Assembly: GCF_004214835.1 (NCBI RefSeq)
Contig: NZ_PIQJ01000002.1
Span: 124,001 to 188,000, forward strand
DNA from: Pseudidiomarina tainanensis
GTDB taxonomy: Bacteria > Pseudomonadota > Gammaproteobacteria > Enterobacterales > Alteromonadaceae
Direction: 5' to 3'
Length of the DNA: 64,000 nucleotides
Part shown: positions 1 to 64,000 of the stretch, piece by piece
How the letters are laid out: every line of letters starts with the position of its first letter
Numbering within the stretch: position 1 is the stretch's first letter
Notes under the pieces: model-generated
What the model was told of the DNA's origin: nothing
Database searches by the model: none
What the model saw: the letters and a program-made list of their open reading frames with translations, nothing else
Translations under genes and position numbers: made by a program

Positions 1-99
1 TTGACCTGACAAATAAACCGTCGTACCAATCTTCACCGCTTGTGAGTAGGTACCAATGGCAGCGGGTGCTTTTTCTGTACTAATGATGACTTTTGACAT
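1..99 (-). CDS. ridA: RidA family protein, N-terminal 33 residues (runs off the window)
   Basis: The reverse strand from an ATG at 99 reads [20 protein letters not shown] and then [13 protein letters not shown], which is the characteristic start of RidA/YjgF enamine/imine deaminases. RidA removes reactive 2-aminoacrylate-type intermediates made by PLP enzymes, in the cytoplasm. An AGGAAG ribosome site lies a few bases upstream. The start is two bases after the spoT stop, so it is probably cotranscribed with gmk-rpoZ-spoT. Only the N-terminus is visible; the catalytic arginine region lies outside the window. Confidence 0.9.
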
Positions 100-101
100 G
101 T

Positions 102-2219
102 TTACTTCCTTAAGCGCCAAACTCGCTGCACATTCGGCATCTTCCGGATGTGGCGAATCACATCGGCGAGTTGTTTCCTATCACGCACACTAAGTGCGAT
201 ATCAATATAATAAATATTGGCGTCGAGTTCTTCCGTCTTCAGACCGTGGATATTACATCCAGTGGCTGAAATCGATGCGGTCAGTTTGGCGAGTGCACCT
301 TGGTGATTCTCAATCTCAACCCGCACTTCAGTGGTAAACTCGGCTTCGGTATTGCCTTCCCATTGCACTGGGAAATAGCGCCCCGGCTCTTCTTCATAGC
401 CGCGCACGTTCTTACATTCTTTGCGGTGTACCACAAGACCCTTGCCTGGACTCACGTGGGCAATAATGTCATCGCCTGGTATCGGTCGGCAACATTTCGC
501 AAAACTCACCAATAACCCTTCAGCACCACGAATTGCTAATGTCGTTTTCGGTTGAACGGCGGTGTCTTGTTCGTCTTTTAACTGCGAAAGTTCACCCAAT
601 AGACGTTTAGCGATGGCTATTGACATCATGTTGCCCAAACCAATTTCGCGTAATAACGACGGTAAGTCGGTAAGTTTGACTTCTTTTAGCACACGGGTGA
701 AATCGGCTTTTGGAATGTCATCATAATTGATTGGTCCAAGCGCAGCGCGCAGCAAACGTTCTCCCAACTGCTCGGCTTCACGAGTCTCCTGCCCCTTCAA
801 ATATTGACGAATCTTCGCACGCGCTTTAGCAGTAACGGCAAAATTCAACCATGCGATGTTCGGACGCGAGCCCGGTGCGGTTTTAATCTCTACCGTTTGT
901 CCGGTTTCGAGCGGCTTCGACAGTGATGACACCTTATGATTCACGCGTGCACCAATGCAGGTATTGCCAATATCTGTATGCACCGCGTAAGCAAAATCAA
1001 CCGGCGTCGCCCCCTGCGGCAATTCAATAATGCGGCCTTCTGGCGTGAAGACATAAATCTCTTCAGGGAATAATTCCGACTTCACGTTTTCGATAAACTC
1101 GAAAGCGTTACCCGTACTTTGCTGTAATTCTAATAGGCTTTGCATCCAGCGGCGGGCGCGCACTTGCGCAGTGGTGCCAGTACTTTCATCGGTTTTATAT
1201 AACCAGTGCGCGGCAACACCGCGGTCAGCCATCAGGTTCATCTCTTCAGTACGAATCTGTACTTCAACCGGAATCCCGTGTGGACCTTTTAAACTAGTGT
1301 GCAACGACTGATAGCCATTCGACTTGGGAATGGCGATGTAATCTTTGAAGCGCGTTTCAATCGGTTTATAGAGATTATGCAGTGCGCCCAATACGCGATA
1401 GCAAGTATCGAGCTCGTCGACAATCACTCGGAACGCATAAATGTCCATGACTTGTTCGAACTTCAGCTCCTTGTCTCTCATCTTTTGATAGATGCTATAC
1501 AAGTGCTTTTCACGGCCAAGCACACGCGCCTTAATACCGACGTCTTTTAAGCGCTTTTCAATTTCCGTCTGCACCCGCTCAACCAACTCCCGACGATTAC
1601 CGCGAGCTTTCTTGACTTCAGATTCGAGTAATTTCGCACGCCAAGGATGCAAGGCGTGAAAGCCCAGCAATTCCAACTCGTTTTTAATGTCGTGAATACC
1701 CAAACGGTGTGCCAGTGGCGCATAAATTTCTAGGGTTTCACGCGCAATACGGCGTTTTTTGTCGGGGCGCAAATGTCCAATCGTGCGCATATTGTGCGTA
1801 CGGTCAGCTAATTTGATCAGAATGACACGAATATCCTGCACCATCGCCATAATCATTTTGCGATAGTTTTCAGTTTGTAATTCTTCTTTGGAATCAAACT
1901 TAAGCTTGTCGAGCTTGGAGACGCCTTCTACGAGCTCAGCGACGGTTGCGCCAAACTGTTCAGCGAGATCTTCTTGGGTATATTGCGTGTCTTCAATAAC
2001 ATCATGCAGTAACGCCGCCATGATGGTTTCATGGTCAAGGCGCATATCGGCCAACAGGCCAGCAACTGCAACAGGATGGGTAATGTAGGGTTCGCCACTA
2101 TGACGTTTCTGATGTTTATGCCCATCAGCAGCTAATTTGAAGGCCGCAGAAGCTTGCTCCACCTGCTCTGGTGGTAAATACTCAGCTAACTGCTGCCTGA
2201 GGCCTTCAAACAAATACAC
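102..2219 (-). CDS. spoT: Bifunctional (p)ppGpp synthetase/hydrolase SpoT
   Basis: A 705-residue RelA/SpoT homologue that makes and degrades the alarmone (p)ppGpp. The N-terminal HD hydrolase domain shows the HD pair at residues 72-73 within LLHDVIEDT. The synthetase domain (about 235-345) has RFKD at 290-293, the charge variant typical of bifunctional SpoT/Rel enzymes rather than the EXDD of monofunctional RelA. A TGS domain (about 385-450) and a C-terminal ACT domain (about 630-705) follow. Length matches E. coli SpoT (702). It lies five bases after rpoZ and two before ridA, so gmk-rpoZ-spoT-ridA is probably one unit. E. coli has trmH-recG after spoT; here ridA takes that place. Confidence 0.97.
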
Positions 2220-2224
2220 CCGAT

Positions 2225-2500
2225 TTACTCAAGCCCACGGATTGCATCAACCGCTGCCATTTCTTCGGCATCTTTTTGCGCCATTTCAGTACGCTCTTCA
2301 GCGTCTAAGCGCTTCGCGTCGATATGGCCGCCTTCAATTTCGCGTAAAGCGACGACGGTTGATTTTTCATTGTTTTTCCAAGGAACCAATGCATCTTTGC
2401 CTTGGGTTGCCAATTGACGGGCACGACGTGCTGCTACAAGCACTAAATCGAATCGGTTGCCAATACGGTCAACAGCATCTTCTACGGTTACGCGAGCCAT
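2225..2500 (-). CDS. rpoZ: RNA polymerase omega subunit
   Basis: A 91-residue omega subunit that assists assembly of beta-prime into RNA polymerase and forms part of the ppGpp site 1 in proteobacteria. The start at 2500 gives the canonical [20 protein letters not shown]; it is preceded by TGGAGTAAAC as ribosome site. An in-frame upstream ATG at 2521 would add seven residues not seen in the family, so I reject it. The gene sits between gmk and spoT as in many gammaproteobacteria. Confidence 0.97.
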
Positions 2501-2544
2501 GTTTACTCCAACTATGTGCAAAACGGGTCAGGAATTATACGGAT

Positions 2545-3186
2545 TTACCCGCCATTCGCCAAGAGATCTTTGAGTTTAGCGGCATGCCGCACTTGTTGTA
2601 ATGCTACCTTAAGGCGTTGTGCAAACACAATATGCTCTAATTGTGCCAACGTTTGGTCAAATTTATCATTGACCAGCAAGTAATCAAACTCATGATAATG
2701 CGACATTTCTGCATGCGCTTTTTCCATGCGTGAACGAATCACTTCGTCACTATCTTGGCCACGACTACGCAAGCGTTCTTCGAGTATTTCAAGGCTTGGC
2801 GGTACAATGAAAATAGATTGCGCCTGTGCGTGGGCCTCACGCACTTGTCGTGCTCCCTGCCAATCAATATCCAAAAACACGTCAATGCCTTGCGCCAAGG
2901 TTTGTTCAATGTAACTTCGCGACGTGCCGTAATAATTACCGAAAACATGTGCCCATTCATAAAAATCATTTTTGTCGATTTTTTCTTTGAACTGGGTTTC
3001 AGTCAGGAAATGATAGTGCACACCATCAATTTCACCCGGCCGTGGCGCCCGAGTTGTGCACGATACCGACACCTGCATACTCTCTTCAGTGTGGCGCGCA
3101 AGCAAAGCACGGATTAAACTGGATTTACCTGCACCACTTGGTGCAGCCAAAATAAATAAATTGCCGGTAGCGATTGGTGTTGTCAT
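2545..3186 (-). CDS. gmk: Guanylate kinase
   Basis: A 213-residue enzyme that phosphorylates GMP to GDP with ATP, essential for GTP and dGTP supply. The P-loop APSGAGKSS is at residues 15-23, and the GMP-binding region carries [13 protein letters not shown] followed by GVHYHFL. The [10 protein letters not shown] segment is also typical. Length is close to the usual 207. It is the first gene of the gmk-rpoZ-spoT run, 44 bases before rpoZ, so nucleotide supply and the alarmone system share transcription, as is common in this class. Confidence 0.97.
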
Positions 3187-3267
3187 GAATACTTACATTG
3201 ATCGGCTTGCTAATAACGGCAAAGCATAGCATGTTGCATAGTAAAATAACTAGAGCGGAGAGCTGAG

Positions 3268-3861
3268 ATGACAACCGGATGGATTATTATCATTGTTGCA
3301 GTATTACTGTTGGTGTACCTGATTGGTATTTACAACAAACTCGTACGTTTAAAGAATCAATTTGAAAATGCCTTTGCGCAAATGGAAGTGCAACTCAAGC
3401 GGCGTTACGACTTGATACCTAATCTTGTTGAAACCGCAAAAGCTTATCTCAGCCACGAGCGCGAAACACTCGAAGCCGTGATTTCGGCGCGTAATCAGGC
3501 TGCCGCAGCGTTACCACAAGCCGCCAAAGACCCAACCAATGCCGGTGCGATGCAGCAACTTGGTGGCGCCGAATCAGCCTTAGGCAGTGCGCTAGGCCGT
3601 TTAAATGTGGTGATGGAAGCCTATCCGGATTTAAAAGCGAACCAAAACATGATGCAGGTAAGTGAAGAACTCACCAGCACAGAAAATCGCGTCGCGTTTT
3701 CTCGCCAAGCATTTAATGATGCGGTGATGACTTACAATACCTATCGTCAATCATTCCCACCGGTGATGTTTGCGAGCTTCTTTGGTCATAGCAAAGATGC
3801 CAACTTATTGGAGTTTGCTGACAGCGCGGAAATACAAGCTGCGCCAAAAGTTAACTTTTAA
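3268..3861 (+). CDS. LemA family membrane protein
   Basis: A 197-residue LemA family protein. One N-terminal membrane helix (about 4-22) is followed by the family's helical domain with the hallmark RRYDLIPNLVET near residues 46-57 and the C-terminal SFPPVMFASFFG. It starts after an AGAGCGGAGAG ribosome site. LemA proteins have no firmly assigned biochemical role. They often stand beside membrane metalloproteases, and here an M48 protease begins 26 bases downstream, so a joint role in envelope protein turnover is a reasonable inference. Confidence 0.92.
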   Translation: MTTGWIIIIVAVLLLVYLIGIYNKLVRLKNQFENAFAQMEVQLKRRYDLIPNLVETAKAYLSHERETLEAVISARNQAAAALPQAAKDPTNAGAMQQLGGAESALGSALGRLNVVMEAYPDLKANQNMMQVSEELTSTENRVAFSRQAFNDAVMTYNTYRQSFPPVMFASFFGHSKDANLLEFADSAEIQAAPKVNF

Positions 3862-3887
3862 TTTGTGTCACTCGCTGGAAGATTACG

Positions 3888-5552
3888 ATGGTTAATTTCT
3901 TCGAACATCAGCAGCAGGCTAAACGCAATACAGGCCTGCTGGTGGTGCTGTTTTTTCTCGCGTTCACCCTAATCATTGGCTTTGTTGCCGTCGTAACCGC
4001 CGCTGTCTTTGGCGGTATTGCAGTGCAACAAAACGGGGATTATCAATTTAGTTGGCAACCCATTGCTTGGGTGGTGCTGATTGTTGGTGGCGGTATTCTC
4101 ACGGCAATGTTAGTGAAGTGGTTGAGCCTGAAGCCCGGTGGTCACGTGGTTGCTGAAAGTTTAGGCGGCGTTCGCATTGAACCGAATAGTACTGACCCAC
4201 TGGAGCGCAGAATTCTTAACGTTGTTGAAGAAATGGCTATCGCTGCCAATATGCCTGTGCCGGCGGTTTATTTGTTGCCCAACGAATCGAATATCAACGC
4301 ATTCGCGGCAGGATATGAAAGTAAAGACGCCGTGATTGGCTTAACCCGCGGTGCGGTTGAAACCTTTTCGCGCGAGCAACTTCAGGCCGTTGTTGCACAT
4401 GAGTTTAGCCACATTCTCAACGGCGACATGCGCTTGAATATTCGTTTAATCGCCGCGCTTGCAGGGATTTTACTGATTGCACATGTCGGACGAATGTTTT
4501 TGCACTCAGCGCGCTTTAGTACATCGCGACGCCGTGGCAACGGCAATGCACTACCACTTATCGGCTTGGCCTTGTTCATTATTGGCTATATTGGCGTGTT
4601 CTTCGGCAACATCATCAAAGCAGCCGTGAGTCGTCAACGCGAATATCTCGCTGATGCTGCCGCTGTGCAGTTTACCCGTAATCCGGAGGCCTTATCCGGC
4701 GCCCTACAACAAATCGGTGCCCGCGAGTACGGAAGTAAGATTGGTCACGCCAATGCCGATGAAACCGCACACTTATTTTTCGGCCAAGCATTAAGCTCGT
4801 GGTTTACCCTCATGGCAACACATCCGCCGTTAGATAAACGTATTAAGCGAATTCAGCCGAATTGGAATGGGCGCTACCCAAAACCGAAAAAGGCCATGGT
4901 GCAATCGGTGGCGGAGCAGCAAGCCAGTCAGCCACAACCAACGGCTTTGAATCGCTTAGCGATGCTGGCGCTACCGGCGTTACTGCTAGAGCGGGTGCGT
5001 TCACCACAACAAGCACCGCAATTTATTCGCGATATGTTAGTGGGTCAATTGCTTGGCGAAGAGCAACCCCAATTAGAAACACTCAATGCTGCGCAACAAC
5101 TGGCGCTGGTTGAGCTTGCGATTCCAGCGTTGCGGGTTGCCAAAGATTCAGACCGACTCGGGCTGTTGCGCGATCTTGAGCAGCTTGAACACAGCAATGA
5201 TTTATTTCACTGGTGCTTGTATCAATTGTTAGCGCGGCAATTAATCGAATCGAAACGCTTCAAGGTGAAATTAGATAATGCTGAAGCATTTGCGGCAACA
5301 GTGGTTGCGCTTAAACGTGCCGAAGCACAACAACCGTTGAATTTGGCACAACTTGAGCAGGCTTTAAACACCTGCAAGAGCTGGTCGCCAAAAGCCAAAC
5401 AACCTTTAGTACAAAAGTGGGTTGAAACGGTCACTTCTGACCAGCATATCTCAGATACCGAACGCAAATTAGTCGCCACGCTGTGTGCTTGTATCGAAGA
5501 GCCACTACCGGATGAGATGCTGACGAATTCTGCATCGTCAAATTTTGCATAA
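3888..5552 (+). CDS. M48 family membrane metallopeptidase (HtpX-like) with C-terminal extension
   Basis: A 554-residue integral membrane zinc protease. Membrane segments lie near 17-40, 61-78, 187-205 and 223-245. The zinc motif HEFSH is at 171-175 and the probable third ligand is E252 in SRQREYLADA, the usual M48 arrangement. HtpX itself has about 290 residues, so the roughly 240 residues after THPPLDKRI form an extension rich in Gln, Leu and Ala with no domain I recognise. Paired with lemA upstream, it probably degrades misfolded membrane or envelope proteins. The active-site residues all look intact. Confidence 0.9.
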   Translation: MVNFFEHQQQAKRNTGLLVVLFFLAFTLIIGFVAVVTAAVFGGIAVQQNGDYQFSWQPIAWVVLIVGGGILTAMLVKWLSLKPGGHVVAESLGGVRIEPNSTDPLERRILNVVEEMAIAANMPVPAVYLLPNESNINAFAAGYESKDAVIGLTRGAVETFSREQLQAVVAHEFSHILNGDMRLNIRLIAALAGILLIAHVGRMFLHSARFSTSRRRGNGNALPLIGLALFIIGYIGVFFGNIIKAAVSRQREYLADAAAVQFTRNPEALSGALQQIGAREYGSKIGHANADETAHLFFGQALSSWFTLMATHPPLDKRIKRIQPNWNGRYPKPKKAMVQSVAEQQASQPQPTALNRLAMLALPALLLERVRSPQQAPQFIRDMLVGQLLGEEQPQLETLNAAQQLALVELAIPALRVAKDSDRLGLLRDLEQLEHSNDLFHWCLYQLLARQLIESKRFKVKLDNAEAFAATVVALKRAEAQQPLNLAQLEQALNTCKSWSPKAKQPLVQKWVETVTSDQHISDTERKLVATLCACIEEPLPDEMLTNSASSNFA

Positions 5553-5625
5553 TTTGTAAAAGTCACGCGATCAATTTCTCCGGCATTTGCGTATTCCCCG
5601 TACCAGACTGATTTAAGGAGTTATC

Positions 5626-6729
5626 ATGTCGACGGATTTATCCCCTTTATTGCAACCTTTTTCATGTAAATCTCTTCAGCTTCGTAATCGCGTTGCGATG
5701 GCGCCAATGACCCGTAGCTTTTCGCCCGGTAACGTACCGAACGATGCGGTGGTCAAATACTACCAACGTCGTGCTGAAGGTGAAGTTGGCTTAATCATTA
5801 CCGAAGGTGTAGAAATCAATCACCCGGGTGCAAGTGGCTTCCCCAATGTACCGAAAATTTATGGTGAAGCGATGACCGAATGGCGCCGCGTCGTTGATGC
5901 GGTGCATGCCGCTGGTGGCCAAATTATTCCACAGTTGTGGCATGTGGGTGCCGTACGTAAACCAGAAACTGACGATGCAGCGCCAGCTTACAGCCCGTCA
6001 GGTTTGTTTGGACCCGGCAAACCAAGTGGTGTCGCCATGACCAAGGATGACATCAACGATGTGATTCAAGCATTCGCTGAGTCAGCCAAGCAATCAAAAG
6101 AAGCCGGTTTCGATGGGGTAGAAATTCATGGTGCCCACGGCTATTTGATTGATCAATTCTTATGGGAAGGCACGAATATTCGAGAAGACGAATACGGTGG
6201 TTCGCTGGAAAATCGTGCTCGCTTTGCCTGCGAAATTGTCAAAGCCGTTCGCGCCGCAGTTGGTGAGGATTTCGCAATTGTCTTTCGTTTTTCGCAGTGG
6301 AAACAGCAAGCTTACGAGGCCAAACTTGCGGAAACTCCTGAACAGCTCAAGCAGCTTCTCGATTTACTCGTTGCTGCTGGTGTTGATGTTTTCCACGCTT
6401 CAACGCGACGCTTTTGGGAGCCTGAGTTCGAAGGTTCCGATTTAAACCTTGCCGGCTGGACGCAGAAACTAACCGGAAAACCGACCATTTCAGTCGGCAG
6501 TGTTGGTTTAACCGAAGACTTTATAAGCGGCACCTTTGCCTCAGATAAACCAGCAGTAGAAAAATCCGGCATTGACGAGTTAGTCAAACGCATGGGCAAC
6601 CATGAGTTTGAGCTTATCGCCGTCGGCCGTGCGTTATTGCAAGATCCGTACTGGCTACAAAAAATGCGTGATGGCAAAGAAGACGAAATTAAAGCGTTCA
6701 GCAAGGCCTCGCTGAAAGAGTTGGTGTAA
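5626..6729 (+). CDS. Old Yellow Enzyme family NADH:flavin oxidoreductase (ene-reductase)
   Basis: A 367-residue FMN TIM-barrel oxidoreductase. The N-terminal LRNRVAMAPMTRSF is the family flavin-binding start, and EIHGAHGYLIDQFLWEGTN carries the substrate-anion-binding H168/H171 pair plus Y173. QLWHVG at 103-108 is also conserved. Members reduce activated C=C bonds of enones or nitro compounds with NAD(P)H; the physiological substrate cannot be read from sequence. An AAGGAG ribosome site precedes the start. The photolyase gene begins six bases after its stop, so the two are probably cotranscribed, which may link them in light or redox stress (inference). Confidence 0.93.
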   Translation: MSTDLSPLLQPFSCKSLQLRNRVAMAPMTRSFSPGNVPNDAVVKYYQRRAEGEVGLIITEGVEINHPGASGFPNVPKIYGEAMTEWRRVVDAVHAAGGQIIPQLWHVGAVRKPETDDAAPAYSPSGLFGPGKPSGVAMTKDDINDVIQAFAESAKQSKEAGFDGVEIHGAHGYLIDQFLWEGTNIREDEYGGSLENRARFACEIVKAVRAAVGEDFAIVFRFSQWKQQAYEAKLAETPEQLKQLLDLLVAAGVDVFHASTRRFWEPEFEGSDLNLAGWTQKLTGKPTISVGSVGLTEDFISGTFASDKPAVEKSGIDELVKRMGNHEFELIAVGRALLQDPYWLQKMRDGKEDEIKAFSKASLKELV

Positions 6730-6735
6730 GTTCTG

Positions 6736-8052
6736 ATGAAGCATCGGGTGGGACTCATTTGGTTTGAGAATGACCTGCGGGTTGCCGACCACCCGTTGCT
6801 GCACCTTGCGCAACAAGAATGCCAACAACTCATTTGCTTGTACTGTGTGAATCCGAAATGGTTTCGCCCCAACCGCTATGGCTTGCGCAGTATGGGTGAA
6901 AACCGTTGGCGATTTCTGCAACAAACACTCGTTGATCTCGACCAACAACTTGCGCAACTTGGCCAGCGCTTATATGTGAGCTACGAAGCGCCTCTGGCTG
7001 CCGTTGCCAAACTTATCGGTCAGTTCGGTATCGATGTGATTTACCGTAGCCATCATTGCGGCAGCTATGAGCGCCAATACTTCGATATTGTGCGCGAGCG
7101 CTATCCATTTTTGGATTATGTGCAAACTGACAGCAATACCTTGTTTGAACGTGAACAAATTCCCGAGGTGATTGAGCAGATACCTGATAGCTTCTCGAAA
7201 TTTCGAAAGTATATTGAGAGTTCGCAGCGCCGTGCCACTATCAAAGAACCATTGGCAGCACCCTTACAGTTACCGCCACCGCCTGCATCACTGAGTTGGC
7301 CAACGTTAGTGTTGCCGACAACTGACAGTATTTTTGTCGGCGGTACCCAGGCCGGCATGAATCACGTTCGAGATTACTTCGCTGGACCACATGCCCAAAC
7401 CTATAAGCAAACTCGAAACGCTTTAGATAATTGGTCTGATTCAACCAAGTTCTCGCCGTGGTTGGCTTTTGGTGCTGTTTCACCACGCCAAATTCTTACA
7501 GCGCTAACCACACATGAACAAGAAAAAGGGGCTAATGAGAGTACCTATTGGATTTTCTTTGAGTTGCTCTGGCGTGAGTACTTTCATTGGTATGCCGCTT
7601 ATCACGACAAAAAGTTGTTCGCGGCCGACGGCATTCAACAACGCCGCCCACCAACAAGCTTTTACGCTTCACGCTTTCAAAAGTGGTGCCAAGGCAACAC
7701 ACCGTATCCGATCGTTAACGCATGCATGAATCAACTCAATGCAACGGGGTATATGTCTAATCGGGGACGCCAGCTTGTTGCCAGTTGCTTTGTCCACGAA
7801 CTCGGTTTGGATTGGCGCTATGGTGCAGCTTATTTCGAACAACAATTGATTGATTATGACGTTGCAGCCAACTGGGGCAATTGGCAATACTTAGCTGGTG
7901 TGGGTGCCGACCCGCGCGGGCATCGCTGGTTTGACTTAACTAAGCAAACCGCGATGTATGATCCACACGGCGAATTTATTCAACGTTGGCACGGCGATTC
8001 TTTTGACGGCCAACTTGATCATATTGATGCCGCTGATTGGCCCATAAGTTAA
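6736..8052 (+). CDS. DASH family cryptochrome/photolyase
   Basis: A 438-residue flavoprotein of the cryptochrome/photolyase superfamily. The N-terminal alpha/beta domain begins VGLIWFENDLRVADHPLL, and the FAD domain contains FFELLWREYFHWYA and the tail WGNWQYLAGVGADPRGHRWF followed by YDPHGEFIQRW. The latter pattern (W..WQY.AG.G.DPR..R.F, YDP.GE) is that of Cry-DASH rather than class I CPD photolyases. Cry-DASH proteins repair cyclobutane dimers in single-stranded DNA and may signal blue light. It follows the ene-reductase by six bases. The last four bases overlap the convergent hydrolase gene. Confidence 0.9.
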   Translation: MKHRVGLIWFENDLRVADHPLLHLAQQECQQLICLYCVNPKWFRPNRYGLRSMGENRWRFLQQTLVDLDQQLAQLGQRLYVSYEAPLAAVAKLIGQFGIDVIYRSHHCGSYERQYFDIVRERYPFLDYVQTDSNTLFEREQIPEVIEQIPDSFSKFRKYIESSQRRATIKEPLAAPLQLPPPPASLSWPTLVLPTTDSIFVGGTQAGMNHVRDYFAGPHAQTYKQTRNALDNWSDSTKFSPWLAFGAVSPRQILTALTTHEQEKGANESTYWIFFELLWREYFHWYAAYHDKKLFAADGIQQRRPPTSFYASRFQKWCQGNTPYPIVNACMNQLNATGYMSNRGRQLVASCFVHELGLDWRYGAAYFEQQLIDYDVAANWGNWQYLAGVGADPRGHRWFDLTKQTAMYDPHGEFIQRWHGDSFDGQLDHIDAADWPIS

Positions 8053-9017
8053 CGGCGGCGTTGCAACCACGGATACAAATGCTCGTGCATTTTAGGATCC
8101 ATAATTGCCATCAAGAAATGGTGGCGTTCCGGAATTTCTCGTACCGTGACATAGCGTGATTCCAGCGGCTTAAAGTATTCAAATGGCGCAACCGAATCGA
8201 CGTTACTGGCAAGAATCAATGTAGGTACCTTTACCGGTGGTAGCACTTGATGCAAATCAAGCGACGCTGGGTCGATATTTCGTTTCATCAAGGTATTTTT
8301 CACACCCTCACGAATTGACTCTTCAGATACGATTTTGCTGGTTTGCTCATGAGTGATTTTACTCACCTCGTACACTGCGTCCTCAAACTGACGCATTGGT
8401 GCCAGTAACACCAAACCACTGATATCGTTGCGCTGACGAGCCACATGTACAGCCGCTAATGCGCCCATGGAAAAACCTGTGATGAATAAAGGGTGCGGGC
8501 GCTCGCGTGCCGGTAACGAATTAATTAGCGTAGTAATCATTTCGACATCATCAACCGCAAACCCTGGTTGTTCATGTGTTGAACCACCATGACCTTTCAA
8601 GTCGGGAATCACAACATGAAACCCGAGGAAGCGATAGTAATCGGCTAAGAAAAACATGGTTTCTTTTGAGCCACCGTAACCATGCAGCATGATCATGGTG
8701 CCACGACGTGCTTCTGGAATTTGCTGACGGTTGAGGGTTAATTTGTATTCTTGCGTCTGTGTTTCGCCCACTGCAGTGAACTCAAAAACACGTGAATCAG
8801 AGTCGGTTATCGGTGCCGCATACAAGTATTCCGTACAGCCGCCAAGATATGGCATGCAAAACTGACGTTGTTCACCACCAAGCTCGACAATAAGCTCAGG
8901 CATGTTAGCCGGGATCCCGATCGGCTCAACACGATTCGACAATTTGTGCTCTACATAGGTAGCGCACCCTTGCAGCAGAGCTACAGCAACTAGTCCAAAA
9001 CACAGCTTGCGATACAT
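8049..9017 (-). CDS. Alpha/beta hydrolase lipoprotein
   Basis: A 322-residue serine hydrolase with a lipoprotein signal peptide (LLQGC, lipidated Cys18). The fold is marked by the oxyanion motif MLHGYGGSKE (110-119), the nucleophile elbow GFSMG (Ser183), the acid in LASNVDSVAP and the histidine in ERHHFLMAI. It is therefore probably an envelope esterase, thioesterase or lysophospholipase; the substrate is unknown. Its 3' end overlaps the cryptochrome gene by four bases in convergent orientation. Its 5' leader can fold over the start codon (see the inverted repeat at 9016-9064). Confidence 0.88.
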   Translation of the reverse strand: MYRKLCFGLVAVALLQGCATYVEHKLSNRVEPIGIPANMPELIVELGGEQRQFCMPYLGGCTEYLYAAPITDSDSRVFEFTAVGETQTQEYKLTLNRQQIPEARRGTMIMLHGYGGSKETMFFLADYYRFLGFHVVIPDLKGHGGSTHEQPGFAVDDVEMITTLINSLPARERPHPLFITGFSMGALAAVHVARQRNDISGLVLLAPMRQFEDAVYEVSKITHEQTSKIVSEESIREGVKNTLMKRNIDPASLDLHQVLPPVKVPTLILASNVDSVAPFEYFKPLESRYVTVREIPERHHFLMAIMDPKMHEHLYPWLQRRR

Positions 9018-9064
9018 CGGGGATCCTCAACATGTTTATCTGACATTTGACATAAGTCCCCGAT
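9016..9064 (-). promoter_or_regulatory. Leader inverted repeat covering the start codon of the hydrolase gene
   Basis: On the minus strand ATCGGGGA (9064-9057) can pair perfectly with TCCCCGAT (9023-9016). The second arm occupies the spacer between the GAGGA ribosome site and the start codon and includes its first two bases. A stem with a 33-base loop could hide the start. The arms are seen directly; a regulatory role is inference. Confidence 0.4.
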
Positions 9065-9110
9065 AATATCACTTCTTAACGTAACGCCAACAGTCTTTAC
9101 GTTTCGTTAT

Positions 9111-10391
9111 TTACGCCAAAGCTTGCGCAAGATCCGCGATGATGTCGTCAACGTGCTCGATACCTACACATAAACGAAGAGCTTCCGGCTTCACGCCCAC
9201 TTTAACCTGTTCATCTGCGGATAACTGCCGATGGGTGGTCGATGCCGGATGACATGCAAGTGATTTTGCATCACCGATGTTCACTAGCCGCTTGAATAGC
9301 TTCAGCTTGTCATAGAATCGAACGCCAGCTTCATAGCCACCTTTCACACCAAAAGTGAGCAACGAGGCCGGTAGGCCACCTTTAATAATCTGCTGCGCAA
9401 GCGCGTAGTTCGGGTGTTCTGGGGTTCCCGCATAATTTACCCATGCAACTTGCGGGTGTTGTTGAAGATACTCGACCACTTTCTTCGCATTCTCACAGTG
9501 GCGTTCAATACGTAACTCAAGTGTTTCGAGCCCCTGTAAGATTAAAAAGGCATTAAACGGCGATAAAGCCGCACCAGTGTTACGTAACGCGACGGTGCGA
9601 GCTCGTGCAATAAACGCCGCTGCTTCAAATGCTTCGTTATACACCACGCCATGATAGGCCGGCTCGGGTTGCGAAAACTGTGCAAATTTGTCGCTGTGCT
9701 TCACCCAATCAAAATTACCGCCATCAATAATAATGCCGCCGATAGTGGTGCCATGCCCGCCGATATATTTGGTGAGTGAATGCACAACAATATGAGCGCC
9801 AAGCGCGATGGGTTGACACAAAATAGGTGTGGCTACCGTGTTATCAACCACCAACGGTACACCATGTTTGTTAGCAATTGCTGCCAAGCGCGGAATATCC
9901 GCAATATTACCAGCAGGATTACCGATACTTTCGCAATAAAGCGCTTTGGTATTGGCATCAATGAGTCGCTCAAGCGCTTCGGGGCTGTCATCTTCAGCAA
10001 AGCGTACATCAATGCCAAGCGCGGGCAACTGGTGCGCAAATAATGTATAGGTGCCACCATAGATTTGTGGGGTGGTGACGATGTTGTCACCGTGCTTCGC
10101 TAAAGTCAGCAGCGTGTAATGAATGGCTGCCATACCAGAGGCTACTGCCAACCCGGCTATACCCCCTTCAAGGGCTGCTATACGTTGCTCGAGCACATCA
10201 TTGGTTGGATTCATGATACGTGAATAAATATTACCAGGCACGGCTAAATCGAATAAATCAGCGCCGTGCTGGGCGCTATCAAATGCATATGCAGCAGTTT
10301 GATAAATCGGTACAGCAACTGACTTTGTGGTTGGATCCGTGTCATAGCCATGATGAATTGCTAGCGTTGCTGGATGGTAATTCGCAGTCAT
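9111..10391 (-). CDS. metY: O-acetylhomoserine aminocarboxypropyltransferase (sulfhydrylase)
   Basis: A 426-residue PLP enzyme of the Cys/Met metabolism family. It condenses O-acetyl-L-homoserine with sulfide to give homocysteine, the direct sulfhydrylation route. The PLP lysine is K208 in [26 protein letters not shown] (56-68) is the phosphate-binding segment. The length of about 425 residues separates MetY from the shorter MetB/MetC/MetZ enzymes (about 390). It stands 77 bases downstream of hom on the same strand but has its own tandem MetJ-type operator. metX-hom upstream supply its substrate. Confidence 0.94.
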
Positions 10392-10408
10392 ATCAGCCTC
10401 AATTAAAT

Positions 10409-10432
10409 AGATGTTTATACGTTTAGACGTCC
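10409..10432 (-). promoter_or_regulatory. Three tandem MetJ-box-like octamers upstream of metY
   Basis: Three contiguous 8-mers, AGATGTTT, ATACGTTT and AGACGTCC, lie 18 bases before the metY start. The E. coli MetJ repressor binds tandem copies of AGACGTCT with S-adenosylmethionine as co-repressor; the three match at about 6, 5 and 7 of 8 positions. They sit where a repressor would block a metY promoter. The metJ gene is not in the window. Confidence 0.7.
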
Positions 10433-10468
10433 ATAATAATTAAATGACGCCAACCTGCAAGTTATTTT

Positions 10469-11512
10469 TTACAGAAGTTTCAGCAATTCCAAGATATCGC
10501 TCTGAACACCGGCGGCCGTTACTTCGGGCCCAGCCCCAGGGCCTTGTATAACTAAGGGATTCTGTTGGTACTGGCGGCTTCGAATAATAAAATTGGCATT
10601 ACCTGGCGGTAAATGCGCATAGGGGGAGTCGCTACCGATCGGCTGCAACTGTGCTGTTGCTTTCACACTTCCGTCAGGCATCGCTTGCACGTGGCCGATA
10701 TAGCAGAACTGCTGGGCGGTTGGATAATGCTGTAAGCGCCAATGTTCAAATGCCTGATCAAACTCATCGAGTTGTTGCCAAAACGACGCTACCGGAATCT
10801 GTTGTAGTGCCGTCGGTACTAGGTTGTGCAAGGTGACATCGGCTAACTGCAGCGACCAACCGGCATCTCGAGCCAAAATAAGTAGCTTACGAGCGACGTC
10901 CATACCACTTAAATCAATACGTGGATCGGGTTCGGTGTAGCCGATGTCGGCGGCTTTGCATAACCATTCGGATAGTTTGTCGCCGGGCCGATATTGCTGG
11001 AATATCCACGATAATGAACCAGAAAAGTTCCCTTCCATTGCGGTTATCGCGTCATAGCAATCTAGTCGCTCCCGAATCGCTTTTTGAATCGGTAAGCCGG
11101 CACCAACGGTGGTGTTATATAACCAATATCGCTGATGGTGCTGTAGCGCATCGCGAAGCTGTTGATAATATTCCGGATGACTCGAGCCAGCATATTTATT
11201 GGCACTGATGATGTGAGCACCCGCTTGTATCCAAGAGAGGTAATTACGACTGACCTCTTTCGAGGCAGTGAGATCCAACACCGCAACGCTATGCCCTGAG
11301 TCATATAGCTTACTAATTTCTGCGACCACCGCCGGTTGCACCTGCATCGGTACGGTCTGTTGTTGCCAATCACTGGGTAACGGCCAGCGCCACAATCGTT
11401 TCGAATTTGCCGCCGCGTGCACAAAGACATTCTTGGGCAAACGCGCTGCATAATCATTTAACCAAGTTTTGCCGATGGTACCTAAGCCAACAACAATCAC
11501 TGCTAACGCCAT
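10469..11512 (-). CDS. hom: Homoserine dehydrogenase
   Basis: A 347-residue monofunctional homoserine dehydrogenase, reducing aspartate semialdehyde to homoserine with NAD(P)H. The Rossmann motif VVGLGTIGKTW is at the N-terminus; ISANKYAGSS corresponds to the conserved NK region, and TTVGAGLPI with GNFSGSLSWIF are catalytic-domain signatures. There is no aspartokinase or ACT domain, so it resembles the C-terminal half of ThrA/MetL. Its start overlaps the end of metX by ten bases, which fits translational coupling and a dedicated supply of homoserine for methionine. Confidence 0.93.
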   Translation of the reverse strand: MALAVIVVGLGTIGKTWLNDYAARLPKNVFVHAAANSKRLWRWPLPSDWQQQTVPMQVQPAVVAEISKLYDSGHSVAVLDLTASKEVSRNYLSWIQAGAHIISANKYAGSSHPEYYQQLRDALQHHQRYWLYNTTVGAGLPIQKAIRERLDCYDAITAMEGNFSGSLSWIFQQYRPGDKLSEWLCKAADIGYTEPDPRIDLSGMDVARKLLILARDAGWSLQLADVTLHNLVPTALQQIPVASFWQQLDEFDQAFEHWRLQHYPTAQQFCYIGHVQAMPDGSVKATAQLQPIGSDSPYAHLPPGNANFIIRSRQYQQNPLVIQGPGAGPEVTAAGVQSDILELLKLL

Positions 11513-12414
11513 GATGACTCCAAAAACTGCTTCAATACCGGTGCATAATCAGCGGTATTTTTGATGAAACCGTCATGACCATAAGTCGACGGAAAAATAT
11601 GACAGCCACGCCCGTCGGGCAGTTGCCCATGAAATGTTTCAAGTAAACTTGGTGGAACGAGTTGATCGCTGTCGAATCCAATCAGAAGCGTTGGTTGCTC
11701 AATATGATAGGGCTCAATACGATAACTATCGAGCGCGGGGCCGAACACTTCAAACAATTGCCGAGCGCGCGGCAATGAGCGTTGCACCGTGCGCAAACCG
11801 CGGCTTTCGATATAATTCACCGCATCTTGGGGGTCGGGATAATATTGATCCATGCCCTCGGCACTACGGTAGCTCAACATCGCCAACGCACGTGCCAGCT
11901 GTGTACCGCGTTCAGGTTGTCCAGCGGCATCGCCAAGACGCACAAATTCTCGTTGTAACGCCCGTAACATGACCGCCTGTGCGGTCGGACGATGCGCCGC
12001 GCCAATCACCGCAACACGGTCAAAATTCAGTTGCTTATCTTGAGCTAACTCTAATGCCACCAGACCACCGTATGACCCGCCAACAACCGCATGGAAATCG
12101 ACCCAGCCGAGCTCCAGTAATGCGGTACTGATATAGCTCGCTTGTTCAGCAATCGTTTGTGGCACCGCTGCAACTTCAGATTCACCGTTACCACCGGCAT
12201 AATCTACCGTGATGATGGTAAATTCATTCGGATCAACGGCGTGCGCTAAGCCTTGCCACCAGCCATCTGCAGCATTGGTTATTGCTTGTCGATCACCCGA
12301 AATACCACCTAGTACTAACACCAATGGGCCGCGACCTAACTCGTTGATATAAATAGCCCCACCCGGCACTGGGCATTGATGCGTTTCAATAAGAAACGAA
12401 GAGCTGGCTGTCAT
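11503..12414 (-). CDS. metX: Homoserine O-acetyltransferase-like alpha/beta hydrolase fold protein
   Basis: A 303-residue MetX-type protein. It should acetylate homoserine with acetyl-CoA, supplying metY. The nucleophile elbow is GGSYGG (Ser114); the acid and base are probably in GFDSDQLVPP and STYGHDGFIK. It is shorter than classical MetX (about 350-380) and lacks part of the lid, so specificity rests partly on its place next to hom and metY. I chose the ATG at 12414, eight bases from an AAAGG ribosome site. ATG 12420 is possible; the far upstream start at 12486 has no family support. The promoter carries MetJ-type octamers. Confidence 0.85.
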   Translation of the reverse strand: MTASSSFLIETHQCPVPGGAIYINELGRGPLVLVLGGISGDRQAITNAADGWWQGLAHAVDPNEFTIITVDYAGGNGESEVAAVPQTIAEQASYISTALLELGWVDFHAVVGGSYGGLVALELAQDKQLNFDRVAVIGAAHRPTAQAVMLRALQREFVRLGDAAGQPERGTQLARALAMLSYRSAEGMDQYYPDPQDAVNYIESRGLRTVQRSLPRARQLFEVFGPALDSYRIEPYHIEQPTLLIGFDSDQLVPPSLLETFHGQLPDGRGCHIFPSTYGHDGFIKNTADYAPVLKQFLESSWR

Positions 12415-12489
12415 CAGCATTACCTTTTGCAACAAACGATGAATTAAGATGCCGCCTAATGTAGCGGCTTTTGTATTGAATATCAATAT

Positions 12490-12505
12490 AGACGTTTAGA
12501 TGTCT
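12490..12505 (-). promoter_or_regulatory. Two tandem MetJ-box-like octamers upstream of metX-hom
   Basis: AGACGTTT (12490-12497) and AGATGTCT (12498-12505) are contiguous octamers, each close to the MetJ consensus AGACGTCT. They lie about 75 bases before the metX start. Together with the similar triple site before metY they suggest that the whole homocysteine pathway is repressed when S-adenosylmethionine is plentiful. Confidence 0.72.
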
Positions 12506-12591
12506 AAATGTTTTTTTTGTATAAGCGTTGGGTTCTTGCGATAATCGCGCTATACCTACTGACAAGACACGCTACATAAGGTGATGCGAAC

Positions 12592-13077
12592 ATGCCAAGT
12601 TTTGATATTGTTTCTGAAATCGATAAAGTTGAATTAAAAAATGCTGTCGACAATGCTACCCGCGAATTGACCACGCGATTTGATTTTCGTGGTGTTGAAG
12701 CAACCATCGAACTCAATGATTTAACTGTAACGTTAACGTCAGAATCTGACTTCCAAGTGCGTCAGTTACAAGACATTTTCAACAATCACTGCGCTAAGCG
12801 TAATATCAGCTTAGCGGGTATCGACATTCCAGATGAGCCGTCCCACAGCGGCAAAACTTACAGCTTGGCGCTCACTTTCAAGCAAGGTATTGATCAGCCG
12901 CTTGCCAAAGATATCACCAAAAAAATCAAAGAGAGCAAACTGAAAGTTCAATCATCGATTCAAGGTGACAAAGTGCGCGTAACCGGCAAAAAACGCGATG
13001 ACTTGCAACAAACTATCGCGATGTTGCGCAGCTCGGATATCGAATTACCACTGCAGTTCGAGAATTTCCGCGATTAA
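12592..13077 (+). CDS. yajQ: YajQ family c-di-GMP/nucleotide-binding protein
   Basis: A 161-residue YajQ/UPF0234 protein with two ferredoxin-like halves. The start [20 protein letters not shown] and TRFDFRG are family signatures, as is the C-terminal [21 protein letters not shown]-type tail. Xanthomonas and Pseudomonas homologues bind c-di-GMP and act as co-effectors with transcription factors; other roles in nucleotide binding are reported. An AAGGTG ribosome site precedes the start. The methyltransferase gene begins six bases after its stop. With several GGDEF/EAL proteins nearby, a receptor role is plausible but not shown. Confidence 0.93.
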
Positions 13078-13082
13078 TTAGC

Positions 13083-13760
13083 ATGCCGGCCTGTCCGTTA
13101 TGCCACGCTTCTACAACCTCGTTGTTGTATACACAGCAGCGAGGTCCCCTTGCGCAACGTGAATATCATCGCTGTCATCAATGCCAGTTGATTCATGTTC
13201 CGGCCGCATTTCATCTTGATAACGCGGCAGAAAAATATATTTACGATCTGCACCAGAATGACCCTAACGATTCCCGTTATCGCGAGTTTTTGCGGCGTCT
13301 GTTTGAACCGATGCGTGAACGTTTGCCGGCCTCTGCAACAGGCCTCGATTTTGGGAGCGGCCCCGGCCCCGCTTTAAGCTGTATGTTTAACGAAGCCGGC
13401 TTAACCTGCCAAACATATGATATCTATTACGATAACGTGCCGGAGCGGTTAGCCGTCACTTACGATTTTGTCGTGTGCAGTGAAGTCATCGAGCATGTCG
13501 CGAAACCTCTCGAGGTGTTCCAACAGTTGCTTAATTGCCTTAAGACTGGCGGATTACTAGGCGTCATGACACAGCGCTGGACGTCAACCGACCGATTCCC
13601 CGGCTGGGGTTATCGTAATGACCCAACGCACATCAGCTTTTTTCATGAACAAACTTTTGCATATTTAGCCACAAAGTTTGGCTTAGAGCTGACTATTTAC
13701 CCACGTGATGTGGTAATTTTTAAGAAACCTCAAGTAGCAACTAAGGATAGCAACGCATGA
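13083..13760 (+). CDS. Class I SAM-dependent methyltransferase with N-terminal zinc ribbon
   Basis: A 225-residue protein. The N-terminus has two Cys pairs (C4/C7 and C31/C34), a probable zinc ribbon. The methyltransferase core follows with a glycine-rich motif I GLDFGSGPGPAL near residues 86-97 and the post-motif segment VVCSEVIEHVAKPLEVF. This is the layout of small-molecule or sugar methyltransferases rather than DNA methyltransferases; no NPPY/DPPY motif is seen. Substrate unknown. It is six bases from yajQ and overlaps the dGTPase-like gene by four bases (ATGA), so the three are probably cotranscribed. Confidence 0.85.
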   Translation: MPACPLCHASTTSLLYTQQRGPLAQREYHRCHQCQLIHVPAAFHLDNAAEKYIYDLHQNDPNDSRYREFLRRLFEPMRERLPASATGLDFGSGPGPALSCMFNEAGLTCQTYDIYYDNVPERLAVTYDFVVCSEVIEHVAKPLEVFQQLLNCLKTGGLLGVMTQRWTSTDRFPGWGYRNDPTHISFFHEQTFAYLATKFGLELTIYPRDVVIFKKPQVATKDSNA

Positions 13761-15046
13761 CCTCGCATTGGCAGCAACGCCGCTCGGGCGGCCCATCAAA
13801 TAGACCGGGCGATTTACGCACACCATGGCAACGGGATCGTGCGCGCGTGTTGCACTCTGCAGCATTCCGACGATTACAATCGAAAACTCAAATCATGAAC
13901 GTCGGTGAAAACGACTTTTATCGAACCCGACTCACTCATAGCCTAGAGGCAGCGCAAATTGGTGCTTCGCTGATCAATCAGCTCCAGCAAGTTTGTGCCG
14001 AGCACGAAGCACAGTATCTGCCTGACTTAAATCTGATGGAAACGTTGTGCCTAGCGCACGACATTGGCCATCCGCCATTTGGCCACGGTGGCGAAGCCGC
14101 ATTGCACTTTAAAATGCTGGGCTCTGGTGGCTTTGAAGGCAACGGCCAAACGTTTCGAATTGTCGGTAAACTAGAGGCCTATCATCCTGAACACGGAATG
14201 GACTTAACTCGCCGTTCACTGTTGGGTTTATTAAAGTATCCGGTGTTGATGCCAGCACTTGAGGCGCCGAAAAATATTTCACACCCAGGCAGCTTAGCAA
14301 AATGGAAGCCGGCAAAAGCGCTCTTCGCCTGTGATTCTGATCTACTCGATTGGGTGCTTGAGCCACTGTCTACTGCTGACCGTGAATTGTTTCAAGCGGT
14401 CGATAAACTCGCTGAAGCACCGTGGCAAAAATCCAAACATAAGGCTCTGGATGCGTCTCTCATGGAGTTGGCCGACGATATTGCTTATGGCGTTCACGAT
14501 TTAGAAGATGCCGTGGTAACCGGTACGCTTAGCGAGAGCCAATGGCATGCGCATGTCGATAAAGTGATTGACCAATTGCCAACTGAGCTAGCACAGCTGA
14601 TGCAAGAGCTCGGCGAGCAGCTGTTCGCCCGCGAACATCACCAACGCAAGAATGCCATTGGCTCATTGGTGAATATTTTTGTCACCAAGGTTCGGCTAGA
14701 AGAGGTTCTGCCCGAAGCTAATGAACCATTGATTCGATATAATGCGACGCTACCTGATGCCGAAGCTTACTTGCTGAAAAGTCTAAAAGATGTGGTGTTT
14801 GAACACGTCATTAACGAGCCATCGATTCAACAGTTACGGTATCGTAGTCAGAATATGTTGCTTGATTTGTTCACTGCGCTGCACACCGAGCCGCTGCGCT
14901 TATTACCGCGCAATACGCGTGAACGGTGGCAAAAGGCATCGGCGGAACAAGGGCAGCAAGCAGCCGATCGCATACTGTGTGATTACGTTGCCGGTATGAC
15001 TGATGATTATGCTGAACGTATGTACCGCAATTTATTTGTGGTCTAG
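13757..15046 (+). CDS. dGTPase-like HD-domain triphosphohydrolase
   Basis: A 429-residue member of the deoxyguanosinetriphosphate triphosphohydrolase family (shorter type-2 subfamily). Metal-binding residues appear as LTHSLEAAQIG, LAHDIGHPPFGHGGE and the later LADDIAYGVHDLED. The N-terminal RDRARVLHSAAFRRLQ is the usual dNTP-binding start. These enzymes split dNTPs to nucleoside and triphosphate; some protect against phage by draining dNTPs. The start overlaps the methyltransferase stop by four bases. The 3' end overlaps the convergent GGDEF-EAL gene by 15 bases. Confidence 0.92.
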   Translation: MTSHWQQRRSGGPSNRPGDLRTPWQRDRARVLHSAAFRRLQSKTQIMNVGENDFYRTRLTHSLEAAQIGASLINQLQQVCAEHEAQYLPDLNLMETLCLAHDIGHPPFGHGGEAALHFKMLGSGGFEGNGQTFRIVGKLEAYHPEHGMDLTRRSLLGLLKYPVLMPALEAPKNISHPGSLAKWKPAKALFACDSDLLDWVLEPLSTADRELFQAVDKLAEAPWQKSKHKALDASLMELADDIAYGVHDLEDAVVTGTLSESQWHAHVDKVIDQLPTELAQLMQELGEQLFAREHHQRKNAIGSLVNIFVTKVRLEEVLPEANEPLIRYNATLPDAEAYLLKSLKDVVFEHVINEPSIQQLRYRSQNMLLDLFTALHTEPLRLLPRNTRERWQKASAEQGQQAADRILCDYVAGMTDDYAERMYRNLFVV

Positions 15047-17674
15047 CCACGTTAATAAATCGCTCAGCGGCAACGGTTTACAGAATAGATAACCTTGCAT
15101 GAAGTCGCAGGCATAGCGCGTGAGATAATCGCGCTCTGCTTCGGTTTCGACACCCTCGCCAACTACTTCAATACCAAGCTCAGCGGCCATGGTTAACATA
15201 CCGCGGGTAATTGCTGCATTACGCGAGTTGCTATCGATGTCCTGCACGAAGCAACGGTCGATTTTCAATTTTTGAGCGGGAATCACATTCAAGTAGCTTA
15301 AGCTGGCGAACCCGGTGCCAAAGTCATCAAGAGCTATCTCAAGACCCAGTTCGCGTAATTCAGCCATCATGCGCAGCGCCCCTGCCGAGTCTCGTAGCAA
15401 CACGTTCTCAGTAATTTCCGCGACCAATTGATTTGGCTTAATCGCGTATTTCTTTATCAAACCGGCAACGGTCTCAATGAAATCATCACGGTAAAACTGC
15501 ATCGGCGAAAAATTCACACTGACTTGAGCAACACCGGATTCACGCAATGTCGCCAAGTCTTTGCAGGCTTGTTCAAGTACCCAATTACCAATCGCAACGA
15601 TTTGTCCAGTACGCTCGGCCAGTGGAATAAAATCAGCAGGCGAAATATAACCGCGCTCAGGGTGCGCCCAACGAACCAAGGCTTCAACGCCAACAATTCC
15701 GCCGCTACGCGAGACTATGGGTTGATAGAACACTTCAAATTGAGCTTTTTGAATGGCTTCTTGGAGTTGTGCTCGCAAGGTAATTTGCTGCTGCGTATCA
15801 AGATCCAAGTCAGGTGAAAACCACTGATAAGTGCCACTACCACGGCGCTTGGCTTCGTACATGGCAACATCAGCATGTTGAATGAGCTCATTTGGATTCT
15901 TCACCGCTATTTCGCTACTTGCGATACCGATAGCCGCGGATAAACTGACTTCAGCATCATCATAAGCAAATGGTGCGTCAAAGGTTTCCAATATTTTACG
16001 GGCAATTGGAATCACACTCTCATCCGTTTGCGCACTTTGAATAACAGCGACGAATTCATCGCCACCAAAACGTGCGAGTAAGTCATGCTTCGGCATCACA
16101 CTGCTCAAACGTTTTGCCGTTTGCACGAGTATATGGTCACCGCACTCATGACCAAGGCTATCGTTCACTGGCTTGAAGCCATCTAAGTCGATAAATAGGA
16201 CATATACTCGCGCGCTATTATTTGCCACCGAACGTTGTAAAAATCGCTCTAACGCAGTGCGATTCGGTAAGCCCGTTAACACATCATGCTCGGCGTTATA
16301 TGCCAACTCAGCTTCGCGTTCAACGCGCTCAGAAATATCGTTTTGTAAGCCAACAAAGTGACTCACTTCATGATTAACATCCCGCACCGGCGAAATGATT
16401 AACTCGTTCCAAAACGGTTTACCGTCTTTACGATAATTGCGAATCACGCAGCGAATTTCACGTTGTTCTCGCAGCGCTGCCGAAATTTCTCGCACGGTGT
16501 TCGGGTCAGTATCTGCGCCCTGTAAAATACGGCAATTGCGTCCGATTATTTCTTCGGGTTGATAACCGCTGATATCACTAAATGCCGGATTAATATAAAT
16601 AATTGGAAAGCCTGGACGACGAGCATCACTGATCACAACACCATTCGTACTCGCTTCCACACTGCGATTGAATATTTGTAGACGCTCTTCGTATTCACTT
16701 TGTTGCGTAATGTCTTTCGCGATACCGTGAACACCCGTGATTTTGCCATCAACAATCATCGGGATATTCGTTAATTCCAGTTTCTTTAAAACGCCCCGAC
16801 TGTTTAAAATTCTCACTTGGTAGTGCTGTGGCTCACCTTCTTTGGCAGCTTCGAAATGCCGACGCATAAGGGCATGGTCTTCTTCGACTAGGTTTGTTTC
16901 GTAATGCCGTCCAATAACTTGTTCCACTGGGAGTTCAAGGAGTTTCTCACCAGCTTTATTGAGGCTGGTAAAAAAGCCATCGAGATTAAGTGTAAATACG
17001 GCTTCTGGGTTGTGCTCAAACAATGATGCTGTTTGCTGTTCGCTGCGCAGCCGATCAATCCGATCTTGATGCTGCGCAATCACCAGTGAAATAAGATCGC
17101 GACTACGTTCAATTAAACGCGCTTCTTCTGCATCTGGGATTCGCGCCTGAGTCGAATACAACGCAAACGTACCCAATAAGCGTCTATCTGTTGGTGAAAA
17201 TACCGGAAATGACCAAGCTGCGCGTAATTTGTATTGGTCAATCAGCGCCAAGAAAACTTCAAAGCGCGGATCAATTAACATATCTTCAACCACAACAGGT
17301 TGTTTTAACGCAGCAGCCGTACCGCAGGCACCAACGCCTTCAGCTATTGGCAAATTCTGAAGGGCTTTGGTGAATTCAGGTGGAAGTGATTTTACCGCAA
17401 CGGCATCAAGTGCTGTTCTTTGCGTGTTCACCATCATCACGGATGCAAAACAGTCTGGAATTTGAGTTTCTACCAGCTCGCAAATATCGGCGAGCTTGTC
17501 GGCTAATGGATGGTCTTGTGCGAGCGAGCTTAACGTGTCGTATTCAGCGTCGATAAAGGCTTGCAGATGTTTTGTTTGGTTGCGGGCGCGGCGCCAAAAA
17601 AATAAGGCAAAAAATAGCGCAACGAAAAGCACTAGCGCCAGCCCTATAATAATTCCGCCTGAATAATGCTCCAC
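15032..17674 (-). CDS. GAF-PAS-PAS-GGDEF-EAL c-di-GMP signalling protein
   Basis: An 880-residue sensor. One N-terminal membrane helix (about 7-28) is followed by a GAF domain (about 50-210), two PAS domains (about 215-335 and 340-460; the second has the PAS/LOV-like GRNCRILQGADTD), a GGDEF domain with intact ARFGGDEFVA and an EAL domain with VGVEALVRW. NCRILQ matches the flavin-adduct cysteine motif of LOV domains, so blue-light sensing is possible. Both catalytic domains look competent, so its net activity cannot be predicted. The start is GTG with an AAGGA ribosome site; it follows the permease gene by 26 bases. Confidence 0.93.
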   Translation of the reverse strand: MEHYSGGIIIGLALVLFVALFFALFFWRRARNQTKHLQAFIDAEYDTLSSLAQDHPLADKLADICELVETQIPDCFASVMMVNTQRTALDAVAVKSLPPEFTKALQNLPIAEGVGACGTAAALKQPVVVEDMLIDPRFEVFLALIDQYKLRAAWSFPVFSPTDRRLLGTFALYSTQARIPDAEEARLIERSRDLISLVIAQHQDRIDRLRSEQQTASLFEHNPEAVFTLNLDGFFTSLNKAGEKLLELPVEQVIGRHYETNLVEEDHALMRRHFEAAKEGEPQHYQVRILNSRGVLKKLELTNIPMIVDGKITGVHGIAKDITQQSEYEERLQIFNRSVEASTNGVVISDARRPGFPIIYINPAFSDISGYQPEEIIGRNCRILQGADTDPNTVREISAALREQREIRCVIRNYRKDGKPFWNELIISPVRDVNHEVSHFVGLQNDISERVEREAELAYNAEHDVLTGLPNRTALERFLQRSVANNSARVYVLFIDLDGFKPVNDSLGHECGDHILVQTAKRLSSVMPKHDLLARFGGDEFVAVIQSAQTDESVIPIARKILETFDAPFAYDDAEVSLSAAIGIASSEIAVKNPNELIQHADVAMYEAKRRGSGTYQWFSPDLDLDTQQQITLRAQLQEAIQKAQFEVFYQPIVSRSGGIVGVEALVRWAHPERGYISPADFIPLAERTGQIVAIGNWVLEQACKDLATLRESGVAQVSVNFSPMQFYRDDFIETVAGLIKKYAIKPNQLVAEITENVLLRDSAGALRMMAELRELGLEIALDDFGTGFASLSYLNVIPAQKLKIDRCFVQDIDSNSRNAAITRGMLTMAAELGIEVVGEGVETEAERDYLTRYACDFMQGYLFCKPLPLSDLLTWLDHK

Positions 17675-17700
17675 CCAATTATTTCCTTAATGCTGTGATG

Positions 17701-18945
17701 CTAATCCGAGCGGTGACTTGCGCGAAAGGCATGCCAAATAAGACCGACACCTATCAATATGAGCCCAACATACAATATTTGCAACTCAATAAATGCCGCT
17801 AACGACAAACAACTTATTAATCCTAAAACAGAAATCCAACGTGGCACGAAGCGCTCCTCAGCTTTGACTCTTAATGCAGCCAAGTTGGTAATGCTGTAAT
17901 ACACTAAAACGGTAAACGCACTAAACGACCAAGCTATCTTCAAATCGCCGCTGATCACAACCAGTAACATCACAATAAACGTGACCCATACCGCTGTTGG
18001 TGCAGACGTGCGTTGCTGATTCAACTGCGACCATTGTTTCGGTAAGTCACCGCGGCGCGCCATCGCTAACACCACCCGCGAAACTCCTAAAATAAGATTC
18101 AAAATGACGCCACACATGGCTATCACGGCACCAACGGCTACCAGTTGTCGCCATACACCAGATGGCAGTAAATTTGATAATACGAAATCGCCACTGCTGG
18201 TAAGCGGCAAGTAATGTAAAATTCCCCAACCAATCAACGCATACAACAGCGTGACAACAACTACGGTGGCGAGAATAGCGCGAGGTATCACATGGCGCGG
18301 GTTTTGAACTTCCTCACCCATGGTCGCAATGCGTCCGTAGCCGGTGTACGCCACAAATAATAAACCAGCGCTCGCCAGAAGGCTTCGCCAAGTTGGCTCG
18401 TCTGCAATCCCCACCTCAGGCATCGGCCTGTTGGCGCTTACCGCCACGAATACCAGCAACGCACCAATTGCTAGCGCAACTAATATAGCATTGGCACGAT
18501 TCGAACGGCGCAGCCCGCCTAATACCAACAGTGTGAATATCAGTAAGGTTATACCAGCAATCACTTGCACCAACCAACTAGGGCCGGCAAGCCAGTTTTG
18601 TAGCGCAACACCAACCGCTAATGCCGCCGTTGCAGCACTGGCACTTTTCGCGAGCACAAACAGCCAGCCCGCGGTAAAACCAAGTTGCCGATTTAAAAAC
18701 TGATAACCATACTCATAAGTTCCGCCACTAACGGGGTGAATTGCAGCCAGTTGCGCGCTAGATAAACCATTAAACGTTGCAACGACGGCGGCAATCAGCA
18801 ATGCCCAGATTATCCATGAGCCGGCCAATTCAACGCCGAAACCAATACTTACAAACGCACCAGTACCAATAATTGAACCGAGCCCGAGTAAAATGGCCCC
18901 CCCAAGTGATGTACTACGCATCAATTGTTGCTGTGGTTGATTCAT
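17701..18945 (-). CDS. APC family amino acid/amine permease
   Basis: A 414-residue inner-membrane permease with about 12 hydrophobic segments. The N-terminal GLGSIIGTGAFVSIG is the conserved helix-1 substrate-binding motif of the APC superfamily, and GEEVQNPRHVIPRAIL is the loop typical of this family. Substrate specificity (amino acid, polyamine) is not readable. It starts 19 bases after the luciferase-like oxidoreductase gene, so the two probably form an operon, perhaps with the GGDEF-EAL gene below. Confidence 0.9.
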   Translation of the reverse strand: MNQPQQQLMRSTSLGGAILLGLGSIIGTGAFVSIGFGVELAGSWIIWALLIAAVVATFNGLSSAQLAAIHPVSGGTYEYGYQFLNRQLGFTAGWLFVLAKSASAATAALAVGVALQNWLAGPSWLVQVIAGITLLIFTLLVLGGLRRSNRANAILVALAIGALLVFVAVSANRPMPEVGIADEPTWRSLLASAGLLFVAYTGYGRIATMGEEVQNPRHVIPRAILATVVVVTLLYALIGWGILHYLPLTSSGDFVLSNLLPSGVWRQLVAVGAVIAMCGVILNLILGVSRVVLAMARRGDLPKQWSQLNQQRTSAPTAVWVTFIVMLLVVISGDLKIAWSFSAFTVLVYYSITNLAALRVKAEERFVPRWISVLGLISCLSLAAFIELQILYVGLILIGVGLIWHAFRASHRSD

Positions 18946-18964
18946 GGTTTACCCTTTTTGGCGA

Positions 18965-19948
18965 TTAATCGAAGCGGCAATCTTTAGCAATTTCAAAACT
19001 TCGTAACCGCGCACTATGATCATACGCATGACAGGTCAAAATTAGTTCATTCACACCGGTCGCTTTTTTGAAATCGCGTAAATATTGGTGAACCTGCTCA
19101 GCTGTGCCCGTCGCAGAATACTTCAGCGCATGATTAGCAGCGGCTAATGCCATAGGGTCAACTTTATCTTCAATATTATCGATAGGTGCGGGTAATGGGC
19201 CCGGATTCCCTTGCCGTAATGCCATAAATTGCAATTGCATGGAACTCTTAAGGCGTTTTGCTTCTACTTCGGAATCGGCCGCAAATACATTTACCGCCGC
19301 CGCAACATAAGGCACAGCGAGATAAGCTGATGGCTTAAAGTTGTTGATGTAGGCCTCGATTGCCACGTGCAAGTAATCAGGCGCAAAATGAGATGCAAAC
19401 GCATAGGGCAAACCCAGTTGCGCAGCTAACTGGGCACCAAACAAGCTTGAGCCTAATAACCAAACTGGTACCTTAGAACCTGAACCTGGCACCGCTTTAA
19501 TTTTTTGTCCAGGTTGTGGGTCGGCCAAGTATCCGAGTAATTCTTGGACGTCTGCCGGAAAGTTATCGGCGCTATCATAGCTACGGCGCAAAGCACGTAG
19601 CGTCGCACCATCGGTGCCAGGTGCTCGCCCAAGCCCAAGATCAACGCGCTCTGGATATAAAGCCGCTAAAGTACCAAATTGCTCAGCGGCAATCAGCGGC
19701 GCATGGTTTGGCAACATGATACCGCCAGCCCCAATCCGAATGGATTTCGTCTGCGCACCAATATAGGCAAGCGCTACAGCTGTTGCCGCGCTGGCAATAC
19801 CGGTCATATTGTGATGTTCAGCCATCCAATATCGATGATACCCCCAAGCCTCGCAATGCTGGGCCAGATCGGCAGAGTTGAGTAACGATTCTCGCGCGTT
19901 ACTGCCTTCGGTAATCGGTGCTAAATCTAAGACAGAAAGTACAGCCAC
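18965..19948 (-). CDS. LLM-class flavin-dependent oxidoreductase (MsnO8-like)
   Basis: A 327-residue bacterial-luciferase-like protein using reduced flavin. The start region [14 protein letters not shown], the [12 protein letters not shown] motif and [18 protein letters not shown] followed by [10 protein letters not shown] are signatures of the MsnO8/YceB-like subgroup. I place the start at the GTG at 19948 because an AGGAG lies five bases before it and the protein then begins as its relatives do; an upstream ATG at 19981 lacks such support. The substrate is unknown. It leads the permease gene by 19 bases. Confidence 0.88.
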
Positions 19949-20031
19949 AACAGCTCCTGTATCTACTTCTTGGTGAAACATTTTAGTATGCTAACAGACA
20001 ATGGTGTCATTTCTTATAAAGGCAAATAAAT

Positions 20032-20496
20032 ATGCAGTATTGGCTGATGAAAACCGAACCGAATGAGTGCAGTATCGACGATTTTGCCAACCAGCCAAGC
20101 GAGGTGATTCGTTGGGATGGTGTACGTAATTACCAAGCACGTAATTTTATGCGAAACATGCACATTGGTGATGAGGTTTTTATCTATCATTCAAGCTGCG
20201 CCCACATTGGCATTGCGGGCATTGTGCGAGTCACTCGCTCGGCATACGCTGACCCTAGCCAATTTGATACTGAATCACCCTACTTCGATAGCAAAGCAAC
20301 GAAAGAAAAGCCCCGTTGGGATGCGGTGGATTTACAATTTGTGCGGAAATTCTCGCAAATCATCTCACTCGATAAGCTGAAAACATTACCCGAGTTAGCC
20401 GAAAATTCACTGGTAAAAAAAGGGAGTCGTTTAAGCGTAGTGCCGTTCAGTAAAGCGGAACGCGATGCTGTGCTGCAGCTCACTAATCAGCAATAA
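20032..20496 (+). CDS. EVE domain-containing protein
   Basis: A 154-residue single-domain EVE (PUA-like) protein; the start YWLMKTEPNECSIDDF, then WDGVRNYQARNFMRNM and the DEVFIYHS segment are highly conserved. EVE domains are thought to bind modified bases in DNA or RNA and are often found in restriction systems, but stand-alone versions like this one are widespread housekeeping proteins of unclear role. An AAAGGC sequence precedes the start. The 3' end overlaps the convergent diguanylate cyclase gene by 14 bases. Confidence 0.92.
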   Translation: MQYWLMKTEPNECSIDDFANQPSEVIRWDGVRNYQARNFMRNMHIGDEVFIYHSSCAHIGIAGIVRVTRSAYADPSQFDTESPYFDSKATKEKPRWDAVDLQFVRKFSQIISLDKLKTLPELAENSLVKKGSRLSVVPFSKAERDAVLQLTNQQ

Positions 20497-21466
20497 GACT
20501 ACAGTTACGACCTTTCGATTTGCTCTGATACAAGGCATTGTCTGCCAGTTTTAATAGCGTATCGGCGCTGGCGCTGGATTCTTTGATAACGGCTACACCG
20601 GCACTAATGGTGACAATGCCTGCAACCGTATCGGCATTCGGTATCGCTAAATCGGTGACTGCGGTTCGAACCCGTTCAGCAACCTGTAGGGCTTGTTTAC
20701 AGGTTAAATTCGGTAATAACATCACGAATTCTTCGCCACCGTAACGAGCAACGACATCAGCCGCGCGCTGTGCATGCCGCGACAAGACTTGCGCAACGCG
20801 CTTCAAGCACTTATCTCCGGCGGTGTGCCCGTAGGTATCATTGAACGTCTTGAAATAATCGATATCAAAATAGATTAAAGCCAACGGCTGATTATTTCGT
20901 TTCGCACGTTCAATTTCTCGTTTCAGTGCATCATCGAAATAACGTCGATTTGCCAGTTGCGTGAGTTCATCGGTAATCGTTAACTTTTCCAATCGCCGCA
21001 TGGCGTCGTTTAACTGTGCAGTGCGTTCTTGAACTTTGGCGTCGAGGTATTGATTAATCATCAATAGTTCGCGCTGGGGGTCAATAAAATCGGTTAGATT
21101 ATGTGAGGTACCCCAAATATGTGTCACCTCGTCTTCGGCATCAACAATAGGCACTAAAAACGTGCGAAATAAATACTCTTTGCCATTGATGACCGGTGTC
21201 TGTTCAAATTCCAATGGCATCTTGTCAGCCAAGCATTTATGGTAACCATCAAGAATGCCATCGGGATACTTGCCCGACGCAACAAGCTCAGAGAATTTAG
21301 TTCCTGGCTTTTGGCGAGGGTCCAGTGCGAGCGCAGCAGGATTTGCAAGAATCATCTCAAAGTCGTTGGCAATAGGTTTGCAGATCCAAAACGGATTTAA
21401 CGACTTTTTCCATAACTGTTTGAAAAATAAATCCAGTTCTTCTGGATGAAATGGAACCTGCTTCAC
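20483..21466 (-). CDS. PAS-like/GGDEF diguanylate cyclase
   Basis: A cytoplasmic protein of about 327 residues: an N-terminal PAS-like sensor (about 10-130), a short coiled coil, and a C-terminal GGDEF domain with intact RYGGEEFVMLLP. It should make c-di-GMP. No RxxD inhibitory site is evident just before the motif. An upstream TTG at 21493 opens the frame, but the GTG at 21466 has a GAGAG seven bases before it and gives a typical N-terminus, so I prefer it. The signal sensed is unknown. Confidence 0.9.
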   Translation of the reverse strand: MKQVPFHPEELDLFFKQLWKKSLNPFWICKPIANDFEMILANPAALALDPRQKPGTKFSELVASGKYPDGILDGYHKCLADKMPLEFEQTPVINGKEYLFRTFLVPIVDAEDEVTHIWGTSHNLTDFIDPQRELLMINQYLDAKVQERTAQLNDAMRRLEKLTITDELTQLANRRYFDDALKREIERAKRNNQPLALIYFDIDYFKTFNDTYGHTAGDKCLKRVAQVLSRHAQRAADVVARYGGEEFVMLLPNLTCKQALQVAERVRTAVTDLAIPNADTVAGIVTISAGVAVIKESSASADTLLKLADNALYQSKSKGRNCSLIAD

Positions 21467-21559
21467 TGCCGCGCTCTCTCGTTGACTAAACAATTTTTAT
21501 ACATATTTTTATTGAATTTAATACATCACCCTAATGTAGTACAGATGCTGGAGAATGCC

Positions 21560-22003
21560 ATGCGACAACTTTTGACCGTAATTATGCTAGCCCTTTGTTT
21601 TCCTGTGATTGCGCAGGAATCCAAGCAACAAGAAATTACCAAAACTTTACATTGGTTCATGGAGGGAGCGAGCATCAACAGCGCATCTGTTCATGACGCA
21701 TTCTGGGCAGATGAACTCGTTTATACGAGTTCAAGCGGTAAACGTTTTGGTAAAAGTGAATTGATGGATGGCGTTCGCAGTGGTGGCGAGATCACCGAGG
21801 AGCCATTGACGAACTACTATACTGCGGAAGATATTCAAATCGCATTTTATGGTGAGACAGCGGTGATTAATTTCACTTTAGTCAGTAATACCGATAATCA
21901 CGCTGGTTATTCCCGCGAGACCTTTCTCAACAGCGGCGTCTTCATTCAACGTGACGGGCGCTGGCAAGCAGTGAACTGGAACGCCACACGCGCCAGCAAC
22001 TAA
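21560..22003 (+). CDS. Secreted SnoaL/NTF2-like protein
   Basis: A 147-residue protein with a Sec signal peptide (about 1-19, MRQLLTVIMLALCFPVIA). The mature part resembles the DUF4440/SnoaL-like fold: an early FMEGASINSASVHDAFWADE helix region, FGKSELMDGVRSG and the closing GVFIQRDGRWQAVNWNAT. Such domains are either small enzymes or binding proteins; catalytic residues cannot be assigned. The start at 21560 is six bases after GGAG; the longer upstream reading of the frame lacks support. The end overlaps the convergent hydrolase gene by four bases. Confidence 0.82.
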   Translation: MRQLLTVIMLALCFPVIAQESKQQEITKTLHWFMEGASINSASVHDAFWADELVYTSSSGKRFGKSELMDGVRSGGEITEEPLTNYYTAEDIQIAFYGETAVINFTLVSNTDNHAGYSRETFLNSGVFIQRDGRWQAVNWNATRASN

Positions 22004-22926
22004 TGCTCTAAAAATTCGGTGACACGTTGTGCCGCTTGTTGCGGCACTTCAACCATCGGCATATGGCCGATACCATTGAAAATCGTTAACTCACTTTGAC
22101 GAATACCTTGATGCCATAAAGGTGCAGCTGATGGACTCAGTATCCGATCTTGGTCCCCCCAAATAATCAGCGTCGGGACGCGAATGAGTCCTAATCGATT
22201 ATCCAACTGATCATGGAAACGAAAGTCTTGTGCAATATGTGCATAGTTTGCTTTGCGCTCGCGATAACGCTCTGCCATGCCCCGTAATACAAATTGCGGC
22301 ACAAACGGTGGCTGCGCCATGGTACGGTCATAAAACTCAAAGAACTCAGCCGTGGAGTCGATTTCGAACAATGACTCACCACGACTAAACATCTGTTCAG
22401 TTTCAGTCGGTTCAGGTGGCGTAACACCAGCCGGATTAAACACGACAATTTTGTGCGTTTTGAGCGGATACATAATGGCAAAATTAGCCGCAATCAGCCC
22501 TCCCATCGAATTACCAATAATGGTTGCTTGTTCAACATTCAGCGTATTCATCAACTGCGCAATTCGATCCGCCTGCGCAGACGCTCGATACGACCAGCCA
22601 CTGAAATATCCGGTTTCGCCATGCCCTGCTAAGTCAGGAATAATTACGTGATAGCGCTTGTTTAGTTGGTTTGCAAATCGCAGCCACAACTCTTTCGATG
22701 CCGTGTAGCCGTGTAATAAAATCAGCGTTTCATCAGCATTGTGCGCATTGCGTTCATATATCGCCATTTCCATGTCATCAATGCGCACAAAAGACTTCTC
22801 AAAACCATATAACTTGGCCTCTGCGGCACCAACTGCATCATAAAACGCCAGCCCAACGCGCGGGTGTAATGAAGCCAGCCATGCGGCGAAACCCAATACG
22901 AGAAGCGTAACCAGAAACTTTTTCAC
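22000..22926 (-). CDS. Alpha/beta hydrolase
   Basis: A 308-residue alpha/beta hydrolase with an N-terminal hydrophobic anchor or uncleaved signal (about 4-20). The core shows LLHGYTASKE (oxyanion), IIGNSMGG (nucleophile Ser), WGDQDRILSP (acid) and GIGHMPMVE (His). It is close in layout to lipases and C-C bond hydrolases. The GTG start overlaps the monooxygenase stop (GTGA) with AGGAG five bases before it, so it is translationally coupled. Downstream of a Baeyer-Villiger enzyme, hydrolysis of the ester product is a natural role (inference). Confidence 0.9.
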   Translation of the reverse strand: MKKFLVTLLVLGFAAWLASLHPRVGLAFYDAVGAAEAKLYGFEKSFVRIDDMEMAIYERNAHNADETLILLHGYTASKELWLRFANQLNKRYHVIIPDLAGHGETGYFSGWSYRASAQADRIAQLMNTLNVEQATIIGNSMGGLIAANFAIMYPLKTHKIVVFNPAGVTPPEPTETEQMFSRGESLFEIDSTAEFFEFYDRTMAQPPFVPQFVLRGMAERYRERKANYAHIAQDFRFHDQLDNRLGLIRVPTLIIWGDQDRILSPSAAPLWHQGIRQSELTIFNGIGHMPMVEVPQQAAQRVTEFLEH

Positions 22927-24431
22927 GATGACTCCTGCATGCTACTTGGTGGTAAACAGTGATGTTGTGGTTTAAAACGTCGCGCCATAAGACGATACAC
23001 AAAACTAAACCCAGGATACATCGCAATCACATGACCACTTTTGCTTTTGTACCAGCTATTGCAGCCACCACTATGCCAAACAGTTTTACGCATTTCACGA
23101 TGAATCATGGCGGTATAGTCAGCTTCCGCTTGCTCGGAAACTTCAATCACGCCACCCTGTTTATCGGCGAACTTTAACGCCCGCATTATGTATTGCATCT
23201 GCGACTCAATCACGAAAATTGCAGATGTATGGCCAATGCCGGTATTCGGGCCAGTCACTAAAAACAAATTCGGAAATTTTGGTAAGGTTGTGCCTAAATA
23301 AGCGCGCGGATATTCATGCCAAAATTCGCGCAGAGTCGTGTCATCTCGGCCGATTATCTCGTAGCCAACAGCGCCGTCTGTCGCATCAAACCCTGTTGAA
23401 TAAACAATTAAATCAAGCTCAACCTGATTCCCTTGTGCCGTGACGATGCCAGTTTCGGTAATTTCGGCAATGCCATCATCTTTATCATGTAACGTGACAT
23501 TGCTTCTGCTGAGCGCAGGATACAGCGTGTTGGACACAATGATGCGCTTACAACCGATGGTGTAGTCAGGTGTCAATTTACGTCGTAGCTGTTCATCGGA
23601 TACCTGTGAACGCAAATGCTTTAGTGCCGGCCGTTGCGCAAAAAATTTCATAAGCCCATGGGCATATTTGAACGCAAATACTCGCCATTCCAGTGCCCAA
23701 TAAATGGTTTTACGTAACGCATGATAAATTACCTTATTACCAAGCAGCTTACGTACCCAAGGTGAAAATGTTCGATCGGGGCGGGGTAAGACCCAATGTG
23801 GCGTGCGCTGAAATACATGCAACTGCGCGACCTTATCAGCTATCGCCGGGATTACCTGAGCGGCGCTTGCGCCGCTACCGATAACGGCGACCCGCTTACC
23901 TCTGTAATCGTAACTGTGGTCCCAATGATTGGTATGAAAGCTCTTACCCTGAAAGCGCTCACGCCCCGGAAAGTTAGGAATGACTGGGTTACTGAGTGGC
24001 CCTTGTGCACTGATGACATAGCGCGCATAAATAACGTCACCGGCTTCAGCTTCAACCCGCCAACACTGCATCTCGTTTAACCAAGCAACGCGCGCAACAT
24101 TAAAATTGAGAACCGTCTTCTCGCGTAACCGATATTTATCAATGATGCGATTAGTGTATGCTTCAAGCTCTGCTTGCTCAGCAAACATTTGTGACCAAGC
24201 TTGCGGTTCAGATGCCAACGAGTAAAGCGGCGACTGCACATCAACTTGTGCGCCAGGGTAACTATTTTGACACCATGTACCGCCCATAAATGGGCGACGC
24301 TCAAGCATCACAAAGTTATTCTGGCCTTCTTTCAATAAATGAATCGCCGCACTTTGTCCGCCAAATCCAGTGCCGACAATCGCAACGCTAATGGGTTGTT
24401 GCGGCGAGCTTTTCGGAGCTTGTTGCAGCAA
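22923..24431 (-). CDS. Baeyer-Villiger type flavin monooxygenase
   Basis: A 502-residue class B flavoprotein monooxygenase. The FAD-binding GTGFGG (20-25) and the second nucleotide motif VIGSGASA are present. Between them FQGKSFHTNHWDH fits the Baeyer-Villiger fingerprint FxGxxxHxxxW[PD], separating it from simple FMOs. It should insert oxygen next to a ketone carbonyl using NADPH and O2, giving an ester or lactone. It lies between a GST gene (one base away) and an alpha/beta hydrolase gene (overlapping), which fits a small detoxification or catabolic operon. Confidence 0.91.
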   Translation of the reverse strand: MLQQAPKSSPQQPISVAIVGTGFGGQSAAIHLLKEGQNNFVMLERRPFMGGTWCQNSYPGAQVDVQSPLYSLASEPQAWSQMFAEQAELEAYTNRIIDKYRLREKTVLNFNVARVAWLNEMQCWRVEAEAGDVIYARYVISAQGPLSNPVIPNFPGRERFQGKSFHTNHWDHSYDYRGKRVAVIGSGASAAQVIPAIADKVAQLHVFQRTPHWVLPRPDRTFSPWVRKLLGNKVIYHALRKTIYWALEWRVFAFKYAHGLMKFFAQRPALKHLRSQVSDEQLRRKLTPDYTIGCKRIIVSNTLYPALSRSNVTLHDKDDGIAEITETGIVTAQGNQVELDLIVYSTGFDATDGAVGYEIIGRDDTTLREFWHEYPRAYLGTTLPKFPNLFLVTGPNTGIGHTSAIFVIESQMQYIMRALKFADKQGGVIEVSEQAEADYTAMIHREMRKTVWHSGGCNSWYKSKSGHVIAMYPGFSFVYRLMARRFKPQHHCLPPSSMQESS

Positions 24432-24432
24432 A

Positions 24433-25050
24433 TTACACCTTTGCCGACGCGCGTGAGTTAATTCGGTCGAACCAAGCTTGTAAATAGGTCTGTTCCTCTT
24501 TAATACGCAATTTTACAACTCGCGCAAAAGCAACCGTTGCAAACGCGTTGATATCCGCCGCAGTGAATTCATCACCGAGCAAATAGGTATTGGTTTTGAG
24601 ATGTTCGTTGAGGAATTCTAAAAACTTCTCAGCCGCTCCGTAACAATCTTGTCCATAATCTGGGAAGCAATTCATGCGGTCTTTGAAGTAACCTGAGGTG
24701 TGTTGAAAGCACATGCCAACTGGCGTCATTAAATAAAAATCAACCCAGCGAGCCCACTGCTCAATTAACGCCTTTTGTTTTGGTGTGTCGCCAAGTAACT
24801 TCGGCGTTTCTGGATGTGCTTCTTCGACATAGCGGCAAATTGCCATGGTCTCGGCCAAACTGGTGCCATCATCGAGTACCGCAACCGGTACCTTTTTCAT
24901 CGGATTCATGGCGACAAATTCAGGTGTTAAATTCTCACCTTTGGCGATATCAACTTGAATGAATTCAACGTGTTCGAGTAAACCTTTTTCGGCCAAAAAC
25001 ATGCGCACGCGACGCGGATTTGGTGCGGTTGCGGTTTCGTAAATTTTCAT
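24433..25050 (-). CDS. Glutathione S-transferase
   Basis: A 205-residue cytosolic GST. The N-terminal thioredoxin-like domain runs through TATAPNPRRVRMFLAEKG and the cis-proline KKVPVAVLDDG, with the glutathione-binding SLAETMAICRYVEE helix (about 65-78). The alpha-helical C-terminal domain includes LLGDEFTAADINAFATV, the conserved N-capping box. It is first in the GST-monooxygenase-hydrolase operon and is preceded by AGGAA. A perfect inverted repeat lies directly upstream of the ribosome site. Confidence 0.93.
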   Translation of the reverse strand: MKIYETATAPNPRRVRMFLAEKGLLEHVEFIQVDIAKGENLTPEFVAMNPMKKVPVAVLDDGTSLAETMAICRYVEEAHPETPKLLGDTPKQKALIEQWARWVDFYLMTPVGMCFQHTSGYFKDRMNCFPDYGQDCYGAAEKFLEFLNEHLKTNTYLLGDEFTAADINAFATVAFARVVKLRIKEEQTYLQAWFDRINSRASAKV

Positions 25051-25060
25051 GGTGGGTTCC

Positions 25061-25091
25061 TGTGTGTTCTAACGCCTGAATAGAACACACA
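25061..25091 (-). promoter_or_regulatory. Perfect 11-bp inverted repeat before the GST operon
   Basis: TGTGTGTTCTA (25061-25071) and TAGAACACACA (25081-25091) are exact reverse complements separated by nine bases. The near arm abuts the AGGAACC ribosome site of the GST gene. This is either an operator for a regulator or an mRNA hairpin in the leader. No T-run follows, so it is not a typical terminator. The regulator is not identified in the window. Confidence 0.6.
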
Positions 25092-25135
25092 ATGAAACAA
25101 CTTGAGTAACAACGCAAGCGCTTGTTTTTGTGGTT

Positions 25136-26245
25136 TTATGTCTTTCTGCGTGCGCGTTTTTTCCGGCGTTGCCACCACACGTAGGTACCTGTTATTGCCA
25201 ACAGTAACGGTGTAACGCCGACGATACTCCAGATAATTTTTACCGTTAAGCCGCCGAAAGTACCAAAATGCAATCGGCGAAAGCTATCAAGCGTTTTCGC
25301 GCCAACACCTTGCTCATTCAGGTTGTACGTGCTCAGGTACTCACCCGTTTGCGGATCATAATTGCTCACGCTGCCATAATTACTCAAAAGCGGGTTCGCG
25401 GTTGGCGCGCGTCCAAATACCGTAAACGGTAATTCCGGCTCATACGGGAAGAGTAAGTACGTTGGCTTAAAGCCGTCGATACGTAGCTGACTATCCGCTA
25501 CTAACGCGTCAATATTCAAATTTGTATGATAAAGGCGTTCGGTCATCACATGATGCTCGGCCCCATCGGCATGCTCCGTCCACTCTTCATAGAAAATCAG
25601 AATATTGTAGTAGCCTCCCGTAATCGCTAACACCAACAGTACTGGCGAGGCGAGCGTTCCAACCATTTTGTGCACATCGCTGAACACCGCAAGTAGACGC
25701 TGATTCCAACGTAACGTGAACAAACGCGCCCAAAAGCGCCGATACATAATGAGCCCTGACACACCCATGAACAATAAAAATACCGACAGAATAAGCCCAA
25801 TAATTAAACCTAGGTGTTCGGGCAAGTGCTTCAGGTCGTTGAGCATCAGCGTGTAGTGAAACTCAACCAGCCAATCGGTCAAGTAGTGGCCGGTTGCTTT
25901 CGGCTGACTCAACAGTTCACCCGTGTATGGATTTAAATGAGCTTTGTGCCATTCATCGGTGCCGCGCTTAATCACAAAGATACGGTCGGCTTCATCATGG
26001 CCAGCCGGGAAAACTTCCCAACTTCCAAATTCATAGCCCGGTAACTGTGCGTTTACCTTGGCCGTTAATTCAGTCAACGGCAACCGCGGTTGTTCGGTGG
26101 CAGGCAACGTTGCAACAGACGGTAGCAGGAGTGCATCAATTTCTTTTTTGAAAACTAAAATGCTGCCGGTTAAACAAATAAGAAGAAAGGGGATCATACA
26201 AATGATCCCCGCCCAACCATGCCATTTATGGAGAGTCTTTCGCAT
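25136..26245 (-). CDS. PepSY-associated TM domain protein
   Basis: A 369-residue inner-membrane protein of the PepSY_TM family. Membrane segments lie near 13-32, 140-163, 192-212 and 335-356, with a periplasmic PepSY-like region between the first two. It begins RKTLHKWHGWAGIICMIPF, a conserved start in which His7 and His10 may bind haem or metal. Family members next to TonB receptors are thought to help in siderophore iron reduction or release. The gene follows the receptor by 14 bases and so shares its probable Fur control. Confidence 0.9.
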   Translation of the reverse strand: MRKTLHKWHGWAGIICMIPFLLICLTGSILVFKKEIDALLLPSVATLPATEQPRLPLTELTAKVNAQLPGYEFGSWEVFPAGHDEADRIFVIKRGTDEWHKAHLNPYTGELLSQPKATGHYLTDWLVEFHYTLMLNDLKHLPEHLGLIIGLILSVFLLFMGVSGLIMYRRFWARLFTLRWNQRLLAVFSDVHKMVGTLASPVLLVLAITGGYYNILIFYEEWTEHADGAEHHVMTERLYHTNLNIDALVADSQLRIDGFKPTYLLFPYEPELPFTVFGRAPTANPLLSNYGSVSNYDPQTGEYLSTYNLNEQGVGAKTLDSFRRLHFGTFGGLTVKIIWSIVGVTPLLLAITGTYVWWQRRKKRARRKT

Positions 26246-26259
26246 TGTTGGTTAAACCT

Positions 26260-28422
26260 TTAAAACGAGTAGCTTAATGTCGCTGAATAGTTGCGAGGTG
26301 CGCCATAGTAGCCTTGTGTGGCCCACAGTAGGCTGTTGATATATTTTTCATCGGTCACATTATTCGCATTCAATGACACCAACAGCTTCTCGTTAACTTG
26401 GTAGCTGGCCATCAAATTCAAGCGTCCGTAAGCGTCCTGAGTGGTCACAATCGTTTCGCCTGCGTTGGCATAGCTTTCACCAACGGTACCTTGTACACGC
26501 GAGATTGTGTCCTGCCACTGATAGCTCACGCCAAACTTCCAATTTTCAGCGAACATTGGACGATAAGTGAGCGCCCCACGGAATAAATTTTCAGGGGTGT
26601 AATCTTCAACGGTTGTATCACCATCAAGTTCAAACACGCTTGCCGCAATACTGCCTTGCAGACCCGGCGCGAGTTCACCCGAAAGTTCTACTTCAAAGCC
26701 GTTGCTGGTAACGCCATCGGCTGCGCGATAAACAGTTTCCGGTGCATTAGTGTTTGGATTTGTCACGGTGCCGTCGCCAACGGCTAGATTCTTCTGCGTC
26801 ACGTCAAAATAAGCGGCTGACAACAAGGCGCCACCATTAAATAATTCGGTTTTAATACCAATTTCGGCAGTTTCACCTGTCAATGGTGGTAGTCGATTAA
26901 ATTCACGGTCGCGCAAGTTTTGTGCTTGGAACGTTTCGGTATACGACGCATAAACTGTTGTCGCGTCGTTGACGTTATGAGTTAAACCAAAGTACGGAAT
27001 AAATTCAGCATCATCGCGTGATTGATCAACACCATAACCAATGCCGTCGGTTTTGAATTCGTTATAGCGACCGCCTAGCAGTAATTTTGTGTCGATACTT
27101 AAACTGAAGCGCGCTTGCGCATAAATAGCTTTTTGGGTGTTATCAATTTCACTACCTGCTAAGCCATCAGTGAATTCAGGAAATGGCGTGTTACCGTCCC
27201 AATCTTCCAACGCAGGCATTGCTGGGAAACCGTTTCCAGTGTGAAAGTCATACAACGACGTATCGATATAATCTAAACGAGCATAGTTTGCGCCCAAAAC
27301 AACTTCGTGCTCTAAACCACCGAGTTCAAAATGGCCTGACACATAGGCATCGACGGTGTCTTGTTGGTCATCCAAATCATACTCGCTACCATAGCCTAAT
27401 AGACCCAATCCAGTCTCCGGGTCTAACCCCACTGAAGGGTCTGGCAGATAGGTATAAAACAAGAAACTATCTTCATCGGTTCGCACTCGGTTGTAAGCGA
27501 CACGCAACGTCCATGAATCATTCAATGCGGACTCGATATCAATAAAACTGCGGCTTTCTTGCACGGTCCAGTTCGACCAATCGGCAGCAATATTTACCGA
27601 GCGATCAAAATCCGTTGGTGTTCCATCACCATAATGTAACGTCACTGCACCCCACATATTGCCATCGGTATCACTGCGATGCTCGCTATGACCAACGGTG
27701 ATCAGCGTGTCGCTGGTAGGCGCATAATCAATCACACCATAGACAACCTGTGAGCTATTTTCGTAGCGATCAAGATACGATTCACTATTATCATTCACGA
27801 CAACCAAACGACCTCTTAACGAGTCCGTTAATGCACCAGAAAAGTCGCCTTCAATACGTTTCCCTGACCAAGAACTTAGCGTTACTGAAATACTATTTTG
27901 AGATTCGGAAGTCGGTCGCTTGCGCACCAGATTAACGGTTGCGGAAGGGCTACCAACGCCAGTCATGATACCGTTTGCGCCATGCACAACCTCGACTCGC
28001 TCATAGATCGCTGAATCGATGCGGCCATGAGTATTACTGTTAATCAGCGGCAAACCTAAACCGTCCACCTGGAAGTTATTCACTTCAAAACCACGCGACG
28101 TGTAATAAATTCGATCAGTTTCAACTTGTTCAACATTAATGGTGGCGGAAGTTTCGAGAATTTTGTTGATGTCATTGAGGGCAAAATCGCGGATTTTCTC
28201 TTGCGTGATCACGGTCACTGTTTGCGGTGTTTCCTTCACGTTAATATCCAGCTTTGACGCAGATTGTTGCTCGCTTGCAAGGTAACCGCTTTGTTGTTCA
28301 CCACGAATTTCTAGGCGTTCGATGGCTTCGGTAGTTTGCGGCTCGAGCGAGCTTGCAAAAGCTGACGGTATACCCGCCAAAATAAAAGCTGAAGTTATTG
28401 CAGAGAACTTGATCACGTCCAT
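26260..28422 (-). CDS. TonB-dependent siderophore receptor
   Basis: A 720-residue outer-membrane receptor with a signal peptide (about 1-24). The plug domain starts near KETPQTVTVITQEKIRD and includes TSRGFEVNNFQVDG; VERVEVVHGANGIMTGVGSPSATVNLVRKRPT is the plug end typical of the siderophore class. The rest is a 22-strand barrel ending in the aromatic SYSF. The likely cargo is a ferric siderophore, but which one is not readable. A Fur-like box lies about 45 bases upstream, and a PepSY protein follows. Confidence 0.94.
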   Translation of the reverse strand: MDVIKFSAITSAFILAGIPSAFASSLEPQTTEAIERLEIRGEQQSGYLASEQQSASKLDINVKETPQTVTVITQEKIRDFALNDINKILETSATINVEQVETDRIYYTSRGFEVNNFQVDGLGLPLINSNTHGRIDSAIYERVEVVHGANGIMTGVGSPSATVNLVRKRPTSESQNSISVTLSSWSGKRIEGDFSGALTDSLRGRLVVVNDNSESYLDRYENSSQVVYGVIDYAPTSDTLITVGHSEHRSDTDGNMWGAVTLHYGDGTPTDFDRSVNIAADWSNWTVQESRSFIDIESALNDSWTLRVAYNRVRTDEDSFLFYTYLPDPSVGLDPETGLGLLGYGSEYDLDDQQDTVDAYVSGHFELGGLEHEVVLGANYARLDYIDTSLYDFHTGNGFPAMPALEDWDGNTPFPEFTDGLAGSEIDNTQKAIYAQARFSLSIDTKLLLGGRYNEFKTDGIGYGVDQSRDDAEFIPYFGLTHNVNDATTVYASYTETFQAQNLRDREFNRLPPLTGETAEIGIKTELFNGGALLSAAYFDVTQKNLAVGDGTVTNPNTNAPETVYRAADGVTSNGFEVELSGELAPGLQGSIAASVFELDGDTTVEDYTPENLFRGALTYRPMFAENWKFGVSYQWQDTISRVQGTVGESYANAGETIVTTQDAYGRLNLMASYQVNEKLLVSLNANNVTDEKYINSLLWATQGYYGAPRNYSATLSYSF

Positions 28423-28466
28423 ACCCCTATAAATGAATGAATAATAGATAGGGGAGCGATCCTAAT

Positions 28467-28485
28467 GCAAATAAGAATGATTCGC
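28467..28485 (-). promoter_or_regulatory. Fur-box-like site upstream of the TonB receptor
   Basis: The plus-strand 19-mer GCAAATAAGAATGATTCGC matches the classical Fur consensus at 12 of 19 positions, including the AAT and ATT half-site cores. Its place about 45 bases before a siderophore receptor start fits iron repression by Fur. The match is by eye and no matrix score was run. Confidence 0.6.
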
Positions 28486-28502
28486 AATAGCGTTTTTATG
28501 GA

Positions 28503-29378
28503 TTAATTTGTCAGGTATCGAACATGTCCAATAAAGCTACGGGCGACGGGCCCAAGTGTTTCGGCGTCGCGGAAATTAAGGTAAAAGTTAGTGGTGCGAG
28601 TGCCACCACGGTTGAGTTGAATGGGCACAAGAAGACCATATTGCAACGCTTCTGCAATCGCGCGGCGGGGTAAAAATGCAAAACCGAGGTTCTTCTGAAT
28701 GAGCTCGATAGAGGTTGCTAAATGGCTCACCGTCCAGCGCTGCTCAGAACCGAGCCAACCAATATCCGTCTTTTTCTCAACGCCTGAATCACGAAGGACA
28801 ATTTGACGATACTGTTTGAGATCTTCTGGCGTCACGTTTTTCTTCTGCGCCAATGGATGCTGCGCACCGCAAACCGCAATAAATTCCAGCTGACATAAGT
28901 CTTCACTGAGTTCGTTCGCGAGGGTAAATGGCGACAATGCGATTTCTGCCATGCCCTTGTTCAAAAGCTCGTTGGCACCGGTCAATATTGTTTCGATGAC
29001 TTCAAGGTGGACAATCGGGTATTCATTCGAAACTTCAGCTAACGCTTGATAGAGCACGTCTTTCGGAAATGCCTCGTCCACCGCTATTGCAAGCTTTGAC
29101 TCAACACCTTGCTTAAGATTCTGAGCAACGTTTTCAAGTCGTTCAGTTTCAGCGAGCAAGTAATTAATACGGCGAAGAAGCTGCTGGCCGGCATGAGTCA
29201 CTGCGGTCTTGCGACCATGCACCTCAATTAACTGCACGCCCAGCTGCTCTTCTAATTTATTCACCGCATGGTGCACCGTCGATTGGCTTTTGTGGACGTG
29301 ATCGGCGGCTTGCTGAAAGCCACCAAAATCAGCCACTGCTTTAAACATACGCCATTGTTCAATGGTTGAACGCGCCAT
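28503..29378 (-). CDS. LysR family transcriptional regulator
   Basis: A 291-residue LysR-type regulator. The N-terminal winged HTH runs through EQWRMFKAVADFGGFQQAAD and the recognition helix KSQSTVHHAVNKLEEQLG; a linker helix and periplasmic-binding-protein-like effector domain follow. It lies 80 bases upstream of the TonB receptor on the same strand, with a Fur-like site in the gap, so it is probably a separate unit. Its target and effector are unknown. Confidence 0.92.
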   Translation of the reverse strand: MARSTIEQWRMFKAVADFGGFQQAADHVHKSQSTVHHAVNKLEEQLGVQLIEVHGRKTAVTHAGQQLLRRINYLLAETERLENVAQNLKQGVESKLAIAVDEAFPKDVLYQALAEVSNEYPIVHLEVIETILTGANELLNKGMAEIALSPFTLANELSEDLCQLEFIAVCGAQHPLAQKKNVTPEDLKQYRQIVLRDSGVEKKTDIGWLGSEQRWTVSHLATSIELIQKNLGFAFLPRRAIAEALQYGLLVPIQLNRGGTRTTNFYLNFRDAETLGPVARSFIGHVRYLTN

Positions 29379-29414
29379 GCATGAATCTCCAAACGTCGGT
29401 TGAGTATTCGTATC

Positions 29415-31346
29415 TTATTCTTTTAACAACTCTTCTGCCATGACGGTTCTATTCCCGCCGCGACGCTTCGCTAAATATAACTGGGTGTCAGCCAGTCGAA
29501 TGACGTCACTTGCGGATTGCCCCGGTTTAATCGGTGCAACACCAAAGCTAATTGAGAGTGCGCCAATTCCTGAAGCGCTATGATTGTGTTCAATACCAAG
29601 CTGCGTGATACCGCTACGCAGGTTATCAATATACTCCGGTTGTTTAGTAATAAGTCGCTGCGGCAAGATTATCGCCAGCTCTTCGCCGCCATATCTGTAC
29701 ACATTGGTTTGCTCGCAAGCATTCATTAAATATTGCGCGATTTTTTGCAGCGCCTGGTCACCGGCTTCGTGTCCATAATTATCGTTATATGCTTTGAAGC
29801 TATCGAGATCACCCAAAACCAATAACGACGGCTCGCTGTCTGGCTGCAATGCCTGTGCTAAATCACGATCAAATGCGCGGCGATTCATTAGGCCGGTTAA
29901 GCCATCCATATTGGCGAGAGCTTCAAGCATTTTATTTGCTCGCGCAAGCTCGCGAGTACGCTGTTCTACTTTTTCCTCAAGTTGCTCTTGTGCTTTGATA
30001 AAGCGTTTCGCCATGGTCACAAAGGCATTCAAAGCATAGCGCACTTCACCCTTTAATTTACCTTTTAAAGTTTCGCCTGAAAGAACGTCTTTGTAGTTAC
30101 GGGCGTCCATCATGGAGGCCACGTGAGCCATTTCCGTGAGCGGTTTACTCACGTCGCGGCGAACCAGTAAATAAACGACCATCAGCACGAGTAACACCAG
30201 CGCAACACCGCCAATAATTAGCCGTACAGGTAAAACAGCCGCCTCACGCTGTATATTCAATTTTGGATAAATGGTGACATACCACCAGTTCGGGTTATCG
30301 ATGCGTTGGAACGTAACAACATGGTCCTCGAAAAAATCATCCAACGTCGACGTGTCTGCGCTGAGTTCTCCACTTAAAATTTTCGCGTTAATACTTAAAA
30401 ATGCCGGATCTGGATACGTCTCAGGCGTCAGCAACGCTTGCTCTTGAACAAGATCAAACGCGATATTTGTTGCAGAAATTAATTGCCCTCGGCTGTTCAG
30501 AACAAAGTGCTCGGCATCTGGACGCTGCCGTTGGGTCAGATCAGCGAGCAATTGGCTGATGCCCACATCGAAACTCGCATTTGCAAGATGCTTCCCAGCA
30601 TAATCGATTGGCCGCTGATACGTAATGGTCCAATATCCTGCTGTAATATCGTAGTACAAGCCGGTCCAATTGGGTTTGCGTTCAGGGTTTTCACTTTGCA
30701 GGGTGGATTTTACGACCGAGTAATTGGTAATAACGAGATCTTTGTCTGCGAGCAGTCCCCAAGGTTGATCGGGTGAGTACAGCATTAAGATATTTTCCGG
30801 CATGGAAAAATGCGTATTGGTCACCACATGCTGCCAGGCAGGGCCTAATTCGTTCAGAATACTCAGCGCAACCGTTGAGCGTAACTTCAACTCGGATGTC
30901 ATCGGTTGCGGACGCGGCCCAACGAACGCTGACAAATACTCAAAACGCGTGTTATCGATGGTTGTACCGCTGTGAAATGTGACGGGCAAGCGCAGCACAC
31001 CGGGTGATGTTTCTTCATACCATGCATCAAACGCATCGACCGCCTGCTCATAACGCAGCGAGTTGGTGTCGTTATAAAACTCATAGCGCTGCACAAATCG
31101 TTCGGCCAGCACATCACCAAATGCTTCAATACGCTCAAAGAACCGTTGATTACGTTCTATTTTTTGCGCAACGTCTCGGTTCAAATCACGCATAAACTGA
31201 TGCTGTGCGTTTTGGTAAACAACGTAGAACGTCACGATTGAACCGAAAATGACCAGGCCAATCGCCCAAGCACTAACACGGAGAAGAAGCCGTGTCGTTA
31301 AACGCTCGGTTGCATGCAATCTTCTATCATTGCGACGACGTTCCAT
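29415..31346 (-). CDS. Membrane diguanylate cyclase with periplasmic sensor, HAMP and GGDEF
   Basis: A 643-residue protein. Membrane helices lie near 24-46 and 372-394, with a 330-residue periplasmic sensor (probably dCache-like; includes WTGLYYDITAGYWTITYQRP) between. HAMP (about 394-450), a coiled coil (about 455-480) and a GGDEF domain follow. The signature is YRYGGEELAI, so the last Phe is Leu; GGEEL is a mild variant and the rest (KAYNDNYGHEAGDQAL) is intact, so it is probably active. The signal sensed is unknown. The katG terminator lies beyond its start. Confidence 0.9.
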   Translation of the reverse strand: MERRRNDRRLHATERLTTRLLLRVSAWAIGLVIFGSIVTFYVVYQNAQHQFMRDLNRDVAQKIERNQRFFERIEAFGDVLAERFVQRYEFYNDTNSLRYEQAVDAFDAWYEETSPGVLRLPVTFHSGTTIDNTRFEYLSAFVGPRPQPMTSELKLRSTVALSILNELGPAWQHVVTNTHFSMPENILMLYSPDQPWGLLADKDLVITNYSVVKSTLQSENPERKPNWTGLYYDITAGYWTITYQRPIDYAGKHLANASFDVGISQLLADLTQRQRPDAEHFVLNSRGQLISATNIAFDLVQEQALLTPETYPDPAFLSINAKILSGELSADTSTLDDFFEDHVVTFQRIDNPNWWYVTIYPKLNIQREAAVLPVRLIIGGVALVLLVLMVVYLLVRRDVSKPLTEMAHVASMMDARNYKDVLSGETLKGKLKGEVRYALNAFVTMAKRFIKAQEQLEEKVEQRTRELARANKMLEALANMDGLTGLMNRRAFDRDLAQALQPDSEPSLLVLGDLDSFKAYNDNYGHEAGDQALQKIAQYLMNACEQTNVYRYGGEELAIILPQRLITKQPEYIDNLRSGITQLGIEHNHSASGIGALSISFGVAPIKPGQSASDVIRLADTQLYLAKRRGGNRTVMAEELLKE

Positions 31347-31394
31347 TCTAAATCTCTCTATCTTTTTTCTTAGTTTAGATAATTATTGGCACAA

Positions 31395-31421
31395 AAAAAG
31401 GGAGCAATCAGCTCCCTTTTT
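31395..31421 (-). terminator. Intrinsic terminator after katG
   Basis: GGGAGC (31400-31405) pairs with GCTCCC (31411-31416) around a five-base loop, extended by A/T pairs. Read on the minus strand the stem is followed by a run of seven T, just after the katG stop at 31435. The flanking A-tract would allow weak action in the other direction too. Confidence 0.88.
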
Positions 31422-31434
31422 AACTTTTTTTTAA

Positions 31435-33684
<2,250 letters not shown>

Positions 33685-33740
33685 TCAAATTGACTATAGT
33701 AGAAATAATCGATTCTGCGAGGGAACTACAAACAGGAAAA

Positions 33741-33759
33741 TTCGATTAGATTAATCGAA
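33741..33759. promoter_or_regulatory. 19-bp perfect palindrome between the cytochrome c gene and katG
   Basis: TTCGATTA-GAT-TAATCGAA is an 8-3-8 perfect inverted repeat about 90 bases before katG. A further TAATCGATT lies at 33706-33714, nearer a TATAGT-like -10 sequence. The position suits an activator or repressor site for katG. It does not resemble the OxyR footprint clearly. A hairpin after the cytochrome c gene is the alternative reading. Confidence 0.5.
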
Positions 33760-33788
33760 ACTGCTGTTTTCTCAGTAAATTCGCGGGC

Positions 33789-34217
33789 TCAGCCGCCATA
33801 TTTGAGGTACGCCATAAGCGCATCGCGGTCTTCTTTTTTGGGTAAGCCGGTAAATGGCATGCACATATCTTTAACCATTTGCTGTGGATTTTCCAACCAC
33901 TCGTAAAGGGTTGATTCCGTCCAAACAATGTCATGCTGTTTTGTGGTTTCAGGAAAAGTATAGCCATCGATTGTGGCAATTTCTCGGTCAATTAAATCCG
34001 CAAGATGTGGGCCGAAAAATTGGCTTTTGTTAGCATCCATACTGTGACAGGCAGAACAGCGATATTTGAATACTTTTGCGCCTTTGGCGATTAAAGCTGG
34101 GTCGTTAGGAATCGTCGAGGATTGCGCCGAAGTTTGAGCAAACGACGGTAGCTTCGAGTCAGTTGATTCGCAGCCAAGCAATAGAAACAACGGCAATATC
34201 CCGATAAACTTCTTCAC
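33789..34217 (-). CDS. Lipoprotein c-type cytochrome
   Basis: A 142-residue monohaem cytochrome c. The signal peptide ends in LLLGC (lipid Cys16). The haem motif CSACH is at 54-58, and the probable Met ligand lies in CMPFTGLP near residue 120. The fold resembles class I cytochromes of the soluble c552/c550 type, so it may pass electrons in the periplasm to an unknown partner. It starts nine bases after the NERD-protein stop and is upstream of katG. Confidence 0.88.
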   Translation of the reverse strand: MKKFIGILPLFLLLGCESTDSKLPSFAQTSAQSSTIPNDPALIAKGAKVFKYRCSACHSMDANKSQFFGPHLADLIDREIATIDGYTFPETTKQHDIVWTESTLYEWLENPQQMVKDMCMPFTGLPKKEDRDALMAYLKYGG

Positions 34218-34226
34218 AACCCACCT

Positions 34227-34997
34227 CTACTTCGTACGGATATAACGGCTTAGATGATACGCGCTAAGATGAATATCTTCATCACACATTTGCTGACGCG
34301 CCTTACCAATGTAATTTGGCAAAACTCGAGGGTTAAGGACCGAAATATCAGCAGATCGCCCTAATTCAGTCGTTTTCACATACCAACCCGGAAATACTAC
34401 GATACCTTTAACTGGTAATCGCTTACCAGTACTTTCATGTAATAGATTATGAAGCCAAGTGCTGGCTGCTTTCGCTTGGCTAACCGCATCTGACTGTAGT
34501 GGTTTGCCACCCATTAAAATCTGTTTACCGTTGTAAAACAGTACCGATTTCGAATTTGATAATTTCGACATGGTTTTCGTTTCAATCACATACACACCGG
34601 AGCGGTGAATAACGACATGATCGAGATTAAAGTTTTCACCTTCAATATCATGGAATACTTGGGCACCATCGAGGCGCAAGCGTTCAAGAAACTGACCAAC
34701 TGCTTTTTCGCCATCACGACCTAGTTTGAGCTTCTGTGCTTCTTTTAGTGCTTGGTAAATCTTAAAGATACAAAACAGAATGATTGGAACGAGAATAATG
34801 GATAAAGTAATCGGATTTGGAATTTCTTCTTTGTACCAAATCCACCATATATTTCCTAAGAAAAAGGTAAAAGTAAAAGCGAGCCCCAAATAGAAGCCGA
34901 CTTTGTCAAACATAAGATCAATCAAGCGCCGCTCAAGCGATTCACCCGGGTTTCTAAGAGGCCTATCTTTAAGAGGTGAGATTTTTTGAATTTTCAT
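34227..34997 (-). CDS. NERD domain-containing membrane protein
   Basis: A 256-residue protein with two membrane helices (about 34-54 and 63-84) followed by a NERD (nuclease-related) domain. Typical residues are GRDGEKAVGQFL, DHVVIHRSGVYVIETKT and KGIVVFPG. The D and ETK pattern matches the predicted PD-(D/E)XK-like active site. Function is unproven in the family; DNA processing is suggested by homology only. An AGGAGTAGCC lies before the start. The lipoprotein cytochrome gene follows by nine bases. Confidence 0.88.
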   Translation of the reverse strand: MKIQKISPLKDRPLRNPGESLERRLIDLMFDKVGFYLGLAFTFTFFLGNIWWIWYKEEIPNPITLSIILVPIILFCIFKIYQALKEAQKLKLGRDGEKAVGQFLERLRLDGAQVFHDIEGENFNLDHVVIHRSGVYVIETKTMSKLSNSKSVLFYNGKQILMGGKPLQSDAVSQAKAASTWLHNLLHESTGKRLPVKGIVVFPGWYVKTTELGRSADISVLNPRVLPNYIGKARQQMCDEDIHLSAYHLSRYIRTK

Positions 34998-35090
34998 GGC
35001 TACTCCTTAGCTCTGTAATAACTATTTAATACCCTCAGCCACGGATATTGTCCATTTATGACTCTTTTGTTTACATATATCACAGTACTA

Positions 35091-35107
35091 CTTTGAATAA
35101 TTCAAAG
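35091..35107. promoter_or_regulatory. 17-bp perfect palindrome between the NERD gene and upp
   Basis: CTTTGAAT-A-ATTCAAAG is an exact palindrome in the 171-base divergent promoter region. It is about 60 bases before upp and 95 before the NERD gene, so it could control either. It is not the PurR consensus. A binding protein is not identified. Confidence 0.45.
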
Positions 35108-35168
35108 GAAATTCATCGACCATGCGTTAAAATTAGTTAACTACGTTTCTAACTAAAAGAGAATACCA

Positions 35169-35798
35169 ATGCCATTACACGTCATTAAACATCCGCTTGT
35201 GCAGCACAAACTTGGGCTGATGCGCGAAGCTGATATTTCTACTAAAAGCTTTCGCGAGCTTGCCAACGAACTTGGTAGCTTATTAACGTATGAGGCGACC
35301 AAGGATTTTGAACTCGAGCCGCATACCATTGACGGTTGGAGTGGCGAAGCCATCAACGTTGAGAAACTCAAAGGCAAGAAGGTGACGGTGGTTCCAATCT
35401 TACGGGCGGGAATTGGCATGCTCGATGGCGTTCTCGATTTAATTCCGAGCGCAAAGGTCAGTGTCGTTGGCTTATATCGCAATGAAGAAACTTTAAAACC
35501 CGTCCCTTATTTCCAGAAATTAGTGAAAGACATCGACCAACGTACCGCTCTCGTGATCGACCCGATGCTGGCAACTGGCGGCACCATGGTGGCAACGCTT
35601 GATATGCTCAAACAACATGGCTGCAAAGATGTGCGTGTTTTGGTTTTAGTCGCTGCGCCCGAGGGTGTGGATAAGGTGCTTGAATCATACCCAGATATCC
35701 ACATATACACCGCGGCGCTTGACTCACATCTTAATGAACACGGCTATATTGTTCCTGGCTTAGGTGACGCTGGCGATAAGATCTTCGGCACCCGCTAA
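35169..35798 (+). CDS. upp: Uracil phosphoribosyltransferase
   Basis: A 209-residue salvage enzyme converting uracil and PRPP to UMP. The PRPP loop [15 protein letters not shown] lies near residues 129-143 and the C-terminal uracil-binding [17 protein letters not shown] is intact. The length matches the family (208). It is preceded by AGAGAA. No uraA permease follows, as it does in E. coli; instead a secreted protease operon starts 73 bases later, probably a separate unit. Confidence 0.96.
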
Positions 35799-35871
35799 AT
35801 TGTTTACGTTTTGTTGACGTTTGCCGAAAAAAAATACTATAAAGGTGCAAACGTCAAACAAAAGCATCGCT

Positions 35872-37491
35872 ATGAAAACAACAAAAACAATCGCTTCATT
35901 AAGCTTTATTAGCCTTTTATCTTTATTCTCCCCCAACAGTTACAGCTCCGATGTACTGGTTTCCGCAGATTTTAATGTCGGCCAAGGATTCAATTATTTA
36001 GTAAATGGCACCTGCTATGTTGTAACGCCGAAGCATGTTCTCGGTGATGCCCAAACAGCCAATATTATGCTGCCAACACGACAGTACTTCACAGCTGACT
36101 TAGAGCACGTGTTCGACGTCGATATGGCCGTTTTAGAATCCAACATTCCTGAAGCGCAATGTAATCGAAATACATTTCTACAAGTCACTGACTTGAAGAA
36201 GTTACTCGACGTTTATCAAACCGGTGTGCTTAAAACGCGGTTAGCTGACGGCAGCGTTTTACAGTCCAAGATCGTGATTAATACAATTGATGAAACAGAG
36301 TATTTAGCGATAAAACCTGAGCGCGCAGATGAGCCATTTAAACAAGGTTACAGTGGCAGTATTTTATTTGTAGCTGACCAAGCTGCTGGTGTTTTACTTG
36401 AGGTTGATGACGAGGGTGGTGTGGTGTACCGAGCCGACGCATTGACTCAAATGCTGGATGAGCATTTCGGTGTCGAAGACACAGCTGACGTATCAGTAGT
36501 GACGGATGATGCTAAAGTAGCGGATGATGCTGAGGTGACAACGAATTCGCATTTAACCGGTCGTTTAGCGCAAAACCAAATCAAAGATCATGAAGTTAAA
36601 ATGCTCGAGAATAGTCCGATTGAGTTTGTGTTGAAGGCTAACGAGGGTAATCGCATGCGGTATTCGATTCGAATTATGGATCGCCGCGAAAATATGCTAC
36701 TTGATTACGACTTTTATAATGATGACCCATATAACTTTGCATTTACGCCGCCCAAGTCTGACGTTTATATCGTTCGCCTCGTCGGACTGAGCTCATTTGG
36801 TGAATTCGACATTAAAATGAATGATTTTGCCTTTGATTCAGAGCTGAGAGGGCAAGGTAATACAATCACGATTCCAACAACCATAGAACCGAAGGTTGCA
36901 AAGGATTCTGTTGCTGAATATCGATTTAAGGGCGAATCAAATAGTCCCATCGAATTCAACTTGAAAAAAGTTCCAGGACAACGGTTTAGATTCAAGATTA
37001 TTGTCGTGAATAGTGAAGGTGAAGTGCAGCAAGATTATGATTTTTATTCTGACGATAATTATTCTTATGCCTTCACTCCGCCTAATAACGACACGTATAC
37101 AATTAAAATCGTTGGGTTAAGTAGTTACGGCACAGCAAATATTCAAATCGATCAATGGGTGACCGACGCTGTACTGAAAAGTCCACAAAATGTCGTGACT
37201 GCTGGTGACGTTATCGAAGGCAAGCTTGCAACAAATGCTGTCGCAGAATACCGCATGATGATGACGGCCAATGCGCCTATCGACTTCAAGTTCGAGCGAC
37301 ACTCGAAGAGAATGAGATTCCGATTGGAAATATTTGATGAAACCAATGAACGAAGATATTCCGGCGAATTTTATTCCGACGACGAATATCGCATTGTTTT
37401 TACACCGCTATCGTCAGACGTTCATATCATTCGGTTAACTGGTATTAGTAGCCATGGTAATTACACCATCAAGTTGTTCGATTATGATTAA
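35872..37491 (+). CDS. Secreted trypsin-like protease with three PPC-like repeats
   Basis: A 539-residue protein with a Sec signal peptide (about 1-26). The first domain looks like a chymotrypsin-fold protease: VVTPKHVLGD (His55), FDVDMAVLES (Asp84) and GYSGSIL (Ser161) fit the triad. After an acidic linker (about 200-228) come three repeats of about 110 residues resembling PPC domains. Their closing cores are DFYNDDPYNFAFTPP (280-294), DFYSDDNYSYAFTPP (390-404) and EFYSDDEYRIVFTPL (499-513), each followed by a GLSSFG/GLSSYG/GISSHG end. I chose the ATG at 35872 because it begins the signal peptide; the TTG at 35821 only extends it. Ribosome site weak. The target is unknown; it is coupled to two envelope genes. 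Confidence 0.8.
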   Translation: MKTTKTIASLSFISLLSLFSPNSYSSDVLVSADFNVGQGFNYLVNGTCYVVTPKHVLGDAQTANIMLPTRQYFTADLEHVFDVDMAVLESNIPEAQCNRNTFLQVTDLKKLLDVYQTGVLKTRLADGSVLQSKIVINTIDETEYLAIKPERADEPFKQGYSGSILFVADQAAGVLLEVDDEGGVVYRADALTQMLDEHFGVEDTADVSVVTDDAKVADDAEVTTNSHLTGRLAQNQIKDHEVKMLENSPIEFVLKANEGNRMRYSIRIMDRRENMLLDYDFYNDDPYNFAFTPPKSDVYIVRLVGLSSFGEFDIKMNDFAFDSELRGQGNTITIPTTIEPKVAKDSVAEYRFKGESNSPIEFNLKKVPGQRFRFKIIVVNSEGEVQQDYDFYSDDNYSYAFTPPNNDTYTIKIVGLSSYGTANIQIDQWVTDAVLKSPQNVVTAGDVIEGKLATNAVAEYRMMMTANAPIDFKFERHSKRMRFRLEIFDETNERRYSGEFYSDDEYRIVFTPLSSDVHIIRLTGISSHGNYTIKLFDYD

Positions 37492-38149
37492 ACATCTACT
37501 TACACTGGCGATGTTCACTGCGAATGTGGGCATTGCGCAAGCCAATCAGGTCAGCGGTTTTACCGAATCATACAGCGAAACGGTAAAGGTTTCTGGGCAG
37601 TTCTTAAAAGGCCTCCAATTTACCGACGTCGATTACCAAGTTGCACCGCACATTTATTTCCCAAGCCCCTATGAGGGGGCTGTTTGTGTGTTTGTGAGTA
37701 GTGCCGATGGCCGTTACAAATCGCAATATCAATATAACTTCACCGAATCCGTCGACGGTTTAGTTCGTATCGAATTTCCAACACAGTACATTGATGAATT
37801 GGAAGAATTCGCACCCGGTGAACTCGGTTTATTGGTTGCTGCTCAAGCCGATTGCAATGCCACCAACGGCAATTACGTGGTGGGCGCTTGGGGTATTCCA
37901 AAATCGATGAACAACATCGCGGTATTTCTTCGCAGTAATGCTCGCCGGGATGTTGCTACGCTGATTAATACTGGTAATGAAGCACCAAATAAGTCCGTAA
38001 AGTGCCAAGATTTACGTAGTAATTATCGCGTTTCGTATGACAAAGAATGCTTATTGCAAAATATAAACACGGATTCGGCAATGCGCATTGTCATTAAGCG
38101 TCGAAATTTGCGCGCAATACCTGATGAAGTAGTCGAGTTATTTCGATGA
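37484..38149 (+). CDS. Secreted protein of unknown function (second gene of protease operon)
   Basis: A 221-residue protein with a signal peptide (about 1-20, MIKHLLTLAMFTANVGIAQA). I recognise no domain. The mature part is rich in beta-like sequence, with four cysteines that may form two disulfides, and a basic C-terminus. The start overlaps the protease stop by eight bases, and its stop overlaps the next start (ATGA), so the three genes are translationally coupled. Its role is probably bound to the protease and the membrane protein, as substrate, inhibitor or adaptor (inference only). Confidence 0.78.
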   Translation: MIKHLLTLAMFTANVGIAQANQVSGFTESYSETVKVSGQFLKGLQFTDVDYQVAPHIYFPSPYEGAVCVFVSSADGRYKSQYQYNFTESVDGLVRIEFPTQYIDELEEFAPGELGLLVAAQADCNATNGNYVVGAWGIPKSMNNIAVFLRSNARRDVATLINTGNEAPNKSVKCQDLRSNYRVSYDKECLLQNINTDSAMRIVIKRRNLRAIPDEVVELFR

Positions 38150-39090
38150 AGCGTCTCACTCTAAAAAATATTTTTCGAAAAACGGCTAAGTTTTTGTTTG
38201 GTATTTTTTTAACGAACGAAGATTTACCGTATACCGCAACAGAGTTTCGTGACCGCATCAGCTTAAGCCCGTGGCGTTGGTTACTACATATTTTGGTTGG
38301 CTTATTTTGGTTGCTGTTGGCCTACATTGTCGTTATTTCACTTCGCTTTATCACCACGCCCGATACGCTATATAACGTAACAGCGCGCTCCGAAATCATC
38401 ACCATCGATTCATTTCAAAACAGTGCGTTTGTGCCCTGGCAATTAGAAAATGTGACGCGTTATGCACAATGCGGTAGCGAAACATCTTTCATTTCTGGAC
38501 AACTTCAAGTTGCACAAGATACTTCGGTATATATTGAGCGTATCGGCACTCAGTCAGTGTGGATAACTTTAAGTTCCGCGACGCTCGCCCCAGTGGGATA
38601 TATTCAAACGGATAATCAGCGCATTGAATTAAGTGATTGCGAAGCATTTGAGCTACAGGCTTCTGCCAATAATAGTTATACGCTACCCATTGATGGCGTG
38701 ATGACAATAGGTGGCGAAGTCAAAGAAGCGTCAGCACGCGAACCAATTCTACATGATGGTTCTGTCGCTATTTCTGATAAAGGCGCTTGGTCAGGGCAGT
38801 ATTATCAAACTGAGCCATATGCGCTTGAGTTAGGTGACAAGTTCTTTATTCAAAACCCATCGATTCAAAGCTCTGGATTTATATTCGTAGATGATTCACT
38901 GGGCATGCAGGTGACCTTCAATGGCAAAGGAGATGCAGGTGTTATTCAACGTTATAAATCGGAAGATATTATTCTGAAAAACAGTATTTGGACGAAACTC
39001 GCACACGACGAAAGTTTATTGTTTTTATGGCTATTCTTAGTTGCGGCATTCTCGTTATTAAAGTTTGTGATTCGGGTCAATATCGAGTGA
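38146..39090 (+). CDS. Two-TM membrane protein with large periplasmic loop (third gene of protease operon)
   Basis: A 314-residue protein with membrane helices near 46-68 and 290-311 and a roughly 220-residue loop between, probably periplasmic. It keeps Cys pairs in the loop but shows no domain I know. Short cytoplasmic ends are basic at the N-terminus. It starts in an ATGA overlap with the preceding gene and ends one base before the convergent diguanylate cyclase. It may anchor or receive the signal of the secreted protease and its partner. Confidence 0.78.
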   Translation: MKRLTLKNIFRKTAKFLFGIFLTNEDLPYTATEFRDRISLSPWRWLLHILVGLFWLLLAYIVVISLRFITTPDTLYNVTARSEIITIDSFQNSAFVPWQLENVTRYAQCGSETSFISGQLQVAQDTSVYIERIGTQSVWITLSSATLAPVGYIQTDNQRIELSDCEAFELQASANNSYTLPIDGVMTIGGEVKEASAREPILHDGSVAISDKGAWSGQYYQTEPYALELGDKFFIQNPSIQSSGFIFVDDSLGMQVTFNGKGDAGVIQRYKSEDIILKNSIWTKLAHDESLLFLWLFLVAAFSLLKFVIRVNIE

Positions 39091-39091
39091 T

Positions 39092-40135
39092 TCAAGAACC
39101 GCCAACAATTTGATTACGTCCGCCGCGCTTAGCGCGGTAAAGATTTTCATCCGCCGATGACAATAATCGATCAATCGAATCGGTCGCGCCGGGGCTATAG
39201 GTCGCAGCGCCAATGCTTACCGTAATATGAACATCTTTTTCGACAGCCTCGGCACGTATATTCTCAATAATACGCTGACCAAGCTGACCAACATGCTGTT
39301 GATCGGTATTTGGACAAATAACTAGAAACTCTTCGCCACCCCAGCGACCAACGGCATCCGTTTCACGCACAGTTTCACGTACAACGTCGCAGAGTCTGAT
39401 TAAAACTTTATCGCCAACAAGGTGCCCGTACTTGTCATTCACCGCTTTAAAATGATCGACATCCAACAGCAGAATTGACACGGCTTGATGCGAGCGATTC
39501 GCTTGCGCAACAAGCGATTTGAGCGTGTTATCGAGGTGCAGACGGTTATAAACTTTCGTTAACGGGTCAGTAATCGCGGTTTTTTGTAATTGATCATAAG
39601 CTTCTTGCCGCGAGTTTTCATAAAAGCGAAACAAAAATACCTGCGCAGTCGCTACTTCAATAAAGTTAAAGAGTGCACCGAGGCCAAGATTAGCGGTGAC
39701 TTGCTGTTGAATCAGCTGATATAGATACCAACTACAGTACACAAGAATGATTGCACTGACCCAAGAGCCATTGCGCCTACCTAAAAGGAAAAATGCAAAT
39801 GGCGGTAAAATAGTAACCCACATGAGGGAGTAGTTTCGCCCTTCTGCCAAGTGGACGAAAGCTAACAAGACGGCGGCGATGGAAACAATAACCGCCCAAC
39901 TCGCAACTTTAAAGTTTCCACCACGGCTCACAAAACGAAAAATAATCAGCGCAAGAACTAATCCGAGATAATCAAAAAAGGCAATTTCAGGGGCATAAAA
40001 CAAGGTGATATTGAGCGTGCCAATAATGGCAAAATAGGCAATCATGATCAGCAAAATGCTGTAAATCAAAGAAACTTGTTTAAATCGAGGGTCTGCCGCA
40101 TCAATATCAGGATGGTATTTATGCCAAAATTTCAT
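39092..40135 (-). CDS. Membrane diguanylate cyclase (multi-TM sensor, GGDEF)
   Basis: A 347-residue protein with about six hydrophobic segments in its first 180 residues and a C-terminal GGDEF domain. GRWGGEEFLVICP is an intact signature, and DVDHFKAVNDKYGHLVGDKVL is the conserved metal/GTP region. The N-terminal part resembles the 5-7 TM sensors (7TMR-DISM or MASE-like), but I cannot assign it. Product c-di-GMP; signal unknown. It ends against the protease operon on the other strand. Confidence 0.9.
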   Translation of the reverse strand: MKFWHKYHPDIDAADPRFKQVSLIYSILLIMIAYFAIIGTLNITLFYAPEIAFFDYLGLVLALIIFRFVSRGGNFKVASWAVIVSIAAVLLAFVHLAEGRNYSLMWVTILPPFAFFLLGRRNGSWVSAIILVYCSWYLYQLIQQQVTANLGLGALFNFIEVATAQVFLFRFYENSRQEAYDQLQKTAITDPLTKVYNRLHLDNTLKSLVAQANRSHQAVSILLLDVDHFKAVNDKYGHLVGDKVLIRLCDVVRETVRETDAVGRWGGEEFLVICPNTDQQHVGQLGQRIIENIRAEAVEKDVHITVSIGAATYSPGATDSIDRLLSSADENLYRAKRGGRNQIVGGS

Positions 40136-40270
40136 AGCGCTACTTCGTTTGACTGTTTGAAATATCCTAGCGGTGTTTTTACCGAAATGGAATTAACTTT
40201 GTGAACAACTAGCTCAAAATGTTAATTCATGATTTTATAGCAATTGTATTGAATAAACTGCGGATGCATC

Positions 40271-41074
40271 ATGAACCAAACAACCCAAGTTAAGTTGCTC
40301 AGAAGTGCCATCATATTGGGCCTCACTCTTCTCGTTTGTGGACACATTGTGCTTGCCGTAACGTTTGCCAGTGACGACATCGGCCATCAAGGATTTATCT
40401 TAGGTGCTGCGCTCAGTGCTTTTGGCGTAGTGCTGTCATTACCAACAAAAATTTACCTTACGTTGTTACTGATGGAGCACGAAGAAAAAACCAACCCTAA
40501 TTTTACCCGTTCAGCAGATGGTCAAGCGAGTCGAGGCGTGTCGGTAGCACATATTCGTACAGCAACTGAAGAAGATGCCGCGCGCCTATCGGACCTAGCG
40601 CGACAGACCTTTATCGATACGTTTGCTGACGATAACAGTGAAGAAAATATGCGCTTGCACTGCGAGGCGACCTACAGTGAAGCGCTACAGCTGGCTGAAA
40701 TTAAAGACCCCAACCGGTTAACCTTACTCGCGACACATGAATGGCACCTGATTGGTTTTGTTCAACTGCGTTGGGGCAATACACCCGATTGTGTTGAGGC
40801 AAATTCAGCGGGCGAGCTACAACGCTTGTATGTGGATAAGGATTGGCACGGCAAGGGCGTGGCACAAGATTTGATGCAAGCCGCTATGACTGCCATGCAG
40901 CGTAAAGGTAACGACGTGATATGGCTTGGGGTTTGGGAGCATAACCCACGGGCCATCGCTTTTTATAAGAAAAATGGATTTGTTGAGGTTGGCTCGCATG
41001 TGTTCCCGCTGGGGAATGACCCCCAGCGGGATATCATTATGATGAAATCGTTGGAGCCGAAAGCTACTGAATAA
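40271..41074 (+). CDS. GNAT N-acetyltransferase with an N-terminal two-TM segment
   Basis: A 267-residue protein. Residues 10-32 and 42-66 are hydrophobic helices; the rest (about 92-260) is a GNAT acetyltransferase with the acetyl-CoA loop ELQRLYVDKDWHGKGVAQDL and the YKKNGFVEVG end. Stand-alone GNATs of this kind are cytoplasmic, so the N-terminal membrane part is unusual: it could be a real membrane-anchored enzyme or a fusion of neighbouring genes. The frame is open throughout, and no frameshift is visible. The substrate is unknown. The 3' end contains a perfect 10-bp hairpin. Confidence 0.85.
   Translation: MNQTTQVKLLRSAIILGLTLLVCGHIVLAVTFASDDIGHQGFILGAALSAFGVVLSLPTKIYLTLLLMEHEEKTNPNFTRSADGQASRGVSVAHIRTATEEDAARLSDLARQTFIDTFADDNSEENMRLHCEATYSEALQLAEIKDPNRLTLLATHEWHLIGFVQLRWGNTPDCVEANSAGELQRLYVDKDWHGKGVAQDLMQAAMTAMQRKGNDVIWLGVWEHNPRAIAFYKKNGFVEVGSHVFPLGNDPQRDIIMMKSLEPKATE
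41005..41030 (+). repeat. Perfect hairpin inside the 3' end of the GNAT gene
   Basis: CCCGCTGGGG (41005-41014) and CCCCAGCGGG (41021-41030) are exact reverse complements with a six-base loop. The hairpin is coding (it spans VFPLGNDPQRD). No T-run follows on either strand at once, so a classical terminator is unlikely. It may affect mRNA stability between the convergent GNAT and phosphodiesterase genes. Confidence 0.6.
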
Positions 41075-42260
41075 TCGGTGCTAACACAGCAGCATCACCA
41101 TCAATTTCTGTCATGATTTCAAGGCCAAGTAGCTTCGCCATAAACGGATAAATATGAATATTGCTGAAGCGCTTTAATTCTCCGCCCTGTTTAATCGCTG
41201 GGCCGGTTGCGATAAATAAACCATCCATGTCACGGCTGGAGTGAAAGCCGTGGGTGCCGCCATCTTTGCGCTGATCTTGTGGCCGTGTCGTAAACGTTGC
41301 GGGCGCTTGGGTGCCGAGCACAATCGCAGGTTTTCGCGGACCATCGGTGACGCCAAGTTGCGTCAGTTGTTGCTCTGATTCAACAACAAACTGAGCGGTT
41401 TGTTGCATCAATCGTTGTTTGAGCTCTTGTGTCTGTTGCTCAGTCGTCTCTTCTTTTGGATAAATCATTAAACGCGTCTGCGCATTGACCACTTCAAATA
41501 GCTCTTCATTGATATTAAGCTCATTCACATCAATCATATCTTTCGCAGTAATCTGCGACATACCGTGGTCCGAGACCAAAATCAGATTCACCGACACGTC
41601 TGTTTCGTCATGAATGCGCTGCCACAACTCGCCAATAAGCTCATCCACGTGTTTCACAGCTTTTGCCACCTGATGTGATTCGGGCCCGAAGCGGTGCCCC
41701 ATCGTGTCAACGATGGAGAAGTAGCCGGTAATCAGGCGCGGACGCGCAGCTTCAGGAAGCTTCAGCCATTGCACCATCTGATCCACGCGCTGGCGATTCG
41801 GTGTTGGCGTGCTGTAATTGAAGTAATAGCTTGGCGTACGACCATTGATGCGCGCTTCTGATTCCGGCCAGAAAAACGTCGCGGCTTTGACGCCCTGAAA
41901 TTCGGCGAGGTTCCAAATTGGCAATGTGGTAAGCCAAGTGCTGTCTTTAACGCCATCGCCCATTTTATAGCGTTGTTGGCGTTCGGTGTCGTAAAAGTTG
42001 TTGTCGACAATGCCATGATTCGATGGATACTGGCCGGTCACAATTGAAAGGTGATTCGGGAATGTTTTGGATGGATAAACCGGCACCAAACCCTCACTAC
42101 GAACCCCTTGCTCGGCAATTTTGGCAATGTTTGGCGCGCCATGAAGCTCAATATAATCGTGACGAAAACCGTCAATTGAAATCAACACCACCGTCTGCTC
42201 TTCTGCCGCCTGCACCTGCAGACAAGCCAATGCCAACAACACCCCAACTAGCTGTTTCAT
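41064..42260 (-). CDS. Ectonucleotide pyrophosphatase/phosphodiesterase family protein
   Basis: A 398-residue alkaline-phosphatase-superfamily hydrolase with a signal peptide (about 1-18). ISIDGFRHDY gives the first metal Asp (D30), PSKTFPNHLS the catalytic Thr66, and LILVSDHGMSQI the second metal pair; TGYFSIVDTMGHRFGPES is another metal site. NPP enzymes split nucleotide pyrophosphate or phosphodiester bonds in the periplasm, so nutrient phosphate scavenging is likely. It overlaps the GNAT gene by 11 bases in convergent direction. Confidence 0.92.
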   Translation of the reverse strand: MKQLVGVLLALACLQVQAAEEQTVVLISIDGFRHDYIELHGAPNIAKIAEQGVRSEGLVPVYPSKTFPNHLSIVTGQYPSNHGIVDNNFYDTERQQRYKMGDGVKDSTWLTTLPIWNLAEFQGVKAATFFWPESEARINGRTPSYYFNYSTPTPNRQRVDQMVQWLKLPEAARPRLITGYFSIVDTMGHRFGPESHQVAKAVKHVDELIGELWQRIHDETDVSVNLILVSDHGMSQITAKDMIDVNELNINEELFEVVNAQTRLMIYPKEETTEQQTQELKQRLMQQTAQFVVESEQQLTQLGVTDGPRKPAIVLGTQAPATFTTRPQDQRKDGGTHGFHSSRDMDGLFIATGPAIKQGGELKRFSNIHIYPFMAKLLGLEIMTEIDGDAAVLAPIIQ

Positions 42261-42340
42261 CTATGTTTCTCGCCTAATTCTTGCCTAAGTAATCATGCCG
42301 CGAGTTTACCACAGCTTTATGACATTGGTGTGTAGGAGGT

Positions 42341-42366
42341 GAGGTGCAGTCCTTGGACTGCACCTC
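42341..42366 (-). terminator. Palindromic hairpin downstream of dabA
   Basis: GAGGTGCAGTCC (42341-42352) pairs with GGACTGCACCTC (42355-42366), a perfect 12-bp stem two bases apart. It lies just after the dabA stop. The strong stem suits transcript end or 3' protection, but no T-run follows on the minus strand, so I am unsure it ends transcription alone. Confidence 0.55.
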
Positions 42367-42368
42367 TC

Positions 42369-44786
42369 TTAAAGCTTAAAACGCTGCGGCGGAGCACCGG
42401 GCTCGAGGAGTTGGAAAATATAGATCCAGTCATTCCCGATAAGTTGCTGAAGTATCTCGTGTTCCGCGACAATCGCGGCGATACGCTCCATTGGCGCATC
42501 GATATAAACGTTGAGGCGCAAAGGGTCATGACGATATTGCTGGCCATCGTGAATCGACTGCCAAGCCAAGCCAATACGAAGATCACCACCGTTACCTTCG
42601 AATACACCCAAACGGCCGCCTACTACGTTGTGCAAGGTTTTATTGCCGCTACCGAAGCGCAGGTTATCAACGGTTGAGCCGAAATACTGAAGGTTAATCC
42701 AATTCGTCACAATCATTGGCGCCGTCATAATTTGCGTCAAAACAGCACCATCAGTGTCGCGCTCAGGGTGATAGTCGTGCAAAAAGCTACGCCCTTCTAA
42801 ACACAGCCCACGGGTACGTTCACGCGGCGCTATCACAAAAGCAGCATTGTTGGTTAAGCCCCACTCTGGGCGAGTTTGCGACCAGTCATAAGCGCGGCGC
42901 ACAAATGCTGCACGGCGTTTCTCAAGGCTCGCCTCAACCAGCTCCAACCCTAAACTCGGCGCGCGCTCTAAACGCGCCGCATCGCTCGCGCGCGCCAAAT
43001 ACAACTCGATTTTCGCAAGCTGCGATTGCCAGCTGGCAGGAACCGAATCAGCATCATACAACGTGACATCTTCGGTGGTTGTGTTGTGCAATGCGGCAAT
43101 GAAGTACGTGGTTTTCGGAATCTCAATGCCGCGCTCTGCTAAGCCGCGACGAATATCTTTATGATTCAGCAATTGCGCCAGCGCACGCGCGTTGACTTCA
43201 CCGCTTTGGCCGCAACATGCACCGCAATCAAGCCCCGCCCGCTGCGGATTATTTTGGCTTGTACTACCGTGCCCAACCAACAGCACCAAGGGTGCAAAAT
43301 CCTTCGTCAACCCCATACCGGTTAACACGCTGGCAGCAAGTGCAACGCGCTCCGACAGTACTTCGGCATCCACACTCAATGTCGGCCGCACCGAGCAACA
43401 CGCTTGCTCCGACAAACCTAGCTTATCTAAACCGCTGCTATCTGCTTTGAAAAAGCTGGCTTTCAGCAATTTACCTAAATAACTCATGCCCAGCGTTTCA
43501 ACTAAGCTGAACGATGATGCCGGGACGTTACTAAATGGCCATAAACTTGCTTTTTCTTGCAGTTTCACGCGGCGAATTTGCGCTAACGTTTTATCTTGTG
43601 TCGCATCACCGCTGCTATCGGTGACATTTAAACTGGGCGCCAACAAACCGGGTAACTGGGCGCGGGTGCTGTGTGTACCAAGCGGCGTATAATCAATTGG
43701 TAAGCCGAAAAATCCAGCAAAACCACCGGTGCGCACACCATCGGACTGCGCCTCAAAATGGCGACGCAAGACTTCTGAGCGCACATCAATACAAAAATAC
43801 GCTTGCACTTCTGGTGCTTCTGAAACCGCCGCAGGCTTCTGCATCAACACCTGCGCCAGCTGTTCTTGATAGGCGAATTCATGTGCCCGTTGCCAGACTA
43901 AAAGTTTGCTGCGCGACAACGAATCATAATCGCCAATTTTATCCCACAGCGCGCGCCAGCGCTTCCACACACTGTCATCTTCGCGACCGCCGCTATCCAC
44001 CAGCCATTCCCAGCTCGCTCGAATCGCTAATAGCTCCATCAATGTTGTATCCGACTCGCCACGCAGATTTGCTTGCCAAGCGCGATAAGCACACGCCGAG
44101 GCCCAGCCACTCACCCGCATCAGCACCGTTTCCAGCCACAAATCCCATTGCTCGGGCGGAATATCCAATGGCTGTAGTACCTGCGTCAATTGCTCAATAG
44201 GGTCGCTATGCATGGCATCGGCGCGGGCAATCAAATCATCGCTATGCATCAACACGCGCACGCTTCGATCATGACGTACTTCGTTGAGCCAACTCGCGTA
44301 CAGCGGTGCATCTTTATGCGGATGCCACGCCGCCTGGTATTCATCAAAATAGGCCGCACAAAACTGCGATACCTGAAACGTGACCGTTTCGTGCCAACCC
44401 GGCTCGTGATTCAAATCACGCGTCTTGTCGTAACAATCACTCAATAACGGTAACGCCAATGGCTTGTAATTCTTGCCGCCAACAAAACTCACTAGGTGCG
44501 TCATTGAATGCTCAGAAGCCAGTTCGTCCATCGCCTGCTGCAAATGCGATTCTTGAATCACGCCGTCTTGCCATAATTGCGCATAATAGTCATTGCGCAT
44601 CGACAAAGGTGATGCCGCTGTCAGCTCGAGTAATTTCGCCGCTTTCGAAAACGACTGATGCGAGCGCCCCCAATATGGGTTCACCGCAATCATCTGATCT
44701 AATGGCCAAGCCGGCGCAATGTGCGCGCACGCAGCCGCGACAGCAGCTTCAACTTGAGTGCGTAAATCTTGCTGCGCCTGACTCAT
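42369..44786 (-). CDS. dabA: DabA, zinc-binding subunit of the inorganic carbon pump
   Basis: An 805-residue DUF2309/DabA protein. With DabB it converts CO2 to bicarbonate, driven by the proton gradient, and traps carbon in the cytoplasm. The zinc ligands are evident: C332 and D334 in YFCIDVRSE, H506 in LVGHGS and C521 in LDCGACCG. The spacing matches the C351/D353/H524/C539 set of the Halothiobacillus enzyme. The start at 44786 is set by AAGGAGG before it and by ATGA overlap with dabB; an upstream start would lack a ribosome site. Confidence 0.95.
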   Translation of the reverse strand: MSQAQQDLRTQVEAAVAAACAHIAPAWPLDQMIAVNPYWGRSHQSFSKAAKLLELTAASPLSMRNDYYAQLWQDGVIQESHLQQAMDELASEHSMTHLVSFVGGKNYKPLALPLLSDCYDKTRDLNHEPGWHETVTFQVSQFCAAYFDEYQAAWHPHKDAPLYASWLNEVRHDRSVRVLMHSDDLIARADAMHSDPIEQLTQVLQPLDIPPEQWDLWLETVLMRVSGWASACAYRAWQANLRGESDTTLMELLAIRASWEWLVDSGGREDDSVWKRWRALWDKIGDYDSLSRSKLLVWQRAHEFAYQEQLAQVLMQKPAAVSEAPEVQAYFCIDVRSEVLRRHFEAQSDGVRTGGFAGFFGLPIDYTPLGTHSTRAQLPGLLAPSLNVTDSSGDATQDKTLAQIRRVKLQEKASLWPFSNVPASSFSLVETLGMSYLGKLLKASFFKADSSGLDKLGLSEQACCSVRPTLSVDAEVLSERVALAASVLTGMGLTKDFAPLVLLVGHGSTSQNNPQRAGLDCGACCGQSGEVNARALAQLLNHKDIRRGLAERGIEIPKTTYFIAALHNTTTEDVTLYDADSVPASWQSQLAKIELYLARASDAARLERAPSLGLELVEASLEKRRAAFVRRAYDWSQTRPEWGLTNNAAFVIAPRERTRGLCLEGRSFLHDYHPERDTDGAVLTQIMTAPMIVTNWINLQYFGSTVDNLRFGSGNKTLHNVVGGRLGVFEGNGGDLRIGLAWQSIHDGQQYRHDPLRLNVYIDAPMERIAAIVAEHEILQQLIGNDWIYIFQLLEPGAPPQRFKL

Positions 44787-46300
44787 GAAATAACCTCCTT
44801 CGAAGCATCTGTCTGCGCCGGCGGTAGCGGCCAAATTTTAAACGTGATTAAGGTGAAACGTTCGTCGAGGTAAAAGCCATTGTAGGCCCACGGATACAAG
44901 CGTCGCGACCATTTGTGCTGTGGATAGAGTTGTACTAGCAACTGAAGACCAAACAGCGCAACAAACACCAACGCCACCCAAATCACTAGCGCAAGATGCG
45001 GATCGCCATGGCTCGGCACGGCGGCGGCAAACAGTAAATGCCAGATAAAATAGAGTTGGGTGAGCAACAACACGCGAAGCAATCCGAGGCGAAACAACGC
45101 GCCGCTCATATCACGTTGCGGCCATAACAGCGGTGCAAAACCGATGGTTAAAATGATCAGAGCGACCCAACTGACATGAAATTCTGGCAGCACCCATTGC
45201 CAAACCACCAATGACAGGCCGATGACCGCGGCGCTGACAAACGGACTCAATAAATAAAGGTGTTTACGTGTGACACTATAAGTCGGCTCCAGTAACCGTT
45301 GCAGGCGCGCTTGCTCGACAGCCTCGCCTGCACTTAAAAACGCATAAGCCTTATAAAGCGAATGGGCAACTAAATGCAGTAGCGCCAGCTCGTACAAACC
45401 AAGGCCGATTTCCATCAGCATGAAGCCCATTTGTGCGCAGGTCGACCAAGCCAAACGTACTTTGATACTGATGCGCGTGAGCATCACCATGGCCGCTAAC
45501 GCCGCTGACAAACTACCCACCACCACTAATAACGTCTGCGCAATATCACTTAACGCCAACAAGGGTGCCATACGCAATAAAACAAAACCGGAAAGATTCA
45601 CAACGCCAGCATGCAATAACGCAGAAATAGGCGTGGGTGCCTCCATCACTTGAATCAGCCAGCCATGTAGTGGTAGCTGCGCGGTTTTTAAAATCGCCGC
45701 CAAGGCAACCAGCACCATGGTAAGCTCAAGCCACACAGAAAGTTCAGATTGTCCCGCCGCATGGGCGTTAATATCCGCAAGATTCAGCGAGCCCACATCG
45801 ATATAAGTTAACGCTACCGCCATCAATAGCAGCACATCAGCAAGGCGGCTGATTATGAATTTCTTGTGCGAAACAATTTGCGCGGCGCGGCGCTGATGAT
45901 AGAACAACAACAGCTTATGTAGCCCTACGCTAGTCAAAGACCAACCGAGCAACATCAGTAGTAAGTGGTCACTTACCACAATCAAACCAACATTGGCGAG
46001 GGTAAATAAAGTGAACTGTATGAACATGATTTGGTTGGGTTCACCCTGCAAATAGTGCTTGGCAAAGCGTGTGACTACCCAACCTAAAACGGCAACAAGA
46101 ACAATCACGACCAGCCCGACCCGATCAGCCGGCGCCGCACTAAACGTTGAAAACAAGACCAACATCAACGCGCACAACAATGCGCTCAGCGAGGTGAGCT
46201 TGGCAACTTGCCATAGCATTTTTGGCGGCGCGACCAAACTGGTCAGCCACCCAATCAACCAAACTGCTGCAAAAGGCCAAGTTTCAAGCATGTGGAGCAT
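44783..46300 (-). CDS. dabB: DabB, NuoL-like proton-coupling subunit of the inorganic carbon pump
   Basis: A 505-residue membrane protein of the NADH-quinone oxidoreductase subunit L/MrpA family with about 13 helices. The conserved GLHKLLLFYHQRRAAQIVSHKK and MEAPTPISALLHAGVVNLSG signatures of proton-translocating subunits are intact. It pairs with dabA by a four-base overlap. Start: an ATG at 46291 (eight bases after GGA) is an alternative to 46300. A divergent LysR gene lies 148 bases away and is its probable regulator. Confidence 0.93.
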   Translation of the reverse strand: MLHMLETWPFAAVWLIGWLTSLVAPPKMLWQVAKLTSLSALLCALMLVLFSTFSAAPADRVGLVVIVLVAVLGWVVTRFAKHYLQGEPNQIMFIQFTLFTLANVGLIVVSDHLLLMLLGWSLTSVGLHKLLLFYHQRRAAQIVSHKKFIISRLADVLLLMAVALTYIDVGSLNLADINAHAAGQSELSVWLELTMVLVALAAILKTAQLPLHGWLIQVMEAPTPISALLHAGVVNLSGFVLLRMAPLLALSDIAQTLLVVVGSLSAALAAMVMLTRISIKVRLAWSTCAQMGFMLMEIGLGLYELALLHLVAHSLYKAYAFLSAGEAVEQARLQRLLEPTYSVTRKHLYLLSPFVSAAVIGLSLVVWQWVLPEFHVSWVALIILTIGFAPLLWPQRDMSGALFRLGLLRVLLLTQLYFIWHLLFAAAVPSHGDPHLALVIWVALVFVALFGLQLLVQLYPQHKWSRRLYPWAYNGFYLDERFTLITFKIWPLPPAQTDASKEVIS

Positions 46301-46382
46301 CCATATGAACTAACTAGTGTTAGGGTAGTGCGCATGTTGCCAAAAAGCATACCTTCAGTAAAATAGATATAAAATATATAAT

Positions 46383-46401
46383 CGTTCTGTTTTATAGAAC
46401 G
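46383..46401. promoter_or_regulatory. Inverted repeat in the dabB/LysR divergent promoter
   Basis: CGTTCT (46383-46388) and AGAACG (46396-46401) flank TTTTAT-type A/T bases. Inverted repeats of this length between a LysR gene and its divergent target are typical LysR binding sites, although the T-N11-A pattern is not obvious here. A/T-rich ATAAAATATATAAT beside it may be a promoter. Confidence 0.45.
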
Positions 46402-46448
46402 TAGTACTATTCAATGTACCAATCAACGGCCACTGAGGTGCTCCGACC

Positions 46449-47318
46449 ATGCGTGAATTGAACTTTCATCACCTTTTTTATTTTTGGACGGTCGCCAAAG
46501 AAGGCCACTTAACTCGCGCCGCACAGCAGTTGCATGTATCGCAATCGGCCCTCTCCTCGCAAATTAAGCAATTGGAAGAGCGCCTTGGCCAAGATCTATT
46601 TGTGCGTGAAGGCCGCAGCCTTAAACTTACTGAATTCGGACATGTGGTGCTCAACTATGCCGAGCGGATTTTTAATTTAAGCCAAGAAATGATGTCGATG
46701 GTCGAGCGTGGTGATACTCACGTTGTCCAAACCTTTCGGGTGGGCGCAGTCGCCACGCTTTCTCGTAACTTCCAAGAAAACTTCCTAAGGCCTATTCTGG
46801 GTAATCCAAACATCCAGCTGACGTTACTTTCAGCGAGCCTTGAGCAGTTGCTTGAACAACTTAGTATGCACAAACTCGATTTAATTCTCTCTAACCGAGC
46901 GGTTGCCTCTGATTTCCATTTGCCGATTCGCTGTCAGTGCGTCGCCCAACAGAGCGTCAGCCTGATTGGACCCAACACGGACGCATTAAAGGGTAAAGAA
47001 TTCCCGCGAGATTTAGACAAAGTGCCGGTGTTGGTACCGGGCGTGAGTAGTGATATTCGCACCCAATTCGACATGTATTGTGAAGAGAACAATCTACAAA
47101 TTACACCCTATGCCGAAGTTGACGATATGGCTATGTTGCGGGTTATGTCGCGAAGTATTCAAGGCGTGACCGTGGTTCCCGAGGTTGTCGTGCAGGACGA
47201 GCTTCGAGCCGGAGTTTTGAAAAAATACTGCACGCTGGAAGGAGTGGTCGAGAAATTCTATGCCATCACCGCCAAACGTGAATTTGAATCGACCTTGATC
47301 AATACGCTCTTAAATTAA
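46449..47318 (+). CDS. LysR family regulator divergent from dabBA (NhaR-like)
   Basis: A 289-residue LysR regulator. The HTH runs through NFHHLFYFWTVAKEGHLTRAAQ and SQSALSSQIKQLEERLG, followed by FVREGRSLKLTEFG. The start MRELNFHHLFYFW and layout resemble NhaR-type proteins. Its divergence from dabBA suggests control of carbon uptake, perhaps in response to CO2, pH or sodium (inference). The ribosome site is GAGGTG. Its 3' end is shared with the terminator of the convergent S9 peptidase. Confidence 0.92.
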   Translation: MRELNFHHLFYFWTVAKEGHLTRAAQQLHVSQSALSSQIKQLEERLGQDLFVREGRSLKLTEFGHVVLNYAERIFNLSQEMMSMVERGDTHVVQTFRVGAVATLSRNFQENFLRPILGNPNIQLTLLSASLEQLLEQLSMHKLDLILSNRAVASDFHLPIRCQCVAQQSVSLIGPNTDALKGKEFPRDLDKVPVLVPGVSSDIRTQFDMYCEENNLQITPYAEVDDMAMLRVMSRSIQGVTVVPEVVVQDELRAGVLKKYCTLEGVVEKFYAITAKREFESTLINTLLN

Positions 47319-47320
47319 AA

Positions 47321-47358
47321 AAATGCCGCGCCCGCTAAACGCATAGCTAGCGCGGCAT
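47321..47358 (-). terminator. Intrinsic terminator after the S9 peptidase
   Basis: ATGCCGCG (47323-47330) pairs with CGCGGCAT (47351-47358). Read on the minus strand the stem is followed by seven T, and it lies 14 bases past the S9 peptidase stop. It could also slow transcription from the LysR gene in the other direction. Confidence 0.85.
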
Positions 47359-47371
47359 CATGAACACCTTA

Positions 47372-49312
47372 CTACTCAACTAAATAGGTATTTAGGAAGT
47401 TCAAATAAGCTTCCTGCGCCTCTATACGGTTTGCTTTCACGCTAAATCCGTGGCCTTCGTCATCGAATAAAACATACTCAACGGGCACTTTGTTAGCGCG
47501 AATCGCTGCCACCATTTCATCGCTTTCCACCTGCAGTACGCGCGGGTCGTTTGCACCCTGCACCACTAATACCGGCACTTTAATGTTATCCGCATGGAAC
47601 AACGGCGAAATGCGGCGCAGGCGCTCACCATCAGTGGCTGGGTCACCCAGCTCGTCATATAACGACTGACGGAAGCTTTCCCACCATGGTGGGATACTTT
47701 CAAGTGTACGCACCCAGTTGGTGACACCGAAAATGTTAATACCCGCATCAAATTCATTGGTGAACGCCAGTGCCGCCATCGTTAAATAACCACCGTAACT
47801 GCCGCCCATAACGGCGATACGTTGCGGGTCCACCCAATCAAGAGTCTGCAAGTATTTCTTGGCGTAAACAATATCTTGCAAATCGTCTTCACCATGGCGC
47901 TGGTCATCGAGATGGAAGAAGGTTTTACCATAACCAGAAGAACCACGATTATTCACACCGAACATGGCATAACCATGATTCACAAGGTGTTGCACCATCG
48001 CGCTATAGCCTTGGCGCGTTTGCCCACCAGGCCCACCGTGAATAAAGATAACCGCTGGTACTCGATTCTCGGCACTGGCTTGATGTGGTTTATACAGCAA
48101 CCCCGGAACCGTCAGCTCGTCAAAGCTTTCAAAACGTTCCACCGTGCTTTGGACAAGATGTTCCGGCTGCATCCCTTCAGCCAGCGTATTGGTCAACTGA
48201 ACCACATTCTCGCTACCAACCTGCCAGAACATCAGATTGGACGGAGACACATCAGAATTGACATAGAATACTAATGTTTGTTCGTCGTCAGAAAAATTCA
48301 CGCCGCGCAAATCACCCGGCGGATGCTCAGGCAACATCACTTCTTGACCCGTCGTCGTATCGATAATACTGAGTTCGGTGCGCGCATCCGCATTCACACC
48401 AACCACTTGGTACTTGCCAGAGTCAGAGAAATACAGGAACGATACATCCCAATCGGCGGCGAAGTGCTCGCTGTGCTCCTCTGAGGCGATATCGTACGCC
48501 CAAGCTTGATAAAACTCGCCGTGACCGTCGGTACCATAAATAAGTAGGTTGCTATCGTGCGTGAACGTGTAGGCATTATGCTGAATATTGCCATCTGTTG
48601 GGGTAATCAGCTTAGGCTCAACATTTTCCGCCTCTAAATCCACCAAGAATAAATCCGAATCGGCGTTCGAATTGGTTCGGCTTAACGCCAAATAACGCCC
48701 GTTGGGGCTAATCGCATCGACATTAAAGCCCGTATTATTTTCAAATACCATTTCACGGCTGTAATCTTCGGCGCTGTATTGATACACATCGAAGTAACGA
48801 TTATCTCGCTCGTTGGTCATCACATAAAAATGCATGTCGTCTTCGTGCCAGCCACCGAACATGGCTTTTAAATTCTCGCCCGGCGTTAAATCTTGTGTGC
48901 TGCCATCTTCTAAACGCACATACACATGGTTGAGCTCATTACCGCCTTGGTCCGCGGTATACAGCATACGCCCGTCTTGCGGAAACCAGCTCACGCCCAT
49001 CATGGCATCGGTGGTGGAGTTGGTCAGTTGCGTTGGTTCGCTACCATCTAACGGGTAACTGTATACATTAAAGATGCCGCTTTTATCGCTTGTCACCAGC
49101 ACCGCCGTGCCATCGTGGTTAATCGACGAACCAAAGATGGTCTCGGTGTTAAAAAATGTCTCAGCGCTATAGGTTGGCACCGCCGGCGTTGCCGCTACTT
49201 GTTGTGTGGCTTCGGCGTCGGAAGCAGGCGCAGCCGGCTCAGGCTCCGGCTTACTGCAAGCAACCAGCAACACACTCGCGGCTATAATCGAAAGCATGGA
49301 CGTCAATCGCAT
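47372..49312 (-). CDS. S9 family prolyl oligopeptidase lipoprotein
   Basis: A 646-residue serine peptidase. The signal peptide ends in LLVAC (lipid Cys19). The middle is a WD40/TolB-like beta-propeller, and the C-terminal alpha/beta hydrolase domain shows GGSYGG (nucleophile), VVQGANDPRV (Asp) and DDEGHGF (His). Members cleave peptides after proline or act as dipeptidyl/acylaminoacyl peptidases. As a lipoprotein it would work on peptides in the envelope, in line with the protein-degrading life of this group. Confidence 0.93.
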   Translation of the reverse strand: MRLTSMLSIIAASVLLVACSKPEPEPAAPASDAEATQQVAATPAVPTYSAETFFNTETIFGSSINHDGTAVLVTSDKSGIFNVYSYPLDGSEPTQLTNSTTDAMMGVSWFPQDGRMLYTADQGGNELNHVYVRLEDGSTQDLTPGENLKAMFGGWHEDDMHFYVMTNERDNRYFDVYQYSAEDYSREMVFENNTGFNVDAISPNGRYLALSRTNSNADSDLFLVDLEAENVEPKLITPTDGNIQHNAYTFTHDSNLLIYGTDGHGEFYQAWAYDIASEEHSEHFAADWDVSFLYFSDSGKYQVVGVNADARTELSIIDTTTGQEVMLPEHPPGDLRGVNFSDDEQTLVFYVNSDVSPSNLMFWQVGSENVVQLTNTLAEGMQPEHLVQSTVERFESFDELTVPGLLYKPHQASAENRVPAVIFIHGGPGGQTRQGYSAMVQHLVNHGYAMFGVNNRGSSGYGKTFFHLDDQRHGEDDLQDIVYAKKYLQTLDWVDPQRIAVMGGSYGGYLTMAALAFTNEFDAGINIFGVTNWVRTLESIPPWWESFRQSLYDELGDPATDGERLRRISPLFHADNIKVPVLVVQGANDPRVLQVESDEMVAAIRANKVPVEYVLFDDEGHGFSVKANRIEAQEAYLNFLNTYLVE

Positions 49313-49405
49313 AACTCTATCCTATCGTTCGTTGTAGAAGACTACTCTCAAAGCCCTAGAAGTTTAGTTCACAATTAACATTCAACAAGAAATCACAACC
49401 AAGAT

Positions 49406-49450
49406 TATTCATGAACACATATAAGTAACCTCTTTGTTGATTTATGAATA
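49406..49450. promoter_or_regulatory. Possible operator in front of the mobile mystery pair
   Basis: TATTCAT (49406-49412) and ATGAATA (49444-49450) form a spaced inverted repeat in the A/T-rich region before the HTH gene. An HTH antitoxin-like protein often binds such repeats at its own promoter. The repeat is short and could be chance. Confidence 0.35.
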
Positions 49451-49497
49451 CATTTGGATATACTTTAATAAGATAAATAACTACATATAGGTATTCA

Positions 49498-49962
49498 ATG
49501 AGTATCAAAACTATCGTTTCTCAACAGTACAGAGACAAAATCAATCAATCAGCTAAGACGCTTGCCGACTTTCCAGAAATTCCTCCGGAAGGATGGTTAA
49601 AGACTGTACGCAAAGCTTTGCGGATGTCGGGGGCAGCTTTAGCCAACCGGCTTGGTGTTACGAAAGCTCGGATTCCAAAAGCTGAAAAAGATGAATTAAG
49701 TGGAAGTTTAACTCTCAAAACAATTCAGAATATAGCTGAGGCAATGAATTGTAAATTTGTATACGCCGTTATTCCTAATGATTCTGTAGATAGCATTATT
49801 CGACAGCAAGCTTTAAAAAAAGCCAAACAACAAGTCGAGGCTGCTGCTATTCATATGGCGCTAGAGGCTCAATCGCTGAATAATGAACAAACTGAATTCG
49901 AGATTGAACGAATTGCGAACGATCTTGTTCAAAAAATGCCACCAACCTTTTGGCGCGATTAA
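49498..49962 (+). CDS. Mobile mystery protein A (HTH)
   Basis: A 154-residue protein. A helix-turn-helix domain (about 37-62) with SGAALANRLGVTKARIPKAEKDE is followed by LTLKTIQNIAEAMNCKFVYAVIP, a near-signature for 'mobile mystery protein A'. It always occurs with a Fic protein (protein B), which follows here by 12 bases. The pair has a toxin-antitoxin-like layout, with A as probable DNA-binding antitoxin and autoregulator. The gene pair is A/T-richer than its neighbours, which fits transfer. Confidence 0.9.
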   Translation: MSIKTIVSQQYRDKINQSAKTLADFPEIPPEGWLKTVRKALRMSGAALANRLGVTKARIPKAEKDELSGSLTLKTIQNIAEAMNCKFVYAVIPNDSVDSIIRQQALKKAKQQVEAAAIHMALEAQSLNNEQTEFEIERIANDLVQKMPPTFWRD

Positions 49963-49974
49963 GGAATAGAACGA

Positions 49975-50562
49975 ATGGATTATCCTGATGGAGCAACTCC
50001 ACTTGATCCAGATGAGCTAAATGGACTTAAGTTTAAACACGTCACGACAAGGGGAGAACTCGATCAGCTTGAGCAAGCAAATATCATAGAAGGTTTAAAT
50101 TGGCTGAGTAAACAAAAGTCTCCTGATGTTCTCGCTATCGAGTTTATTCTCCAACTTCATAAAGCGTTATTTGGTCAAATTTGGAGATGGGCGGGGGTAT
50201 TTCGTACTTCCGAAAAAAATATAGGAGTAGACCCAATCACTATTTCTGTAAATCTAAGATTATTAATAGATGACACGGAATATTGGATTGAGCATGAAAC
50301 CTTTGATCCACTTGAAATTGCAGCACGATTTCACCATCGGTTAGTGGCAATACATTTATTCGCTAATGGCAATGGTAGACATGCTCGAATCCTCACAGAT
50401 GCATTATTAAAATACAAATTAAAGCATGCACCAATTGACTGGAGTGGTGGACACTCGTTGACTAAAATGAACGAACGTCGTTCAGAATATATTAAAGCAC
50501 TTCGACTAGCAGATAGAGCCGATTACCAATCACTTTTAACTTTCATGGGAAGCGGTGAATGA
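49975..50562 (+). CDS. Mobile mystery protein B (Fic domain)
   Basis: A 195-residue Fic protein, likely an AMP- or NMP-transferase. The core HLFANGNGR (H127 to R135) keeps the catalytic His and the GNGR loop but has Asn131 where most Fic enzymes have the metal-binding Asp/Glu. The Asn form is also usual in this family, so the loss may be real rather than an error. An inhibitory (S/T)xxxE(G/N) helix is not evident within it, so control may come from protein A. The start of the dioxygenase gene overlaps its stop. Confidence 0.9.
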   Translation: MDYPDGATPLDPDELNGLKFKHVTTRGELDQLEQANIIEGLNWLSKQKSPDVLAIEFILQLHKALFGQIWRWAGVFRTSEKNIGVDPITISVNLRLLIDDTEYWIEHETFDPLEIAARFHHRLVAIHLFANGNGRHARILTDALLKYKLKHAPIDWSGGHSLTKMNERRSEYIKALRLADRADYQSLLTFMGSGE

Positions 50563-51356
50563 AACACATACTATACATTGCGCACGGCGGCGGACCAATG
50601 CCGTTGCTGGGTGACAAAAGCCACGAAGATATGGTGACGAAGCTACGTGAAGCTGCCGGACAAATGCCAAAACCGAAGGCCATTTTAGTCATCAGTGCCC
50701 ATTGGGAAACGGACATACCGCACGTGACAACCGCTACGAAGCCGGAACTCATTTACGATTACTACGGTTTTCCTCCAGAATCCTACACGATAGAATACCC
50801 CGCTCCCGGTGAACCAGCGTTAGCCGAGCAAGTATTGGGAGCAATTACTGCGGCCGGAATTGAGGCACAAGGTGATGCGCAGCGTGGCTTTGATCATGGT
50901 TTGTTTGTGCCGTTGAAACTCATGTATCCAGACGCCGACATTCCATGCGTGCAGTTGTCATTAATGAATCATTTAAACGCCGACGCCCATATTAAACTTG
51001 GGCAAGCGTTACAGGCACTCGACTACGACAATCTATTGATTCTTGGCTCTGGCTTCTCGTTTCATAATATGCGCGCATTTTTCGCACCGAATCATGCTGA
51101 AGCAGATAGCCAAAATGCCGCGTTTCAAGCATGGCTTGAACTTGTTTGTAGTGACCCAGAAATGGACGAGAAGCAGCGGCAACACATGCTCGAAAATTGG
51201 CAAGAAGCACCGCATGCACGGTTTTGCCATCCGCGTGAAGAGCACTTACTACCGTTGCACGTCTGTTATGGCGCAGCAGGTCGCGCATGTGATCGGGCCA
51301 CCACCGTATACGCGTTGAATAAAGAATCACGTATGTTCTATTGGCAAATGAATTAA
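50559..51356 (+). CDS. DODA-type extradiol dioxygenase family protein
   Basis: A 265-residue protein of the class III extradiol (LigB/DODA) family. The likely metal His residues sit in YIAHGGGPMP, ISAHWETD and GFDHGLFVPL, with LSLMNHLNADAH and SGFSFHNM also typical. Such proteins cleave catechol-type rings or, in YgiD, DOPA; the physiological substrate here is unknown. It overlaps the Fic gene by four bases, so it is translated after it, an unusual link with a mobile pair. The ppiC gene follows by 11 bases. Confidence 0.88.
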   Translation: MKHILYIAHGGGPMPLLGDKSHEDMVTKLREAAGQMPKPKAILVISAHWETDIPHVTTATKPELIYDYYGFPPESYTIEYPAPGEPALAEQVLGAITAAGIEAQGDAQRGFDHGLFVPLKLMYPDADIPCVQLSLMNHLNADAHIKLGQALQALDYDNLLILGSGFSFHNMRAFFAPNHAEADSQNAAFQAWLELVCSDPEMDEKQRQHMLENWQEAPHARFCHPREEHLLPLHVCYGAAGRACDRATTVYALNKESRMFYWQMN

Positions 51357-51367
51357 GGTAGGGAATC

Positions 51368-51646
51368 ATGGCGCGCGCACACGCTTTGCACATATTGGTA
51401 AAAACCCGCGAAGAAGCGGAAGAATTAAAGAAACAGCTGGCGGCTGGCAAGAAGTTTGGTGACCTAGCGCGTCAGCACTCACTTTGCCCATCGGGCAAAA
51501 AAGGCGGCGATCTTGGTGAGTTTGGCCGCGGTCAAATGGTGCCGGCTTTCGATAAAGTGGTATTCGGCAAGCCGACGCTCGAAGTTCACGGGCCGGTAAA
51601 AACCAAATTCGGCTGGCACTTAATAAAAACTTTGTCGCGAAATTAA
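51368..51646 (+). CDS. ppiC: Parvulin-type peptidyl-prolyl isomerase
   Basis: A 92-residue single-domain parvulin (E. coli PpiC has 93). It catalyses cis-trans isomerisation of X-Pro bonds in the cytoplasm. The family pattern [39 protein letters not shown] and [11 protein letters not shown] is complete, including the catalytic His/Cys-type residues of the active site. A TAGGGAATC precedes its ATG. It follows the dioxygenase gene by 11 bases. Confidence 0.95.
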
Positions 51647-51663
51647 GCTATTTTTGGCGAAAA

Positions 51664-52173
51664 TCAGTCGAATTTCGCCAAAAGTTCCTCAATATCATCG
51701 AGATCATCTTCAACATATTCTTTCACTAAACGATAGAATTCATCGGCGGCGTCCGCAATCGCTTCACAAACGCGCGCGACCGTTTTCGCACCGAGCTTTT
51801 GGTTATCTTCTTCAAGTGGCAAAGCATACACAAACAACACTTCGCCTTCATCGTCAACTGAGAAACTGCTGAACTTCACTTTGTTGTTGACGAGGTTGGC
51901 AATTTCAAGCAACTGCGTTTGAAAAATCGGTCGATAATCACCCGCTTTATTAAAATATAACTGCTCGAGAAAAAACGGCGCTTGCACAAAATAAGCAATT
52001 CGCCCCTCTTCGGCTAAACACACTTGAACTGCAATCCCGAAATTACCTTCATCATCAAAATAGTTTTGCGTAGCAACACCAACGAGCACGCGGTCGTCGG
52101 TATCTGGCGGCACCTGAAATGCAATACCATAACGCTCAAGATCTTGTATTAATTCACCAACTGTCATCGTCAC
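51664..52173 (-). CDS. YbjN domain protein
   Basis: A 169-residue YbjN/type III secretion-chaperone-like protein: MTMTVGELIQDLERYGIAF, then FDDEGNFGIAVQVCLAEEGR and a helical tail DEFYRLVKEYVEDDLDDIEELL. YbjN proteins are linked to stress and motility control in enterobacteria, but the mechanism is unknown. The C-terminus is strongly acidic. It ends 17 bases after the convergent ppiC gene and is a single-gene unit. Confidence 0.85.
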   Translation of the reverse strand: MTMTVGELIQDLERYGIAFQVPPDTDDRVLVGVATQNYFDDEGNFGIAVQVCLAEEGRIAYFVQAPFFLEQLYFNKAGDYRPIFQTQLLEIANLVNNKVKFSSFSVDDEGEVLFVYALPLEEDNQKLGAKTVARVCEAIADAADEFYRLVKEYVEDDLDDIEELLAKFD

Positions 52174-52312
52174 GAACTGTCGTCCTTGTTTCGTTTGTAG
52201 TTACTTCATGAAACCACAATTAACTACGTTTTAAAACTTTCACGTTTGCTTCAGCTAGAGCTCAAAGATAATCGATGCTATACAGAGACATCTATTCAAC
52301 TAAATAAAGAGA

Positions 52313-52759
52313 ATGAAAATGAAAGATAAATTAGCGGTTTTCTTCGTTTGCCTTATGGTTTTTGGTGCAGTCGCAGCTGAACGTGAAAAAGTACTTGGCT
52401 TCGGCGGTGTGTTTTTCAAAGCTGAGAATCCAAAAGCTCTGGCGCTTTGGTATGAAGAACACCTCGGCGTAAAACAAACACCAACCACCTACGAAGAGCA
52501 GCCTTGGGTGCAAGCTGGCGGTAGCACTGTATTCGGCGTATTTAATGCAAAAACAAAGTATTTCGGTGCCGATGACCAGCAGTTTATGTTTAATTTTCGC
52601 GTGGCGGATTTAGATGCCATGGTTTCACAGTTGCGCGAGGCCGGTATAGAAGTTGAAGTTGACCCAGAAACCTACCCCAATGGCCGCTTCGCACGCCTTG
52701 CAGGTCCTGAAGGCAACCCGATTCAGTTATGGCAGGAAATGACGCCGGTTACGGATTAA
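52313..52759 (+). CDS. VOC family protein with signal peptide
   Basis: A 148-residue glyoxalase/bleomycin-resistance/dioxygenase superfamily protein. The N-terminal KLAVFFVCLMVFGAVAA is a signal peptide, unusual because most VOC proteins are cytoplasmic. The two beta-alpha-beta-beta-beta units begin FGGVFFKAENPKALALWYEEHLG and FMFNFRVADLDAMVSQLREAG, ending FARLAGPEGNPIQLWQ. The metal-binding glutamates near the ends of the units are plausible. Function unknown. Confidence 0.85.
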   Translation: MKMKDKLAVFFVCLMVFGAVAAEREKVLGFGGVFFKAENPKALALWYEEHLGVKQTPTTYEEQPWVQAGGSTVFGVFNAKTKYFGADDQQFMFNFRVADLDAMVSQLREAGIEVEVDPETYPNGRFARLAGPEGNPIQLWQEMTPVTD

Positions 52760-52765
52760 CCGGCG
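52743..52765. terminator. Hairpin between the VOC and DUF1653 genes
   Basis: CGCCGGTT (52743-52750) pairs with AACCGGCG (52758-52765). It covers the stop of the VOC gene and lies just after the convergent DUF1653 gene's stop, so it could end both transcripts. There is no T-run, so the call is tentative. Confidence 0.45.
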
Positions 52766-52770
52766 GCACA

Positions 52771-53016
52771 TTATTCCGATATCTCCTGCTCGTCGCCCCA
52801 TTCTTCGCCAAGGTATTTAAAGCGCGGTACTTCGAGGCCATCGACGCTGACCGACTGCAAGAACATGTCGTAGGGGCGTACCCACAAACCCTGTTCGTCG
52901 CCATACAGCGGTCGGTACAACACCATCCATTCTTCAGTTTCAGAATGGCGCACGGTATCGACGACCTCGTACATCGGGCCTTTATAGTGCTGATATTTAC
53001 CTGGTGTGATTTTCAT
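52771..53016 (-). CDS. DUF1653 domain protein
   Basis: An 81-residue protein made of a single DUF1653 domain: [24 protein letters not shown], then [21 protein letters not shown]. Function unknown. It overlaps the start of the YaiI-type protein gene by four bases (its ATG lies inside the stop of that gene), so the two are cotranscribed. Confidence 0.88.
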
Positions 53017-53462
53017 CGTGCACTCCTCGCCAGAATTTTGTCGAGCTCATTAGCAAACGCCATACGGTCGCGTTGATGCAACGGCGGTGGCCCGCCAGTA
53101 TGCTCACCGCTACTACGCAACGTATCCATAAAATCACGCATGTTCAAACGGCTGCCAATATTTTCTTTGGTGAACAACTCGCCGCGCGGACTCAGCGCCT
53201 GCCCATGCTTTTTGATTACATCGGCGGCCAACGGAATATCCGCGGTGATCACCAAATCACCCGCTTCACAAACTTCGGCAATATAATTGTCTGCAACGTC
53301 AAAACCTGACGCCACCTGCTTGGTTTTTATCCATTTCGATGGCGGCACACGTAACGGCTGATTCGCCACCAGAATGAGTTCCAGCTGCTTGCGCTCGGCG
53401 GCACGGTAGAGAATGTCTTTTATGACCGACGGACAGGCGTCAGCATCAACATATATTTTCAT
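53013..53462 (-). CDS. YaiI/YqxD family protein (DUF188)
   Basis: A 149-residue DUF188 (UPF0178) protein, start [23 protein letters not shown], with [19 protein letters not shown] and [16 protein letters not shown]. The fold is PIN-like, and the aspartates (YVDADAC, DIPLA) suggest a nuclease-type metal site, but no activity is proven. I begin at 53462, where the conserved [11 protein letters not shown] starts; the longer frame from 53498 adds twelve residues unlike the family. The DUF1653 gene follows with a four-base overlap. Confidence 0.9.
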
Positions 53463-53523
53463 CAAGCTTTCGTTATTTTCATGAGTTTCATAACCCATAG
53501 ATTAGCATTAAAACAAAATAAAA

Positions 53524-53563
53524 AGCCGCTCAGTTGCACCAAACTTGATGCAGCTGAGCGGCT
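53524..53563 (-). terminator. Intrinsic terminator after the DUF885 gene
   Basis: AGCCGCTCAG (53524-53533) pairs with CTGAGCGGCT (53554-53563). Read on the minus strand the stem leads into a T-rich run (TTTTTATTTTG), 44 bases past the DUF885 stop. Confidence 0.85.
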
Positions 53564-53606
53564 ATTTTAGGTTGCGAGACTAGGAACTAATACCGTTTTA
53601 AAAGTA

Positions 53607-55499
53607 TTAGCTGGCGTTTTTAGTCTCGCGAATGTAGTCATCCACAAACTGCTCAAGAATGTTGAGCGGTAATGGACCGTTGGCAAGAATCACATCGTGG
53701 AATTCACGAATATCGAATTGCTCGCCAAGCTCATTTTTAGCTTTCTCACGTAGCTCAAGAATCTTCAACATACCGATTTTGTAGGCTGTTGCTTGGCTTG
53801 GCATCACTATGTGGCGTTCAACCATTTTGCGCGCATCAGCTTCAGCGTTCGGCGTATTGTTGACGTAGAAATCGATACTTTCTTCACGCGTCCATTTCTT
53901 CGCATGAATACCGGTATCAACTACTAAGCGCACGGCGCGCCAGAGTTCCATCGCTAAACGACCAAAGTCAGAGTACGGGTCTTTGTAGAAACCATATTCT
54001 TTTGGCAGCAGCTCAGTGTACAAGCCCCAGCCTTCACTGTAAGCGGTGTAACGGCCAAATTTACGGAACGACGGAATACCCTCAAGCTCTTGCTGAATGG
54101 CAATTTGCATGTGGTGGCCAGGAATACCTTCATGGTATGCCAGAGCTTCCATTTGATAGGTTGGCATAGAGGCCATGTCGTACAAGTTCGCGTAGTAAAC
54201 GCCCGGACGCGTACCATCCATTGACGGCTGCTGATAGAACGCCTTACCGGCCGATTTCTCACGGAACGGTTCAACCGCTTTCACAATCATGTCGGCTTTT
54301 GGCTTGGTGATAAACAACTCATCCAAAAACTCACGCATGGTGTCAATCAATGCAGTTGCTTCTTCCAAGTAACGTTGACGGCCTTCTTCAGTGTCTGGAT
54401 AAATGAAGTCTTGGTTGTTACGCATGTGCACGAAGAATTCCTGCAACGTGCCTTCAAACCCAACTTTTTCCATAATCACACGCATTTCGTTATGAATACG
54501 CTCAACTTCGCTTAAACCAATTTCGTGAATTTCTTCAGCGGTTAAGTCCGTCGTAGTAGTGCGTTTTAATGCATTGTTGTAGAACGCTTCGCCGTCTGGG
54601 AATTTCCATGCGCCGTCTTTGGTGTCGGCTTGTGCGGCAATGTCTTCAACCGTGGCAATCAAGCTTTCATAAGCCGGCTTCACCGATTCCACCAAAGCTT
54701 TTTCTGCCGCTGATTTCAAACCGTCGTATTGACCTTGCTCGATGTCGAGGTTGTCTATTTTCTTAGTGAAGTCTTCAAGCAATACGCTTGGTTCGCCGTC
54801 TTCAAATGGCGCGCCAGCAATAATATTTTTGCTGTCGCTGATCACGTACGGATAGACGAACTTCGGTGCAATAATGCCTTTTTCAGCGCGTAAACGAAGG
54901 TTCTCTTCAAGCTGTTCAAACAACGCTGGCAAGCCATTTAAGCGGGCAATATAGTCTTCAGCGTCATCCACTTCTTGAATGCGGTGCTGGTTGATCAGCA
55001 TCGACACGACACTCGAGTGCATGCCGAACATTTGATTCACAGGGTAGTTGTAATGACGCCATTTGTAGTCAGCGATATCTTCTTCTAAGCCCTGCTTCAT
55101 GAGCATCCAACTGATTTTGGTTTGCTCGTCAAGCTTGCTCTCGTCAATTGCGTTTACTTTTGCGAGGTGTTCTTTTTGCAGCGCCAGCTCTTCTTCAGAG
55201 GCCTGCTCAGAAATGTCGTCCCATTTATCTTGGTCTTGCTTAATACCCAAGTACGATTGATACATTGGGCTACGCATGACATTTTCCATGAAAATGTCTT
55301 CAAACAATTTGTTCGCTTTTTCAGACTCAGCTTTGATTTCAGCTTCAGTAGCAGCTACGGCTGTCGTTGCCGCTTGTGTTTCAGCGACAGGAGCTGTCGC
55401 TTCGTTTGCCGCATCAGATTTTGACGCATCAGAACATGCCGCTGTACTCAGCGCCAGCGCCACCGCTAAAGCTAAGTGCTTCATTTTCAAATCAGACAT
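53607..55499 (-). CDS. DUF885 family lipoprotein (predicted metallopeptidase)
   Basis: A 630-residue lipoprotein; the signal peptide ends in STAAC (lipid Cys22). The motif YHEGIPGHHMQIAIQ fits the HExxxGH zinc-binding pattern of gluzincin-like DUF885 proteins. Family members are thought to degrade peptides in the periplasm or on the outer membrane. A GGAG site lies seven bases before the chosen start at 55499; a second in-frame ATG 15 bases later also gives a good signal peptide. It sits in its own unit with a strong terminator. Confidence 0.9.
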   Translation of the reverse strand: MSDLKMKHLALAVALALSTAACSDASKSDAANEATAPVAETQAATTAVAATEAEIKAESEKANKLFEDIFMENVMRSPMYQSYLGIKQDQDKWDDISEQASEEELALQKEHLAKVNAIDESKLDEQTKISWMLMKQGLEEDIADYKWRHYNYPVNQMFGMHSSVVSMLINQHRIQEVDDAEDYIARLNGLPALFEQLEENLRLRAEKGIIAPKFVYPYVISDSKNIIAGAPFEDGEPSVLLEDFTKKIDNLDIEQGQYDGLKSAAEKALVESVKPAYESLIATVEDIAAQADTKDGAWKFPDGEAFYNNALKRTTTTDLTAEEIHEIGLSEVERIHNEMRVIMEKVGFEGTLQEFFVHMRNNQDFIYPDTEEGRQRYLEEATALIDTMREFLDELFITKPKADMIVKAVEPFREKSAGKAFYQQPSMDGTRPGVYYANLYDMASMPTYQMEALAYHEGIPGHHMQIAIQQELEGIPSFRKFGRYTAYSEGWGLYTELLPKEYGFYKDPYSDFGRLAMELWRAVRLVVDTGIHAKKWTREESIDFYVNNTPNAEADARKMVERHIVMPSQATAYKIGMLKILELREKAKNELGEQFDIREFHDVILANGPLPLNILEQFVDDYIRETKNAS

Positions 55500-55608
55500 C
55501 GGTTGTCTCCTTATTGTTATATTGACCTTAGCTTAGCACCATACTTGGCGGGCGGTCTATTGACGCGCTAGCGCTTGGGGTGAACCGCTACAACTCTGCG
55601 GCAAGGTG

Positions 55609-56325
55609 TTAACAACCACCGGAGCTTGATGTTGATGCGGATGTTGCAGCGAGCATTGCTGGAAGCATGACGGCGACCATTACTGCCGCTTGTACCGCAT
55701 CAATCACATCTTGCGTTAATGCGCCGAGCTCTTCACCCTTAGCGATTTGCTCAATGCGCTTTTTGTGGGTTTTTAGCTCTTCTTTGCTGAAGACATCTTC
55801 TATCAGATAGGCGCTTTTCGCCAACGCCACCATCAGCGCGACACGCGGGTCAATTTCTAATGGTTTATCCAGCACCAACCGGCGCATTTCGTGACGCAAA
55901 TGGCGCTCTGGCTCTGGGTTGACCTCAGGGTAGATTTTCTGGGTGAAAATCCACAGAACCTTCTTTTCGTCGCTTTTGATAATGCCATCGGCGACCAGCT
56001 GTTCCGCAACTTTGTGCTTCAGTTTGGGAATATTGGCGATGGACATCACCCAATTTTTGAGAGTATCCGGACGCTTCTTCGTGGCAATTTTTTGCAGCAC
56101 TTCGTCCATGACTTGGTCGCCCGTTGGCGAGGCATCAAGCACCTCAATTTTATCTTTATTGTCGGCGTTTACCTGAATACGCTTCGCCAATAACAACTCA
56201 GCCAACACTGCCGCAGCCACCGTATATTCAATGTACCAGCCCTCAGACGTGCCTTTCTCGTCGTGCAACGACAAGAGCACCAAGCCTTCGTAAAGTTTTA
56301 CTTGTAATTCATTGGTGTGTTGCAT
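55609..56325 (-). CDS. GOLPH3/VPS74 family protein (bacterial)
   Basis: A 238-residue protein of the GPP34/GOLPH3 family. LYEGLVLLSLHDEKGT, VAAAVLAELLLAKRI and KNWVMSIANIPKLKHKVAEQLVADGII match the helical core. Eukaryotic members bind phosphatidylinositol-4-phosphate at the Golgi; the bacterial ones have no proven function. Unusual here is the end: after about residue 203 the chain turns hydrophobic (AAVMVAVMLPAMLAA) and then into a Ser/Gly tail ending in Cys (SSSGGC). This may be a membrane-associated tail. Confidence 0.88.
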   Translation of the reverse strand: MQHTNELQVKLYEGLVLLSLHDEKGTSEGWYIEYTVAAAVLAELLLAKRIQVNADNKDKIEVLDASPTGDQVMDEVLQKIATKKRPDTLKNWVMSIANIPKLKHKVAEQLVADGIIKSDEKKVLWIFTQKIYPEVNPEPERHLRHEMRRLVLDKPLEIDPRVALMVALAKSAYLIEDVFSKEELKTHKKRIEQIAKGEELGALTQDVIDAVQAAVMVAVMLPAMLAATSASTSSSGGC

Positions 56326-56336
56326 GGCTCACCTCC

Positions 56337-56645
56337 TTAAATAATTGCTTGAATACCTTTTTTATCAATTACATGCAGAAGTCTTAATGCAGCGCCTTGA
56401 GGTTTCGTTTTACCTTGCTCCCATTTTTGCACGCTCTCGCTACTCATGTTCAATACTACCGCTAGCACAGCTTGACTAATATGCTCTTTCTCTCGTATCA
56501 GTTTAATTTTATCGGGCGTCATTTCGTCTTGTTTTGCACTAATAGCCAACGCATCAATTTTACGCATCGTTAATTTATCAACCGCTCCGCATTCGTGAAA
56601 TCGGTTTGCCATTTCAGCTAAATTTGTTAAACGTTTATCAATCAT
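56337..56645 (-). CDS. HTH antitoxin (HigA/NadS-like)
   Basis: A 102-residue Cro/C1-type HTH protein. The HTH (about 43-90) is DKIKLIREKEHISQAVLAVV to SSESVQKWEQGKTKPQG. The N-terminal helical part precedes the DNA-binding domain as in the HigA-like antitoxins that follow a RelE/HigB-like toxin. It starts eight bases inside the toxin gene, so both are coupled. It probably binds the toxin and represses the shared promoter. Confidence 0.9.
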   Translation of the reverse strand: MIDKRLTNLAEMANRFHECGAVDKLTMRKIDALAISAKQDEMTPDKIKLIREKEHISQAVLAVVLNMSSESVQKWEQGKTKPQGAALRLLHVIDKKGIQAII

Positions 56646-57036
56646 GTTTAACCTCTCTTAATACACCAGCGTCAATTGAGCTCTGAAGCTCTTTTGGAGT
56701 TGCATTTCTTAAACTCGCGCCAAATAATTTATAGACTTCGAGTAACTTATTCGGAATTTCTTTTCCTGATTTCGGGATATCCGACTTACGCCAGCCTTGA
56801 ATAAAAAACATACTCTCTTCACCTTGAACTGCGACAACGCTCCGATTCGAATCTCGTTTGCTTTGTTTGGGGGAGGCAATCCGTTTTTTAAACAATTTCC
56901 CCATATCAAGGTTTCCGTCATGCAACCCTTGAACAACCTCTTCAGCCGATTTAACAACAATTTCGTCGGTAATATTGGCCTTCTTCATAAACATCTGAAA
57001 GTCATCCGTTACATAGATTTTCATTTTGGTTTCCAT
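56638..57036 (-). CDS. RelE/HigB-like toxin
   Basis: A 132-residue protein of the RelE/ParE (HigB-like) superfamily. Recognisable parts are GLHDGNLDMGKLFKKRIASPKQSKRDSNRSVVAVQ and FFIQGWRKSDI, where the basic and aromatic residues correspond to those of mRNA-cutting toxins. It precedes its antitoxin, the reverse order typical of higBA. Either the ATG at 57036 or the next Met (five codons on, MKIYVTDDF) may be the start. It should cleave mRNA on the ribosome. Confidence 0.88.
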   Translation of the reverse strand: METKMKIYVTDDFQMFMKKANITDEIVVKSAEEVVQGLHDGNLDMGKLFKKRIASPKQSKRDSNRSVVAVQGEESMFFIQGWRKSDIPKSGKEIPNKLLEVYKLFGASLRNATPKELQSSIDAGVLREVKHD

Positions 57037-57243
57037 TCCAAAACTGTGGTAAATATTACTATACTTTTTGTACTTAAGCTAATTTGACGATGCCAAGTGT
57101 AAGTGACTTAGAGTACATGTTTGTTGTTATGGACATACAACGCACATGCAAGATCGATAATTACTTACAAAAATTGGTGTGAGTACACCGTGCTTTTCAT
57201 TCTCCCGCAAAAGCCTTTATAGTGAGTCTATGCGCACAACAGG

Positions 57244-58935
57244 ATGAGCAATCGCGTACGAATGGATGATACGATTTACTACTACACCCGCAACGCGGAG
57301 CAGCTAGCTAAGCAATATGACAGCCTTGCTTTTGAGCAAGTGCATGGCGATTGGCTCGATTTAATTCCGACCGAGGGCTTTGTGCTAGATGTCGGCGCAG
57401 GCTCAGGCCGTGATGCCCGCTATTTTGCCGAACGCGGGCTCACCGTGTATGCCGTGGAACCCGCCGATGGCATACGCGAACGCGCACAACAGTATCATCC
57501 GAACCCGTCGATTCATTGGATTAGCGATAGCTTACCCGAACTGACCCACGTTCAGCGGCAAGCGACGAAATTTGACCTCATTTTACTTAGCGCGGTATGG
57601 ATGCATATTGCACCGTCTTCGCGCCAGCGAGCCTTTCGAAAACTCAGTTCATTACTCAAACCGAACGGCAAAATGGTCATCTCGTTACGCCATGGCGAGA
57701 GCCCTGATAGTCGCACCATGCATAGCGTATCAGCAGATGAACTGAAGCAATACGCACAGCAACAAGGCTTAAGTTTCAAGCTACTGAATAACCGAAATGA
57801 TCAGCTCGGCCGCCAAGAGGTGCAGTGGGAAACGGTTTTACTCACATTGCCCGATGACGGTACTGGCGCATTCCCACTCATTCGAAATATCGTCATAAAC
57901 GATAGTAAGTCTTCCACCTACAAAGTCGCCCTGTTACGTTCGCTATTACGCATTGCCGACGGCCACCCAGGAGCGGTTATTGAGCGCTCAAAAACACATG
58001 TGGCATTGCCGATGGGGCTGATTGCTCTGTATTGGTTAAAGCTCTACAAGCCGCTACTTGATACGTTTGCGATGAAGCAAGGTAGCAATGGCAACCTCGG
58101 ATTTGTGAAGGCCACGGGTTGGGAAACGCTGACAAATTACAACGCCAACGATTTTTATATTGGCCGGTGCGTTTTTGACCACCAAGAAGCGCGTAGTTTG
58201 TATCGCACGCTAAAAGACATCGCTACCACCATTAAAAATATGCCGGCAAAATACATCACGTTACCCGGCACGAAAGATGAAGTATTTGATGTCGATTTAG
58301 CTCGAACCAGCCCACCAAAGAACAGCTTGATCATTGATCATGAGTTTTTGAAATCAATGGGCACATTTTATGTACCAATGAATATTTGGAATGTGCTGAC
58401 AGATTTCAGCGTGTGGATTGAACCCGCACTAGTGAACGAGTGGGTTAATCTCATGGCGAATTACAACCGTGAGCACCCGAATGCCTACAGCCAAGCTGAT
58501 TATTTGCAAGCTTTACGCTGGGAAAACCCTGAACGTACAACCACCCGTGTGCGCAATCGAGTTTCAGCATTAGCGCACGTGGATTGTTGTTGGAGTGGCC
58601 GCAAACTAAATAAAACCGCCTATGCCGTTGATCACGCATTTCCATTTGCGCGGTGGCCCAACAACGATTTATGGAATTTATTACCAACGAAAACCACGAT
58701 TAACTCGGCGAAGTCAGATAAATTGCCAACTCGCCAACGCTTTATGCATTCACGGGAATACATTCTTGAGTGGTGGCGACAAGCTTGGCAGGAACATGAA
58801 CGAGAATTTTTTACCCAGGCAAATTTCGCATTACCCGACATGACATTGGGCAATACGAATTTTGATGATGTATTTGAGGCCGTTATGGTGCAACGTGATC
58901 GGATCAAGCAAATTCAGCAGTTGCAGGATTGGTAG
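57244..58935 (+). CDS. Fusion of SAM methyltransferase and HNH endonuclease
   Basis: A 563-residue two-part protein. Residues about 45-150 form a class I methyltransferase with motif I VLDVGAGSGRDARYFAERG and YAVEPADGIRER; there is no NPPY/DPPY motif, so it looks like a small-molecule (Methyltransf_11) type and not a standard DNA methylase. Residues 205-400 include a linker domain common before HNH nucleases (LIRNIVINDSKSSTYKVALL). The C-terminal HNH has DH at 463-464, N478, N487 and K490/D492. Start uncertain: ATG at 57262 (MDDTIYYYTRN) fits relatives best. It lies beside a toxin-antitoxin pair and an SRAP gene. Confidence 0.82.
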   Translation: MSNRVRMDDTIYYYTRNAEQLAKQYDSLAFEQVHGDWLDLIPTEGFVLDVGAGSGRDARYFAERGLTVYAVEPADGIRERAQQYHPNPSIHWISDSLPELTHVQRQATKFDLILLSAVWMHIAPSSRQRAFRKLSSLLKPNGKMVISLRHGESPDSRTMHSVSADELKQYAQQQGLSFKLLNNRNDQLGRQEVQWETVLLTLPDDGTGAFPLIRNIVINDSKSSTYKVALLRSLLRIADGHPGAVIERSKTHVALPMGLIALYWLKLYKPLLDTFAMKQGSNGNLGFVKATGWETLTNYNANDFYIGRCVFDHQEARSLYRTLKDIATTIKNMPAKYITLPGTKDEVFDVDLARTSPPKNSLIIDHEFLKSMGTFYVPMNIWNVLTDFSVWIEPALVNEWVNLMANYNREHPNAYSQADYLQALRWENPERTTTRVRNRVSALAHVDCCWSGRKLNKTAYAVDHAFPFARWPNNDLWNLLPTKTTINSAKSDKLPTRQRFMHSREYILEWWRQAWQEHEREFFTQANFALPDMTLGNTNFDDVFEAVMVQRDRIKQIQQLQDW

Positions 58936-58966
58936 AGCGATATTTCATTCTCAATACCACCATAAT

Positions 58967-59007
58967 CGGCTCACATAATGAGCCGAATAACAGTTCTATT
59001 CGGCTCA
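58967..59007. terminator. Alternative hairpins between the methyltransferase-HNH and SRAP genes
   Basis: CGGCTCA (58967-58973), TGAGCCGAATA (58979-58989) and TATTCGGCTCA (58997-59007) can form two mutually exclusive stems: a 7-bp one and an 11-bp one sharing the middle arm. The site lies between convergent stops, so a two-way terminator is likely. No T-run follows. Confidence 0.55.
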
Positions 59008-59027
59008 TTGTGCAAATTTAGGCCATT

Positions 59028-59609
59028 CTACGATGTAATCACCAGCGGGATATCTTGCGGGGCTTCAAGTAACGGCGTGAGTACGTCGGCATCGCTGTTG
59101 AGCCAAAAGCCAACTTCACTCGGACGAATGAGCAGCGGCATACGACTGTGATATGGCGCGCATTGTTCCGTCGGCGCGGTGGTGAGCGTGACGAGATGAG
59201 CTTGCTGTTCACGATGCGGGAAATAAATAGCCGCCATGTAGAGCGGTTGTTGATTCGCCTCGGCAAACAGGTATTTGGTTTTGCGTGGCTGCCCTTCCTG
59301 ATGTTGCCATTCATACCAACCACTGCAAGGCACCACGCACCGGTGCTGTTTAAATGCCATTTTAAAGGTCGGCTTGGTGGCCACGGTTTCAGCTTGCGCA
59401 TTAATGATAATGCGGTTCGCCCAATTCGGCTGTATGCCCCACAACGTGTTCAACTGGTGTAGCCCATTGTGATTGGCGGTGGTGGTGACCGTTGCGACTT
59501 GTTGTGTGGGCCGTAAATCCGTGTTGCTCGGCGTATCGAACTTGAAACCGAGTTGCTCGGTGACGAGTTGACAGAGTGGGTCGTTAACAACGTTGAGTCT
59601 TCCGCACAT
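59028..59609 (-). CDS. SRAP (HMCES/YedK) abasic site processing protein
   Basis: A 193-residue SOS-response-associated peptidase domain protein. After removal of Met1 the catalytic Cys2 in MCGRLNVV bonds to abasic sites in single-stranded DNA. CVVPCSGWYEWQHQEG holds the conserved Glu and PYHSRMPLLI the His. It shields stalled replication forks. It is near nuclease and helicase genes and 33 bases downstream of the helicase start region of the same strand (stop at 59643 upstream), so a shared repair or island role is plausible. Confidence 0.95.
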   Translation of the reverse strand: MCGRLNVVNDPLCQLVTEQLGFKFDTPSNTDLRPTQQVATVTTTANHNGLHQLNTLWGIQPNWANRIIINAQAETVATKPTFKMAFKQHRCVVPCSGWYEWQHQEGQPRKTKYLFAEANQQPLYMAAIYFPHREQQAHLVTLTTAPTEQCAPYHSRMPLLIRPSEVGFWLNSDADVLTPLLEAPQDIPLVITS

Positions 59610-59642
59610 GGTGATGCCTTATTTCGCTTTTGCACACCTATA

Positions 59643-62600
59643 TTAGCGCGCTACCGAATATTCATGAAAGAGTTGTGCTGTTAACGGATATTTCAGCTTC
59701 CACGTAATGTTCATGGGTTGTGAACCCTCACTTTTTACAAATTCCAGCGGACCACAAGCTCGATACGGTTTATCTCTATTTTCACGAACAAAGAGCTGAA
59801 ATTGCCAACCATTGGTTTTACTTTCCAAATACCGCCTACCTACTTCTGTATGCGAAGCTGCAGTATTTTGTGATTGCCAATGAAACAGCTCTTTATTAAT
59901 AGCATAGTCGTCATATGCGACGCCTTCATGCAGTGCATTTTTCTTATCTAAAGTAACGAATAACACTTCAATTTTCGCTTCGTGACTTCGCCAAACACCA
60001 GCCTTGAAGGGCGAATAGCTCACTTCGGTATATTGGCCCAATGCAGTGAGTATTTCGCGTATCTTATAAGCACTATGAAGCTTTAACCCCGTAGATTCTA
60101 ACTCGGGTAACTCAGAAAATTGTTCGTTGGTAGCAGCATCTAACGCGTCGGCTAATTCAACCAATTCGTTCATCAACGCTGGCGTTTCTGACAAATCACC
60201 AATGAACTCATCAACCGTATGAACACCTCGGCCACCTGTCATTTGATAGGTCAGCATCAATGCACGTTTGCGCGAGAGTTCATCAGAGCCAAGAGAGCCA
60301 AGTCCAATATCTCGCATCACCGCAAGATAATCAGGATCATCGATATGCAAAACGTCTTTAAAACGCCGATTCAAGCGAGTCTCAAGCTCGGATGGAATAC
60401 CATCCAATAACTCAGCATCACGTTTTAGACGAGTCCAGCCAGAGGCGCCATTTTTACGATAAATATCTTCAAACTCGAGGGCCTGTTCACGAACAAATTC
60501 GGCTAACTGGATTTCGTCGACTCCATGCCTCGCGCGATATCCTACAAGTTCAGTTTGTAATCGTTGCCAATTAAGATTCACAGTCTGTTGTAAGCTATTA
60601 AGGATTTGCTCACGAGCTTGGTGTTGCATCTGTAAATAACAGCCCGGTGGTAGATTGCCGAAACCGTTTTTAACACCGTCAACCACTTCTCGGCGCGACA
60701 AACCAGTTATAGAGCTATACAGCACGTCAAAGCGGAAGTTCTGAGCATACTGACCAACGAAATCTAGAATCAAGCAGCTATCTTTATCATCGAATAAACG
60801 CAACCCACGACCGATTTGTTGCTGGAACAGCGTGGCACTTTGGGTGGGGCGCAGAAGTAAAAGGGTATCTACAAAGGGTAAATCGACACCCTCGTTGTAC
60901 AAATCAACTGTCACAATCACGTTGATTTCGCGACGCTCTAACATGCCCGGCAATCGTTGGCGTTCGTTCGCAGGCGTCGCTCCGGTTACGAGTGCTGCTT
61001 GGATGCCTTTATCTTGAAAAAACTGCGTCATAAATTCGGCATGAGCTACAGACACACAAAACGCCAAGGCGCGACAGTCAGAGATTGAGCTTACATGCTC
61101 TTCCCAAGCTCTAAGAACCGCCAGCGCACGTGCATTTTCTCCCGTCAACATATTACTTAACTGAGCAGCTTCATTGGCACTGCGCCAATTTACGTTGCTG
61201 TAATCCATGCCATCCGCACACGCATAATATTCAAACGGCGCCAGCAACTGCTGCTCGAGCGCGTGCCAAAGCCTCATCTGCGCGGATGGCGTGCCGTCAG
61301 GTCTTAGATCAAAATGCTGCAGAATATTGAGGCCATCGCCGCGCTCTGGCGTCGCCGTCAGTCCCAATAGATATTTGGGTTTCACTTGCTCTATCAGCCG
61401 GCGAAACGATGCCGCCTCGATATGATGACATTCATCAACAATCACCATATTCCAATAATCGCTACCGAGCTCTTCTACTAGATTGCGTGAGTTTAGACTT
61501 TGTATGGTGGCAAAAAGGTGGGTATACGATGCGGGTTCATAACCTCCGCTTAAGTAGTCACCAAAATTCCCGCTTCGCATCACATGTCGAAACGTTTGCA
61601 GTGATTGCTGCAATATTTGTTGTCGATGCGCAACGAATAGTAATCGCGGTTGACCACCTTCTTGCTGACAAATGCGTTTGTAATCAAGCGCCGCCATGAC
61701 TGTTTTACCGGTACCGGTTGCGGCAACTAATAAATTTCGGAACCGCCCATGCGCGCGTTCATTCGCTAATTGATCGAGGATAATTTGTTGAAACGGTTTT
61801 GCCTGAATATCAAAGAAAGTCGTGATGACGTTATCGCCATAGTCTTTTGCGCCACGCTCGCGTGACAGTGCTTTGCGAAGCTCTTGCTCATGCGTTTCAT
61901 TGTGCGGATCAAAAGACTGAAACTCTTCATCTTGCCAAAGTGTTTCAAAATGCGCTCGAGCACGCTGATATAAGAAATTTTGTCCTTTTTCAGTGAACTT
62001 GACTGTCCACTCAAGACCACCCATTAGCGCAGCACCTGACAAGTTTGCACTTCCCACGTAAGCAGAACCGAAGCCCGTATAACGTTCGAAAATCCAAGCT
62101 TTTGCATGAAGCCGATTGCGGCGTCCATCCAGCGACACCTTTACTTCACAGTTCGGCAATTCAGCGAGCATTTTAACGGCTTTTAAGTCGGTGGCACCGG
62201 TATAAGTTGTGGTAATAATCCGCAGGCTGGTCCGCGACTGCTTAAGGGCATCCACGGCAGTAATATCACGCAGTAAATTTATAATTTTTCGTACGCCCGA
62301 CATGGTAATGAAGCTCATTAATATGTCGACGTGCTGACAACTGGATAGCTCTGCTTTTAACTCATGGAATAGCGCTGGCGAATCTTTGCCCGACGTAAAA
62401 AGCCAAGGCTGTGCCATACCGACCTGAGGTAAATTTACTGATTCGTTTGGCGCATGCAATGCACGAAGAACTTCTGGCGGACTTTGATAACTTGAAACTG
62501 GCTCTAGGTTTGCAAGCTGCCGTGTATAAACTATTAGGTTGTTTAAAATTTCGATTTGCCGCAACAAACGCTGATCTTGATGGCCGCCATTATTTTGTAG

Positions 62601-62759
62601 TTCTGCGAGAGCATTAGAGACTTCTTCGGTGATGACTTCGGCCAGGTGGCGACTACTTGCGACTAAATCAAGTTTTTCGGTTATTTCAACAAGACCTGAT
62701 TCCTTGATAGCTTGCTCAAGCTCATCGTTCTTTAAAAGCTCGTAAAATCCCTTCTTCAT
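59643..62759 (-). CDS. PLD-DEAD/DEAH helicase-DUF3427 protein
   Basis: A 1038-residue modular protein. An N-terminal helical part is followed by a PLD-like nuclease domain (about 125-280; LHAKAWIF with H218/K220 and YVGSANLSGAAL), a superfamily 2 helicase core (Walker A ATGTGKTV at 347-354, DECH at 442-445, GLTATPERGDG, and motif VI near QQIGRGLRLFD) and a DUF3427 C-terminus (about 780-1038). Such proteins are often next to restriction or other defence genes and may cut DNA while translocating. This role is inferred; the family has no settled function. SRAP lies 33 bases downstream. Confidence 0.9.
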   Translation of the reverse strand: MKKGFYELLKNDELEQAIKESGLVEITEKLDLVASSRHLAEVITEEVSNALAELQNNGGHQDQRLLRQIEILNNLIVYTRQLANLEPVSSYQSPPEVLRALHAPNESVNLPQVGMAQPWLFTSGKDSPALFHELKAELSSCQHVDILMSFITMSGVRKIINLLRDITAVDALKQSRTSLRIITTTYTGATDLKAVKMLAELPNCEVKVSLDGRRNRLHAKAWIFERYTGFGSAYVGSANLSGAALMGGLEWTVKFTEKGQNFLYQRARAHFETLWQDEEFQSFDPHNETHEQELRKALSRERGAKDYGDNVITTFFDIQAKPFQQIILDQLANERAHGRFRNLLVAATGTGKTVMAALDYKRICQQEGGQPRLLFVAHRQQILQQSLQTFRHVMRSGNFGDYLSGGYEPASYTHLFATIQSLNSRNLVEELGSDYWNMVIVDECHHIEAASFRRLIEQVKPKYLLGLTATPERGDGLNILQHFDLRPDGTPSAQMRLWHALEQQLLAPFEYYACADGMDYSNVNWRSANEAAQLSNMLTGENARALAVLRAWEEHVSSISDCRALAFCVSVAHAEFMTQFFQDKGIQAALVTGATPANERQRLPGMLERREINVIVTVDLYNEGVDLPFVDTLLLLRPTQSATLFQQQIGRGLRLFDDKDSCLILDFVGQYAQNFRFDVLYSSITGLSRREVVDGVKNGFGNLPPGCYLQMQHQAREQILNSLQQTVNLNWQRLQTELVGYRARHGVDEIQLAEFVREQALEFEDIYRKNGASGWTRLKRDAELLDGIPSELETRLNRRFKDVLHIDDPDYLAVMRDIGLGSLGSDELSRKRALMLTYQMTGGRGVHTVDEFIGDLSETPALMNELVELADALDAATNEQFSELPELESTGLKLHSAYKIREILTALGQYTEVSYSPFKAGVWRSHEAKIEVLFVTLDKKNALHEGVAYDDYAINKELFHWQSQNTAASHTEVGRRYLESKTNGWQFQLFVRENRDKPYRACGPLEFVKSEGSQPMNITWKLKYPLTAQLFHEYSVAR

Positions 62760-63123
62760 TGCCGAACGTCCCTAGCAGAAAACTTATTGGGTTAAGTTGC
62801 CAGGTTTTGGGGGGGTTAACAAGACGTAGATGCATCCCTTGTGACAACTTTGTGGAGGGAGGGACTCGAACCTCATAGCCGAACAACCACTACCTAGAGT
62901 TTGCTTACTATCTTTCTCTCTTATCTCGAGTATCTAAATCTGAGGCATCACAATACTCAGTAAATTCTATAAAGTTTAACCTGAGCTCAACTTACTTTAC
63001 CTTTTCCACATCAATCTATTAGCGCCACCACTGGCTTGTAGGGAAATACAGAAAAGGGGTATTTTATTGATTAATTGTCAGCAATCAGACAAGGTAGATC
63101 ATCTCATTACCTAAAGGACAGTT
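62760..63123. other. Gene-free stretch with tRNA-3'-end-like remnant
   Basis: 364 bases without a convincing gene. On the minus strand the segment 62874-62851 reads GAGGTTCGAGTCCCTC then CCTCCACA, like the T-arm and acceptor end of a tRNA, but the T-stem pairs only partly and no anticodon or D-arm fits upstream. I take it as a truncated tRNA-like end, the sort left by integration. The rest is A/T-rich with a G-run (GGGGGGG near 62807) and nothing else I recognise. Confidence 0.5.
62851..62874 (-). other. tRNA 3'-end-like segment (possible attachment site remnant)
   Basis: The minus strand has a TTCGAGT loop flanked by GAGG and CCCTC, then an acceptor-like CCTCCACA without a complete CCA. T-loop bases match, but the stem has one or two mismatches and the tRNA body is missing. 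Fits a decayed integration site next to an island; chance similarity cannot be excluded. Confidence 0.45.
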
Positions 63124-63678
63124 ATGAGCAGCGGAGTGCACAATAAATTAATCGGGCAAATCGGTGAGAACCTGGTTGCAGCCAAACTTGGCACATTAGG
63201 GTATTACGCATCCCCTTATGCTGGCAACGTTCCGGGCTTCGATCTCACAGCTGTTGACAGCAAAACCCTATCTTCATTTCCGGTACAAGTTAAATGCAGT
63301 ACCGGCAACACTTTGGTTCACTCTCAAATAGACCGTTGGATTGAGACTCATATTGACTCAACCGGTAAATACTCGTTCGGCAACCCCGTTTCTATCGACC
63401 ATCCTGATATGTTGTGGATTATGGTGAACCTTCCGAAGGGCCAGATTGAAAATGCAAGATACTTCATCTGCCGTGAGTCTGACATTCAGAAACTGGTGAT
63501 TGAGCGTTTTCGAGCCTTCATTCAAAAGCATAACCATCGACGTCCCAACGGTGGAGCCTCAAAGCAAGCAATCCTCACACTTAAAGAACTCGGTATCTAT
63601 GAAAATAATTGGTCAGCGATTGCGCCTGAGAATAATGAAGCATTAAATAATGATAGAAGGGAAGCAAATGCCACATAG
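63124..63678 (+). CDS. PD-(D/E)XK-like nuclease-fold protein
   Basis: A 184-residue protein whose start GQIGENLVAAKLGTLGYYAS, GFDLTAVD and FPVQVKCSTG give E15, D40 and Q55-x-K57, the layout of a PD-(D/E)XK nuclease core (with Gln for the Asp/Glu). It resembles the group-I-intron-associated and DUF4365-like families. The rest has DHPDMLWIMVNLP and a helical C-terminus. It may be a DNA-cutting or DNA-sensing protein of the island. AAAGGACAG precedes the ATG. Confidence 0.75.
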   Translation: MSSGVHNKLIGQIGENLVAAKLGTLGYYASPYAGNVPGFDLTAVDSKTLSSFPVQVKCSTGNTLVHSQIDRWIETHIDSTGKYSFGNPVSIDHPDMLWIMVNLPKGQIENARYFICRESDIQKLVIERFRAFIQKHNHRRPNGGASKQAILTLKELGIYENNWSAIAPENNEALNNDRREANAT

Positions 63679-63708
63679 CGCGCAAGGTTTTAAAGCCTTT
63701 CCTCGCAA

Positions 63709-63825
63709 TCAATGAAAGCCAAATGGAGAAGTCGGTACTTTTTTATGTAGGAATTTGGACGACCTAACGGCTTTCGCTTCTTTCAAAATCACTACGATTT
63801 GGCTTTCAGTCATGCGTTTACTCAT
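63709..63825 (-). pseudogene. Truncated IS3-family transposase OrfA
   Basis: From an ATG at 63825, with AAAGGAG seven bases before it, the minus strand reads MSKRMTESQIVVILKEAKA, the typical IS3-family OrfA N-terminus. After about 20 residues the homology stops and the frame ends in FGFH at a TGA (63709-63711). The expected HTH helix region is missing, so the gene is broken, probably by deletion. Confidence 0.72.
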
Positions 63826-63896
63826 CGTAAAACTCCTTTGTTTTAGTTTAAAAGAAATTCTACGAGTGAGCTGTATTATTTTACGGGGTAGTTACA
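63760..63896 (-). mobile_element. End of an IS3-family insertion sequence (remnant)
   Basis: The stretch from the broken OrfA to the TGTAACTACCCCG end (63896 on the minus strand) has the spacing of an IS left end: terminal sequence, then about 70 bases and the OrfA start. The other end and orfB are not in the window, so only a remnant is claimed. Terminal repeat partner and target duplication cannot be checked. Confidence 0.55.
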
Positions 63897-64000
63897 GAAG
63901 TTCATCAGTAGGTTGTGGGCTGTCGATAGGAAAGGCCTTAACACTTATTACTTTCGGTGGTTGCTTGCGGAGTGGAGTAACTTTCTCCTGAGTATCAGTA

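Follow-up and report, generated by a model that had tools for sequence, protein, structure and literature searches.

The gene at positions 57244 to 58935 of the window (the whole 64,000-nucleotide stretch of Pseudidiomarina tainanensis DNA that was analyzed) encodes a methyltransferase, a middle domain, and an HNH nuclease in one polypeptide. We tentatively favor the reading that its product is a single-chain type IV-like enzyme directed against backbone-modified DNA, in which the methyltransferase would act on the modification or on its products; we hold this to be possible rather than probable. The gene would then be the single-chain form of a two-gene defense module. The pairing of methyltransferase with nuclease, from which this reading starts, is itself well supported.

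Domains and conservation of the fused protein

The sequence-only reading had described a methyltransferase-HNH fusion in one chain, and this was borne out by a single open reading frame and by relatives that carry both halves throughout. The start codon may be M7 (position 57262), where several relatives start, and the own genome contains a single match to the whole fused protein. Its parts are as follows.

57244..58935, + strand: whole gene, a fusion of methyltransferase (MTase), putative SBD-like reader, and HNH; 563 amino acids, ATG to TAG, single open reading frame
57244..57855, + strand: class I SAM methyltransferase domain, residues 1 to 204, from Pfam and a model match to solved MTases
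57385..57414, + strand: SAM motif I, LDVGAGSGRD, residues 48 to 57, from its invariance in fused proteins
57859..58527, + strand: SBD-like putative DNA-modification reader, formerly "linker," residues 206 to 428, from VIA-align, K227, and c0-HNH homology
58534..58935, + strand: HNH (beta-beta-alpha metal) nuclease domain, residues 431 to 563, from Pfam and VIA-align
58603..58728, + strand: HNH_4 core, from Pfam
58630..58635, + strand: D463-H464 of the HNH, predicted to be catalytic

The Pfam families Methyltransf_23, Methyltransf_25, Methyltransf_11, and Methyltransf_12 match within residues 41 to 174 (best E value, 4.9e-14), and the best solved-structure match of the MTase model is 3e23 (Z 21.2, RMSD 2.5, 192 residues aligned). 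Since this fold is common to many small-molecule MTases at tied Z scores, it cannot name the substrate. The phosphonate O-methyltransferase DhpI, second best among the fold matches (Z 20.7) and tied with many others, was set aside as a clue. Within motif I, L48, D49, G51, A52, G55, R56, and D57 are invariant in 31 of 31 fused proteins, and in the larger set the last six remain invariant (36 of 36), with L48 present in 35 of 36. TehB and TPMT are weak relatives of the window MTase: the window protein scores 21.5 bits with Pfam TehB, just above the cutoff of 20.4, and does not reach the NCBIfam TehB cutoffs (25.3 against 303, 19.4 against 218, and 12.6 against 219.5 bits). By eye, neither [DNS]PP[YFW] nor PCQ is present in the translation, which, with the Pfam class I assignment, agrees with the earlier description of a small-molecule-type SAM methyltransferase lacking DNA-methylase motifs.

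At the other end of the chain, HNH_4 (PF13395) matches residues 454 to 495 (E value, 1.2e-6; 28.8 bits, above the gathering cutoff of 22). VIA-align places the nuclease domain on Cas9-type HNH with Z scores of up to 6.8, and a PDB sequence search with the C-terminal profile returned, below an E value of 0.1, only Cas9-type HNH domains. The residues D463 and H464, singled out from the sequence at the outset, proved to be invariant in 36 of 36 fused proteins, as are N478, N487, and K490.

The aligned set consists of 36 distinct fused proteins longer than 500 amino acids, the window protein included, and every one of them is matched by the MTase families as well as by HNH_4. The residues invariant throughout include D49, G51, A52, G55, R56, D57, R190, K222, K227, W400, and R437. 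That a sequencing error had joined two separate genes, one of two outcomes that the sequence-only reading named as fatal to its proposal, is ruled out by these 36 proteins, none of which shows a break. The search for the same fusion and its neighbors, which that reading had also called for, found the fusion to be recurrent and the MTase to be paired with nucleases elsewhere. Among named relatives, the nearest belong to Idiomarina loihiensis (83%) and Pseudidiomarina atlantica (76%). Among 59 genomes searched, the own genome included, the fusion was intact in 14, interrupted by an IS21-type element in 1 (L004), and divergent in 2 (G013 and G025); in a class-level sample of 369 genomes, it was found in five beyond the own genome, one of which stops at residue 457. 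Nine of 65 matching plasmid records cover at least 80% of the fused protein, and the plasmid hosts are Pseudoalteromonas, Azospirillum, Sphingobium, Roseomonas, and Sinorhizobium (the last in three pieces). Against six relatives, dN was 0.08 to 0.30 in all three parts of the gene, and dS was above 2 or saturated, so that an exact dN/dS ratio is not computable. One relative (L068) has an MTase part that looks worn by eye and an intact nuclease. Five genomes of genus g30 (L163, L164, L168, L169, and L170) hold the fused gene among largely the same neighbors, and the gene therefore looks stably inherited there; two further loci of this genus (L072 and L084) have flanks common to both. An Rfam scan of L004 and L001 gave no match. 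Current records mostly label these proteins "class I SAM-dependent methyltransferase" or "methyltransferase domain-containing protein." Judged from these sequence comparisons, the fusion is evidently old and conserved.

Separate methyltransferases and exchangeable nucleases

In an order-level sample of 394 genomes, the own genome included, the MTase occurred in 82 genomes at 87 places, 57 times in frames of 514 to 643 amino acids and 30 times in frames of 194 to 265 amino acids. For 21 of the 30 stand-alone MTases, the next same-strand gene within 80 bp encodes a nuclease or a helicase: 11 of these partners are HNH enzymes with a sulfur-binding domain (SBD-HNH), 8 are HNH proteins of a second kind (c0-HNH), and 2 are helicases. 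A script classified 27 of the 30; G955, G026, and the second G962 copy were read individually, and the count of eight c0-HNH partners is made up of seven from the script and G955. The other nine stand-alone MTases have no adjacent same-strand nuclease or helicase. Four of them have no same-strand gene within 200 bp, one of which (G049) is convergent with a helicase; three stand with other genes, namely, a MzaB-like gene (L138), a dnd cluster (L149), and another gene (L155); and the last two are G026 and the second G962 copy. Idiomarina-group MTases without a neighboring nuclease were found at L091 and at L093 to L096.

By its sequence, the SBD-HNH partner is an enzyme of the phosphorothioate (PT) type. 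In L146, residues 1 to 140 match the SBDHga1 structure 8h0l (E value, 1.2e-29), the C-terminal part matches the HNH of 6yex (E value, 2.3e-29), and the NCBIfam model PT-DNA_restrict matches at 4.1e-20 with 72.1 bits, which is under its cutoff of 180; P24, H25, K26, and P76 are kept in 11 of 11 SBD-HNH partners. The c0-HNH partner is homologous to the C-terminal half of the fused protein over 260 columns (hhalign probability, 98.3%; E value, 1.5e-14), and its N-terminal part is homologous to the fused middle domain. Because this half is also found as a separate protein paired with a separate MTase, the window gene is the fused form of a two-gene pair.

The association also holds when it is viewed from the side of the nucleases. 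SBD-HNH genes were found in 18 of the 394 genomes (E value, 1e-40), 11 of them with the MTase family directly upstream. Of the others, one has a different MTase in convergent orientation (L183), one has a HIT protein upstream (L191), three have neither (L180, L189, and L192), and two are C-terminal remnants beside an MTase-HNH pair or a fused gene (L193 and L194). An MTase or HIT gene thus stands beside 13 of 16 full-length SBD-HNH genes, and 3 of 16 are without one. The c0-HNH genes, found in 9 of 325 genomes (E value, 1e-20), have the MTase family directly upstream in seven cases and a second MTase family in one (L201); the last is a fragment. On plasmids, 14 records matched a c0-type HNH and 12 were listed, with incomplete gene tables: seven of the 12 have a methyltransferase gene at most 340 bp upstream (four of these upstream MTases are placed from match coordinates alone), two have a HIT protein, one has an MTase at a distance of about 3.7 kb, and in the remaining two none is annotated or found. 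A plasmid search for the SBD-HNH partner gave no match at 1e-40. Separate HNH_4 proteins of about 390 amino acids also lie behind a small gene in Hymenobacter (L104) and Nostoc (L105), a possible further two-gene arrangement; the small gene in Hymenobacter has a weak HTH_17 match.

Nuclease partners have changed repeatedly. On a tree of 92 different MTase rows, from which exact duplicates had been removed, the label "fused" changes 12 times (at least 5 of them forced by well-supported branches), SBD-HNH changes 5 times, and c0-HNH changes 6 times (at least 4 forced). The clearest instance is a pair of loci, L142 and L143, that occupy the same genomic place in surrounding DNA that is 84 to 89% identical. 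The 88.4% identical stretch that holds the MTase stops within 8 bp of the last MTase codon, and behind it stand unrelated nucleases, SBD-HNH in one and c0-HNH in the other. In G962 (L193), the MTase is followed by a c0-HNH and then by the C-terminal half of an SBD-HNH, and a Polaromonas plasmid (L204) carries a fusion of a PLD-helicase with a second-family MTase. The upstream slot can be filled by this MTase, by a second MTase family, or by a HIT protein, and the nuclease is exchangeable. The repeated partner changes, the 36 conserved fusions, and the pairing of 21 of 30 stand-alone MTases show that the association is not an accident.

Ordinary restriction-modification, in which the MTase would mark host DNA at an unusual base or position, the nuclease would cut unmarked DNA, and the orphan phage copies would serve anti-restriction, is an explanation that we regard as unlikely. 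Adjacent or fused MTase and nuclease genes are what it predicts, as are MTases that stand alone in phages and viral contigs. However, the window MTase has no DNA-methylase motif, and near-identical MTases in front of unrelated nucleases, as in L142 and L143, make a sequence-matched pair less likely, since a matched sequence-specific pair should not tolerate such an exchange. The SBD-HNH partner is, moreover, of a kind described in a section of PMC7461809 as cutting modified rather than unmodified DNA.

The middle domain and backbone-modified DNA

What had been taken for a linker looks instead like a putative DNA-modification reader, an assignment that is suggestive and not secure. AlphaFold was run with 31 of the 36 fused proteins as input (five from plasmid records were left out) and gave good models, with a pLDDT of 85.8 and a pTM of 0.69 for the whole chain and a pLDDT of 85.7 and a pTM of 0.86 for residues 200 to 563. 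With VIA-align, residues 206 to 428 matched the ScoMcrA sulfur-binding domain (SBD) in 5zmo with a Z score of 6.4, in the range below 8 that may reflect a common arrangement (125 residues aligned; RMSD 3.5). Two further ScoMcrA chains matched, and among the 50 matches listed no other family aligns mainly over residues 206 to 428. Foldseek alone returned nothing at an E value of 0.001 or below. Comparison by hhalign of the fused-family profile with SBD-HNH proteins gave a probability of 0.2%, N-terminal profiles likewise gave no relation, and the window protein is unmatched by the NCBIfam model PT-DNA_restrict. A short "S-Y/F-K..LL" resemblance of the fused reader to some of the helicase partners (13 columns; P = 0.0056) was too weak to be used.

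In the binding-site description of PMC6224610, the sulfur in ScoMcrA sits between H116, R117 (K in most homologs), Y164, P165, and A168, and the corresponding passage of PMC7470945 has the SprMcrA pocket formed by helices 2 and 4. Helix 2 of the modeled fused reader starts at residues 225 to 227 and there carries Y226-K227; K227 is present in 36 of 36 fused proteins, and residue 226 is Y in 29 and H in 7. The correspondence of pocket residues between the fused family and SBDs is drawn here from secondary structure and not from a printed structural alignment. On that basis, the place equivalent to the SBD pocket proline lies before the invariant F287, just ahead of the fourth helix, and is never proline in the fused family (G in 30, A in 3, S in 2, and K in 1 of 36). 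The canonical SBD pocket (HK/HR plus P) thereby appears to be absent from the fused reader, and a larger pocket would be possible. Because neither the sequence profile nor the pocket was found in it, we do not class the fused protein as a PT-dependent SBD-HNH enzyme; we rate it, from its sequence, as a putative type IV-like restriction enzyme outside the SBD-HNH family.

The comparison with known systems is nonetheless closest for the PT-dependent SBD-HNH enzymes of type IV, such as SprMcrA and EcoWI, which like the fused protein have a reader domain followed by an HNH (ScoMcrA has an extra SRA domain). The lack of DndC over the cutoff in the 51 chosen MTase-bearing genomes is a further likeness, the predicted SBD-like fold of the fused reader, though not secure, may be another, and the same MTase family has true SBD-HNH enzymes among its partners. 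In contrast, the window protein has an MTase fused in front, its reader cannot be recognized as an SBD from the sequence and is without the pocket proline, and its HNH is of the HNH_4 kind, whereas that of the SBD-HNH partner is of the HNH_2 kind. The SauUSI-like PLD-helicase-DUF3427 enzymes are neighbors of the fused gene in the window and in relatives and are partners directly behind the stand-alone L098 and L101 MTases, and the L204 fusion includes a PLD-helicase, but neither a helicase nor a PLD domain is present in the window protein. Type IIG/IIC enzymes likewise combine MTase and nuclease in one polypeptide, but the window MTase is small-molecule type, with no N6A, N4C, or C5 motif. A putative MTase that is linked to DNA phosphorothioation, dnd_rel_methyl (TIGR04096), lies in the same cluster as the stand-alone MTase of L149, but it is another protein family, and the window protein is unmatched by it at an E value of 0.1. 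By title or abstract, no description of an MTase combined with SBD/HNH was found in the open-license literature. The word "methyltransferase" is absent from the main texts of PMC7461809, PMC6224610, and PMC7470945, and "MTase" occurs twice in that of PMC7461809, at least once on base methylases.

Several genomic associations lead us to infer sulfur chemistry for the MTase. In L149 (G676:C1:131500-145500), a stand-alone MTase heads a dnd cluster with matches to TIGR04096, "DNA phosphorothioation-associated putative methyltransferase" (651 bits), DndB (459), DndC (517), and DndD (250; truncated where the stretch ends). A 203-amino-acid gene between the MTase and TIGR04096 is unmatched in Pfam (E value, 0.01) and NCBIfam (E value, 0.001). 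The HNH gene at this locus is split between two overlapping frames. A split PT-reading nuclease is as expected in a PT-making cell, although the case is a single one and could stem from faulty assembly. Conversely, DndC was over the cutoff in 0 of 51 chosen MTase-bearing genomes (G693 gave a weaker match of 106 bits, and G676, with its dnd genes, is outside the 51), and the own genome had no TIGR03183 match in this search. Such an absence fits, weakly, what is expected of an enzyme that attacks PT-DNA; none of 14 control genomes was over the cutoff either, which left the search with no internal positive control, and DndC could simply be rare, so that the support is weak. The neighbor analysis in PMC7461809 gives fewer than 3.6% of SBD-HNH genes as associated with dnd genes.

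A HIT-family protein (PF01230) takes the MTase slot directly upstream of an SBD-HNH or c0-type HNH gene at L191, L208, and L209. A portion of PMC8775712 describes HINT1, of the HIT family, as desulfurating nucleoside 5'-thiophosphates to NMP and H2S, and thiophosphates as hardly toxic to HeLa cells, a low toxicity that weakens a pure detoxification role. The MTase is also present in phages, without a neighboring nuclease in L216, L219, and L222, and alone in viral contigs. The phage copies, at L216, L219, and L222 and in phi458 (L025:2282-4775) and its kin, are convergent with a PAPS-reductase-family gene (E values of 6.8e-21 and 2.9e-20 in the two scanned).

The mechanism that we propose on this basis has three steps. 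The C-terminal HNH nuclease would cut DNA, as its homology suggests. The SBD-like middle domain would position it on backbone-modified DNA, most likely phosphorothioate or a chemically similar mark, and incoming modified DNA would be restricted as by type IV enzymes. Least certainly, the MTase would act on the same chemistry, for example, by sulfur methylation of phosphorothioate DNA or of thiophosphate nucleotides released on its destruction. Sulfur is already a good nucleophile, and an MTase acting on it would for that reason need no DNA-methylase motif. The specific proposal that the MTase S-methylates phosphorothioate DNA or the thiophosphate nucleotides derived from it, which would make it the first such enzyme in the open-license literature searched, is one that we consider doubtful. 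If it is true, the mark would be destabilized or erased by S-methylation, or its products would be cleared, and the family (MTase or HIT protein with SBD-like HNH or helicase, joined in one chain in the window) would be a two-pronged defense of reading and cutting plus chemical removal of sulfur.

The writers (Dnd and Ssp) and readers (SBD) of DNA phosphorothioation have been described, and no enzyme acting chemically on the PT mark or its breakdown products was found in the open-license literature. An MTase that acts in this way would add an "eraser" or "waste-clearing" function and would explain the MTase or HIT gene beside most full-length SBD-HNH genes of the order sample. Even without sulfur chemistry, an MTase-nuclease module that recurs with exchangeable parts and is fused in many species makes a testable defense family.

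The sequence-only reading had suggested instead that methylation of a small molecule switches the nuclease. In its wider form, the MTase would make or modify a small signal or would methylate the nuclease, and would serve the HNH effector as its sensor, antitoxin, or switch. The small-molecule fold of the MTase accords with this, one enzyme with exchangeable effectors resembles signaling defenses, and in L216, L219, L222, and phi458 a conserved protein of 205 to 212 amino acids that looks membrane spanning by eye precedes the MTase. However, the partners of the MTase are true SBD enzymes, homologs of the fused half, and type IV-like helicases, and neither Pfam nor structure comparison revealed a ligand-sensor domain in the fused chain. 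The MTase travels with varied nucleases, genuine SBD-HNH among them, and in one case stands at the head of a dnd cluster. This speaks for backbone-modified DNA and less for such a switch, which we find improbable. It is more improbable still that the MTase is a thiol or chalcogen detoxification enzyme of defense islands (TehB/TPMT-like) fused by accident, as its weak relatives TehB and TPMT and the copies standing in places with no nuclease beside them (L038, L095, and L096) might suggest, given the 36 fusions with both halves conserved, the repeated partner changes, and the 21 of 30 pairings.

Genomic neighborhood

A defense role for the MTase-nuclease module, already thought plausible from the sequence, is well supported by the partner nucleases, by a mad2-like profile, and by a SauUSI-like neighbor. 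Nearby genes in the window are as follows.

56337..57036, - strand: RelE-family toxin (PF06296; E value, 1.5e-21) with an HTH antitoxin-like gene, shortly upstream of the fusion
59028..59609, - strand: SOS response-associated peptidase (SRAP), convergent neighbor (PF02586; E value, 1.4e-37)
59643..62759, - strand: PLD nuclease-helicase-DUF3427 protein, SauUSI-like, type IV (PADLOC mREase_IV, 651 bits; Pfam)

Over 54 locus entries, some of them short and two of them (L002 and L093) the same place, 7 distinct loci, the window included, have a SauUSI-like gene at most 1.5 kb from the fused gene, and 8 have one within about 5 kb. This suggests a shared island; most fused genes have no SauUSI-like gene in the stretch seen, and the idea that the two form one system was rejected for that reason.

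The MTase domain of the window protein matches the PADLOC mad2 profile of MADS with 63 bits, and three stand-alone copies match it with 44 to 67 bits. However, the match is partial, covering only profile positions 292 to 426 of 492, and no other mad model was among the matches listed for the seven window proteins scanned, the list for the helicase covering 25 of 27 families. In L138 (G935:C136), MzaB/MzaC-like genes follow the MTase directly (361 and 570 bits, each short of its NCBIfam cutoff), and the MTase may form part of a variant MZA anti-phage system.

A gene for a Fic/DOC family protein (PF02661) lies at 49975 to 50562 on the + strand of the window. SRAP genes recur near related MTase/HNH loci, at L215:2481-3176, L219:2499-3257, and L208:5129-5761 (the last as annotated), and thus in a viral contig, on a plasmid, and in the window.
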